DNA from: Sinomicrobium oceani
GTDB lineage: Bacteria > Bacteroidota > Bacteroidia > Flavobacteriales > Flavobacteriaceae
DNA length: 39,165 nucleotides
NCBI RefSeq assembly: GCF_900119185.1
Contig: NZ_FPJE01000035.1
Location: 3,232 to 42,396 of the forward strand
Direction of reading: 5' to 3'
Part shown: piece after piece, positions 1 through 39,165 of the stretch
Layout of the letters: every line of letters begins with the position of its first letter
How positions within the stretch are numbered: the first letter of the stretch is position 1
Program-made: the position numbers and the translations under genes
The notes under the pieces: generated by a model
What the model was told of the DNA's origin: nothing
Database searches by the model: none
The model's input: only the letters and a program-made list of their open reading frames with translations

Positions 1-651
1 GGGTAACCCATGAACTCAATGCTTTAGTTCGTAGTTAAAGCCTTATAAATGGATGTACAGCATTGAAAATCTGAATTTTAACAAGATATAGGCGGCTGGG
101 TGTTCCGGTGTAGGTTGCTGTAGCCTGTCGAAGTACGGAATGTGCCGAAGCCCGGCTCTACGAAGTGTTCCAAGGCGAATGTCTCCGACTTGGCAGCCTT
201 TTGCACGTTATTGATAGGCAACTTTGTAAAGCCCTGCTTCGGCAAGTGCTCCGTACAGGTCTTTGAGGGGCTCCAATGCTATGTTTGTCAGCATTGATGA
301 TATTTTTGTAACTTGTTTGAACCTTTTCGGTCTTGCAGCAATAAATGAAGTAAGACTTGTGAGTAACCGGGATACACCCCGGAGAGGCGTTTTTCGTTTT
401 TTTCTTTTTATTGAAGGTTTGGACAGCGAAGTTGCAAACTCTTCGCTGAGCGGGTTCTTTGGCATTTTTTAATCATCAAGAGGGGGATATAACTATTAAT
501 AGGCAAAACTGAACACGCTTGTTATAAACAAGAGCTTAAACCATTTTATTTACAAGAAGATTAAATCGATACAGACTATAGCGAAAGTTGTGGCTTTTCA
601 TGGGTAAAGGTGAAGTACAAAAAATAAATAATCAAACAAGAAAGAAATCAT
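1..651. other. AT-rich left edge with no convincing gene
   Basis: I recognise no gene here. On the minus strand there is an open frame at 208-465 (85 codons, very Lys/Arg-rich in its first half). It is followed in another frame, at about 95-235, by a second short open stretch, which could be a decayed or frameshifted remnant. A perfect inverted repeat, CTTGTT-ATA-AACAAG, lies at 518-532. Base composition is more AT-rich than the sugar-enzyme genes to the right. The 652-1179 lipoprotein gene presumably has its promoter in 480-640, but I see no clean TAnnTTTG element. Confidence 0.3.
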
Positions 652-1179
652 ATGAGGAAGTTTGGAACGACCTTTTTGATGGTCTGTAGTATTTTGGCGT
701 CGTTTGGTTGTCAAAGAAATGCTGACTACATCGTTGAGTATTCTACTACTGGTTGCTTTGGAGATTGTCCTGTATTGGATATAAAATTGATTGAAGATGA
801 AGTGTTTTATAACTTCATTGAACACCATAGGAAAGAGGGGGTTTTTTATTCCAAGATATCTAAGGAGCAGAGGAATGTAATTAATGACCTAATAACACGT
901 ATCTTGGAAAAAGATATAAAAGAGGAGTATTTGGGTGATGTTGTGGATGCTCCGGCGACTTATTTTAAGTTGTACCGTGGAGAGGATACACTTCTCAAAA
1001 CAAATTACGATGATTATATCGCTCCAAAAATCCTGGATAGTCTGTATTCGTATTTACTTGGAATAAGTGAAAACAATTTAACATCTTTTGAAGCTGAGAG
1101 TATTCATTTTTCTACCAGAAAGGATATAGGTATAGAAACCTTTTCGCCGCCTCCACCTCCGGAAAAAAACAATGAATAG
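652..1179 (+). CDS. DUF6438-type lipoprotein
   Basis: Secreted lipoprotein of 175 residues and unknown function. The N-terminus is a lipoprotein signal peptide: basic MRKF, a hydrophobic stretch, then lipobox-like SFGC with the acylated Cys at residue 20. The mature part opens with YIVEYSTTGCFGDCPVLDIK. The CFGxCP core (C35, C39) followed by a short beta-rich domain is the hallmark of the DUF6438 family, which is common in Bacteroidota. The C-terminus is a proline run followed by charged residues. Codon use is more AT-rich than in the following glycosidases. The gene stands alone and is closed by a hairpin terminator at 1197-1231. Family recognition is from memory of the motif; no enzymatic role is known or inferred. 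Confidence 0.75.
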   Translation: MRKFGTTFLMVCSILASFGCQRNADYIVEYSTTGCFGDCPVLDIKLIEDEVFYNFIEHHRKEGVFYSKISKEQRNVINDLITRILEKDIKEEYLGDVVDAPATYFKLYRGEDTLLKTNYDDYIAPKILDSLYSYLLGISENNLTSFEAESIHFSTRKDIGIETFSPPPPPEKNNE

Positions 1180-1196
1180 AATAGTGCAAGATATTT

Positions 1197-1231
1197 TAAA
1201 CAAGCCCGCCTGCCAGGACGGGTTTTGTTAT
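1197..1231 (+). terminator. Rho-independent terminator after the DUF6438 lipoprotein
   Basis: A GC-rich hairpin (CAAGCCCGCC, loop around TGCCA, then GGACGGGTTTTG, with one mismatch and one wobble) runs straight into a T-rich tail about 20 bases after the stop codon. Confidence 0.65.
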
Positions 1232-1620
1232 TTATAGGATCCCTGCGCTATAAAATTCCGCAGGCACATAATAATAAAGTCGTATATATCGAAGAAAACG
1301 CCGCAAACCCACCGCCGGACATCATTGTACAACCCGGCAAAACCCGTTTTCCGGCAAAACGCTCCCATACATTCATAAGAAACACATAAATAATTTCTTT
1401 AAAAAATAAATTATTTATAATAAAGAGTTTGCTTTTTTAAAAGTTCTTTAGTTACATTTGTAAATGTAGTGTTTACACTTATTTAGTCCGGTCTGACAAC
1501 CAAAACTTGGATTTCCAGTATATATCCGGCTGATTAAAGTGTATTAGTTTGGTGTGTTTGAAATATCATGCGGCAGCCGACAAACTGCCGTATGGTATTT
1601 AAAAAAAATCAGATCTGTTC
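1232..1620. other. Intergenic region upstream of the GH43-GH51 operon
   Basis: No gene is seen. The stretch becomes very AT-rich at 1380-1440 and then carries the candidate promoter and operator cluster described separately (1428-1479). If that promoter is used, the glycosidase mRNA has an untranslated leader of about 150 bases. I found no recognisable riboswitch in it. Confidence 0.5.
1428..1479 (+). promoter_or_regulatory. Promoter with overlapping palindromic operators for GH43-GH51
   Basis: A TTTG at 1428-1431 and a perfect Bacteroidota -7 element TACATTTG (TAnnTTTG) at 1453-1460 are separated by 21 bases. Overlapping the -7 box is TACATTT-GT-AAATGTA, a perfect inverted repeat at 1453-1468. 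Next to it is AGTGT-TT-ACACT, also perfect, at 1468-1479. Read together they contain TGTAAA-N7-TTTACA at 1459-1477. This arrangement is typical of a repressor site overlapping the start point, and a sugar-responsive regulator such as a LacI- or GntR-type protein is possible. The regulator is not encoded nearby. Confidence 0.55.
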
Positions 1621-2577
1621 ATGAAAACTCAGCTTCGATGGTTCCGGGTTCCCGGATTGATGTTTCTTCTCTGCTCAATCCTTTCGGTACGGGCTCAAAA
1701 CCCCGTGATAACCCATAAATATACCGCAGATCCGGCGGCTATGGTGTATAACGATTCCGTATATCTCTATACCGGTCATGATGAAGCGGCAAAAGATTTC
1801 CATTATTACGACATGAAAGAGTGGCTTGTATTTTCTTCCGCCGATATGGTGAACTGGAAAGAGCATAAAGTCCCGCTTCGTGTGCGTGATTTTTCCTGGG
1901 CGCAGTCCGATGCCTGGGCTTCACAGGTCATAGCACGCAACGGCAAATTTTACTGGTATGCAACCCTTATGCACGGCAGTATAGACGGTAAGGCCATCGG
2001 AGTCGCCGTGGCGGACAATCCGCTTGGGCCCTTTAGAGATGCTCTCGGAAAGGCCCTGATCACTAATGATATGACCAAGGCCACCGCTATCAGCTGGGAC
2101 GATCTTGACCCTACCGTATTTATAGACGATGATGGTCAGGCCTATCTGTATTGGGGCAACACGGTCTGCTATTATGCGCGGTTAAAAGATAACATGATAG
2201 AGCTTGACGGACCTATTCATACCGTTGATCTTCCCGATTTTACCGAAGCACCCTGGATACACAAACAAGGCGATTGGTATTATCTGTCTTATGCCAGTCA
2301 GTTTCCGGAAAAGATATCCTATGCCATGAGCAGATCCGTAACCGGCCCCTGGGAGTACCGGGGTATCCTGAACGAAATTGCGGGTAACAGTAATACGAAC
2401 CATCAGTCCATAATCCATTATAAGGGGAAAGACTATTTTATATACCACAACGGGGGCATCCCTACCGATGGAGGCAGTTACCGGAGGTCGGTCTGTATAG
2501 ACTATCTGTATTACAATGAGGATGGTACTATAAAGCGGATCGTGATGACTTCCGAAGGTGTTGACCCTGCCGATTAG
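1621..2577 (+). CDS. Glycoside hydrolase family 43 enzyme (arabinofuranosidase/xylosidase type)
   Basis: A 318-residue exported enzyme made only of a five-bladed propeller domain. The signal peptide is residues 1-25 (MFLLCSILSVRAQ). The three GH43 catalytic acids are visible in their usual contexts: D37 in TADPAAMV (general base), D163 in DDLDPTVFIDDDG (pKa modulator) and E209 in FTEAPW (general acid). The family hydrolyses arabinofuranosides and xylosides from arabinan or arabinoxylan. Exact substrate cannot be read from sequence, but the GH51 gene 56 bp downstream makes an alpha-L-arabinofuranosyl substrate likely. There is no accessory C-terminal domain. It is probably the first gene of a two-gene operon transcribed from the promoter near 1450. 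Confidence 0.9.
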   Translation: MKTQLRWFRVPGLMFLLCSILSVRAQNPVITHKYTADPAAMVYNDSVYLYTGHDEAAKDFHYYDMKEWLVFSSADMVNWKEHKVPLRVRDFSWAQSDAWASQVIARNGKFYWYATLMHGSIDGKAIGVAVADNPLGPFRDALGKALITNDMTKATAISWDDLDPTVFIDDDGQAYLYWGNTVCYYARLKDNMIELDGPIHTVDLPDFTEAPWIHKQGDWYYLSYASQFPEKISYAMSRSVTGPWEYRGILNEIAGNSNTNHQSIIHYKGKDYFIYHNGGIPTDGGSYRRSVCIDYLYYNEDGTIKRIVMTSEGVDPAD

Positions 2578-2633
2578 GTCTTGCCGGTGTTTCGGTGTCG
2601 TGAATCAGAGCTACTATAAATTTTTACATACCT

Positions 2634-4610
2634 ATGATAAGATCCATACTTCTAAGTACGGTGGCCTTAAGCTGCTTTTTGTCGGCCAGACCACAGTCCG
2701 GTCCTATAATTGTGTCGTCCCGTGAGGTTATCGCCGAAATGCAGCCTACCATGTACGGGATATTTTTTGAAGATATCAATTTTGCTGCCGATGGCGGTCT
2801 GTATGCGGAACTGGTCAAGAACCGGTCGTTCGAGTTTACGCTACCGATGATGGGATGGTCTCAGCCCAACAGTAATACGCATTCCCTGAACGAAAATTCC
2901 GGAATGGCCACGGCGATGCGCTCCGGCAAAGAACACCATGCGCACTATTGCCGGGTTGAAGTGAAAAATGATAGCGGTTACAGCCTGATCAACGAAGGAT
3001 TCCGGGGTATGGGAGTCAAAGCAGGGGAGGCATACAACCTTTCTTTCATGGCTGCCCCTGAGGGAGAAGGGATCCGGGAGATCCGCTTCGAATTGATCGG
3101 TAAGGACGATAAGGTCCTGGCCGGGGCAACGGTAGCTGTAGGTGGCGGGGACTGGGCCAAATACAAGGCAACGCTCGTTCCGGAGCGCAGCGAGGCCAAA
3201 GCCAGGCTGAAAATAACATTTAAGGGGCAAGGGATTGTGAATATGGATATGATATCGCTCTTTCCTCAGAATACCTGGAAAAACCGCCCGAACGGATTGC
3301 GGAACGACCTGGTAACGCTACTCGATGAGATGGCTCCGGGGTTTTTACGTTTCCCCGGCGGATGTATCGTGGAAGGAAGGACCCTCGACCGCAGGTATCA
3401 ATGGAAGAAGACCATAGGTCCCTTGGAAGACCGGGACGTCCTGATCAATCGCTGGAATACGGAATTCGATCACCGGCCGGCTCCCGATTATTACCAGTCC
3501 TTCGGATTGGGATTTTTTGAGTATTTCCAGCTTGCGGAAGATCTCGGGGCCGAGCCTTTGCCCATATTGAGCTGCGGAATGGCATGCCAGTTCAATACCG
3601 GGGAGCTTGTACCTATGGACGAACTCGATCCTTATATCCAGGATGCGCTGGATCTTATAGAATTTGCCAATGGCCCCGTGGATTCCCCTTGGGGAAAGAT
3701 CAGAAAAGATATGGGACATCCCAAAACTTTCGATATGAAGTATATCGGCATCGGTAACGAGCAATGGGGCCCGGAATATATAGCGCGCTATAACGTATTT
3801 GAAAAAGCTATTAAAGCGAAATATCCGGATATGATCATTGTTTCCGGAAGTGGTCCTTTTGCAGAAGGGGAGCATTTCGAATACGGAATGAGAGAACTTC
3901 GTAAACTCAACGCCGGGATTATCGACGAGCATTATTACAAATCTCCGCAGTGGTTCCGTGAAAATGCAGACCGTTACGATCATTACGATCCGGAGGGCCC
4001 CAAGGTGTTTGCCGGCGAGTATGCGGCACAAAGTGTGGCCATTGCCAGTCCTGAAAACCGCAACAACTGGGAATGCGCACTTTCGGAAGCTGCTTTTATC
4101 ACAGGGCTGGAACGTAATGCTGCCGTAGTACATCTCACGTCCTATGCCCCGCTGATGGCCCATACCGAGGGCTGGCAATGGACACCCGACCTGATCTGGT
4201 TTGATAACCTGCGGTCGTATGGTACGCCCAACTACTATGTACAAAAGTTGTTTGCCACCAATAAAGGGACCCATGTGGTGCCCGCACTCCGTGCCGGAAA
4301 AGCGCTTACCGGACAGGATGACCTGTATGCTACGGCTTCCTTAGACCGGAGTACCAATGAGATTATTGTGAAGATTGTAAACACTTCTGCGGCAGTGAAA
4401 GCACAGGAGGTCGTATTCGAAGGTGTTTCCCGTTTACAATCAAGGGCAACGATCACCGTATTGCAAAACGATGACCTGAAGGCCGAAAACGCTCTCGACC
4501 GGGCTACGAATATCAGTCCTGAAGACAAGGAGATCCGGACTCATAAGAATACGGTAAAACTTTCTTTACTTCCGTATTCCGTAAATGTGGTCCGGGTGAA
4601 AAGATCCTGA
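2634..4610 (+). CDS. GH51 alpha-L-arabinofuranosidase
   Basis: A 658-residue exported enzyme that removes terminal alpha-L-arabinofuranose from arabinan, arabinoxylan or oligosaccharides. The signal peptide is about residues 1-20. The GH51 N-terminal strand (MYGIFFEDINFAADGGLYAE) is followed by an inserted beta-sandwich of roughly residues 95-215 resembling CBM4/9, as is usual in Bacteroidota members. The (beta/alpha)8 barrel then begins with FLRFPGGCIVEG. The acid/base is E376 in GIGNEQWG and the nucleophile is E462 in VFAGEYAAQ. A C-terminal beta domain ends the protein. It follows GH43 by 56 bp in the same direction. The pair looks like a small arabinose-releasing operon, but there are no SusC/SusD transport genes in the window. 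Confidence 0.92.
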   Translation: MIRSILLSTVALSCFLSARPQSGPIIVSSREVIAEMQPTMYGIFFEDINFAADGGLYAELVKNRSFEFTLPMMGWSQPNSNTHSLNENSGMATAMRSGKEHHAHYCRVEVKNDSGYSLINEGFRGMGVKAGEAYNLSFMAAPEGEGIREIRFELIGKDDKVLAGATVAVGGGDWAKYKATLVPERSEAKARLKITFKGQGIVNMDMISLFPQNTWKNRPNGLRNDLVTLLDEMAPGFLRFPGGCIVEGRTLDRRYQWKKTIGPLEDRDVLINRWNTEFDHRPAPDYYQSFGLGFFEYFQLAEDLGAEPLPILSCGMACQFNTGELVPMDELDPYIQDALDLIEFANGPVDSPWGKIRKDMGHPKTFDMKYIGIGNEQWGPEYIARYNVFEKAIKAKYPDMIIVSGSGPFAEGEHFEYGMRELRKLNAGIIDEHYYKSPQWFRENADRYDHYDPEGPKVFAGEYAAQSVAIASPENRNNWECALSEAAFITGLERNAAVVHLTSYAPLMAHTEGWQWTPDLIWFDNLRSYGTPNYYVQKLFATNKGTHVVPALRAGKALTGQDDLYATASLDRSTNEIIVKIVNTSAAVKAQEVVFEGVSRLQSRATITVLQNDDLKAENALDRATNISPEDKEIRTHKNTVKLSLLPYSVNVVRVKRS

Positions 4611-4654
4611 AGCATCCTGAGGTGATAAGGAAAGCTGCGTAATACGCAAAAGCA

Positions 4655-4685
4655 AAAGTCCGCCTGTTTTTTTCAGGCGGACTTT
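4655..4685. terminator. Bidirectional hairpin between GH51 and GH97 genes
   Basis: A perfect 12-bp stem, AAAGTCCGCCTG (4655-4666) with CAGGCGGACTTT (4674-4685), encloses a seven-T loop. It sits between two convergent genes. Only short T-tracts follow on either side, so the hairpin itself is clearer than its strength as a terminator. Confidence 0.7.
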
Positions 4686-4742
4686 CTTGGTAAGGGTGCT
4701 TTCGGGATATGCTGTTCACAGGAGACAGGATGCCCGTCATCC

Positions 4743-6704
4743 CTAAAATTTCATAACAAACCCTCCGTAGGGTTGCATTACCACATGATTCTTTTCCGAG
4801 GGGAAGAGATCGCTTTTGGCGAAGCCTTCGGCTTCCGGATCGTCCGTAATCATGTATCCTACTTCACTTTTTATAAAAGAGAGGTCGATAGTAATGTCTT
4901 TTGCCGTATGCTCTCCGTTGATCCCGCAGACATACCAGTGATCTCCTTTTTGCCTCGCAAAAACCGCATATTTTCCGGGATAGCCATCAATAAACCTGGA
5001 GGTTTCCCAATCGGTGGGAAGTGCTTTGAGGTATTCCCGGACATAATCCGGTACTTCGGACATGCCCTGTGCCGTTTCTGCGATATGCTGAATACCGGAA
5101 AGAAAGAGGACGGGTAGGGCCAGTTCGAAAGCGCCGGTCGTCCTGCGATTGATATTCGGAATTCCGGTCAGGGACATGGGGGTAAAGTCCATCGGGTCAA
5201 AAACATTACGCGTAAAAGGGAGAATGGCACAATGCTCCGGGGCCAGGTCGGCAGTTTCCTGGGAAAAGGTGATAAATTCAAAGCCCTTTACCGATTCCAT
5301 GGTAACCAGGTGCGGATAAGTACGCTGCCATCCTCTGGGGAGTGTGGTGCCGTGACAGTTAACGAGCAGTTGGTACCGGGCGGCATCTGTGAATATATCG
5401 TGATAATATGCTATCATGGATTGTCCGTCACCCCCGAAAAAATCGACCTTGATACCCGCAATCCCCATGTCCTGCAGTTTGCCGAATTCTTCCCGGCGTT
5501 TTTCTGCGGTCAGGAGTTTGTTCCTCGGGTGATAGGGAGTGGTGTTCCAGCTTCCGGCAGAATTATACCATAAAATGAGTTTGACATTCTTAGTCCGCGC
5601 ATAATCGGCCAGTTCGGCGATCTTGTCATATCCTATGGTCGTATCCCAGTTGACATCGACGAGACAGTAAGGCCACTGCATATCCGAGGCATAGTCTATA
5701 AATTCTTTCTGGATATCATAGGTGATGGATTCGTCTTTGAGTAGTGCCCAGCTCCAGGAGGCAGTTCCGGGTCTGATATATGACGTGTCCGTATCCTCCG
5801 GTGCAGGACGGGCGAGATCGGTACCGAGCGTAGAAGCAGTGATCGTACCGAGGTCCCCCACAACAACCAGTCTCCAGGGAGAATACCACGGCAGTTCCGA
5901 TGCCGGAAGTAAGCCTCCCCCGGGATAAACTTCTTCTTCCTGGGGAAAAGTTACGCCGAAAGCCGCATCATGTTCGTCATAACGCAATCTGGTAGCACAA
6001 AAATTCCGTTCCGGGGCCGTCTCCGAAACCAGTGCCCAGGTATCGCCATTACGGAAAAGCGCAGGGTAAACCCAGCCTTCGCCTATGGGTGACGGCGTAT
6101 CCGGACTGACTTCCGCGAGATAGTTTTCTTCATACGACGGATTGGTCTGTTCCCAGCCTGTCTTGGCTTTGGCCATAGGCTGTAACCACGCCCGGCTTTG
6201 ACCGGGGAACTTATAGGTTGTTTTTTCTTCTTTTATCGTCTTTAACCCGCCGTTCCCCGTTTTGTTTTCCGGAAAATAATAGCGGAACGCAAAACCGTCA
6301 TCCGATAACTGGAACTCGATATCCATCAGTGCCCCTTTCTTGTTTTTCAGATGGGCGACATAACGATTGGCTTTATAAGCAATGTCTTTCTGTTTGCCGT
6401 ACAACAACTGGTAATGATCTTCCGTAATGCCCTCATCCGTGACAGACAACAGGCTGAGGTCGTTGTAGAAGTTTCCGTCCTCCCGGATCATACCCAGGCG
6501 GGAAGTGTCCAGGACGATCGAATCCCGGTAGGTAACCAGGTAAAAGGGCGTATGGTCTGCAGATAATCCGAATGTTACCTTGAGGTTTTTATCGGGACCG
6601 GTCCATACGGAAGAACGTTCTTCCGTATCCGTACAGGCAAATACGGAAAGCATCAGCAGCGATATAAAAGCTCTGAGAAATGCTGTTTTGATTGGGTATA
6701 ACAT
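4743..6704 (-). CDS. GH97 glycoside hydrolase, retaining alpha-galactosidase type
   Basis: A 653-residue lipoprotein-like exported enzyme (hydrophobic N-terminus ending VFAC, Cys24). GH97 enzymes have an N-terminal beta-sandwich (about residues 30-300), a TIM barrel (about 310-560) and a C-terminal beta domain; all three lengths fit. The family contains inverting alpha-glucosidases (SusB) and retaining alpha-galactosidases. Here GIKVDFFGGDG puts an Asp (D421) at the nucleophile position and E470 in TMESVKGFEF at the acid/base position. These match D415/E470 of the characterised retaining alpha-galactosidase from Bacteroides thetaiotaomicron, as I recall it, so I favour that activity. The gene converges on the GH43/GH51 operon and may be separately controlled. 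Confidence 0.88.
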   Translation of the reverse strand: MLYPIKTAFLRAFISLLMLSVFACTDTEERSSVWTGPDKNLKVTFGLSADHTPFYLVTYRDSIVLDTSRLGMIREDGNFYNDLSLLSVTDEGITEDHYQLLYGKQKDIAYKANRYVAHLKNKKGALMDIEFQLSDDGFAFRYYFPENKTGNGGLKTIKEEKTTYKFPGQSRAWLQPMAKAKTGWEQTNPSYEENYLAEVSPDTPSPIGEGWVYPALFRNGDTWALVSETAPERNFCATRLRYDEHDAAFGVTFPQEEEVYPGGGLLPASELPWYSPWRLVVVGDLGTITASTLGTDLARPAPEDTDTSYIRPGTASWSWALLKDESITYDIQKEFIDYASDMQWPYCLVDVNWDTTIGYDKIAELADYARTKNVKLILWYNSAGSWNTTPYHPRNKLLTAEKRREEFGKLQDMGIAGIKVDFFGGDGQSMIAYYHDIFTDAARYQLLVNCHGTTLPRGWQRTYPHLVTMESVKGFEFITFSQETADLAPEHCAILPFTRNVFDPMDFTPMSLTGIPNINRRTTGAFELALPVLFLSGIQHIAETAQGMSEVPDYVREYLKALPTDWETSRFIDGYPGKYAVFARQKGDHWYVCGINGEHTAKDITIDLSFIKSEVGYMITDDPEAEGFAKSDLFPSEKNHVVMQPYGGFVMKF

Positions 6705-6869
6705 GAGTGTTGAATTTTATTTGTACAATATACATTTATTTATCAGAAAGCACAAGTAGATTCCGAAAAGGGAAAGGGTAACCCAACGGGGATACAGAGA
6801 CTTTATCTTAAGGGAAAGTTATTAAGATGATTACCTATTACCTCAATACCCCAAAAATCCAATAACCCA

Positions 6870-7586
6870 TCAGTTATAGTATTTACTGTCCCAGACCATC
6901 CCGTTAAAATTTTTACCCAGGGCAAAAGCATAGAATAGGGTAATACCGCATATCGATTTGAGCACAAAGAAATACAGCATCCAGAAATGCGAAGCATCCG
7001 GATGCGGGGTGAATAATTTCAACGGGATGACGGCCGTAACCGCCAGGCTGATCACTGCGATGAGCAGAAACAGGTTGAGCAGGCTTTTAAAAGGCAGCAT
7101 GAGCCATTTCCGTAAAGGGTGCAGATCGTTTCCCCATTGATGTACCAGGTAATAAAAATCGTTTCCTACCGGGATAAAAAGTAAGGGGTCGTCTGCGTTT
7201 TCCAGTCGGAACAATCCTGCCGGGGCTATCATTTTGAATTCGTGGAACTCGGTGTTATGCTGTTTTTCCAGCTGTTTTATTTTAATCAGGGCTTCCCCCG
7301 GAAATTCCCCTTTAAAATACCTGGTGTCCAGAAACCGCAGCCGGTAGTCGGTACATATTTTCTTGATATGGGAAATGTGATAGATGCGGTCAGGGTCCAG
7401 CCCGGAGAGCTCGGTGCTTTCCTTCCTGCCCGGACTTCCCCCGCGCAGGGTGTGTACAATACGCTCTTCTTTTTGGGTATCCTCTTCAAGGATACGGGAT
7501 ACCTGTTGCAGCATATCGGGAACCCGGACCGATTTGTCCCGGTTTCTTTTCAGTTTGTCTTCGATATTTACCCTGGCTAAAAGCAT
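6870..7586 (-). CDS. Conserved hypothetical protein with two C-terminal membrane segments
   Basis: I do not recognise a characterised family. The 238-residue protein has a soluble, charged N-terminal part of about 160 residues. Two strong hydrophobic segments follow, at roughly residues 168-188 (LLNLFLLIAVISLAVTAVI) and 200-222, and then a short polar tail. This suggests an inner-membrane protein with a cytoplasmic N-domain. No signal peptide, catalytic motif or metal site stands out. The gene lies between the katG terminator and the GH97 gene and is apparently transcribed alone. The start at MLLARVNIEDK is the only good one. Confidence 0.6.
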   Translation of the reverse strand: MLLARVNIEDKLKRNRDKSVRVPDMLQQVSRILEEDTQKEERIVHTLRGGSPGRKESTELSGLDPDRIYHISHIKKICTDYRLRFLDTRYFKGEFPGEALIKIKQLEKQHNTEFHEFKMIAPAGLFRLENADDPLLFIPVGNDFYYLVHQWGNDLHPLRKWLMLPFKSLLNLFLLIAVISLAVTAVIPLKLFTPHPDASHFWMLYFFVLKSICGITLFYAFALGKNFNGMVWDSKYYN

Positions 7587-7664
7587 ATTTAGGGGTTTAG
7601 GAGGTTTTCAAAGGTAAAAAAAATGATAAAGAACGTCAAATGAAATGTTTAGGGATTACGCAAT

Positions 7665-7696
7665 AAAAAAGGTGGCCCCGCGAGACCACCTTTTTT
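7665..7696 (-). terminator. Terminator of katG
   Basis: On the minus strand, AAAAAAGGTGG / CCACCTTTTTT forms an 11-bp stem with a short GC-rich loop. It ends in a T-run about 25 bases beyond the katG stop codon. Confidence 0.8.
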
Positions 7697-7720
7697 AGCT
7701 ATATTGCTTTTGTTTTAGTA

Positions 7721-10271
<2,551 letters not shown>

Positions 10272-12698
10272 TTAACGCAGTTCGGCCTGTAATTGATTTT
10301 CAAAAGCGTTTCGGAATTTTTCCATGATCTTATCCACCTGTTTGTCGGTTAAGGTCTTGTTGTTATCCTGGAATGTAAAGCTTACGGCGTATGATTTTTT
10401 ACCTGCCGGCAGCTTGTCACCCTCATAAACATCAAAAAGATTGACATTTTTCAGGAGGTTGTTTTCAGTTTGCCTGGCGGTCGTATAAATATCACTGAAT
10501 TTCACCGAAGTATCGAGAAGAAGTGCAAAATCTCTTCGTACTTCCGGAAATTTCGGAATATCCCTGTATTTCATGTTGGCCGTCTCCAGGTGTTCCAGAA
10601 TGTTATCCCAGTAGAACTCCGCATACAGAACTTCCTGTTTGATGTCGAAAGCTTTGAGGATATCGGGACGTATAACACCGATATCTACCATTTTGGTCTT
10701 ATCGAGGTTGAAAGTAATTCCTTCGGTGAAGATATCATTTTTCACCGGGCTGTATTTCATTTCTCCGAAACCGAGACGTTCCAGGATGACCGATACGATC
10801 CCTTTGGCATAAAAGAAACCTGTCTTTTCCGATTGGGTATTCCAGTTTTCATCACTTTTGTTGCCGGTAAAGAAGAGGGCGAGGTGTTTGTTCTCCACAC
10901 GGTCTTCGCCGAACTGGTGATATGACTTTCCGAACTCAAAAAGTTTCAGGTCGCTTCGTCTCCGGTTTACGTTGTAAGCAATCGCTTCCAGTCCGGAAAA
11001 CAGCAGTGTTCTCCGCATGATGGAAAGGTCGTTACTCAGCGGATTCAGCATCGTAACATTGTTTTCTTCCCTGATCTTTTCGGAGAGTTCGTTGTATTTG
11101 GGCGAGGTCAGGGAGTTGGCCATGATCTCGAAGAATCCGCGACTGACCAGCAATTCTGCGATCCTGTTCTGGATCTTATAATCCTCGAATCGCGAGGAGT
11201 TGGATACCGAAGCATTGAGTTTTTCTCCGAACCTGACATTGTTATAGCCGTATACCCGTAGGATTTCCTCGATAACATCGGCTTCACGTTGTACGTCTAC
11301 CCGGTAGGAAGGAATGGTGAGCCCCATTCCGGCTTCGGTAATATTATTGACTTTGATCTCCAGGGAGCTGAGAATGGATTTCACAACTTCTTCGGGCAGG
11401 TTTTGCCCGATGAGACGGTTTATTTTTTCATAATGCAGAAACACCTGGAAGTCTTCGAACTTCCTGGGGTAGAGGTCTACGATATCACTGGTCACTTCCC
11501 CTCCGGCCACTTCCTGGATGAGCAGGGCCGCTCTTCGCAGCGCATATTCTACGGCATTGATATCGATACCTCTTTCGAAACGGAAAGAAGCATCGGTGTT
11601 AAGTCCGTGTCTTTTTGCAGATTTTCGTATCGATACCGGGTTGAAGTAGGCACTTTCCAGGAAAATAGTGGTAGTCGTCTCCGTAACTCCGGAATGGGCA
11701 CCACCGAAAACGCCGGCGATACACATCGGTTTTTCGGCATCGCAGATCATCAGATCTTCCTCACTCAGTTCTCTTTCTACATGGTCCAGGGTTACAAATT
11801 TCGTCCCGGGGTCTGCGGTTTTTACGATAATCTTATTTCCCGCTATTTTTGCAGCATCAAAAGCATGAAGAGGCTGCCCGAGTTCATGGAGCACGTAATT
11901 CGTGGCATCTACGACATTGTTCTTGGGCGTCAGTCCTATGGCCTTGAGTTTGTTCTGTAGCCATTGCGGCGAGGGCATTACTTTAATGCCCGATATGGTT
12001 ACCCCGGCATAACGCGGAGTGAGCTTTTTGTCCATGACGTCTACATCGATACGCAGTGTCCTGTTATCTACACGGAAACTGCTCACCGACGGAGTGATCA
12101 TTTCGAGGTGAATATCCTGTTGCATGAGTCCCGCCCGTAAATCCCTGGCCACACCGAAATGGCTCATGGCATCCGCACGGTTGGGAGTAAGTCCTATTTC
12201 AAATACGATGTCGTCCTCCACCTTAAAGAGCTCACTGCATGGTGTTCCGGGGACAAGGTTTTCGTCGAGAACCATGATACCGTCATGGCTCTTGCCGAGA
12301 CCGAGTTCGTCTTCCGCACAGATCATTCCGTGAGATTCTTCCCCGCGTATTTTTCCTTTCTTGATTTTCCAGGGAGCACCCTTTTCATCATAGAGTGTAG
12401 TACCTATGGTGGCTACCGGAACTTTTTGCCCTTCTGCTACATTAGGGGCACCGCATACAATCTGTATAGGTTCGCCGTTTCCCAGGTTTACCCTGGTGAT
12501 TTTGAGCCGGTCTGCATTAGGATGCTGCTCACAGGACAAAACATGCCCTACGACCACACCCCGGAGTCCGCCTTTTACCGATTGAAAAGGGGTGATGCCT
12601 TCTATTTCCAGACCGAGATTTGTCAGTAATTCCGCGGTTTTCTCCGCTTCCCAGTCCAGTTTGATAAACTGCCTAAGCCAGTTATAGGATATTTTCAT
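10272..12698 (-). CDS. pheT: Phenylalanine-tRNA ligase beta subunit
   Basis: An 808-residue beta subunit of the alpha2-beta2 phenylalanyl-tRNA synthetase, cytoplasmic and essential. Visible parts in order: N-terminal MKISYNWLRQF; an EMAP-type tRNA-binding OB fold (about residues 40-150, VVGHVLSCEQHPNADRLKI); the B3/B4 editing domain (about 210-380, with LHAFDA and GVFGGAHSGVTE); B5 (about 400-475); the catalytic-like core; and a C-terminal FDX-ACB anticodon-binding domain (FPEVRRDFALLLD to the end). Length is normal for bacteria. pheS is not adjacent, as is common in this phylum. It is transcribed alone with a strong terminator. Confidence 0.97.
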   Translation of the reverse strand: MKISYNWLRQFIKLDWEAEKTAELLTNLGLEIEGITPFQSVKGGLRGVVVGHVLSCEQHPNADRLKITRVNLGNGEPIQIVCGAPNVAEGQKVPVATIGTTLYDEKGAPWKIKKGKIRGEESHGMICAEDELGLGKSHDGIMVLDENLVPGTPCSELFKVEDDIVFEIGLTPNRADAMSHFGVARDLRAGLMQQDIHLEMITPSVSSFRVDNRTLRIDVDVMDKKLTPRYAGVTISGIKVMPSPQWLQNKLKAIGLTPKNNVVDATNYVLHELGQPLHAFDAAKIAGNKIIVKTADPGTKFVTLDHVERELSEEDLMICDAEKPMCIAGVFGGAHSGVTETTTTIFLESAYFNPVSIRKSAKRHGLNTDASFRFERGIDINAVEYALRRAALLIQEVAGGEVTSDIVDLYPRKFEDFQVFLHYEKINRLIGQNLPEEVVKSILSSLEIKVNNITEAGMGLTIPSYRVDVQREADVIEEILRVYGYNNVRFGEKLNASVSNSSRFEDYKIQNRIAELLVSRGFFEIMANSLTSPKYNELSEKIREENNVTMLNPLSNDLSIMRRTLLFSGLEAIAYNVNRRRSDLKLFEFGKSYHQFGEDRVENKHLALFFTGNKSDENWNTQSEKTGFFYAKGIVSVILERLGFGEMKYSPVKNDIFTEGITFNLDKTKMVDIGVIRPDILKAFDIKQEVLYAEFYWDNILEHLETANMKYRDIPKFPEVRRDFALLLDTSVKFSDIYTTARQTENNLLKNVNLFDVYEGDKLPAGKKSYAVSFTFQDNNKTLTDKQVDKIMEKFRNAFENQLQAELR

Positions 12699-12871
12699 CT
12701 ATTTTGAAATTTGTAGCTTACAGGTTAACCGGCGACCGAGGAGATTTCATCGATTTTCTTCGCTACCGGAAGCGCAAAGATAATAGTTATGAAATTCCTG
12801 TAAAAGTGATCGAAGCGGAATAATACAACCATATTCTTGCCGGTATATTTCGTGTAATCCGGCCGGGACGG

Positions 12872-14002
12872 TTACATCGTATCGAGTTGCTTCCTCCAGG
12901 TTACCCTGTGTTTGTGCGGATGACTTCCTTCATAGTGCTTCCACAGGAGTTGTACAGCAATGTTTTCTTCCAGTTCCGGGTTCGATTCCACATATTTTAA
13001 TCCCCTTTTCTGGAAGATCTTCGTGGTTTCGTTGAAAATAATAGCCGTGAGTCCCTTGTTCTGATATTTGGGTTCGACACCAATGAGATACAGTGTAGCG
13101 GATTTGCTCTTTTTCATCGCCCTCAGGATATGGATGAAACCGAAGGGAAAAAGCTTGCCATTGGCTTTTTGCAACGCTTTGGAGAACGAAGGCATGGTGA
13201 TGGAAAAAGCCACCATTTTACCCTCCTTGTCCACTATAAATTTCACAAAATCGGGATGTATGAACTTCAGGTATTTTTTTTTGTATTGCTCTACCTCGCT
13301 TTGCTGTATGGGAACAAACGACTGCAGGTCTTTAAAAGACCGGTTCATGAGGTCGAACATGCCATCGGCATACTCCACCAGTTCTTTGGAAGACTTGAAT
13401 TGAAGCAATTTGAGGTCGTATCGTTTAAGGACAATGTCGGCCAGCTTTTCGACTTTATCCGGTACGATATCCGGAATGCGGATGAGGTACTCAACCCAGG
13501 CAGCCCCTTTTTCATAGCCCAGTTGCCGGAAATGTTCGGGATAGTAAGGATAGTTGTATATGGTAGACATATTACTGAGCTTCTCGTACCCTTCCGTAAG
13601 CATTCCTGCCTTGTCCATATTGGAAAACCCCACAGGGCCTTCGAGATATTCCAGCCCGTGCTGCTTACCGATTTCCGCTACCCTGGCGAGCAGGGCTTTG
13701 GTAACTTCGATATCATCGATAACGTCAAACCAGCCGAAACGGACTTTTTTCTTCTGCTGTTGTTCCACTTCGATATGATTGATGATCACGGCGATCCTTC
13801 CCACTATTTTATGATCCCGGTAGGCCAGGAACAACCATACGTCGGCACTTTCGAGGGACGGATTCTGAGTTTTGTCGAAGGTAGCCATCTCTTCCCTGAT
13901 AATAGGCGGAACCCAATAGGGGGAACCTTTGTAAAGTTTGAAAGGAAATTTTACGAAATCCTTTAATTCTCCGGTTTTTTTTACTTCTTTTATGGTAATC
14001 AT
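12872..14002 (-). CDS. GNAT-fold acyltransferase-like protein, substrate unknown
   Basis: A 376-residue soluble protein widespread in Bacteroidota and usually left as hypothetical. The N-terminal half (residues 1-130) and the C-terminal part (about 300-365, LYLIGVEPKYQNKGLTAIIF, resembling the GNAT acetyl-CoA loop Q/RxxGxG/A) look like a GNAT-type N-acyltransferase. The middle part (LEGPVGFSNMDKAGML) is characteristic of the YghO-like group. No substrate can be assigned. The start codon overlaps the stop of the upstream gene (13999-15039) by ATGA, so the two are translationally coupled and probably made together. Confidence 0.65.
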   Translation of the reverse strand: MITIKEVKKTGELKDFVKFPFKLYKGSPYWVPPIIREEMATFDKTQNPSLESADVWLFLAYRDHKIVGRIAVIINHIEVEQQQKKKVRFGWFDVIDDIEVTKALLARVAEIGKQHGLEYLEGPVGFSNMDKAGMLTEGYEKLSNMSTIYNYPYYPEHFRQLGYEKGAAWVEYLIRIPDIVPDKVEKLADIVLKRYDLKLLQFKSSKELVEYADGMFDLMNRSFKDLQSFVPIQQSEVEQYKKKYLKFIHPDFVKFIVDKEGKMVAFSITMPSFSKALQKANGKLFPFGFIHILRAMKKSKSATLYLIGVEPKYQNKGLTAIIFNETTKIFQKRGLKYVESNPELEENIAVQLLWKHYEGSHPHKHRVTWRKQLDTM

Positions 14003-15039
14003 AGATCTACATCAAAAGGGTTTTTCTTGCGGTTACCCTTCTTCTTTTTATTTTTTTTCTTCTTTCTGTTTTGTTTTTCAAACTTCATTTTTCGGCCGGC
14101 CTTATGGTCAATCAGTTCGGGGGTCTCTTCTTCCAGACTGTCCTTGTCTTCTTCCTGTAGCGGAACAGGGACATATTCATCTTCATGATAATCCAACCGG
14201 TACGAAACCCCCAATCCTGCAAAGAGGCGGGAAGGTGTGTTTTTGATATTAAGTCCTGCCGACGCATCGACCTGCAGATGGGAATTGATCAGTCTCGCCG
14301 CACCAAAGCGGAATATACCATCCCCGTAGCTGTCGCTTTTGAAGCCCTGGTGTTCCAGGAATACGGAATACCTCGGGTCGGGAAGGGAGTGGGTCAGTGT
14401 CAGAATATAGCTGAACAGCGGATCGTCTCCGCCAAGGCGGTCAAAAATAATGTTGGTAGTGAGTACCCAGCTTCCTGCAAAATGACTTTGGGTGATGAGC
14501 ATGGCCTTAAGCGATAAAGGAGCCTCATCGGGGTAAAACGGATTGTCCCCGAAGAAGAGGTTGGTGCCGATATAGGCAGATACCGCGGGGATCAGATCCG
14601 ACAGGTGAAACCGGGTATGATCGTATCGCCAGCTGTACAGATTGGGTTCTTTGATCTTGGGTTCGTATATCAGGTATTTGGCCCCGATGGTGTTCTGATA
14701 GAAATTGTTTTGTCTGACCGTGTAAGGGGTCGAAGAAGTGTTATACGTCAGGTTATCCCACATGTAAATACCCTGCCAGGTGAGTTCCAGGCGTTCTTCG
14801 AGTATACCTACCCTGAGGGCAAAGTCGGTACCGTACTGCTCATTTTCGGTTCGGAGTCCGTCGTGTTTCCGTCTTTCGTAAAAGAAGCCCATTTCACCCT
14901 GGTAGACATTTTTCCCGGGGGCATAAGCACTCACCGAACGTCCCGGACGATTGGAGTTGATAATGTCGGTGTACTGGGCATACAGGGGAGCTGAGGCGGC
15001 CAGTAGTACGATAAGCAGTGTAAGATAAAGATGTTTCAT
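13999..15039 (-). CDS. Putative outer-membrane beta-barrel transporter (PF13557-like) with a Lys-rich tail
   Basis: A 346-residue exported protein. Its signal peptide (MKHLYLTLLIVLLAASAPLYAQ) is followed by INSNRPGRSVSAYAPGKNVYQGEMGFFYE, the opening typical of the flavobacterial branch of the Phenol_MetA_deg family (PF13557) of small beta-barrels. Alternating aromatic/hydrophobic strands continue to about residue 285. The last 60 residues differ: acidic EEDKDSLEEETPE, then a very basic Lys/Arg/Asn tail (KKKKNKKKKGNRKKN) encoded by an A-rich stretch. A tail of this kind may contact lipid A or peptidoglycan, but that is conjecture. The gene overlaps the downstream GNAT-like gene by 4 bp. The substrate is unknown. 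Confidence 0.65.
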   Translation of the reverse strand: MKHLYLTLLIVLLAASAPLYAQYTDIINSNRPGRSVSAYAPGKNVYQGEMGFFYERRKHDGLRTENEQYGTDFALRVGILEERLELTWQGIYMWDNLTYNTSSTPYTVRQNNFYQNTIGAKYLIYEPKIKEPNLYSWRYDHTRFHLSDLIPAVSAYIGTNLFFGDNPFYPDEAPLSLKAMLITQSHFAGSWVLTTNIIFDRLGGDDPLFSYILTLTHSLPDPRYSVFLEHQGFKSDSYGDGIFRFGAARLINSHLQVDASAGLNIKNTPSRLFAGLGVSYRLDYHEDEYVPVPLQEEDKDSLEEETPELIDHKAGRKMKFEKQNRKKKKNKKKKGNRKKNPFDVDL

Positions 15040-15237
15040 AGTCGCGAATCAGGTGTTTAAAGACGGATGTTTGGTGCTATAATACCGGAAAACCGTTTTG
15101 AACGATCTCTTTGCGGTGATTTGATCCCGTACCGGAATTCAAAATTATAACGTATGACCTGCTCCGATATTTGCCCAAATATATAGATTTTATTATTTTT
15201 TTATGAAATTGCGGCCTGTTTTAAGACAAGAGAATCG

Positions 15238-15245
15238 TATTTTTG
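15238..15245 (+). promoter_or_regulatory. Candidate -7 box for the DUF4834-yfhO operon
   Basis: TATTTTTG fits TAnnTTTG and lies 26 bases before the DUF4834 start codon, giving a short plausible leader. No well-spaced -33 TTTG accompanies it, so the call is tentative. Confidence 0.35.
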
Positions 15246-15271
15246 ACGTTTAGAATAAATATTATTTTTGA

Positions 15272-15550
15272 ATGCAGTTACTCAGAACCATAGCGTTTAT
15301 CGTTATTTTTTACTACCTCTTCCGGTTTCTTGCCCGGATATTCGGTCCGGTACTGTTTCGTTATGCGTCTAAAAAAGCGCAGGAAAAACACGGTCGGTCA
15401 CAACATAGCCGTAACCAGGGCGGTAACAGGGAAATGCGTAAGGAAGGAGAAGTGGTGATAGAAGATACCCCGGTTAACAACCGTAAAGAAAGAACTCCGG
15501 CATCGGGTAAAAAAGTAGGAGAATATATCGATTTTGAGGAAATTGACTAA
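15272..15550 (+). CDS. DUF4834 small membrane-anchored protein
   Basis: A 92-residue protein with one N-terminal membrane segment (residues 4-27, LLRTIAFIVIFYYLFRFLARIFGPVLF) and a hydrophilic, charged tail ending in EYIDFEEID. This is the DUF4834 pattern found in flavobacteria next to a YfhO-type gene, as here (20 bp upstream of it). The function is unknown. It is probably an accessory inner-membrane protein of the same operon. Confidence 0.75.
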   Translation: MQLLRTIAFIVIFYYLFRFLARIFGPVLFRYASKKAQEKHGRSQHSRNQGGNREMRKEGEVVIEDTPVNNRKERTPASGKKVGEYIDFEEID

Positions 15551-15570
15551 CTGAAACCAAACTGTCTTTC

Positions 15571-18003
15571 ATGCAGCTAAAAAAGATCTTGCCTCACCTT
15601 ATTGTTATACTGGTATTTATTGTCATTTCTATAGGATATTTTGTTCCCGCTATCCAGGGAAAGAAGATATTTCAGAGCGATATCGTTCAGTTTAACGGTA
15701 TGGCCAAGGAGCAACGCGACTTCATTCAAAAAAACGGGGAAGAACCTTACTGGACAAACAGTGCGTTCGGCGGGATGCCCACATACCAGCTGGGCGCCAA
15801 TTATCCTCATGATTATATAAAGAAACTCGATCGGGTCATCCGGTTTCTACCCCGCCCGGCAGATTATCTTTTTCTTTATTTTGTGGGGTTTTACCTGTTG
15901 TTGCTGGTCATGAGGGTCGATTATAAGCTGGCATTTCTCGGGGCGCTGGCTTTTGGTTTTTCCACATATCTCATCATTATCATCGGAGTAGGGCATAATG
16001 CCAAAGCCCATGCCATAGGATATTTCCCGGTAGTGCTGTCCGGAATACTGCTGGCATTCCGGCAGAAATATATCGCCGGTTTCCTGCTTACGGCTTTCGG
16101 GATGGCCCTGGAAATCAGTGCTAACCATATCCAGATGACGTATTATCTGCTACTGCTCGTACTGGCTTTGGGAGCGGTGTACCTCGTCGAAGCGTTCCGG
16201 AACAAACAGGTGCCGCAATTTCTGAAAACCTGTGGTATACTTGCGGTAGCCGTTCTGCTCGGGGTGCTTACCAACGCGACCAATCTCCTTGCAACACAGG
16301 AGTATGCACAATGGAGTACACGCGGAAAAAGCGAACTGACCATAAACCCTGACGGCTCGCCCAAGAAAGATGCTGACGGGCTCGATAAGGAATATATCAC
16401 GCAATACAGTTACGGCATTACGGAAACCCTCGATCTGTTCGTACCCCGTTTGTTCGGCGGGTCAAACCACGAAAACCTCGGCGAAGATTCCGAAACGTAT
16501 AACTTTCTCCTTCAGCAGGGGGTTCCGAGGGTTCAGGCTCTTGATTTTGCCGAAAACCTTCCGACTTACTGGGGAAAGCAACCCGGGGTTGCAGGTCCTG
16601 CATATATAGGTGCTGTGGTCATGTTTCTTTTTGTCCTGGCCCTCTTTCTCGTAAAAGGCAAGACCAGGCAATGGCTTGTGGCCGGTATCCTGGTATCGCT
16701 CCTGCTTTCGTGGGGAAAGAACTTCAGCCTGCTGACCAATTTTATGATTGACTATTTCCCGATGTACAACAAGTTCCGCGCCGTATCGTCGATTCAGGTG
16801 ATCCTCGAACTTTGTGTGCCGGTTCTCGCTATTGCGGGACTGGCCCGTTTTCTGGATCGTTCGGTAACCGTGGAAGAAAAAACAAAAGCGCTGAAATGGA
16901 CCGCGATCATTACCTTCGGCCTGGTGGCCCTGTTGTTCGTAGGTCGTGGTTTCTTTGATTTTACAGGGGGTAGTGATGCGGCTTACCGCCAGTATTACGG
17001 TAATGAGATCGTAGATAAAATAAAGGCCGACCGTAAATCGATATACACTTCCGACTTATGGCGTACCTTACTCTTTATTGCGCTTTCCGCAGCCTTGTTG
17101 TGGGGGTACCTCAAAGGGAAATCGAAATATATGATGGTCATAGGAGGATTTACGGCGCTCATACTTTTTGACCTCGGAGGTGTAGCCCGTCGCTATGTGG
17201 ACAAGGACGATTTTGTCCAGGCCAAAGTGATGGATGTACCTTTTCAGGCTACTTCCGTAGACCGGGAAATCCTCAAAGACACCTCTTACTATCGCGTTTA
17301 TGAGCCTTCGGTAGGACTCAACGGAGCCCGAACCTCTTATTTTCACCATTCCGTAGGCGGATACCATGCGGCAAAACCGGGAAGGCTGATGGAGTTGTTC
17401 GAGTACCAGGTGGCCAACAATAATATGGCCGTCCTCCACATGCTCAATGTAAAGTATGTCATACAACAAAATGAGGAAGGTAAACTCTACCCGGCACAAA
17501 ACCCCGAGGCCGCCGGAAACGCCTGGTTCGTCAGGCGGTTAATTCCTGTAACCGGTGCCGATGCCGAAATGCAGGCGCTGGATACGCTGAATGTGAAGGA
17601 AGAAGCCGTTATTGATAAAAATGCTTTTGAAGATGTTGTCGGAAACGAACCTTTGTCATTCACAGTCGGTCCGGAAGCTTCCGTACACCTTACCCGTTAC
17701 GCACTCAACGAACTGGAATACAGTTCTGATAATCCGGAAGAGGGGCTGATCGTCTTTTCCGAGATGTATTATCCCCACGGTTGGAAGGTTACCATAGACG
17801 ATAGGGAGGCTTCTGTTTTTCGTGTCAATTATGCTTTAAGAGCGCTGAAGGTACCCGCAGGGAAACATCGTATAACATTCCGTTTTGAGCCGGATGTGGT
17901 AAAGAAAGGGAGTACCATTGCCCTTATGGGGAATATCATCCTGGGACTGTTGCTTCTCGGTGGTATTTTTTACAGCGTAAAGAAAAAGCAGCCCGAAGTA
18001 TAA
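15571..18003 (+). CDS. YfhO-family multi-pass membrane protein
   Basis: An 810-residue polytopic inner-membrane protein. At least a dozen hydrophobic segments fill residues 1-560 (for example LIVILVFIVISIGYFVPAI at the start), with a long extracytoplasmic loop of about residues 255-345. A soluble C-terminal domain of about 200 residues is closed by a last membrane segment (MGNIILGLLLLGGIFYSV). The architecture and the FSEMYYPHGWKVTIDD stretch match the YfhO family, which has a GT-C glycosyltransferase-like fold. In Firmicutes YfhO is linked to glycosylation of teichoic acids; its role in Bacteroidota is not established. The neighbouring glycosyltransferase and flippase suggest cell-surface glycan work. 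Confidence 0.88.
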   Translation: MQLKKILPHLIVILVFIVISIGYFVPAIQGKKIFQSDIVQFNGMAKEQRDFIQKNGEEPYWTNSAFGGMPTYQLGANYPHDYIKKLDRVIRFLPRPADYLFLYFVGFYLLLLVMRVDYKLAFLGALAFGFSTYLIIIIGVGHNAKAHAIGYFPVVLSGILLAFRQKYIAGFLLTAFGMALEISANHIQMTYYLLLLVLALGAVYLVEAFRNKQVPQFLKTCGILAVAVLLGVLTNATNLLATQEYAQWSTRGKSELTINPDGSPKKDADGLDKEYITQYSYGITETLDLFVPRLFGGSNHENLGEDSETYNFLLQQGVPRVQALDFAENLPTYWGKQPGVAGPAYIGAVVMFLFVLALFLVKGKTRQWLVAGILVSLLLSWGKNFSLLTNFMIDYFPMYNKFRAVSSIQVILELCVPVLAIAGLARFLDRSVTVEEKTKALKWTAIITFGLVALLFVGRGFFDFTGGSDAAYRQYYGNEIVDKIKADRKSIYTSDLWRTLLFIALSAALLWGYLKGKSKYMMVIGGFTALILFDLGGVARRYVDKDDFVQAKVMDVPFQATSVDREILKDTSYYRVYEPSVGLNGARTSYFHHSVGGYHAAKPGRLMELFEYQVANNNMAVLHMLNVKYVIQQNEEGKLYPAQNPEAAGNAWFVRRLIPVTGADAEMQALDTLNVKEEAVIDKNAFEDVVGNEPLSFTVGPEASVHLTRYALNELEYSSDNPEEGLIVFSEMYYPHGWKVTIDDREASVFRVNYALRALKVPAGKHRITFRFEPDVVKKGSTIALMGNIILGLLLLGGIFYSVKKKQPEV

Positions 18004-18012
18004 AGTAGCCGG

Positions 18013-19386
18013 TTGGTAGCTGCTGATGCCGGGCTGGGGCGGTATATAAAACCAAAAAATCCGGAAACCCTGAAGAAAAGAGTACTTATCATATCATATT
18101 ACTGGCCTCCGGCAGGAGGGCCGGGCGTACAACGCTGGCTCAAGTTTGTAAAATACCTGGGCGATTACGGGGTGGAGCCTGTGGTCTATGTCCCGGAAAA
18201 CCCGCATTACCCGGTGACCGATGAGAGTTTTGAAAAGGAAGTGCCTTCGGGGATTACCGTGATCAAACGCCCGGTATGGGAACCCTATGCCATGGCTTCG
18301 GTATTTTCGGGAAAAAAGACCAGGGAAATAAGTTCCGGTATGATCACGGTGAAAAAGCAATCGCCGGCAGAACGTATTTTGCTGTGGATACGGGGAAATC
18401 TCTTTATTCCCGATGCCCGGAAATTCTGGGTAAAACCTTCCGTGCGATATCTGACAGGCTATCTGAATAAGGAGGGGATAGATACGATCATTACCACCGG
18501 TCCTCCGCACAGCGTACACCTGATCGGGATGAAGCTGAAGAGAAAAAACGGTGTCCGCTGGATTGCCGACTTCAGGGACCCGTGGACAAGTATCAGCTAC
18601 CATGAAAAACTGAAGCTCTCTTCTTTTGCACGAAAAAAGCACGAACAACTGGAGCACCACGTATTAAACGGGGCAGACCGCTTGCTGGTGACCAGTTTTA
18701 CGACCGCCGAAGAATTCCGTAAGAAAACAACCGTACCCGTATCGGTTATCACCAACGGTTATGACCTGACCTTTACCGAAAATATTCCTCCGGACCCTAC
18801 ATTTACCATAGCCCATATCGGGTCCCTGCTTACGGAAAGGAACCCGGTAATCCTTTGGGAATCCCTGGCCGAACTGGTATCGGAACACCGGGATTTTGCC
18901 GATAATCTCGTGCTGAAATTTGCAGGTACGGTGAGTCCCGAAATACACCGTACCCTGAAAAATTACGGCCTGGATCGTTTTCTCGAATTACCGGGCTACG
19001 TTTCGCACGAGGAGGCGTTACGGCTGCAACGATCGGCCCGTTTATTACTGCTATTGGAAATCGACAGCGAAGAGACCAGGGGGATCATCCCTGGAAAACT
19101 CTTTGAGTATCTCGTAGCCAGAAGGCCCATACTGGCCATTGGTCCGGAAGGATGGGATGTGGCGAAGATCATAGCCGAGACGGGGGCCGGAATTGCATTG
19201 ACCTATACGGCGAAAGACGCTGTGAAAGCGCGGATCTTTAAAAGCTATGAGAAGTTTTTGTGGAATAAATCAACAGTCCCGGCTTCGGGAATACAGAAAT
19301 ACAGCCGGAAAAACCTGACCGCTAAGCTCGCTGCGCTTCTTCACGATGTGGATGACAGGCAAGAAAACGGGCATGAACCCGGGTAA
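18013..19386 (+). CDS. Family 4 glycosyltransferase; no ATG start
   Basis: A cytoplasmic glycosyltransferase of about 440-457 residues with a GT-B fold. The N-terminal domain begins KKRVLIISYYWPPAGGPGVQRWLKFVKYL, the standard opening of flavobacterial GT4-like enzymes. The C-terminal donor domain contains the sugar-nucleotide loop GIIPGKLFEYLVARRPILAIG. It would add a sugar to a lipid-linked or surface glycan; donor and acceptor are unknown. No ATG is available. The longest frame begins at TTG 18013, ten bases after the yfhO stop. The position where relatives start (before KKRVLII) is occupied by CTG at 18070. It is co-directional with yfhO and the flippase. Confidence 0.85.
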   Translation: MVAADAGLGRYIKPKNPETLKKRVLIISYYWPPAGGPGVQRWLKFVKYLGDYGVEPVVYVPENPHYPVTDESFEKEVPSGITVIKRPVWEPYAMASVFSGKKTREISSGMITVKKQSPAERILLWIRGNLFIPDARKFWVKPSVRYLTGYLNKEGIDTIITTGPPHSVHLIGMKLKRKNGVRWIADFRDPWTSISYHEKLKLSSFARKKHEQLEHHVLNGADRLLVTSFTTAEEFRKKTTVPVSVITNGYDLTFTENIPPDPTFTIAHIGSLLTERNPVILWESLAELVSEHRDFADNLVLKFAGTVSPEIHRTLKNYGLDRFLELPGYVSHEEALRLQRSARLLLLLEIDSEETRGIIPGKLFEYLVARRPILAIGPEGWDVAKIIAETGAGIALTYTAKDAVKARIFKSYEKFLWNKSTVPASGIQKYSRKNLTAKLAALLHDVDDRQENGHEPG

Positions 19387-19481
19387 TTTTGCTACTTTTA
19401 CGGAACTTTGCCCGGGTTTCCGAAAAAGTGCATACCGTGAAAGAATCCGGAAATTCCGTTAAAGTATCACAGACAACAGTT

Positions 19482-20948
19482 ATGGGAGTAGTATTCCGGC
19501 AGACGTTAAAAAATACGGTCAGTACCTACCTGGGTTTCGGCCTCGGGGCGATAAACACCCTTTTTCTGTATACCAATTTTCTCACGGAAACATACTATGG
19601 CGTAGTAGGGTATCTGCTGTCTACGGCCAATATTCTGATGCCTCTTTTTGCATTCGGAGTACATAATACCCTGGTGAAGTTTTTTTCTTCCTATAAAGAC
19701 AAAACAGAGCAACAGAAGTTTGTTTTTATGATGTTTCTGCTTCCGCTGTCGGTGATTATACCTGCAGGGCTGCTCGGGGTTATCGGTTATCACTATATCG
19801 CAGCTTTTCTCGCCCGTAAAAATCCGGTTGTAGAAGAATATACCTGGGCCATTTACGGAGTGGCATTTGCCATGGCTTATTTCGAGGTGTTTTTTGCCTG
19901 GGGAAAAGTACATATGCAGTCGATCTTCGGTAATTTTATGAAGGAAGTGTTTCCGAGGGCTGTAGTGATGATCCTCCTTTTTGCCGTGTATTTCGGTGGG
20001 ATTGAGACAGGAGAATTTGTGTTCTGGCTAACGGGGATGTACCTGTTGCGTACCGTACTTATGGGCTTGCATACCTGGAAATTCAATCCGCTGCGTTTTA
20101 CGTTTTCCTTTCCTTCCAACGCGGTAAACGTCTGGAAATATTCCGTGCTTATCGTCCTGGCAGGTTCTATTGCCGTGGTATTACTCGATATCGATACCTT
20201 TATGATCGGGCAGTACAAGATCATAGAGAATGTGGCTTTTTATAACGTAGCAGTTTTTATAGCCATGGTCATTGTAGTACCGGCAAGGGCCATGCATCAG
20301 ATCACATATCCTATAACGGCAAAACTGATGAACGAACACAAGCGTGAAGAACTCCGCGATCTGTATCGCAGAAGTTCCCTGAGCCTGTATGTTATAGGCG
20401 GATTATTGTTTTTATGGATAACCCTGAATATCAGTGAGCTGTACCGGGTGATCCCCGGAAATTACAGCGAAGGGATCATTGTGGTGTTTTTTATAGCAGT
20501 GGCCAAACTCACCGAAAACCTGATGGGGAATAACAATGCTATCCTGTTTAATTCCGACTACTACCGCATTATCCTGCTTTTCGGGGTATTTCTGGCAGTT
20601 CTTACGGTGGTTCTCAATATGATTTTTATACCCTTATGGGGAATTAACGGAGCGGCATTGGCTACCCTTATCGCCATTTCGGTATATAACGGTACCAAAA
20701 TAGGGTTTGTATATGCCAAGATGAAACTTCATCCGTTTTCAAGTGGGACGCTGAAAACTACCCTGGTCCTGATCGTGATGCTGCTGTTATTCGGTTTCTG
20801 GGATTTTGGGTTTTACCCGTTGGTCAATATCGTACTGAAATCCGTACTGATAGGGGCAGTCTATCTTTTCCTGGTCTACAAACTGGAGCTGTCCGACGAT
20901 ATTGTAGGGAACATACGAAAGATAATGAAGAAAAAAGCCCGCAGGTAA
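19482..20948 (+). CDS. Polysaccharide flippase (MOP/Wzx-like)
   Basis: A polytopic inner-membrane transporter of about 488 residues with 12-14 hydrophobic segments, of the MATE/MOP exporter type that flips lipid-linked oligosaccharides. I place the start at ATG 19482 (MGVVFRQTLKNTVSTYLGFGLGAIN), the usual opening of this group. The frame is open back to TTG 19389, but that 31-residue extension is polar and unlike family members. The gene follows the GT4 gene with a gap of about 95 bp and probably closes the DUF4834-yfhO-GT4-flippase operon. No Wzy polymerase is in the window, so the glycan made is unknown. Confidence 0.85.
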   Translation: MGVVFRQTLKNTVSTYLGFGLGAINTLFLYTNFLTETYYGVVGYLLSTANILMPLFAFGVHNTLVKFFSSYKDKTEQQKFVFMMFLLPLSVIIPAGLLGVIGYHYIAAFLARKNPVVEEYTWAIYGVAFAMAYFEVFFAWGKVHMQSIFGNFMKEVFPRAVVMILLFAVYFGGIETGEFVFWLTGMYLLRTVLMGLHTWKFNPLRFTFSFPSNAVNVWKYSVLIVLAGSIAVVLLDIDTFMIGQYKIIENVAFYNVAVFIAMVIVVPARAMHQITYPITAKLMNEHKREELRDLYRRSSLSLYVIGGLLFLWITLNISELYRVIPGNYSEGIIVVFFIAVAKLTENLMGNNNAILFNSDYYRIILLFGVFLAVLTVVLNMIFIPLWGINGAALATLIAISVYNGTKIGFVYAKMKLHPFSSGTLKTTLVLIVMLLLFGFWDFGFYPLVNIVLKSVLIGAVYLFLVYKLELSDDIVGNIRKIMKKKARR

Positions 20949-20963
20949 ATTGATCCTGCAGGC
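20937..20963. terminator. Hairpin at the end of the flippase gene
   Basis: GCCCGCAGG and CCTGCAGGC can pair with one mismatch around TAAATTGAT. The left arm overlaps the end of the flippase reading frame. No strong T-run follows, so this is a weak terminator candidate between convergent genes. Confidence 0.35.
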
Positions 20964-20998
20964 CTGTACTTCAATGTAAAAACTAACGGTATCACAGG

Positions 20999-22198
20999 TT
21001 ATCCTCTTCCCCTTCCGGAAGAAACTTTGCGCGGGGTGTTGCCATGACTGCGAACCTGTCTTGAGACTCCCGATCTTACCTGTCTTTGTTGTGGTGCAGC
21101 TTTACGTACTTGTCTTGTACCTGTATTCCGGGTTTGCGCTTTGCGAGGAGCTGCGGTCCTGCGCTGCGGGCTTCTGGCACTTTGATCTGCCCGTTGCGGA
21201 GCACTTCTGCGGGTCTCTGTCCTGTTGGGGGTTCTGCTACGGTTTTGTATGGTTTCCCTGTTGCGGGAATTGTTTTGTCTTACGGACGAATTCCTTCTTG
21301 CAGGCGCTTCGTTTCTGTTTGCATTATGTTGCGGTCCTGTATTTTCATTACGCCTTGCAGCCGAATTTCTTCTGTCCGTACTCCTGGCGGAATTTCGACC
21401 GGACATTGAAGCTCTTGCGGCATTATCGTTACGTTTATAAGATCTCCTGTCGGTGGAGTTCCTGTCATCGCGCTGCGCTATTTGCCTGCGGTATGAATTG
21501 TAATCGTTTCGTTTTACCCTTCGGTCATTGTTGTATACAGACCTTCTTCTGTTGTTTTCTTTATAGTGGTAAGTCTTGCCTATGGTTGCATAAGCCCTTC
21601 GGTGGTTATTTCTGTACGGCCTGTAATAACTGTATCTCACCGGGTTGTAATATCTTCTGTACGGCCTGTTGTAAACGATACAGTATCTGGGTAAAGGTCT
21701 GGCGAAATAACGGTGGTAAGGCCTGTAAACATAACTGCGGTTATACACATTGATATATCCTGTAAAATGACTGAAACTTCCGTAAGGATCATAAAAAACA
21801 TGTAATCCTCCGACCCGGACTACCCGGTTGGCGTCGTAATATACATGCACAGCTCCAATCCTGGATACTCTACCGTAATAATCGTAAAATACGGGAGTGT
21901 TCAGTACCTGGATCACGGCACCGTAATCGTCGTATTGCAGGTAAGGGTCGTAATTGTACCCGGAATTAAAACTGATATTGACATTGCCGAGGTTGACATT
22001 GGCACTTACCTGGGGATTGTCATTGATATAAAAGTCAAATTCTCCGTTTGGAAATACGGAAAAAGTAATTCCGTCTTCCACGAAAATAAAAGAATCGTTA
22101 TAGGGATCGCGCGATGCCGCTGCATTATCGGCCTTGAGTGCCGTTACAGGAGCAAAACCGAATAGTGTTGCTGTTAAGAGTATCAAAAACCTTTTCAT
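20999..22198 (-). CDS. Secreted Arg-rich, low-complexity protein
   Basis: A protein of about 399 residues with unknown function. I start it at ATG 22198 (MKRFLILLTATLFGFAPVTALKA), which gives a clean signal peptide and has a GGAT-type purine stretch upstream; the frame is open eight codons further. Three parts are visible: an N-terminal domain of about 130 residues (FVEDGITFSVFPNGEFDFYIN, then HVYYD and HVFYDPYGSF repeats) that I have seen in flavobacterial hypotheticals; a Tyr/Arg/Pro-rich middle; and about 200 residues of Arg/Asn/Ser/Gln low complexity ending in SSGRGRG. The predicted charge is very positive. It may bind acidic surface polymers or nucleic acid outside the cell, but nothing proves this. 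Confidence 0.7.
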   Translation of the reverse strand: MKRFLILLTATLFGFAPVTALKADNAAASRDPYNDSFIFVEDGITFSVFPNGEFDFYINDNPQVSANVNLGNVNISFNSGYNYDPYLQYDDYGAVIQVLNTPVFYDYYGRVSRIGAVHVYYDANRVVRVGGLHVFYDPYGSFSHFTGYINVYNRSYVYRPYHRYFARPLPRYCIVYNRPYRRYYNPVRYSYYRPYRNNHRRAYATIGKTYHYKENNRRRSVYNNDRRVKRNDYNSYRRQIAQRDDRNSTDRRSYKRNDNAARASMSGRNSARSTDRRNSAARRNENTGPQHNANRNEAPARRNSSVRQNNSRNRETIQNRSRTPNRTETRRSAPQRADQSARSPQRRTAAPRKAQTRNTGTRQVRKAAPQQRQVRSGVSRQVRSHGNTPRKVSSGRGRG

Positions 22199-22598
22199 AA
22201 TATCCTGTTTTAGATTACGCACGGTTCCCGGTTAAAATCCCCGTTCCCGTGCTGAACTATTTCCCGGTTTTGCCGTGGCGCTCCTACAAAATAAGCGGTG
22301 CAACGGTTCACCGTACCCTAACAGTATCAAGGAACGTGCCAAAAAAGGATAATAGCAGGGTCGGAAGACGAATTGTAAAAGAAATCAGGTGTAGTATACA
22401 GACATACAGTTTTTAGGATGATGTGATGTGCAGGTATTTTTTAAGTAGCCGGAACAGGAGTGTACAAGCTGTTTTATAATTTCCCCCGAATACGGGTATT
22501 TTTAAGGTACGGTGTATAAAGCCGGTGTGCCCGTTGTGTAAAATTGTGTAATCCCCACGTATTTTTTACGACACTTGTGTAAGCGTGGTAAGGTGGAA
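22199..22598. other. Intergenic region between Arg-rich protein gene and lolD-type gene
   Basis: No gene is supported. Just past the end of the ATPase gene there is a hairpin-capable stretch with arms CCACG/CGTGG and an inner TTAC...GTAA (22555-22588), possibly a weak terminator for the minus-strand transcript. The remainder (22200-22540) should hold the promoter of the Arg-rich protein gene, but I find no exact -7 match. Confidence 0.4.
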
Positions 22599-23258
22599 TT
22601 ACAGGATGTTTCCGTCAACCATCACCAGTTTCCGGTCGGCCATATCGGCGAGTTCTTCGTTGTGCGTTACGATGACAAAGGTTTGCTGAAACTCATCGCG
22701 TAGTTTAAAGAACAACCGGTGCAGATGTTCCGCCGATTCCGAATCGAGGTTACCGCTGGGCTCATCCGCAAATATAATATCCGGGTTGTTGATCAGCGCT
22801 CTGGCTACGGCTACACGTTGTTGTTCTCCTCCGGAGAGCTCCTTTGGCTTGTGTTCGTAACGATGCGAAAGATGGAGGAAGTCCAGGAGTTCCCGGGCTC
22901 TTTCTTCCGACTCCTTCTTGGGTTTCCCTGCTATATAGGCGGGTATGCAAACATTTTCTACGGCTGTAAATTCGGGAAGCAACTGGTGGAACTGAAAGAT
23001 AAACCCGATATGAGTATTGCGGAAACGAGCCAGTTTTTTTGCATTGAGCTGTTCGATGTTCACCCCGTTGATAACGAGACTGCTCTCCCTGTTTTTGTTC
23101 ATACGTTCCAGGGTACCAAGTATCTGGAGCAAGGTTGTTTTTCCGGCGCCCGAAGCCCCGACTATGGAAACGACTTCACCTTTTTCGATATGGAGATCCA
23201 CCCCTTTGAGTACTTCGAGGTCGCCGAAGCTTTTATAAATGTTTTCCGCTTTGATCAT
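22599..23258 (-). CDS. lolD: LolD/MacB-type ABC transporter ATP-binding protein
   Basis: An ATPase subunit of about 219 residues of the lipoprotein-releasing (LolCDE) or MacB-like type. Visible motifs: Walker [11 protein letters not shown]-loop ([17 protein letters not shown], typical of LolD), signature [15 protein letters not shown], Walker [13 protein letters not shown] and H-loop VIVTHNEE. The protein would power lipoprotein release from the inner membrane. The start at ATG 23258 ([13 protein letters not shown]) has a purine-rich AGAAAAG seven bases upstream; the frame is open to 23297. The permease partner is not adjacent, which is common in flavobacteria. The exact substrate is an inference from subfamily similarity. 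Confidence 0.8.
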
Positions 23259-23348
23259 AATCATTCTTTTCTGTAGCACATGTTCCTCACCGGACATCGG
23301 GTTGCAGTAAGGCCCAAAAATAGCTTTTCTATGGGAGTTGTGGGAAAA

Positions 23349-23378
23349 TTTGCAAATGAATTTTTATTCTTACCTTTA
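23349..23378 (+). promoter_or_regulatory. Candidate msrA promoter
   Basis: TTTG at 23349-23352 and TACCTTTA (one mismatch to TAnnTTTG) at 23371-23378 are separated by 18 bases. Transcription would start within a few bases of the first ATG of msrA, which favours the second ATG at 23402 as the translation start. Confidence 0.45.
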
Positions 23379-23386
23379 ATTTTAAT

Positions 23387-23941
23387 ATGCAAAAAACGGA
23401 TATGAAGGACAAGATATTATCAGAGGCCATATTTGCCGGAGGATGTTTTTGGTGTACGGAGGCTGTCTTCAGAAGATTGAAAGGTGTAAAAAGCGTAGAG
23501 TCGGGCTATACGGGCGGGCACATCAAAAACCCGGCCTATCGGGAAGTCTGTACGGGACGGACGGGACATGCCGAGGGCATACGGATTTCGTATGATCCCG
23601 AAGTTATAGGGTATAAAGAACTCCTGGAAGTTTTTTTTGCTACGCACGATCCCACGACACGGAACAGACAGGGCAATGATGTGGGAACCCAATACCGGTC
23701 TGCGGTTTTCTATAAAGATGAACAGCAGCAGCAACATGCACGCTCATACATCCGGAAGCTTCGTCATGAAGGTATTGCTGTGGTCACTGAAGTTACGGAA
23801 GCCGGCCCTTTTTATGTGGCAGAAGCAGATCACCAGGAGTACTATGACCGCAATAGTTCACAGCCTTATTGCCAGGTGGTTATCAACCCCAAATTGAAAA
23901 AAATGGAGCAGTTGCACAACGACAAACTGAACAGGGATTAA
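23387..23941 (+). CDS. msrA: Peptide-methionine (S)-S-oxide reductase
   Basis: A 184-residue enzyme (179 if started at ATG 23402) that reduces methionine-S-sulfoxide in proteins and free methionine, repairing oxidative damage. The catalytic Cys20 lies in the family signature FAGGCFWCTEAVF. Further conserved parts are GYTGG, GHAEGIRI and DPTTRNRQGNDVGTQYRSAVFY. There is no signal peptide, so it is cytoplasmic. No fused MsrB domain is present. The DUF4269 gene follows after 6 bp and folE after a further 19 bp, so the three probably share a transcript. A promoter candidate lies just upstream. Confidence 0.95.
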   Translation: MQKTDMKDKILSEAIFAGGCFWCTEAVFRRLKGVKSVESGYTGGHIKNPAYREVCTGRTGHAEGIRISYDPEVIGYKELLEVFFATHDPTTRNRQGNDVGTQYRSAVFYKDEQQQQHARSYIRKLRHEGIAVVTEVTEAGPFYVAEADHQEYYDRNSSQPYCQVVINPKLKKMEQLHNDKLNRD

Positions 23942-23947
23942 GAAGCT

Positions 23948-24499
23948 ATGATACCGTTGGAGGATATAGCATACCTGAAAGAGGGCAGTGCGCTTCAACA
24001 GCGGGCCTACCGGGTACTTGTCCGGCATAAAATACTATCTCTGCTGGAGGGTTTTACGCCTGTACTGGCCGGTACGATTCCTATTGGTGTTGCTTTGGAA
24101 AATAGTGATCTTGATGTCCTTTGCTGCTGGAAAAGCAGTAAAGACTTTACGGAGTGCCTGGAAAAATATTTCGGCGCGTACCCCGGGTTCCGGCTCCGGC
24201 AGGTGTTCAAGAAAGGCAGAGAGACGGTAATAGCTGATTTTGTGGTAGATGGTGTTTCCGTGGAAATTTTTGGCCAACAAATACCGGTGGTGGAGCAGGA
24301 AGCATACATCCATAGGATAGCAGAAGAGTATTTGCTGAAGGAAAAAGGAGAAGGTTTCCGTAATGCCGTGCTGAAACTGAAAAAAGAAGGTCTGAAAACC
24401 GAACCGGCTTTCGGGGTTTTATTGGAAATGGAAAGCGATCCGTACGATACTTTGTTGGAATACGGAAAAAAGATACGGAACATAGAACAGGAAAAATAA
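23948..24499 (+). CDS. DUF4269 protein, nucleotidyltransferase-like
   Basis: A 183-residue cytoplasmic protein. The stretch [19 protein letters not shown] (about residues 41-59) matches DUF4269, a group within the nucleotidyltransferase superfold. SDLDVLC supplies the paired acidic residues D54 and D56 expected to bind metal. A further acidic/hydrophobic strand, VSVEIFGQ, could provide the third. No substrate is known for this family. It starts 6 bp after msrA and precedes folE by 19 bp in the same direction, so it probably belongs to the same operon without a proven functional link. Confidence 0.75.
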
Positions 24500-24518
24500 T
24501 TTAATAAAGAAGCTAATA

Positions 24519-25115
24519 ATGGGCTATAAGAGGTTTGAAGAATACAATCTGAAAGTAACCGATGAAATTAAGGGAAGTTATAACACCATCCTGAACGAGC
24601 TGGGAGAAGACCCCGGTCGCGAGGGGCTACAAAAAACTCCGGAGAGGGCAGCCAAGGCCATGCAGTATCTTACGCAGGGCTATCATCAGGATGCGGCACG
24701 GATTTTGAAGAGTGCTATGTTTAAGGAAGGTTATAACGATATGGTTGTCGTGAAGGATATAGAGCTTTATTCGTTATGCGAACACCACATGCTGCCCTTT
24801 TTCGGAAAGGCTCATGTGGCGTATATTCCCGACGGACAGATCGTTGGGTTGAGTAAGATACCCAGGGTGGTCGATGTGTTTGCACGGCGTTTGCAGGTAC
24901 AGGAAAGGCTTACCCATGATATCCTGGAATGTATAAACAATACGCTGAAACCCCAGGGGGTAGCGGTAGTTATTGAGGCCGCACACATGTGTATGATGAT
25001 GCGTGGCATTCAGAAACAGAATTCGGTAACGACCACTTCCGGGTTCAGGGGCGTATTCGAAAAAGTAGAGACACGAACGGAGTTTTTAAGGTTGATAGGG
25101 AGCGACCTCTCCTGA
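24519..25115 (+). CDS. folE: GTP cyclohydrolase I
   Basis: A 198-residue enzyme converting GTP to 7,8-dihydroneopterin triphosphate, the first step of folate (and possibly queuosine) synthesis. Zinc ligands are visible at C87 and H90 ([20 protein letters not shown]) and C158 ([12 protein letters not shown]). The substrate-binding [23 protein letters not shown] and [12 protein letters not shown] stretches are intact. Length is slightly below that of the E. coli enzyme but normal for Bacteroidota. It is the last gene of a probable msrA-DUF4269-folE run; the next gene begins 97 bp away. Confidence 0.96.
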
Positions 25116-25212
25116 TACCCGGACAGTCGCCCGGCATCATACCTTCTTTTGCCTACGGCAGAAAACAGAAAATGTATATGCACCAGGAGTGTGAATAAAA
25201 ACAGATACGGAT

Positions 25213-25548
25213 ATGATTGATAAGAGTGACGGAAAATATAAAAAACTGGCCCTGGGGCTCGTTTTTGATGCGGTGGGATATTTGTCGTATATGATTCCCG
25301 GTTTCGGGGAATTTACCGATGTTATCTGGGCCCCGGTATCAGCGTGGCTGATATCCAGGATGTACAAGGGACAGACCGGAAAAATAGCCGCCATTATATC
25401 GCTGATCGAAGAGCTTTCGCCGGGACTGGACGTCGTGCCGACGTTTACCCTGACATGGTTTTATGTATATGTCTTTAAAAAAGATGCGCTTCCCGGGGCA
25501 AAAGAGGATCGGAAAATAACGCCCGGAACTTCTCCTGACCGTCATTAA
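25213..25548 (+). CDS. Small conserved membrane protein
   Basis: A 111-residue protein of unknown function. It has two or three hydrophobic stretches (LGLVFDAVGYLSYMIPGF, VIWAPVSAWLISRMY, VVPTFTLTWFYVYVF) with conserved-looking acidic and proline residues between them (GFGEFTD, IEELSPGLDVVPT). The layout suggests a small inner-membrane protein. The C-terminal 20 residues are polar. I recall similar unnamed proteins in flavobacteria but can name no family. It follows folE by 97 bp and is closed by a hairpin at 25607-25648. Confidence 0.6.
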   Translation: MIDKSDGKYKKLALGLVFDAVGYLSYMIPGFGEFTDVIWAPVSAWLISRMYKGQTGKIAAIISLIEELSPGLDVVPTFTLTWFYVYVFKKDALPGAKEDRKITPGTSPDRH

Positions 25549-25606
25549 CAGGCAGGTGGAGCTCGTATAACAGGTATTGTTATCGATGAGATAAATAACT
25601 AAGCCC

Positions 25607-25648
25607 GGGCCCTGTTCCGGTTTCCTGGACGGAAGCAGGACCCTTTTA
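25607..25648 (+). terminator. Terminator after the small membrane protein gene
   Basis: GGGCCCTGTTCCG pairs with CGGAAGCAGGACCC (one mismatch, one wobble, one bulge) and is followed by TTTTATA. It separates the + strand genes from the convergent merC-like gene. Confidence 0.6.
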
Positions 25649-25675
25649 TATAGTTATGAGAAAAGTAATATGGGC

Positions 25676-26071
25676 TTAGTGTTTATGTTTTACATGGCGG
25701 AGATATTTCCAGTTATAAAAATGGGCGATCGCAATACAGAGCGCGCCAATGGGAGTGAGAATAGCTTCCCAGAGGAAGTGTACCTCAAACCGGCTCAGCA
25801 CTATGAGCAGGAAACCGGAAACGGCAAGCTGCAGCGGTCTTTTCCGGTGATGATGTTTCGTATAAGAAGGCCATAAAGACAATAAGGCCAGTACAAGTCC
25901 GATGCCTATAAAACTCCATTCGATGAGCGGGTGGGCGAGGAAAGCAAGCGCCCCCAATGTCGAAAACGCCAGGAGCAAAGGGACAACTGCGCAATGAACG
26001 GCGCATAAAAACGATGCGGAAAAACCGAGATAATCATACCAGCTTTGGTAACCTGCCTTGTTGAAATTCAT
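25676..26071 (-). CDS. MerC-domain membrane protein, probable metal (zinc) transporter
   Basis: A protein of about 131 residues with four hydrophobic segments and the MerC (PF03203) signature CAVHC near the start of the first segment (C23, C27 counted from ATG 26071). MerC of mercury-resistance operons moves Hg(II) across the inner membrane. The ends are rich in His (KHHHRK and HVKHKH), suiting a soft or borderline metal such as zinc. I start at MNFNKAGY (26071), because the open frame further upstream (to 26128) runs through the promoter and operator motifs. No other mer genes are present. It diverges from the ABC/Zur operon and shares its operators, so co-regulation by zinc is my inference. 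Confidence 0.78.
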   Translation of the reverse strand: MNFNKAGYQSWYDYLGFSASFLCAVHCAVVPLLLAFSTLGALAFLAHPLIEWSFIGIGLVLALLSLWPSYTKHHHRKRPLQLAVSGFLLIVLSRFEVHFLWEAILTPIGALCIAIAHFYNWKYLRHVKHKH

Positions 26072-26074
26072 AAA

Positions 26075-26152
26075 TGCTACTTTGTTGCAAATGTAGTGCA
26101 AAAAAATATAAATGCTACACAATTGCATTAATAAAAGTGTTTTTTATCTTTG
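26075..26152. promoter_or_regulatory. Divergent promoters with three Zur-like operator motifs
   Basis: Rightward promoter: TTG 26123-26125, 19-base spacer, TATCTTTG (exact TAnnTTTG) at 26145-26152, with the ATPase start codon 19 bases further on. Leftward promoter: TACATTTG on the minus strand (26088-26095), with the merC start at 26071. Three related 15-mers overlap these elements: TGCTACTTTGTTGCA at 26075-26089; TGCACTACATTTGCA (minus strand) within 26085-26101, itself inside the imperfect palindrome TTGCAAATGTAGTGCAA; and TGCTACACAATTGCA at 26112-26126 within AATGCTACACAATTGCATT. Any pair shares about 11 of 15 bases. Repressor binding would occlude the leftward -7 box and the rightward -33 box. 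Confidence 0.65.
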
Positions 26153-26171
26153 TTATCCAAAATAAACCGTA

Positions 26172-26798
26172 ATGATCGCTACAAAAAATCTCCGTTTCAG
26201 TTATGATGAGGAGCACTATTTTACATTCCCCGATATTGTCGTATCCAAGAAAGGGCACCTGCTTATTCTGGGCGATTCCGGGGTGGGGAAAACTACATTT
26301 TTACACCTTCTCGCAGGTTTGCTGAAACCCGGGGCCGGAGAGATCAAAATAGGGGATACGGATATTGCGCGCCTTTCCCATCGAAAACTGGACAAATTCC
26401 GGGGCAGACACATCGGGATTGTCTTTCAGAAGGCACAGTTTATCCGTGCACTTACCGTGGAGGAAAACCTGTTGCTTATTCAGAACCTCTCCGGTACCGG
26501 GCAGGATAAAAAACGGGTACGGGAAATCCTGGAGCGGCTCCATATAGGGCATAAGGCTGCAGAAAAAGTGTCGAATCTCAGCGAGGGACAGAAACAGCGT
26601 GTATCCATAGCTGCTGCACTGGTTAATAATCCTGATGTGATTCTGACCGACGAACCCACATCGAGCCTGGACGATAAAAACTGTGCTGTGGTAACCGAGC
26701 TACTCAAAGAACAGGCGGCACAGACCAATGCGAGCCTTGTGGTTATTACCCACGATCACCGATTAGCATCACAATTTTCCAATAGCATCCGGTTATGA
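26172..26798 (+). CDS. ABC transporter ATP-binding protein of the zinc-linked system
   Basis: A 208-residue ATPase of the MacB/LolD class. Walker A is GDSGVGKTT (residues 34-42), the Q-loop is VFQKAQFIRALTVEENL, the signature is the variant LSEGQKQRVSIA, Walker B is VILTDEPTSSLD and the H-loop is VITHDHR. It overlaps the permease gene by ATGA, so the two form one transporter. The setting (His-rich permease, DUF3299-like protein, Fur-family regulator, MerC divergent) resembles zinc-repressed clusters such as Vibrio zrg, and points to metal handling rather than lipoprotein release. The direction of transport or mechanical role cannot be told from sequence. Confidence 0.85.
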   Translation: MIATKNLRFSYDEEHYFTFPDIVVSKKGHLLILGDSGVGKTTFLHLLAGLLKPGAGEIKIGDTDIARLSHRKLDKFRGRHIGIVFQKAQFIRALTVEENLLLIQNLSGTGQDKKRVREILERLHIGHKAAEKVSNLSEGQKQRVSIAAALVNNPDVILTDEPTSSLDDKNCAVVTELLKEQAAQTNASLVVITHDHRLASQFSNSIRL

Positions 26799-28045
26799 AT
26801 ATATACAGATTAGGTATTAAAAATGCCCTGGCGAACCCGTTGAGTACAGTATTGAGTGTGTTGCTGCTGCTGTTGAGCATAGGGTTGATCTCCCTGATGT
26901 TTCAGGTCACCAGGCAACTCGATAATAAACTCGAAAAGAACATACGTGGTATCGATATGGTCGTAGGTGCCAAGGGGAGTCCCCTGCAACTGGTGCTGTC
27001 TTCCGTGTTACATATCGACGTTCCTACGGGAAATATCCGGTTGAAAGAGGCAGAGCGCCTGTCGCGCAACCGTTTGGTGAAAAAGGCTATACCGGTTTCT
27101 TACGGAGATAACTACAAAGGATACCGAATACTGGGTACCGACAAAGATTTCCTGCGGTTGTACAAAACAGAACTGGCTGTAGGGAGCGTATGGGAAAAAC
27201 CCTTTGAAGTGGTACTGGGTGCTACTGTGGCCGACAAATTACAGCTTTCCGTGGGCAGTACGTTTTCCGGGTCGCACGGATTAATGGAGAATAGTGCCGA
27301 AGCCCACGATCATCATCCTTTTATGGTTGTAGGAATCCTGAAGCCTTCCAATTCCGTAACGGATCAGCTCATCATCTGTAATCTCGAAAGCGTTTGGATG
27401 GTTCACGATCATGGTCATGAAGCCGAAGCGGCGGAGGAGGATCATGAGCATCACGGGGAAGAAGAGCACCATCATGAAGTCCATGACGCCCATGACGAAC
27501 GGGAGATTACCGCGTTGCTGGTACAGTTCCGAAATCCCATGGCTATGGTAACGCTGCCCCGGACGATCAATGAAAATACCAATATGCAGGCCGCATTACC
27601 CAATTACGAAATAGAGCGGCTGTCCAACCTGCTCAGTGCGGGGAGCAAGGCCATCACACTCATTGCTGTGGTGATTATGCTGGTGTCCGGTATCAGCATA
27701 TTCGTCAACCTGTACAAGGCGGTCCGTGAGCGTAAATACGAAATGGCATTGCTCCGGACCTATGGGGCCTCGCGTATACAATTACTGCGCTCTGTAATGG
27801 TAGAAGGTTTGCTGATAGGAATCACCGGTTTTATAGCAGGGATATTGTTGAGCAGATTAGGAATATACGTGCTTGGCGGTTTTATAGAAGACAGTTATAA
27901 ATACACCCTGGGAGATGCCGGAATTATGAAAGAGGAGGTCTTTTTGTTTATTTTTACCATATTATTGACGATATTTGCTACGATATTGGCGGCTGTGCCC
28001 GTCTTCTATCTCAATGTATCTAAAATTTTGGCAGGTGATGATTAG
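26795..28045 (+). CDS. FtsX/MacB-type permease with a His-rich extracytoplasmic stretch
   Basis: A 416-residue permease with the four-segment FtsX layout: one segment at about residues 14-37, a large extracytoplasmic domain, then three segments at about 275-300, 330-352 and 380-405. The periplasmic domain has two His clusters: HDHH at 171-174, and a region from 204 to 233 with 11 His among many Asp and Glu residues (HDHGHE, DHEHHGEEEHHHE). Such a stretch is a likely metal-binding loop. It overlaps the ATPase gene by 4 bp and the following small gene by 8 bp. The location and loop indicate a zinc-linked transporter; the direction of transport is unknown. Confidence 0.85.
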   Translation: MNIYRLGIKNALANPLSTVLSVLLLLLSIGLISLMFQVTRQLDNKLEKNIRGIDMVVGAKGSPLQLVLSSVLHIDVPTGNIRLKEAERLSRNRLVKKAIPVSYGDNYKGYRILGTDKDFLRLYKTELAVGSVWEKPFEVVLGATVADKLQLSVGSTFSGSHGLMENSAEAHDHHPFMVVGILKPSNSVTDQLIICNLESVWMVHDHGHEAEAAEEDHEHHGEEEHHHEVHDAHDEREITALLVQFRNPMAMVTLPRTINENTNMQAALPNYEIERLSNLLSAGSKAITLIAVVIMLVSGISIFVNLYKAVRERKYEMALLRTYGASRIQLLRSVMVEGLLIGITGFIAGILLSRLGIYVLGGFIEDSYKYTLGDAGIMKEEVFLFIFTILLTIFATILAAVPVFYLNVSKILAGDD

Positions 28046-28478
28046 GAATGCGTTTTTGACTGTTGTATTTGGTCTGTGCCTACTTTTTTCGGTAGCGGCA
28101 CAGGAAAAAGTAACATGGAAAGATCTGGCCGATGTAAATTTTACGTCCAAGTATTTCGATGCTACAGATGAATATTTTCTGGTACCCGATTTCGGGAAAA
28201 GTGTGAAAGAACTCGAAGGTAAAGAAATATCCATTACCGGTTATTTTTTAAGCCTTTCCCCCGAGGATGGGATTTATATGCTTTCCCAGAACCCTATGGC
28301 TTCCTGTTTTTTCTGTGGTGGCGGCGGACCGGAATCGGTAATGGAAGTAAAGTTTACCAATACACCCGCTTTTAAGACCGATGAAGTGGTTACGGTAACC
28401 GGAAAGCTGAAACTGAATGCGGACGATGTCAATCATTGCAATTATATCGTTACCGGCGCAAGCGGTTTTGCTTTGTAG
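28038..28478 (+). CDS. DUF3299-like secreted protein
   Basis: A protein of about 146 residues, started at ATG 28038 (MIRNAFLTVVFGLCLLFSVAAQ, a good signal peptide) with GCAGGTG just upstream. This start overlaps the permease stop by 8 bp and so couples translation. The mature protein begins KVTWKDLADV and has the strand GKEISITGYFLSL, both typical of DUF3299 (PF11736), a small OB-like domain found beside zinc-regulated ABC clusters. CFFC (C90, C93) and HC (H133, C134) could form a metal site. It is probably a periplasmic partner of the transporter. Family assignment is by motif memory and is moderate; the metal site is inference. Confidence 0.6.
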   Translation: MIRNAFLTVVFGLCLLFSVAAQEKVTWKDLADVNFTSKYFDATDEYFLVPDFGKSVKELEGKEISITGYFLSLSPEDGIYMLSQNPMASCFFCGGGGPESVMEVKFTNTPAFKTDEVVTVTGKLKLNADDVNHCNYIVTGASGFAL

Positions 28479-28518
28479 ACCGATCATCCCGAAGTTATAT
28501 CAATAAAAAAATGAAATT

Positions 28519-28941
28519 ATGAGTGCAGCTATGACACCGGTGAACAAAGACATAGAAAACCTGCTGAGGTCACATCGTTTGAAACGGACTTCTGCGCGTA
28601 TGGAAATATTATCACTATTGCTCGGGAGCAGTCACACCATATCCTATAATGATATCAGTGATGCACTGGGAGATAATTTTGATAAATCGACGGTCTACAG
28701 AACACTGAACAGTTTTGAGGAAAAAGGGATTATCCATGCTGTGAACGATGGTACGGGAGGTATAAAATATGCTGTAACCCGCGAAGAAGGCCGGGAAGCA
28801 CATGTGCATTTCAAATGCGACAACTGTTCGCAGACCTATTGTCTTCCGGATACTAAAATTCCGAATGTCAAGGCACCCCGCGGGTTTGTTATAAAAAACT
28901 CTTCATTGCTGATAAACGGTACCTGCAAATACTGTTCTTAA
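28519..28941 (+). CDS. Fur-family metalloregulator, probably Zur
   Basis: A 140-residue DNA-binding repressor. The winged-helix part (residues 8-85) contains the recognition helix region DKSTVYRTLNSFEEKG. The dimerisation part has HVHFKC and two CxxC pairs (C100/C103 and C136/C139) forming the structural zinc site. Fur, Zur and PerR cannot be separated by these motifs alone. I favour Zur because the gene closes an operon encoding a His-rich ABC system and faces a MerC-like gene, and because palindromic motifs sit on the shared promoter. It is 40 bp after the DUF3299-like gene. Its 3' end overlaps the convergent DUF6787 gene by 4 bp. Confidence 0.85.
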   Translation: MSAAMTPVNKDIENLLRSHRLKRTSARMEILSLLLGSSHTISYNDISDALGDNFDKSTVYRTLNSFEEKGIIHAVNDGTGGIKYAVTREEGREAHVHFKCDNCSQTYCLPDTKIPNVKAPRGFVIKNSSLLINGTCKYCS

Positions 28942-29246
28942 GACTTCGGAAGTATAAACCCCAGTCCCATTCTGCGGAGCATCTTTTTTTCGAAATCCCA
29001 GAAAAAACGAAACTGGCCGAAAAGCCATCCGAAAATCACGAGAAGTACCTGGTAAACAGGGAAAATAAGAACAATACGCAGGGTCCAGTACAACGCCGCA
29101 TGCATATTTCCTTCATGCATTTCAAAAAATGTAAGGAGAGGTCCTGCAAGCTTCGCAGAAGACGAACCGGTAAGCGCGAAGACCACAAATATGATGAAAA
29201 GCTGGAAGTTCGACTCCACTCCCCACCGCTTTTTTAATTTCTCCAT
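28938..29246 (-). CDS. DUF6787-type small membrane protein
   Basis: A 102-residue protein opening MEKLKKRWGVESNFQLFIIFVVFALTGSSSAKLA, a pattern I associate with the flavobacterial DUF6787 family. It has two hydrophobic segments (about residues 15-38 and 52-75) and a basic C-terminus (EKKMLRRMG). The function is unknown. It is convergent with, and overlaps by four bases, the Fur-family gene, and the DUF6146 gene lies 50 bp upstream on the same strand. Confidence 0.65.
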   Translation of the reverse strand: MEKLKKRWGVESNFQLFIIFVVFALTGSSSAKLAGPLLTFFEMHEGNMHAALYWTLRIVLIFPVYQVLLVIFGWLFGQFRFFWDFEKKMLRRMGLGFILPKS

Positions 29247-29296
29247 GTCCTGTTATTTAGACGTTGCAAAGATAAGCAACAAAAACGATCTTAAGA

Positions 29297-29746
29297 TCAG
29301 ATTCTCGGAATAAAACCGGCCAGCCGCTGGTTGTATTTCCGTTGGAAATAGATAAAATAATTGTAGAGTTTATAATTGACTTCATACCCGTAATCGGTTT
29401 GGGGGTCGTAATCGATCTGAAGCGTGTACAGATCCGGATCATAGCGAAAAGGTTGTGTCACACGCTGGTTCCAGCTGATGACGTATATCTGATTGCGGTT
29501 TTCGAGAAACTGTTGTGAATAATACCCTTCCGGGCGGGCTACACTGTGCAGCCATGCGTCGAATCCGGGCTCGATGATAATAATTTCGTATTCCAGGCTG
29601 TCGTTGGCAATAGCTACCGTATCATTGCCCTTACTGTTGAAAATGTCCGATTCTCCGGAGGTATAAGCGACCTTTCCGGACTGACAGGCCATGATAAAGC
29701 TCAAAACAAGGATGGCGAGTCCGCTGTACATATAAATTTTCTTCAT
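29297..29746 (-). CDS. DUF6146-type lipoprotein
   Basis: A 149-residue lipoprotein. The signal peptide MKKIYMYSGLAILVLSFIMAC ends in a Cys at 21 (lipobox FIMAC). The core EYEIIIIEPGFDAWLHSVARPEGYYSQQFLENRNQIYVISWNQRV, followed by YGYEVNYKLYNYFIYFQRKY, is the DUF6146 pattern found in Bacteroidota. No catalytic role is known. It lies between nadB (71 bp upstream on the same strand) and the DUF6787 gene; co-transcription with the nad genes is possible but not required. Confidence 0.7.
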   Translation of the reverse strand: MKKIYMYSGLAILVLSFIMACQSGKVAYTSGESDIFNSKGNDTVAIANDSLEYEIIIIEPGFDAWLHSVARPEGYYSQQFLENRNQIYVISWNQRVTQPFRYDPDLYTLQIDYDPQTDYGYEVNYKLYNYFIYFQRKYNQRLAGFIPRI

Positions 29747-29817
29747 TCTATTAAAGATAGGAAAAATATAAACATCCGTTCATCTTCTGATCCGGTTTCT
29801 TTTGCAGGCAGATCGTA

Positions 29818-31296
29818 TTACAACATAGTTCCTGCTACCGCAACGAGGTTTCTCAATTCGTAAAGGGAGACAGAGGAGTGGCCTTTACGGATCAGAAGGT
29901 GTGTCTTACGGGCAATTTTGTTGAGTTTTTGGCAGGTAGTCCCATCGGTTTGCCCCTGAGTGGCTTTTGTGATGTAGTGGCTGTACATCAGCTCCTGTAA
30001 TTCGGCGCGTAGTTTTTCCGTTAACAGATGCAATTCTTTGATCCGGGTGATGCGGCGTGGTTTTTCAGTACCGGAATAAGAGATGGGGGGCAGGGTGATA
30101 TGATCAAGGCGGTCTGCTGCGTTCGCGGCTGCCCTGCTTCCTATAACCACAGCTTCAAGCAGCGAGTTGGATGCCAGCCGGTTGGCTCCGTGAAGACCGC
30201 TGCAGGCACACTCGCCATTGGCATACAGGTGGTCTACCGAAGTTTTGCCTTCCGTATCGATGAGGATACCACCACATTGGTAATGAGCTGCCGGCCGTAT
30301 CGGTACAGGGCTTTCCGAAAGGTTGTAGCCTGCTTTCCTGCAATGCGCTGCGATATGTGGGAACGAGATCCGGAACATATCCGTGTCCAGATGACGGCAA
30401 TCGAGAAATACACGGTTTCCCCGCCTGAATTCCGTGAGTATTGCCGCGCTGACCACATCGCGGGTGGCCAGCTCTCCGTCGGGATGATAGGTAAACAGAA
30501 ACCGTTTTCCCTGTGTGTCGATAATATGGGCACCGAATCCTCTTACCGCTTCCGAAACCAGGAAAACCGGGTTTTGTGTTCCTTCATGTAAGGTTGTGGG
30601 GTGAAACTGGTAGAAAGACATATCGTGTATCCTGGCCCCGGCTCTCATGGCCATGGCTACACCGTCACCGGTAGCGATCAAAGGGTTTGTCGTAGTACCG
30701 AATACCTGCCCGCTGCCGCCTGTAGCCAAAAAGGTAAGCCGGGCATAACAATATCCGGTGTCCTCACTTCCGGATTGGAGATAACGGATACCCAGACAGC
30801 GGTTGTCTTTTACGATAAGATCTTTAACGAATACCCGGGAGTGAAAAACGATGTTTTTAAATTCTCCCGCTTTCCGTAACAAGGCCTCCAGGATACTTAG
30901 CCCGGTCTGATCCCTGCAATGCAGGATACGGTGCCTGCAATGACCGCCTTCCCGCCCCAGTTCCAGGTTTCCTTTGCTGTCGCGGTCAAAAGAGACGCCC
31001 CACCGGGAAAGTCGTGCAATCTGTTCGGGTGCCGAGCCGATAATAGTGCGGACCACCTGCTCATTACAAAGACCCCGACCCGCGCGAAGGGTATCCCTGA
31101 TATGATTTTCGAAAGAATCCCCAATGAGGTCTGTTACCGACGCTATACCTCCCTGGGCATACCGGGTATTGGTTTCTTTTATTTCTCCCTTGGTACAGAT
31201 GTATATGGAAATATCGGGGCGGAGCTCTGCGAGTTCAAGAGCAAAAGTTAACCCGGCAATACCGGACCCCAGTATGAATACGTCGCACGATCTCAT
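29818..31296 (-). CDS. nadB: L-aspartate oxidase
   Basis: A 492-residue FAD enzyme that oxidises L-aspartate to iminoaspartate, the first step of de novo NAD synthesis. The FAD-binding motif GSGIAGLTFALELAE is at residues 10-24. The family stretches YAQGGIA, EGGHCRHRILHCRDQTG, PTTLHEG, GFGAHIIDTQGKRF and AAHYQCGGILIDTEGKTSVDHLYANGECACSGLHGANRLASNSLLEA are intact. It is a little shorter than the E. coli protein at the C-terminus but looks complete. It starts four bases after nadA, so the two form an operon and hand over the unstable iminoaspartate. nadC is not in the window. Confidence 0.95.
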   Translation of the reverse strand: MRSCDVFILGSGIAGLTFALELAELRPDISIYICTKGEIKETNTRYAQGGIASVTDLIGDSFENHIRDTLRAGRGLCNEQVVRTIIGSAPEQIARLSRWGVSFDRDSKGNLELGREGGHCRHRILHCRDQTGLSILEALLRKAGEFKNIVFHSRVFVKDLIVKDNRCLGIRYLQSGSEDTGYCYARLTFLATGGSGQVFGTTTNPLIATGDGVAMAMRAGARIHDMSFYQFHPTTLHEGTQNPVFLVSEAVRGFGAHIIDTQGKRFLFTYHPDGELATRDVVSAAILTEFRRGNRVFLDCRHLDTDMFRISFPHIAAHCRKAGYNLSESPVPIRPAAHYQCGGILIDTEGKTSVDHLYANGECACSGLHGANRLASNSLLEAVVIGSRAAANAADRLDHITLPPISYSGTEKPRRITRIKELHLLTEKLRAELQELMYSHYITKATQGQTDGTTCQKLNKIARKTHLLIRKGHSSVSLYELRNLVAVAGTML

Positions 31297-31300
31297 AGTG

Positions 31301-32239
31301 TTATGGTGAAATTTTAAATATTTTTTCTATAGGCCGCAGTGCATTTTTCAGGAGTGTTTCTTCGAGCTGGACTTCGGGTGATTCGTCTGCCAGGCAGCGG
31401 TAAAGCTTTTCGAGGGTGTTCAGTTTCATGTAAGCACATTCACTACAGGCACAACTGTTATTTTCTTCAGGAGGTAAGGGGATAAACTGCTTATGCGGAG
31501 CGTCGTTTTCCAGTTGATGGATAATTCCGGCTTCTGTTCCGATAATAAAGGTTTCGGCTTCTTGGGTCCTGACGTATTCCCGTATTTGCGCAGTCGAACC
31601 TATAAAATGTGCGATGCGGAGGATGGCAGCTTCCGATTCGGGATGCGCAACGACTTTGGCCTGCGGATATTTTCGGTGAAGCTGTATTAGTTTTTCCAGG
31701 GAAAAGGCCTCGTGTACCATACACGAACCGTCCCATAAAACCATGTCGCGTCCCGTAACCTTGCACAGATAGGCTCCGAGGTTCTTATCCGGTACAAAAA
31801 TAATAGGTTGATCTTCGGGGATGGCACGGATGATGTTTTCGGCATTTGAAGAGGTACATACATAGTCGCTCATAGCCTTGATCGCTGCTCCCGTATTGAT
31901 GTAGCTCACTACCATGTGATCCGGGAAAAGCGCTTTGAAGCTGGCAAAATCTTCGGGTTTGCAATGATCGGCGAGAGAACATCCGGCTTCGGGGTCGGGG
32001 AGAAGTACACGTTTGTCGGGATTCAGGATTTTTGCGGTTTCCGCCATAAAACGGACGCCTGCAAAAACGATGGTGCCGGCTGTAGTCTTTGAGGCAACCC
32101 TGGCCAGTTCCAGACTGTCTCCTACGAAATCCGCAATATCCTGTATGGCTTTCTCCTGGTAACAATGGGCGAGGAGTATGGCATTTTTCTCATCGAGTAG
32201 TTTTCTGATCCGGGCACGGTAAAAGTCCTGGTTTTGCAT
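31301..32239 (-). CDS. nadA: Quinolinate synthase
   Basis: A 312-residue iron-sulfur enzyme condensing iminoaspartate with dihydroxyacetone phosphate to quinolinate. Conserved cysteines for the oxygen-sensitive 4Fe-4S cluster are C87 (EAGCSLADHC), C173 (GSCMVHE) and one of C263/C265/C268 (SCACSECAYM). Other family stretches are LAHCYQ, VGDSLELA, GVRFMAETAKILNPDKRVLLPD and GTEAGIIHQL. It is the first gene of the nadA-nadB operon. A minus-strand TACTTTTG (-7 box) lies at 32272-32279. The palindrome at 32302-32315 sits about 33 bases beyond that box and is shared with the anaerobic ribonucleotide reductase operon on the other strand. Confidence 0.96.
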   Translation of the reverse strand: MQNQDFYRARIRKLLDEKNAILLAHCYQEKAIQDIADFVGDSLELARVASKTTAGTIVFAGVRFMAETAKILNPDKRVLLPDPEAGCSLADHCKPEDFASFKALFPDHMVVSYINTGAAIKAMSDYVCTSSNAENIIRAIPEDQPIIFVPDKNLGAYLCKVTGRDMVLWDGSCMVHEAFSLEKLIQLHRKYPQAKVVAHPESEAAILRIAHFIGSTAQIREYVRTQEAETFIIGTEAGIIHQLENDAPHKQFIPLPPEENNSCACSECAYMKLNTLEKLYRCLADESPEVQLEETLLKNALRPIEKIFKISP

Positions 32240-32271
32240 AAATTGGTGTTTTTTGCAGTATTACAGACAGA

Positions 32272-32345
32272 CAAAAGTAACCGCTGTATGATGTGCAGAT
32301 TATGACATGTGTCATGTTTTGCTTTACAGGGTGTTTTTATATTTG
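32272..32345. promoter_or_regulatory. Divergent nadA / trx-nrdD promoters with a central CRP/FNR-like palindrome
   Basis: Leftward -7 box: minus-strand TACTTTTG at 32272-32279. Rightward: TTTG at 32318-32321 and TATATTTG at 32338-32345, both -7 boxes exact matches to TAnnTTTG. Between them is ATGACA-TG-TGTCAT, a perfect inverted repeat at 32302-32315. Its centre (32308.5) is exactly midway between the two -7 boxes, about 42 bases before each expected start point. A CRP/FNR-type activator that contacts RNA polymerase typically binds at that distance. Binding by an oxygen-responsive regulator is inference from the downstream genes. Confidence 0.55.
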
Positions 32346-32388
32346 TCTGAAGAAAAAGATATCCGATACGGTATAAACTATATATAAA

Positions 32389-33009
32389 ATGACAAAAGCG
32401 CATATTATCCGGGACAGTGCGGAAAAAGGTATTTCTTACGAGGCTTATGGTCTGTTGTTAAAAGAGCTCTCCGACACAGGCAAGACGACAGGACCCGACC
32501 AAAGCCCCGAACTGGTGGGGTTTACCAAACTTAATGCCAGCAGAATGCGCCGGCTGGATAAGAAGGTCGTTGTGCCGTCTGAAGCTATTCGTACCTTGCG
32601 GACTTGTATCCGTGAACCCCAGTTGTGGCTTGTTATTACCGAAAGCTGGTGCGGAGATGCTGCACAAACCATTCCCGTATTGCACCGTGTAACGGAAGCG
32701 GTGCCGGATGTCAGACTTCAGATGGTTATGCGAGATGAAAATCCCGGGCTGACCGATCTTTTCCTCACCGGTGGGGCCCGGTCTATTCCGAAACTTATTA
32801 TACTCAACCGCGATTTCCGGGTATTGCATACCTGGGGGCCACGTTCGGTAAAAGCGACTACTATCGTGGAGACTTACAGGAAAGAGCACGGCAAAATAGA
32901 TGCAGCCCTGAAAGAGTCTCTGCAAATATGGTACAACCGGGATATGGGGCAGGCCATAATAGAAGACCTGGTGCAGTTGCTCTGCATACCTTGTACCGAA
33001 AGTAAATGA
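32389..33009 (+). CDS. Thioredoxin-fold protein with single active-site Cys and a C-terminal CIPC
   Basis: A 206-residue cytoplasmic protein of the thioredoxin-like group (PF14595-like). The usual CxxC site is replaced by ESWCGDAAQTIPVL, leaving one Cys (C88) followed by Gly-Asp. The cis-proline region is GGARSIPKLIILNRDFRVLHTWGPR. Unusually, the C-terminus carries CIPC (C199, C202), a second possible redox pair five residues from the end. The gene is first in the operon with nrdD (13 bp gap), the detached glycyl-radical domain and nrdG. It might act as an electron donor or repair factor for the reductase, but this rests only on context. Confidence 0.75.
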   Translation: MTKAHIIRDSAEKGISYEAYGLLLKELSDTGKTTGPDQSPELVGFTKLNASRMRRLDKKVVVPSEAIRTLRTCIREPQLWLVITESWCGDAAQTIPVLHRVTEAVPDVRLQMVMRDENPGLTDLFLTGGARSIPKLIILNRDFRVLHTWGPRSVKATTIVETYRKEHGKIDAALKESLQIWYNRDMGQAIIEDLVQLLCIPCTESK

Positions 33010-33022
33010 TGAGAACTACAGC

Positions 33023-35140
33023 ATGATGAAACGTCTGGTCATAAAGAGAAACGGTGCGTATGTGAAGTTCGAAGCACATAAGGTCCGTACGGCTATAGAA
33101 AAAGCTTATGCGAGTGTAAGCAGAAGCCCTGATACGGAAGTTATAGAAGGGCTGCTGAAGCAGCTCGAAACGACCGATATTATGGTCGTCGAGGATATAC
33201 AGGACAGGATTGAAAAGGCGTTGTATACGGCAGGACATTTTGAGGTGATGCGTTCTTTTATGCGCTACAGACATACCCGTAAAATGCAGCGGGAACACAC
33301 CTGTGGACTACGGGAATACACCACCTATGTCGATAGTTCGCAGACTATTGCCGAGTATATCGAAGAAACCGACTGGCGCATACAGGCCAATGCCAATACT
33401 TCATATTCCAATGCAGGCCTTGTAAACAACGTGGCTGGAAAATTAATCGCCAATTACTGGCTGGATGAAGTATATTCCGAAGAAGAAGGGCAGTCTCATC
33501 GTAACGGCGATCTCCATATTCACGATCTGGATTGTCTCACGGGGTATTGTGCGGGCTGGAGTTTACGAGTCCTGCTCAACGAAGGTTTTAACGGGGTTCG
33601 TGGCAGGGTAGAGAGCAGGCCGCCCCATCATTTCAGGGAAGCCCTGGGACAGATGGCTAATTTTCTCGGAATATTACAAAGCGAATGGGCAGGTGCACAA
33701 GCGTTCAGCTCTTTTGATACCTATCTTGCCCCCTATGTTTTTAAAGATAGGCTTGATTATGAAAGTGTACGCAAAGCCATCCGGAGTTTTGTATATAACC
33801 TGAATGTTCCGGCCCGCTGGGGACAATCTCCTTTTACCAATATCACACTCGACTGGGTGGTCCCCGAAGATCTGAGCATGCAGACCCCGATGCGGGGAGA
33901 TCGTCATCTCTTCGAAGGTGATGAACATGAAGCGTTACGGATCAGGGCCAAAGCACGGGGAGCCGAAAGGCCGACCGATTTGCAATACAGGCATTTCCTC
34001 GAAGAGATGCAAATGATCAATAAGGCATATTACCAGGTGATGACCGAAGGAGATGCCGGAGGACAACCTTTTACCTTTCCCATTCCTATGGTGAATATCA
34101 CCGAAGATTTTGACTGGTACGGAGAAAATACGGATCTGCTTTTTGAAAATACCGCCAGAATGGGAACCTCTTATTTTCAGAACTTCATAGGAAGCCAGTA
34201 CCTTACCGACCAGAATGGAAACAAGGTGCGCAACCCCGAAGCGTATCAGCCCAATGCAGTAAGGAGTATGTGTTGCCGTTTGCAACTCGATCTCCGTGAA
34301 TTGCTGAAAAGGGGAAATGGCTTGTTCGGGAGTGCGGAAATGACAGGTAGTATCGGAGTGGTGACCATAAATATGGCCAGGCTGGGATACCTGTATCCCG
34401 GAAGAAAAAAGCAATGCTATCGCGCACTCGATCGTCTGCTGAGAATCGCGAGTTCCACACTGGAGAAAAAAAGGGTATTTATACAGGAGATGTACGACAG
34501 GGGACTGTACCCGTATACCAGACGTTATTTGCAGCATTTTCGCAATCATTTCTCGACTATCGGCGTGAACGGTATCAACGAAATGGTACGTAATTATACA
34601 GGAGATCAGTACGATCTGACCACGACTTACGGCCATACCATGGCCTCCGAAGTCCTGGAGTATATCCGAAAGCGTTTGCAGGAGTTCCAGGAAGCTACCG
34701 GCAATCTCTATAATCTGGAAGCAACTCCTGCGGAAGGTACTACATACAGGTTTGCCAGGGAAGACGTAAAGCGCTTCCCGGATATTCTACAGGCGGGGAC
34801 CCCGGAAAATCCGTATTACACCAACAGCTCGCAATTGCCGGTAGATTTTACCGATGATCCTTTCGAAGCATTATTGATGCAGGACGGGTTGCAATGCAAA
34901 TATACCGGGGGCACCGTATTGCACCTGTATATGAAAGAAAAAATAAGTTCTCCCGAAGCGTGCCGGCAGTTTGTAAAGACGGTACTTACCAATTTCAGGC
35001 TCCCCTATATAACGGTGACCCCGGTATTCAGTATCTGTCCGGTACACGGTTACCTGGACGGAGCATACGAGTTTTGTCCGATATGTGATGAGGAGTTGGA
35101 GGCAGCACGTGAAAAAAGAGAATATGCTGTCAAAAAATAA
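33023..35140 (+). CDS. nrdD: Anaerobic (class III) ribonucleotide reductase large chain lacking the glycyl-radical motif
   Basis: A 705-residue chain that reduces ribonucleotides to deoxyribonucleotides without oxygen. Residues 3-90 form an ATP-cone (MKRLVIKRNGAYVKFEAHKVRTAI). The catalytic 10-stranded barrel follows, including LHIHD-type NGDLHIHDLD and the conserved SMCCRLQLD (C417, C418). The C-terminal zinc site is C672, H675, C685, C688 (ICPVHGY...FCPIC). The normal chain continues 10-20 residues later into an RVxGY glycyl-radical loop; here it stops 17 residues after C688. No such motif occurs anywhere in the protein. The motif is in the next ORF, 35265-35417, and the two are presumably complementary. 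Confidence 0.93.
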   Translation: MMKRLVIKRNGAYVKFEAHKVRTAIEKAYASVSRSPDTEVIEGLLKQLETTDIMVVEDIQDRIEKALYTAGHFEVMRSFMRYRHTRKMQREHTCGLREYTTYVDSSQTIAEYIEETDWRIQANANTSYSNAGLVNNVAGKLIANYWLDEVYSEEEGQSHRNGDLHIHDLDCLTGYCAGWSLRVLLNEGFNGVRGRVESRPPHHFREALGQMANFLGILQSEWAGAQAFSSFDTYLAPYVFKDRLDYESVRKAIRSFVYNLNVPARWGQSPFTNITLDWVVPEDLSMQTPMRGDRHLFEGDEHEALRIRAKARGAERPTDLQYRHFLEEMQMINKAYYQVMTEGDAGGQPFTFPIPMVNITEDFDWYGENTDLLFENTARMGTSYFQNFIGSQYLTDQNGNKVRNPEAYQPNAVRSMCCRLQLDLRELLKRGNGLFGSAEMTGSIGVVTINMARLGYLYPGRKKQCYRALDRLLRIASSTLEKKRVFIQEMYDRGLYPYTRRYLQHFRNHFSTIGVNGINEMVRNYTGDQYDLTTTYGHTMASEVLEYIRKRLQEFQEATGNLYNLEATPAEGTTYRFAREDVKRFPDILQAGTPENPYYTNSSQLPVDFTDDPFEALLMQDGLQCKYTGGTVLHLYMKEKISSPEACRQFVKTVLTNFRLPYITVTPVFSICPVHGYLDGAYEFCPICDEELEAAREKREYAVKK

Positions 35141-35264
35141 CAGAAGCAGGGGTGTAAATATTATAAGCTATCGTTAATCTGCAAATGACAAAATGGTCGG
35201 GAGCCGGAAGCTTCCCTTAACTCATGCGCTGACCACTGAAAACAATGAATGAATACATAGAACT

Positions 35265-35417
35265 ATGAATACAACTAAACTCAGTGCCGGAGACGAAGAA
35301 AGAACCCGTTGCCTGGTTTACACCAGGGTCATGGGATATCACAGACCTGTAGAAAGCTTTAATACCGGGAAAAAAGGTGAGCATCGGCAACGTACATATT
35401 TCAGCGAAAAGGCATAA
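35265..35417 (+). CDS. Stand-alone glycyl-radical domain of the anaerobic ribonucleotide reductase (50 residues)
   Basis: A 50-codon ORF, ATG 35265 to TAA 35415-35417. Residues 16-46 read as the C-terminal radical domain of class III reductases: CLVY, RVMGYHRPV with predicted radical Gly24, then FNTGK, E39, R41/R43 and YF. The 26 residues after Gly24 match the length of the tail after the radical glycine in ordinary NrdD (25 in phage T4, as I recall). An in-frame TGA at 35250-35252 blocks extension upstream. The frame differs from nrdD and 124 bp separate the two, so a simple frameshift does not explain the split. nrdG, the radical-generating enzyme, overlaps its 3' end by 41 bp. Confidence 0.85.
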   Translation: MNTTKLSAGDEERTRCLVYTRVMGYHRPVESFNTGKKGEHRQRTYFSEKA

Positions 35418-36087
35418 GCCTATTTATGATGTAACCCCTTTTACATTAATGGACTACCCGGGACACACAGCCTGTATTGTTTGGTTTTCGGGATGTAACA
35501 TGCGTTGTCCGTACTGCTACAATCCGGATATTGTGAAGCGTAAAGGAAGGCTCTCGGTCTCGGAAGTACTTACGTTTCTGGAAAAAAGACAAGGGTTGTT
35601 ACAGGGGGTTGTGCTCAGTGGAGGGGAGTGCTTACTGCACCCGGCAGCCTTTGAAGTTGCTTCCCGCGCCAAAAAAATGGGATTTCTGGTCAAGGCCGAT
35701 ACCAATGGTAGTTGCCCTGAAATGCTAAAAAAATTATTGGACTGCTCCTTACTCGATGGCGTCTCTCTCGATTTTAAGGCATTGCCGGAGCGGGAAACAG
35801 CAGTTACGGGAAAGTCTTTTTTCAGTCATTTTTGCCGGTCTCTGGAATTACTGGTGTCTGCGGCAACAGACTTTGAGGTACGCACTACCATACACAGCTC
35901 CCTGTTGTCGGAGAATGACCTGTTGAAAATGGGGGCTTTTCTGTGGCATAGCGGGTACCGGGGCACATATTACCTGCAACGATTTATGAGTGGAGTAGAT
36001 ACGCTCGGATCGCTTCCTCCGGATGGAAATACGATTTCCGAAGCGTGTCTTTCGCGGTTTCCGTTAACTACCAAACTCAGGAATTGA
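35377..36087 (+). CDS. nrdG: Anaerobic ribonucleotide reductase activating enzyme
   Basis: A 236-residue radical-SAM enzyme that creates the glycyl radical on the reductase. The 4Fe-4S motif CNMRCPYC (C40, C44, C47) is followed by YNPDIV, VLSGGECLLHP, DTNGSCPEML and LLDGVSLDFKAL, all typical of this activase group. The family starts with KPIYDVTPFTLMDYPGHTACIVWF, so the start must lie upstream of it. The candidate is GTG at 35377, which places the first 41 bases inside the small glycyl-radical ORF. It is the last gene of the operon and converges on the TetR gene four bases away. Confidence 0.92.
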   Translation: MSIGNVHISAKRHKPIYDVTPFTLMDYPGHTACIVWFSGCNMRCPYCYNPDIVKRKGRLSVSEVLTFLEKRQGLLQGVVLSGGECLLHPAAFEVASRAKKMGFLVKADTNGSCPEMLKKLLDCSLLDGVSLDFKALPERETAVTGKSFFSHFCRSLELLVSAATDFEVRTTIHSSLLSENDLLKMGAFLWHSGYRGTYYLQRFMSGVDTLGSLPPDGNTISEACLSRFPLTTKLRN

Positions 36088-36091
36088 GTTT

Positions 36092-36733
36092 TTAATTTTC
36101 ATAAGTCCAGTCCAGTATGTTGCTGATCGCTTTTTTTATCCTTTCCTGGTCTTCTGTTCTATTGAAGTTCATTTCGCAGAAAGTGCTGTTATCTGCTTTG
36201 GCATGAAGTACGGTAAAATAGATGCCTCCCAAAAGCAGGGAAGCTACAGCACGGAGGTCGGTATCCGGTTTTCCGCTTTCCTCGAGTTCCTCATCAGCGA
36301 GGTGGAAGAAGGAATTACTGAGTTTCTCACGCTCCGTGCATATTTTGTTCATGATCTCATTACTCTCGCTGACTTGCCAGAGTACTACTTTCTGCATTTC
36401 GTCGTTATTCGATAAATATTCAAAAAGGCTTGTTAGCAGCGCTTCCAGAATTGACTTTGTGGATTTCGGTTTCTTTTCGCTTAATTTTTTTTCCGCATTT
36501 TCGGCTGCCGCAACCCAATAATCCTGTCCGGTAATATATATTCTGATGAGATTGTCGACAGATCCGAAATACAATGAGATAAGACGGCGGCTAAGGCCGG
36601 CAGTTTTGGCTATGTTGGTAGCTGTCAAACCGGTATATCCTTTGGTCTTGATAACTTTTCCGACAGCCTGAATTAACTTGGCTTTGGACCTTTCCTTATC
36701 GTTAGATACCCCCTTATACTTTTTTCGTACCAT
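36092..36733 (-). CDS. TetR/AcrR-family transcriptional regulator
   Basis: A 213-residue dimeric repressor. The N-terminal helix-turn-helix (residues about 14-60, KAKLIQAVGKVIKTKGYTGLTATNIAKTAGLSRRLISLYFGSVDNLI) is a clear TetR domain. The C-terminal all-helical ligand domain (about 70-213) matches nothing I can name. Upstream at about 36755-36770 is GTTAA-TTA-TTAAC, a small inverted repeat that might be its own operator. The gene is co-directional with, and 83 bp downstream of, the alpha-oxoamine synthase gene. It may control that gene or sense a lipid-like ligand; this is inference from position. Confidence 0.85.
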   Translation of the reverse strand: MVRKKYKGVSNDKERSKAKLIQAVGKVIKTKGYTGLTATNIAKTAGLSRRLISLYFGSVDNLIRIYITGQDYWVAAAENAEKKLSEKKPKSTKSILEALLTSLFEYLSNNDEMQKVVLWQVSESNEIMNKICTEREKLSNSFFHLADEELEESGKPDTDLRAVASLLLGGIYFTVLHAKADNSTFCEMNFNRTEDQERIKKAISNILDWTYEN

Positions 36734-36816
36734 CAGAGAACATATTTGTAATGCTCAAAGTTAATTATTAACAATGATTTTTCATACTTATATGTAAGGA
36801 ATAGTCATAAAAAATT

Positions 36817-38100
36817 TTATGTATGTCTTTCGTACTTAGATATTTTGAGTTTTTGATTCACATATTCGAAGGCGTTAAGGGCTTTGTCCAGATGTTCCCG
36901 GGTGTGTGTAGCCATGAGGCTGGTACGGATCCTGGCATCTTTACGGGAGACCCCCGGGTAAACGATACAGTTGGCGTAAACCCCGGCATCAAACAACAAT
37001 CTTGCCGCCATGGCAGTTTTATGGGCATCTCCGATTTTAACGGGGATTATAGGAGATTCCGTGCTGCCTATATCGAGTTTCAGGTCGAGCAGCCCTTTTT
37101 TAAAATAGTCCGCATTTTTCGCGAGGGCATATCTCCAGTGTGGTTCTTCATCTATCAGGTCCATGGCTTTCAGCAAGCCCGCGGAAGCTGGGGTTGCGGT
37201 AGAGGAAAAAACCTGCTGTCGTGATTGAAATTTGAGATAATTGGCTATCTCGGGACGGCTCACTATAAAACCACCGATATGGCCAAAAGCTTTACTGAGT
37301 GTCCCGGAAATAATATCTACCTTGTCCAGGAGTCCGAAATGTTCGATACATCCCCTGCCGTTTTTTCCGATAACCCCTATGCCATGTGCATCATCGACCA
37401 TCAGATAGGCCCCGTACTGTTTGGTCAATGCATATATTTCGTCCATTCTGGCAAAATCCCCATCCTGGGAGTAGACCCCGTCTATAATGACTAACCGGGT
37501 GAGATACCGGGATTGTGATTCTTTGAGCGCACGTTCCAGGCGGTCTGTATGATTATGAGGGAACCGCTTGATATTGGTGTGTAAGAGTCCTTCGTATATG
37601 CTGGCGTGTACGGCCATATCTACGATAGCACAATCTTTTTCCCCCAATAGTGCAAGTAATGTTGCACTGTTGGCCGTATACCCTGTAGTATAGACAATAC
37701 TGGACTCCTTCGGGCGGCCGAAAAAGGCAGATATCTTATTCTCAAGTTCCAGATGGTAGGTGTGGTAGCCGCCGATCAGGGGAGAAGCCCCAGCTCCGGT
37801 TCCGTAATCCGCTATCCCCTTAATGGCGGCAGCTTTTACCTCCGGATGCTGTGTAAAATTGAGGTAATCATTAGATACCAGGCTCACACATTCTTTCGGG
37901 GCGTCATGATACGGAGAACGCACTTCTATGCTGGGACCGCAACCGTTGGTGACAAAACGAAAGTTCATCTGCCCGTCGGTATGCATAAAATCCGTAAAAT
38001 CTTTGAAAATGCCGGCTCTTTGAAAAACGTCAAGATCCGGAATAGACTCGAAGTCCTTGAAGCTTGCCTTGCTGAAGGTAATATTGTGTTTGTCAGACAT
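36817..38100 (-). CDS. PLP-dependent alpha-oxoamine synthase (serine palmitoyltransferase / cysteate acyltransferase / KBL type)
   Basis: A 427-residue fold-type I PLP enzyme that condenses an amino acid with an acyl thioester. The PLP Lys is K270 in SGTLSKAFGHIGG. H165 (MAVHAS) would stack on the cofactor, and D236/H239 are in VDDAHGIGVIG. SNDYLNFTQHPEVKAAA and GTGAGASPLIGGYHTYHLELE are family hallmarks. An N-terminal extension of about 60 residues (GIFKDFTDFMHTDGQMNFRF) sets it apart from short KBL and BioF proteins. In Bacteroidota such enzymes make sphingoid bases (serine palmitoyltransferase) or capnine for sulfonolipids (cysteate acyltransferase); I cannot choose between them. Two palindromic operators lie upstream. 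Confidence 0.85.
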   Translation of the reverse strand: MSDKHNITFSKASFKDFESIPDLDVFQRAGIFKDFTDFMHTDGQMNFRFVTNGCGPSIEVRSPYHDAPKECVSLVSNDYLNFTQHPEVKAAAIKGIADYGTGAGASPLIGGYHTYHLELENKISAFFGRPKESSIVYTTGYTANSATLLALLGEKDCAIVDMAVHASIYEGLLHTNIKRFPHNHTDRLERALKESQSRYLTRLVIIDGVYSQDGDFARMDEIYALTKQYGAYLMVDDAHGIGVIGKNGRGCIEHFGLLDKVDIISGTLSKAFGHIGGFIVSRPEIANYLKFQSRQQVFSSTATPASAGLLKAMDLIDEEPHWRYALAKNADYFKKGLLDLKLDIGSTESPIIPVKIGDAHKTAMAARLLFDAGVYANCIVYPGVSRKDARIRTSLMATHTREHLDKALNAFEYVNQKLKISKYERHT

Positions 38101-38138
38101 AATGCAATAGTATTACTAAGTTGTTATTGTGGTTTACT

Positions 38139-38252
38139 CAAAGATATAATATAAAATTCCCAATAGCGGGAAAGTTTTCTGTAGCGTACTATTTTTTTAA
38201 TGTAAAAAAGCTCCCGTAAATTTTCCCGATAACGGGAAAATTTGTAATTTTG
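38139..38252. promoter_or_regulatory. Divergent promoters with two copies of a TTCCCRATARCGGGAA operator
   Basis: Copy 1, TTCCCAATAGCGGGAA, is at 38157-38172. Copy 2, TTCCCGATAACGGGAA, is at 38223-38238 inside the perfect 8+8 bp inverted repeat TTTTCCCGATAACGGGAAAA (38221-38240). The two 16-mers differ at two positions, and their centres are 66 bp apart. Minus-strand TATCTTTG (38139-38146) gives a -7 box for the alpha-oxoamine synthase, next to copy 1. Plus-strand TAATTTTG (38245-38252) gives a -7 box next to copy 2, pointing into the gene-poor region. One regulator could therefore act on both directions. Confidence 0.6.
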
Positions 38253-38616
38253 GACCATTATTAAGGTTGGTTTAGACTTAATGTGTTGTTATTTAGGTTT
38301 TTAGTATAGCATAATGCGCTGCAATGCTCGCCGAAAGGATGGAGGTCCTGGATGCATCGTTTTTTATTTCGGATGTGTTGATTTAACTGAGAGTAGTTTT
38401 GGAGGTTTGACACAGACAACGGAGGAGTACAGCGTACACGGCGATGTGAAGAATAATATTATGGGGGTAAATGGTATTATTTGGGGATCATTGCAGCATC
38501 ATTATATATGCTGCAGATTCATGCAGGATATCAAAAGAATATAATCTTTTCATCTCTGTTTTTAAGAGAGAAAGAACGATTTATTTCTTAACACTTTAAT
38601 TTGTTATGGTTACATT

Positions 38617-38643
38617 GGGGCTGTTATTTCATATAACAGCCTC
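38617..38643 (+). terminator. Terminator-like hairpin in the gene-poor region
   Basis: GGGGCTGTTAT and ATAACAGCCTC form an 11-bp stem (one wobble) with a TTCAT loop. A GTTTTTAT run begins seven bases later. No confident gene precedes it on the plus strand, but a rightward promoter candidate at 38245-38252 does. Confidence 0.5.
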
Positions 38644-38694
38644 GTGTGTTTTTATAAACGACTGTAAACAAGTTTTTTATTCACAATGTAATCT

Positions 38695-38725
38695 GGATCA
38701 TTCCTATTTTGTTGTGACTACGCAA
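38695..38725. repeat. Second copy of the insertion-sequence end
   Basis: A 31-base stretch beginning GGATCATTCC and ending ACTACGCAA repeats the segment at 38868-38898 in the same orientation with about three differences. It has no transposase attached, so it looks like a solo remnant of a related element. Confidence 0.55.
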
Positions 38726-38867
38726 TAATATTTACTTGATAGGGCCCTGGTTATTTCGTCGCCTATCGAAAAATGTACTATTCTCTTCTTCCGAAAAATA
38801 GAATGTGTAAGGAGTTGTTTGCGGTAGCCCGTTATATGTCCTATACTTTCCTTATATGTATGGTCAC

Positions 38868-38898
38868 GGATCATTCCCATTTGTTGTGGACTACGCAA
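38868..38898. repeat. Insertion-sequence end overlapping the transposase stop codon
   Basis: This 31-base copy (GGATCATTCC...ACTACGCAA) includes the last codons and stop of the minus-strand transposase and the sequence just beyond. That is where the terminal repeat of an ISL3-like element would lie. The opposite end is outside the window. Confidence 0.5.
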
Positions 38899-39165
38899 AA
38901 ATTCTGGATAATCTAAATAGGAAAAACTCAGTATTCTTCACCCCTCTAAATTGAGCGCTAAAGGCTTTTATTTTGGCATTAAAGGATTCTGCTGAGGCAT
39001 TGGTACTTCTGTTTACAAAGTAGTTTAGGATAGATCGATAATTCAAGCTGATGCTGTTGGCTACGGTTTGGAAGCTTTTAAACCCGGATTCTTCAACTTG
39101 CTTATACCAATGTGCTAATTTGGTATAGGCTATTTTTATATCTGTATTCTGGTTAAATATATTTC
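38891..39165 (-). CDS. ISL3-like transposase, C-terminal part (cut by window edge)
   Basis: The last 90 codons of a minus-strand transposase, open at the window edge; the stop is at 38891-38893. The translation reads through LAHWYKQVEESGFKSF and LNYFVNRSTNASAESFNAKI to FRGVKNTEFFLFRLSRIFA. The NASAESFNAKIKAF...FRGV stretch with its Glu is the end of the DDE domain of ISL3-type transposases (the ISAon1-like group in Bacteroidota). The remainder of the protein and the catalytic Asp residues lie beyond the window, so I cannot tell whether the element is intact. Confidence 0.8.
   Translation of the reverse strand, partial: NIFNQNTDIKIAYTKLAHWYKQVEESGFKSFQTVANSISLNYRSILNYFVNRSTNASAESFNAKIKAFSAQFRGVKNTEFFLFRLSRIFA

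Follow-up and report, generated by a model that had tools for sequence, protein, structure and literature searches.

The nrd locus of Sinomicrobium oceani raises the question of whether a class III (anaerobic) ribonucleotide reductase (RNR) can operate with its radical glycine on a separate protein. Class III is tabulated as 'Glycine in enzyme' in a review table (PMC4390871), and passages of a second paper describe an MCCR double-cysteine motif in the finger loop and place the radical domain at the C-terminus (PMC9669993). In the window, which is the whole stretch of 39,165 nucleotides analysed, NrdD contains an ATP-cone, a catalytic barrel, a finger loop and a zinc site, and the glycyl-radical loop is absent from it. 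The features of the locus are as follows.

29818-32239, minus strand: genes that we take to be nadB-like and nadA-like, divergent from the nrd cluster.
32389-33009, plus strand: thioredoxin-like protein, 13 nt upstream of nrdD; weak TIGR01068 match (17.3 bits, cut-off 96.8).
33023-35140, plus strand: NrdD large chain, 705 aa; Pfam NRDD positions 2-530 of 562 plus ATP-cone, NCBIfam NF006126 at 1051.6 bits.
33035-33283, plus strand: ATP-cone domain, NrdD residues 5-87; Pfam PF03477, 57.7 bits.
34268-34276, plus strand: finger-loop M416, C417 and C418, the cysteines being candidates for the thiyl radical; invariant in 9/9 split NrdDs (alignment A1).
35036-35086, plus strand: zinc site with presumed ligands C672, H675, C685 and C688; invariant columns of A1, ligand role by homology.
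35141-35264, plus strand: gap of 124 nt between nrdD and the small ORF.
35265-35417, plus strand: glycyl-radical domain protein, 50 aa, with its own ATG; Pfam NRDD positions 532-562, conserved as a separate ORF in 127 split loci.
35334-35336, plus strand: codon of Gly24 in RVMGY, presumably the radical glycine; invariant in 127/127 split loci, radical role by homology.
35377-36087, plus strand: NrdG-type radical-SAM activase; NCBIfam TIGR02495 NrdG2, 185.5 bits (cut-off 131.15).

The reading favoured here, with a probability of about 0.88, is an obligate two-chain class III RNR in which the small protein would donate the radical glycine in trans. It draws on the one nrdD found, the lack of a glycine loop in NrdD, the conserved adjoining small gene, the re-fusions described below and genetics of the pHG1 locus reported at second hand. 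The preliminary description, made from the letters of the DNA, had proposed such a subunit, and the comparison with relatives supports it well.

The NRDD catalytic domain is recognised in the large chain by three profiles (PF13597, 524.1 bits against a cut-off of 26.2; TIGR02487, 404.3 against 326.35; NF006126, 1051.6 against 548), and M416-C417-C418-R419 and the zinc-site residues are invariant across the nine rows of A1. The chain ends 17 residues past the last zinc-site cysteine (C688 of 705). Since NrdD covers positions 2-530 of the 562-position Pfam NRDD profile and the small ORF covers 532-562, the two pieces together make up one NrdD, and the break falls after the zinc site and ahead of the glycyl-radical loop. 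The small ORF scores 29.5 bits against NRDD, above Pfam's own cut-off of 26.2; NRDD is its sole Pfam match up to E = 1, with no match to PF01228. The frames of nrdD and the small ORF differ by +1 (2242 mod 3 = 1), and the small-ORF frame opens just 4 codons ahead of its ATG, so that an in-frame stop lies upstream. The early end of NrdD, the missing motif and the separate ORF with its own start, frame, upstream stop and gap had all been noticed beforehand; the ORF analysis and the complementary profile alignment bear them out. A glycyl-radical loop within the same chain, as class III enzymes have it, is missing from NrdD, the loop being encoded by the separate ORF; counted as one system, the two chains possess it. 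The dedicated radical-SAM activase NrdG is encoded by the adjoining gene, whose GTG start as listed (tentative) gives a 41-nt overlap with the small ORF. The thioredoxin-like protein upstream is a possible reductant, and a similar ORF precedes the nrd genes in loci L003 and L005 of Sinomicrobium. A thioredoxin partner is not supported as a general feature: a narrow motif matched 3 of 123 loci (L003 and L062 being the same one), and it missed L005, where the motif varies.

An NrdD without its radical glycine could be a decayed or sequencing-damaged gene with a leftover 3′ end. Against this, all 80 named relatives kept (the best 80 of at least 555) have the gene split in the same way; by NCBI rank they comprise 53 Flavobacteriaceae, 15 Cyclobacteriaceae, 1 Sphingobacteriaceae, 1 Chitinophagaceae and 10 others. 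Within Sinomicrobium, nrdD occurs in four of six genomes and is split in all four. The family sample of 199 genomes holds this NrdD in 4, all split, together with fused NrdD of another type in 17 and weak or partial matches in 3; the phylum sample of 392 genomes holds it in 10, all split, and the remaining NrdDs are fused. With family membership inferred, for the Cyclobacteriaceae from identity with Cecembia, it is found in 16 of 148 Cyclobacteriaceae genomes (split in 16/16) and in 18 of 151 Sphingobacteriaceae genomes (17 split and 1 fused, L171). An 802-aa open frame in G035 was rejected as a fused chain, there being three in-frame stops inside it. The entry L128, titled as a Bifidobacterium breve MAG, groups among Flavobacterium rows and is probably mislabelled or a contaminated bin.

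The small gene is also maintained by selection. The core codons of the small ORF give a pN/pS of 0.027 (all pairs among the 127 split loci, some of which are present twice under two names, e.g. L003 and L062), and the other two frames give 1.9 and 5.6; the core is under strong purifying selection. In the stretch of 34 positions around RVMGY (−8 to +25), 22 do not vary among the 127 split loci, and N-terminal of the core lies a variable extension with the ATG 16 to 31 codons upstream. With such selection, and with finger-loop and zinc-site residues invariant in 9/9, we give decay almost no credence; sequencing error or a pseudogene is ruled out by the conservation of the split and the selection on the small ORF. 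The preliminary description had named two findings that would tell against it, namely fused relatives with a break in this strain alone, and a second complete nrdD. The relatives, with few exceptions, are not fused. The genome of 5.02 Mb (99.98% complete by tool estimate) has a single NRDD locus, and the genome search found neither a second nrdD nor a match to PF01228, the glycyl-radical domain of the pyruvate formate-lyase (PFL) type. Two further RNR large subunits (PF02867), of 815 and 564 aa, are present, and their C-terminal cysteine pairs suggest oxygen-dependent class I enzymes. If both are class I, the cell would rely on the split enzyme to make DNA precursors without oxygen.

Alternatively, the two ORFs could still yield one chain through a programmed frameshift, stop read-through or intron removal, and the overlap of the ORFs by 4-41 nt in 77 of 127 loci is in favour of this. 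The other 50 are separated, and over all 127 loci the spacing runs from −41 to +631 nt. Each of the three relative frames is represented, in 91, 25 and 11 loci; no single frameshift or read-through rule therefore fits all loci. A shared slippery site was not seen by eye in 28 overlap sequences, and in the 17 named loci where the ORFs share a frame, one to eight stops lie between them. The 124-nt gap of the window has no Rfam match and no terminator-like site; one promoter-like site was found at the gap, with 0.8 expected by chance in the 551 nt scanned. The longest gap, 631 nt in L062, has no evident gene and looks repeat-like by eye, and the other Sinomicrobium loci have gaps of 81-124 nt. 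Production of a single chain is thus very improbable.

In the two-chain enzyme, the 705-aa NrdD would provide nucleotide binding and the catalytic cysteines. The 50-aa protein would dock into the open end of the NrdD barrel and supply the glycine that NrdG converts to the storage radical, with transfer presumably in trans. Activation of YfiD has been proposed, in passages on the PFL system, to require prior binding to the cleaved PFL (PMC8683613), and by analogy NrdG is expected to act on the small chain, most likely in its NrdD-bound form. One text on fused enzymes has the radical domain flip out for NrdG action (PMC12662201), and another describes it as mobile in some states (PMC11226230); in the split enzyme this movement could be made by the separate chain. 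A structure model, in which the chains were joined by an artificial tether and fused homologues were in the alignment, aligns with fused class III NrdDs (VIA-align); free-chain docking is outside its reach, and pLDDT is below 50 over 410-436, finger loop included. The small ORF alone gave a single chance match (E 1.6) against solved structures.

The fused class III RNRs of Prevotella copri, Thermotoga maritima, Streptococcus thermophilus and phage T4 share with the locus the ATP-cone (where present), barrel, finger loop, zinc site, radical loop and NrdG. They carry the radical glycine within the one chain, whereas the window locus has it on a separate protein; in 19 fused relatives the loop arginine lies 8-16 residues past the last CxxC cysteine. 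The split class II RNR of Pseudomonas aeruginosa (NrdJa/NrdJb) is likewise a reductase encoded in two pieces, although it belongs to a different RNR class and has no glycyl radical. GrcA/YfiD, the spare part of PFL, is likewise a small free-standing glycyl-radical domain that serves a larger enzyme without an intact one, and spare parts are stated in the passages concerned to have been shown biochemically for PFLs only (PMC8683613). GrcA/YfiD rescues an enzyme that normally owns its glycine, whereas the window NrdD owns none; it is a PF01228 domain, whereas the window small ORF matches NRDD in a genome where PF01228 is absent.

No description of a split NrdD was found in the open-licence literature; subscription papers may mention one. 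As had been suspected, short ORFs of this kind are filed under the nrdD name in the NCBI annotation of plasmid loci: the large piece is called ribonucleoside triphosphate reductase (e.g. WP_011154155.1) and the small piece nrdD, anaerobic ribonucleoside-triphosphate reductase (e.g. WP_011154154.1). Both pieces are thus already in databases, and the two-chain arrangement seems to be undescribed.

The nrdDG locus on pHG1 of Cupriavidus necator H16 is split, in the same arrangement as in the window. Its NrdD chain, without the radical loop, has a computed mass of 76.19 kDa, matching the 76.2 kDa reportedly given for NrdD in the Siedow 1999 abstract. According to PMC2864759, which cites Siedow 1999, complete denitrification requires this locus. 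As the locus is also split, these second-hand genetics make it very probable that a split enzyme functions in the cell. The published passages on H16 name NrdD and NrdG and no third chain, and for C. metallidurans they give NrdDG as Rmet_5137 and Rmet_5139, the number between being unmentioned there (PMC2864759).

The split is not confined to the Bacteroidota. In tblastn against plasmids, 28 records were matched with the small ORF as query and 27 with NrdD, and 19 loci were opened, 18 of them distinct (L208 repeats L187). Among the plasmid loci with nrdD, 14 of 17 are split and 3 fused, a count biased towards having the small gene by nine loci that were picked from small-ORF matches. The split ones include Cupriavidus, Paracoccus, Bradyrhizobium and Sulfuricurvum; the fused ones are from Actinomyces oris (L199), Geoalkalibacter (L200) and Acidiphilium (L204). 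In 2 of the 14 split plasmid loci, L191 and L194, a damaged NrdD stands beside the small gene. On the Bradyrhizobium plasmid (L191, 1054-3436) an IS3-like transposase interrupts nrdD and the small gene is still open. On an Allochromatium plasmid (L192, 3501-3710) the small radical-domain gene has no NrdD or NrdG annotated alongside, and the plasmid has no NrdD match at 1e-60. The large/small pair is therefore not always intact or adjacent (L191, L194, L192).

Four viral contigs were found with the Bacteroidota NrdD. Two of these, L175 and L176, are split, with closely related small ORFs. In the third (L177, 415-4906) the NrdD is 1461 aa long and holds an intein-like insert; the small ORF is again separate but of a different type (RVVGYLRP), and the gene may have been split here independently for a second time. 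The fourth, L178, is disrupted, with no radical motif in the stretch examined. The split thus extends past the Bacteroidota to Pseudomonadota, Campylobacterota and at least two viral contigs, and the initial framing of it as a Bacteroidota trait was too narrow. Other viral NrdDs show further variations. In that of L244 (1510-4563) an intein-like insert falls precisely at the finger loop, between M and CCR; the protein stops shortly past the zinc site, and no radical-loop motif was found in 1.4 kb downstream. The phage or viral-contig NrdDs L196 (3483-5891) and L218 carry a thioredoxin/glutaredoxin-like domain (CPNCK, by eye) in frame past the radical loop, a candidate for a built-in reductant.

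How often the split arose was examined with trees. An initial tree (106 rows, no plasmid loci) suggested a single split inside Bacteroidota; this was superseded when the plasmid loci revealed a wider clade, although for Bacteroidota the two trees agree. The second tree, of 61 rows with the radical domain removed, includes the plasmid loci; absent from it are L177 (intein-like insert), L178 (disrupted), L191, L194 and L207, and L055, L035, L036, L037 and L039 were omitted as remote. All 48 split enzymes fall in one clade of 51 rows (ultrafast bootstrap 100, SH-aLRT 100). The three fused rows within it are L171, which adjoins the split L162 (100/95), and Actinomyces (L199) and Acidiphilium (L204), which stand in the pseudomonadotal part on long branches with a placement flagged unsure by the program. 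Outside the clade are the fused Bacteroidota L033, L034, L038, L040, L041, L043 and L044, Geoalkalibacter and two phages. Three changes between the split and fused states suffice on the tree (3-4 over bootstrap trees). The simplest reading would be one split followed by two or three re-fusions. The split would have occurred in the ancestor of this NrdD subfamily, the split form would then have spread between phyla by horizontal transfer, and it would later have been reversed a few times by re-fusion. Re-fusion of exactly two separate pieces is a classic sign of proteins working together.

Why the two chains stay apart is a separate question. Neutral gene fission, in which the pieces assemble once and stay together and the split brings no benefit, has about an even chance of being the explanation. 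The one clade with few re-fusions agrees with it, as do gap lengths that drift freely from −41 to +631 nt, including the L062 gap without an evident gene. Nevertheless, the split persists across phyla, with fused rows making up just 3 of 51 in the clade, and extra residues flanking the break on either side have been kept, among them a leucine at −15 (118 of 127 loci).

The small chain may instead be an exchangeable radical cartridge: oxygen would cut the 6-kDa chain at the radical glycine, and a fresh copy would restore the intact 81-kDa NrdD. The preliminary description had raised independent replacement of this kind, and we rate it as less likely than not. It is in line with the precedent of PFL and YfiD/GrcA, in the discussion of which the authors speculate about other glycyl radical enzymes (PMC8683613), and with denitrification markers in the examined flanks of 19 of 80 named loci (the best 80 of at least 555; no control group). 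Within Sinomicrobium, a NorB-like gene accompanies the split enzyme in 3 of 4 genomes and is found in 0 of the 2 genomes that lack the enzyme. However, the window genome has the split enzyme yet no NorB-like match, and 61 of the same 80 loci (best 80 of at least 555) have none of the four denitrification markers. Re-fused members persist (L171, L204, L199), and the overlapping genes in 77/127 loci suit co-translational assembly as well as exchange.

A bolder picture, which we consider speculative, is a class III RNR built on a class I-like plan. The storage radical would sit on a separate exchangeable subunit, NrdG would charge it, and the 50-residue cartridge would be replaced after oxygen cleavage; the trait would have arisen once and been passed on, by plasmids and viruses among other means, within the circle of bacteria that alternate between oxygen and nitrate.

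A widespread lineage with a separate radical subunit would break the same-chain rule for class III. A two-part system would make the radical domain open to labelling, titration, mutation and exchange by biochemists, and the spare-part repair of glycyl radical enzymes would become testable outside pyruvate formate-lyase. For annotation the locus is a warning, as either piece alone resembles a broken or tiny nrdD.
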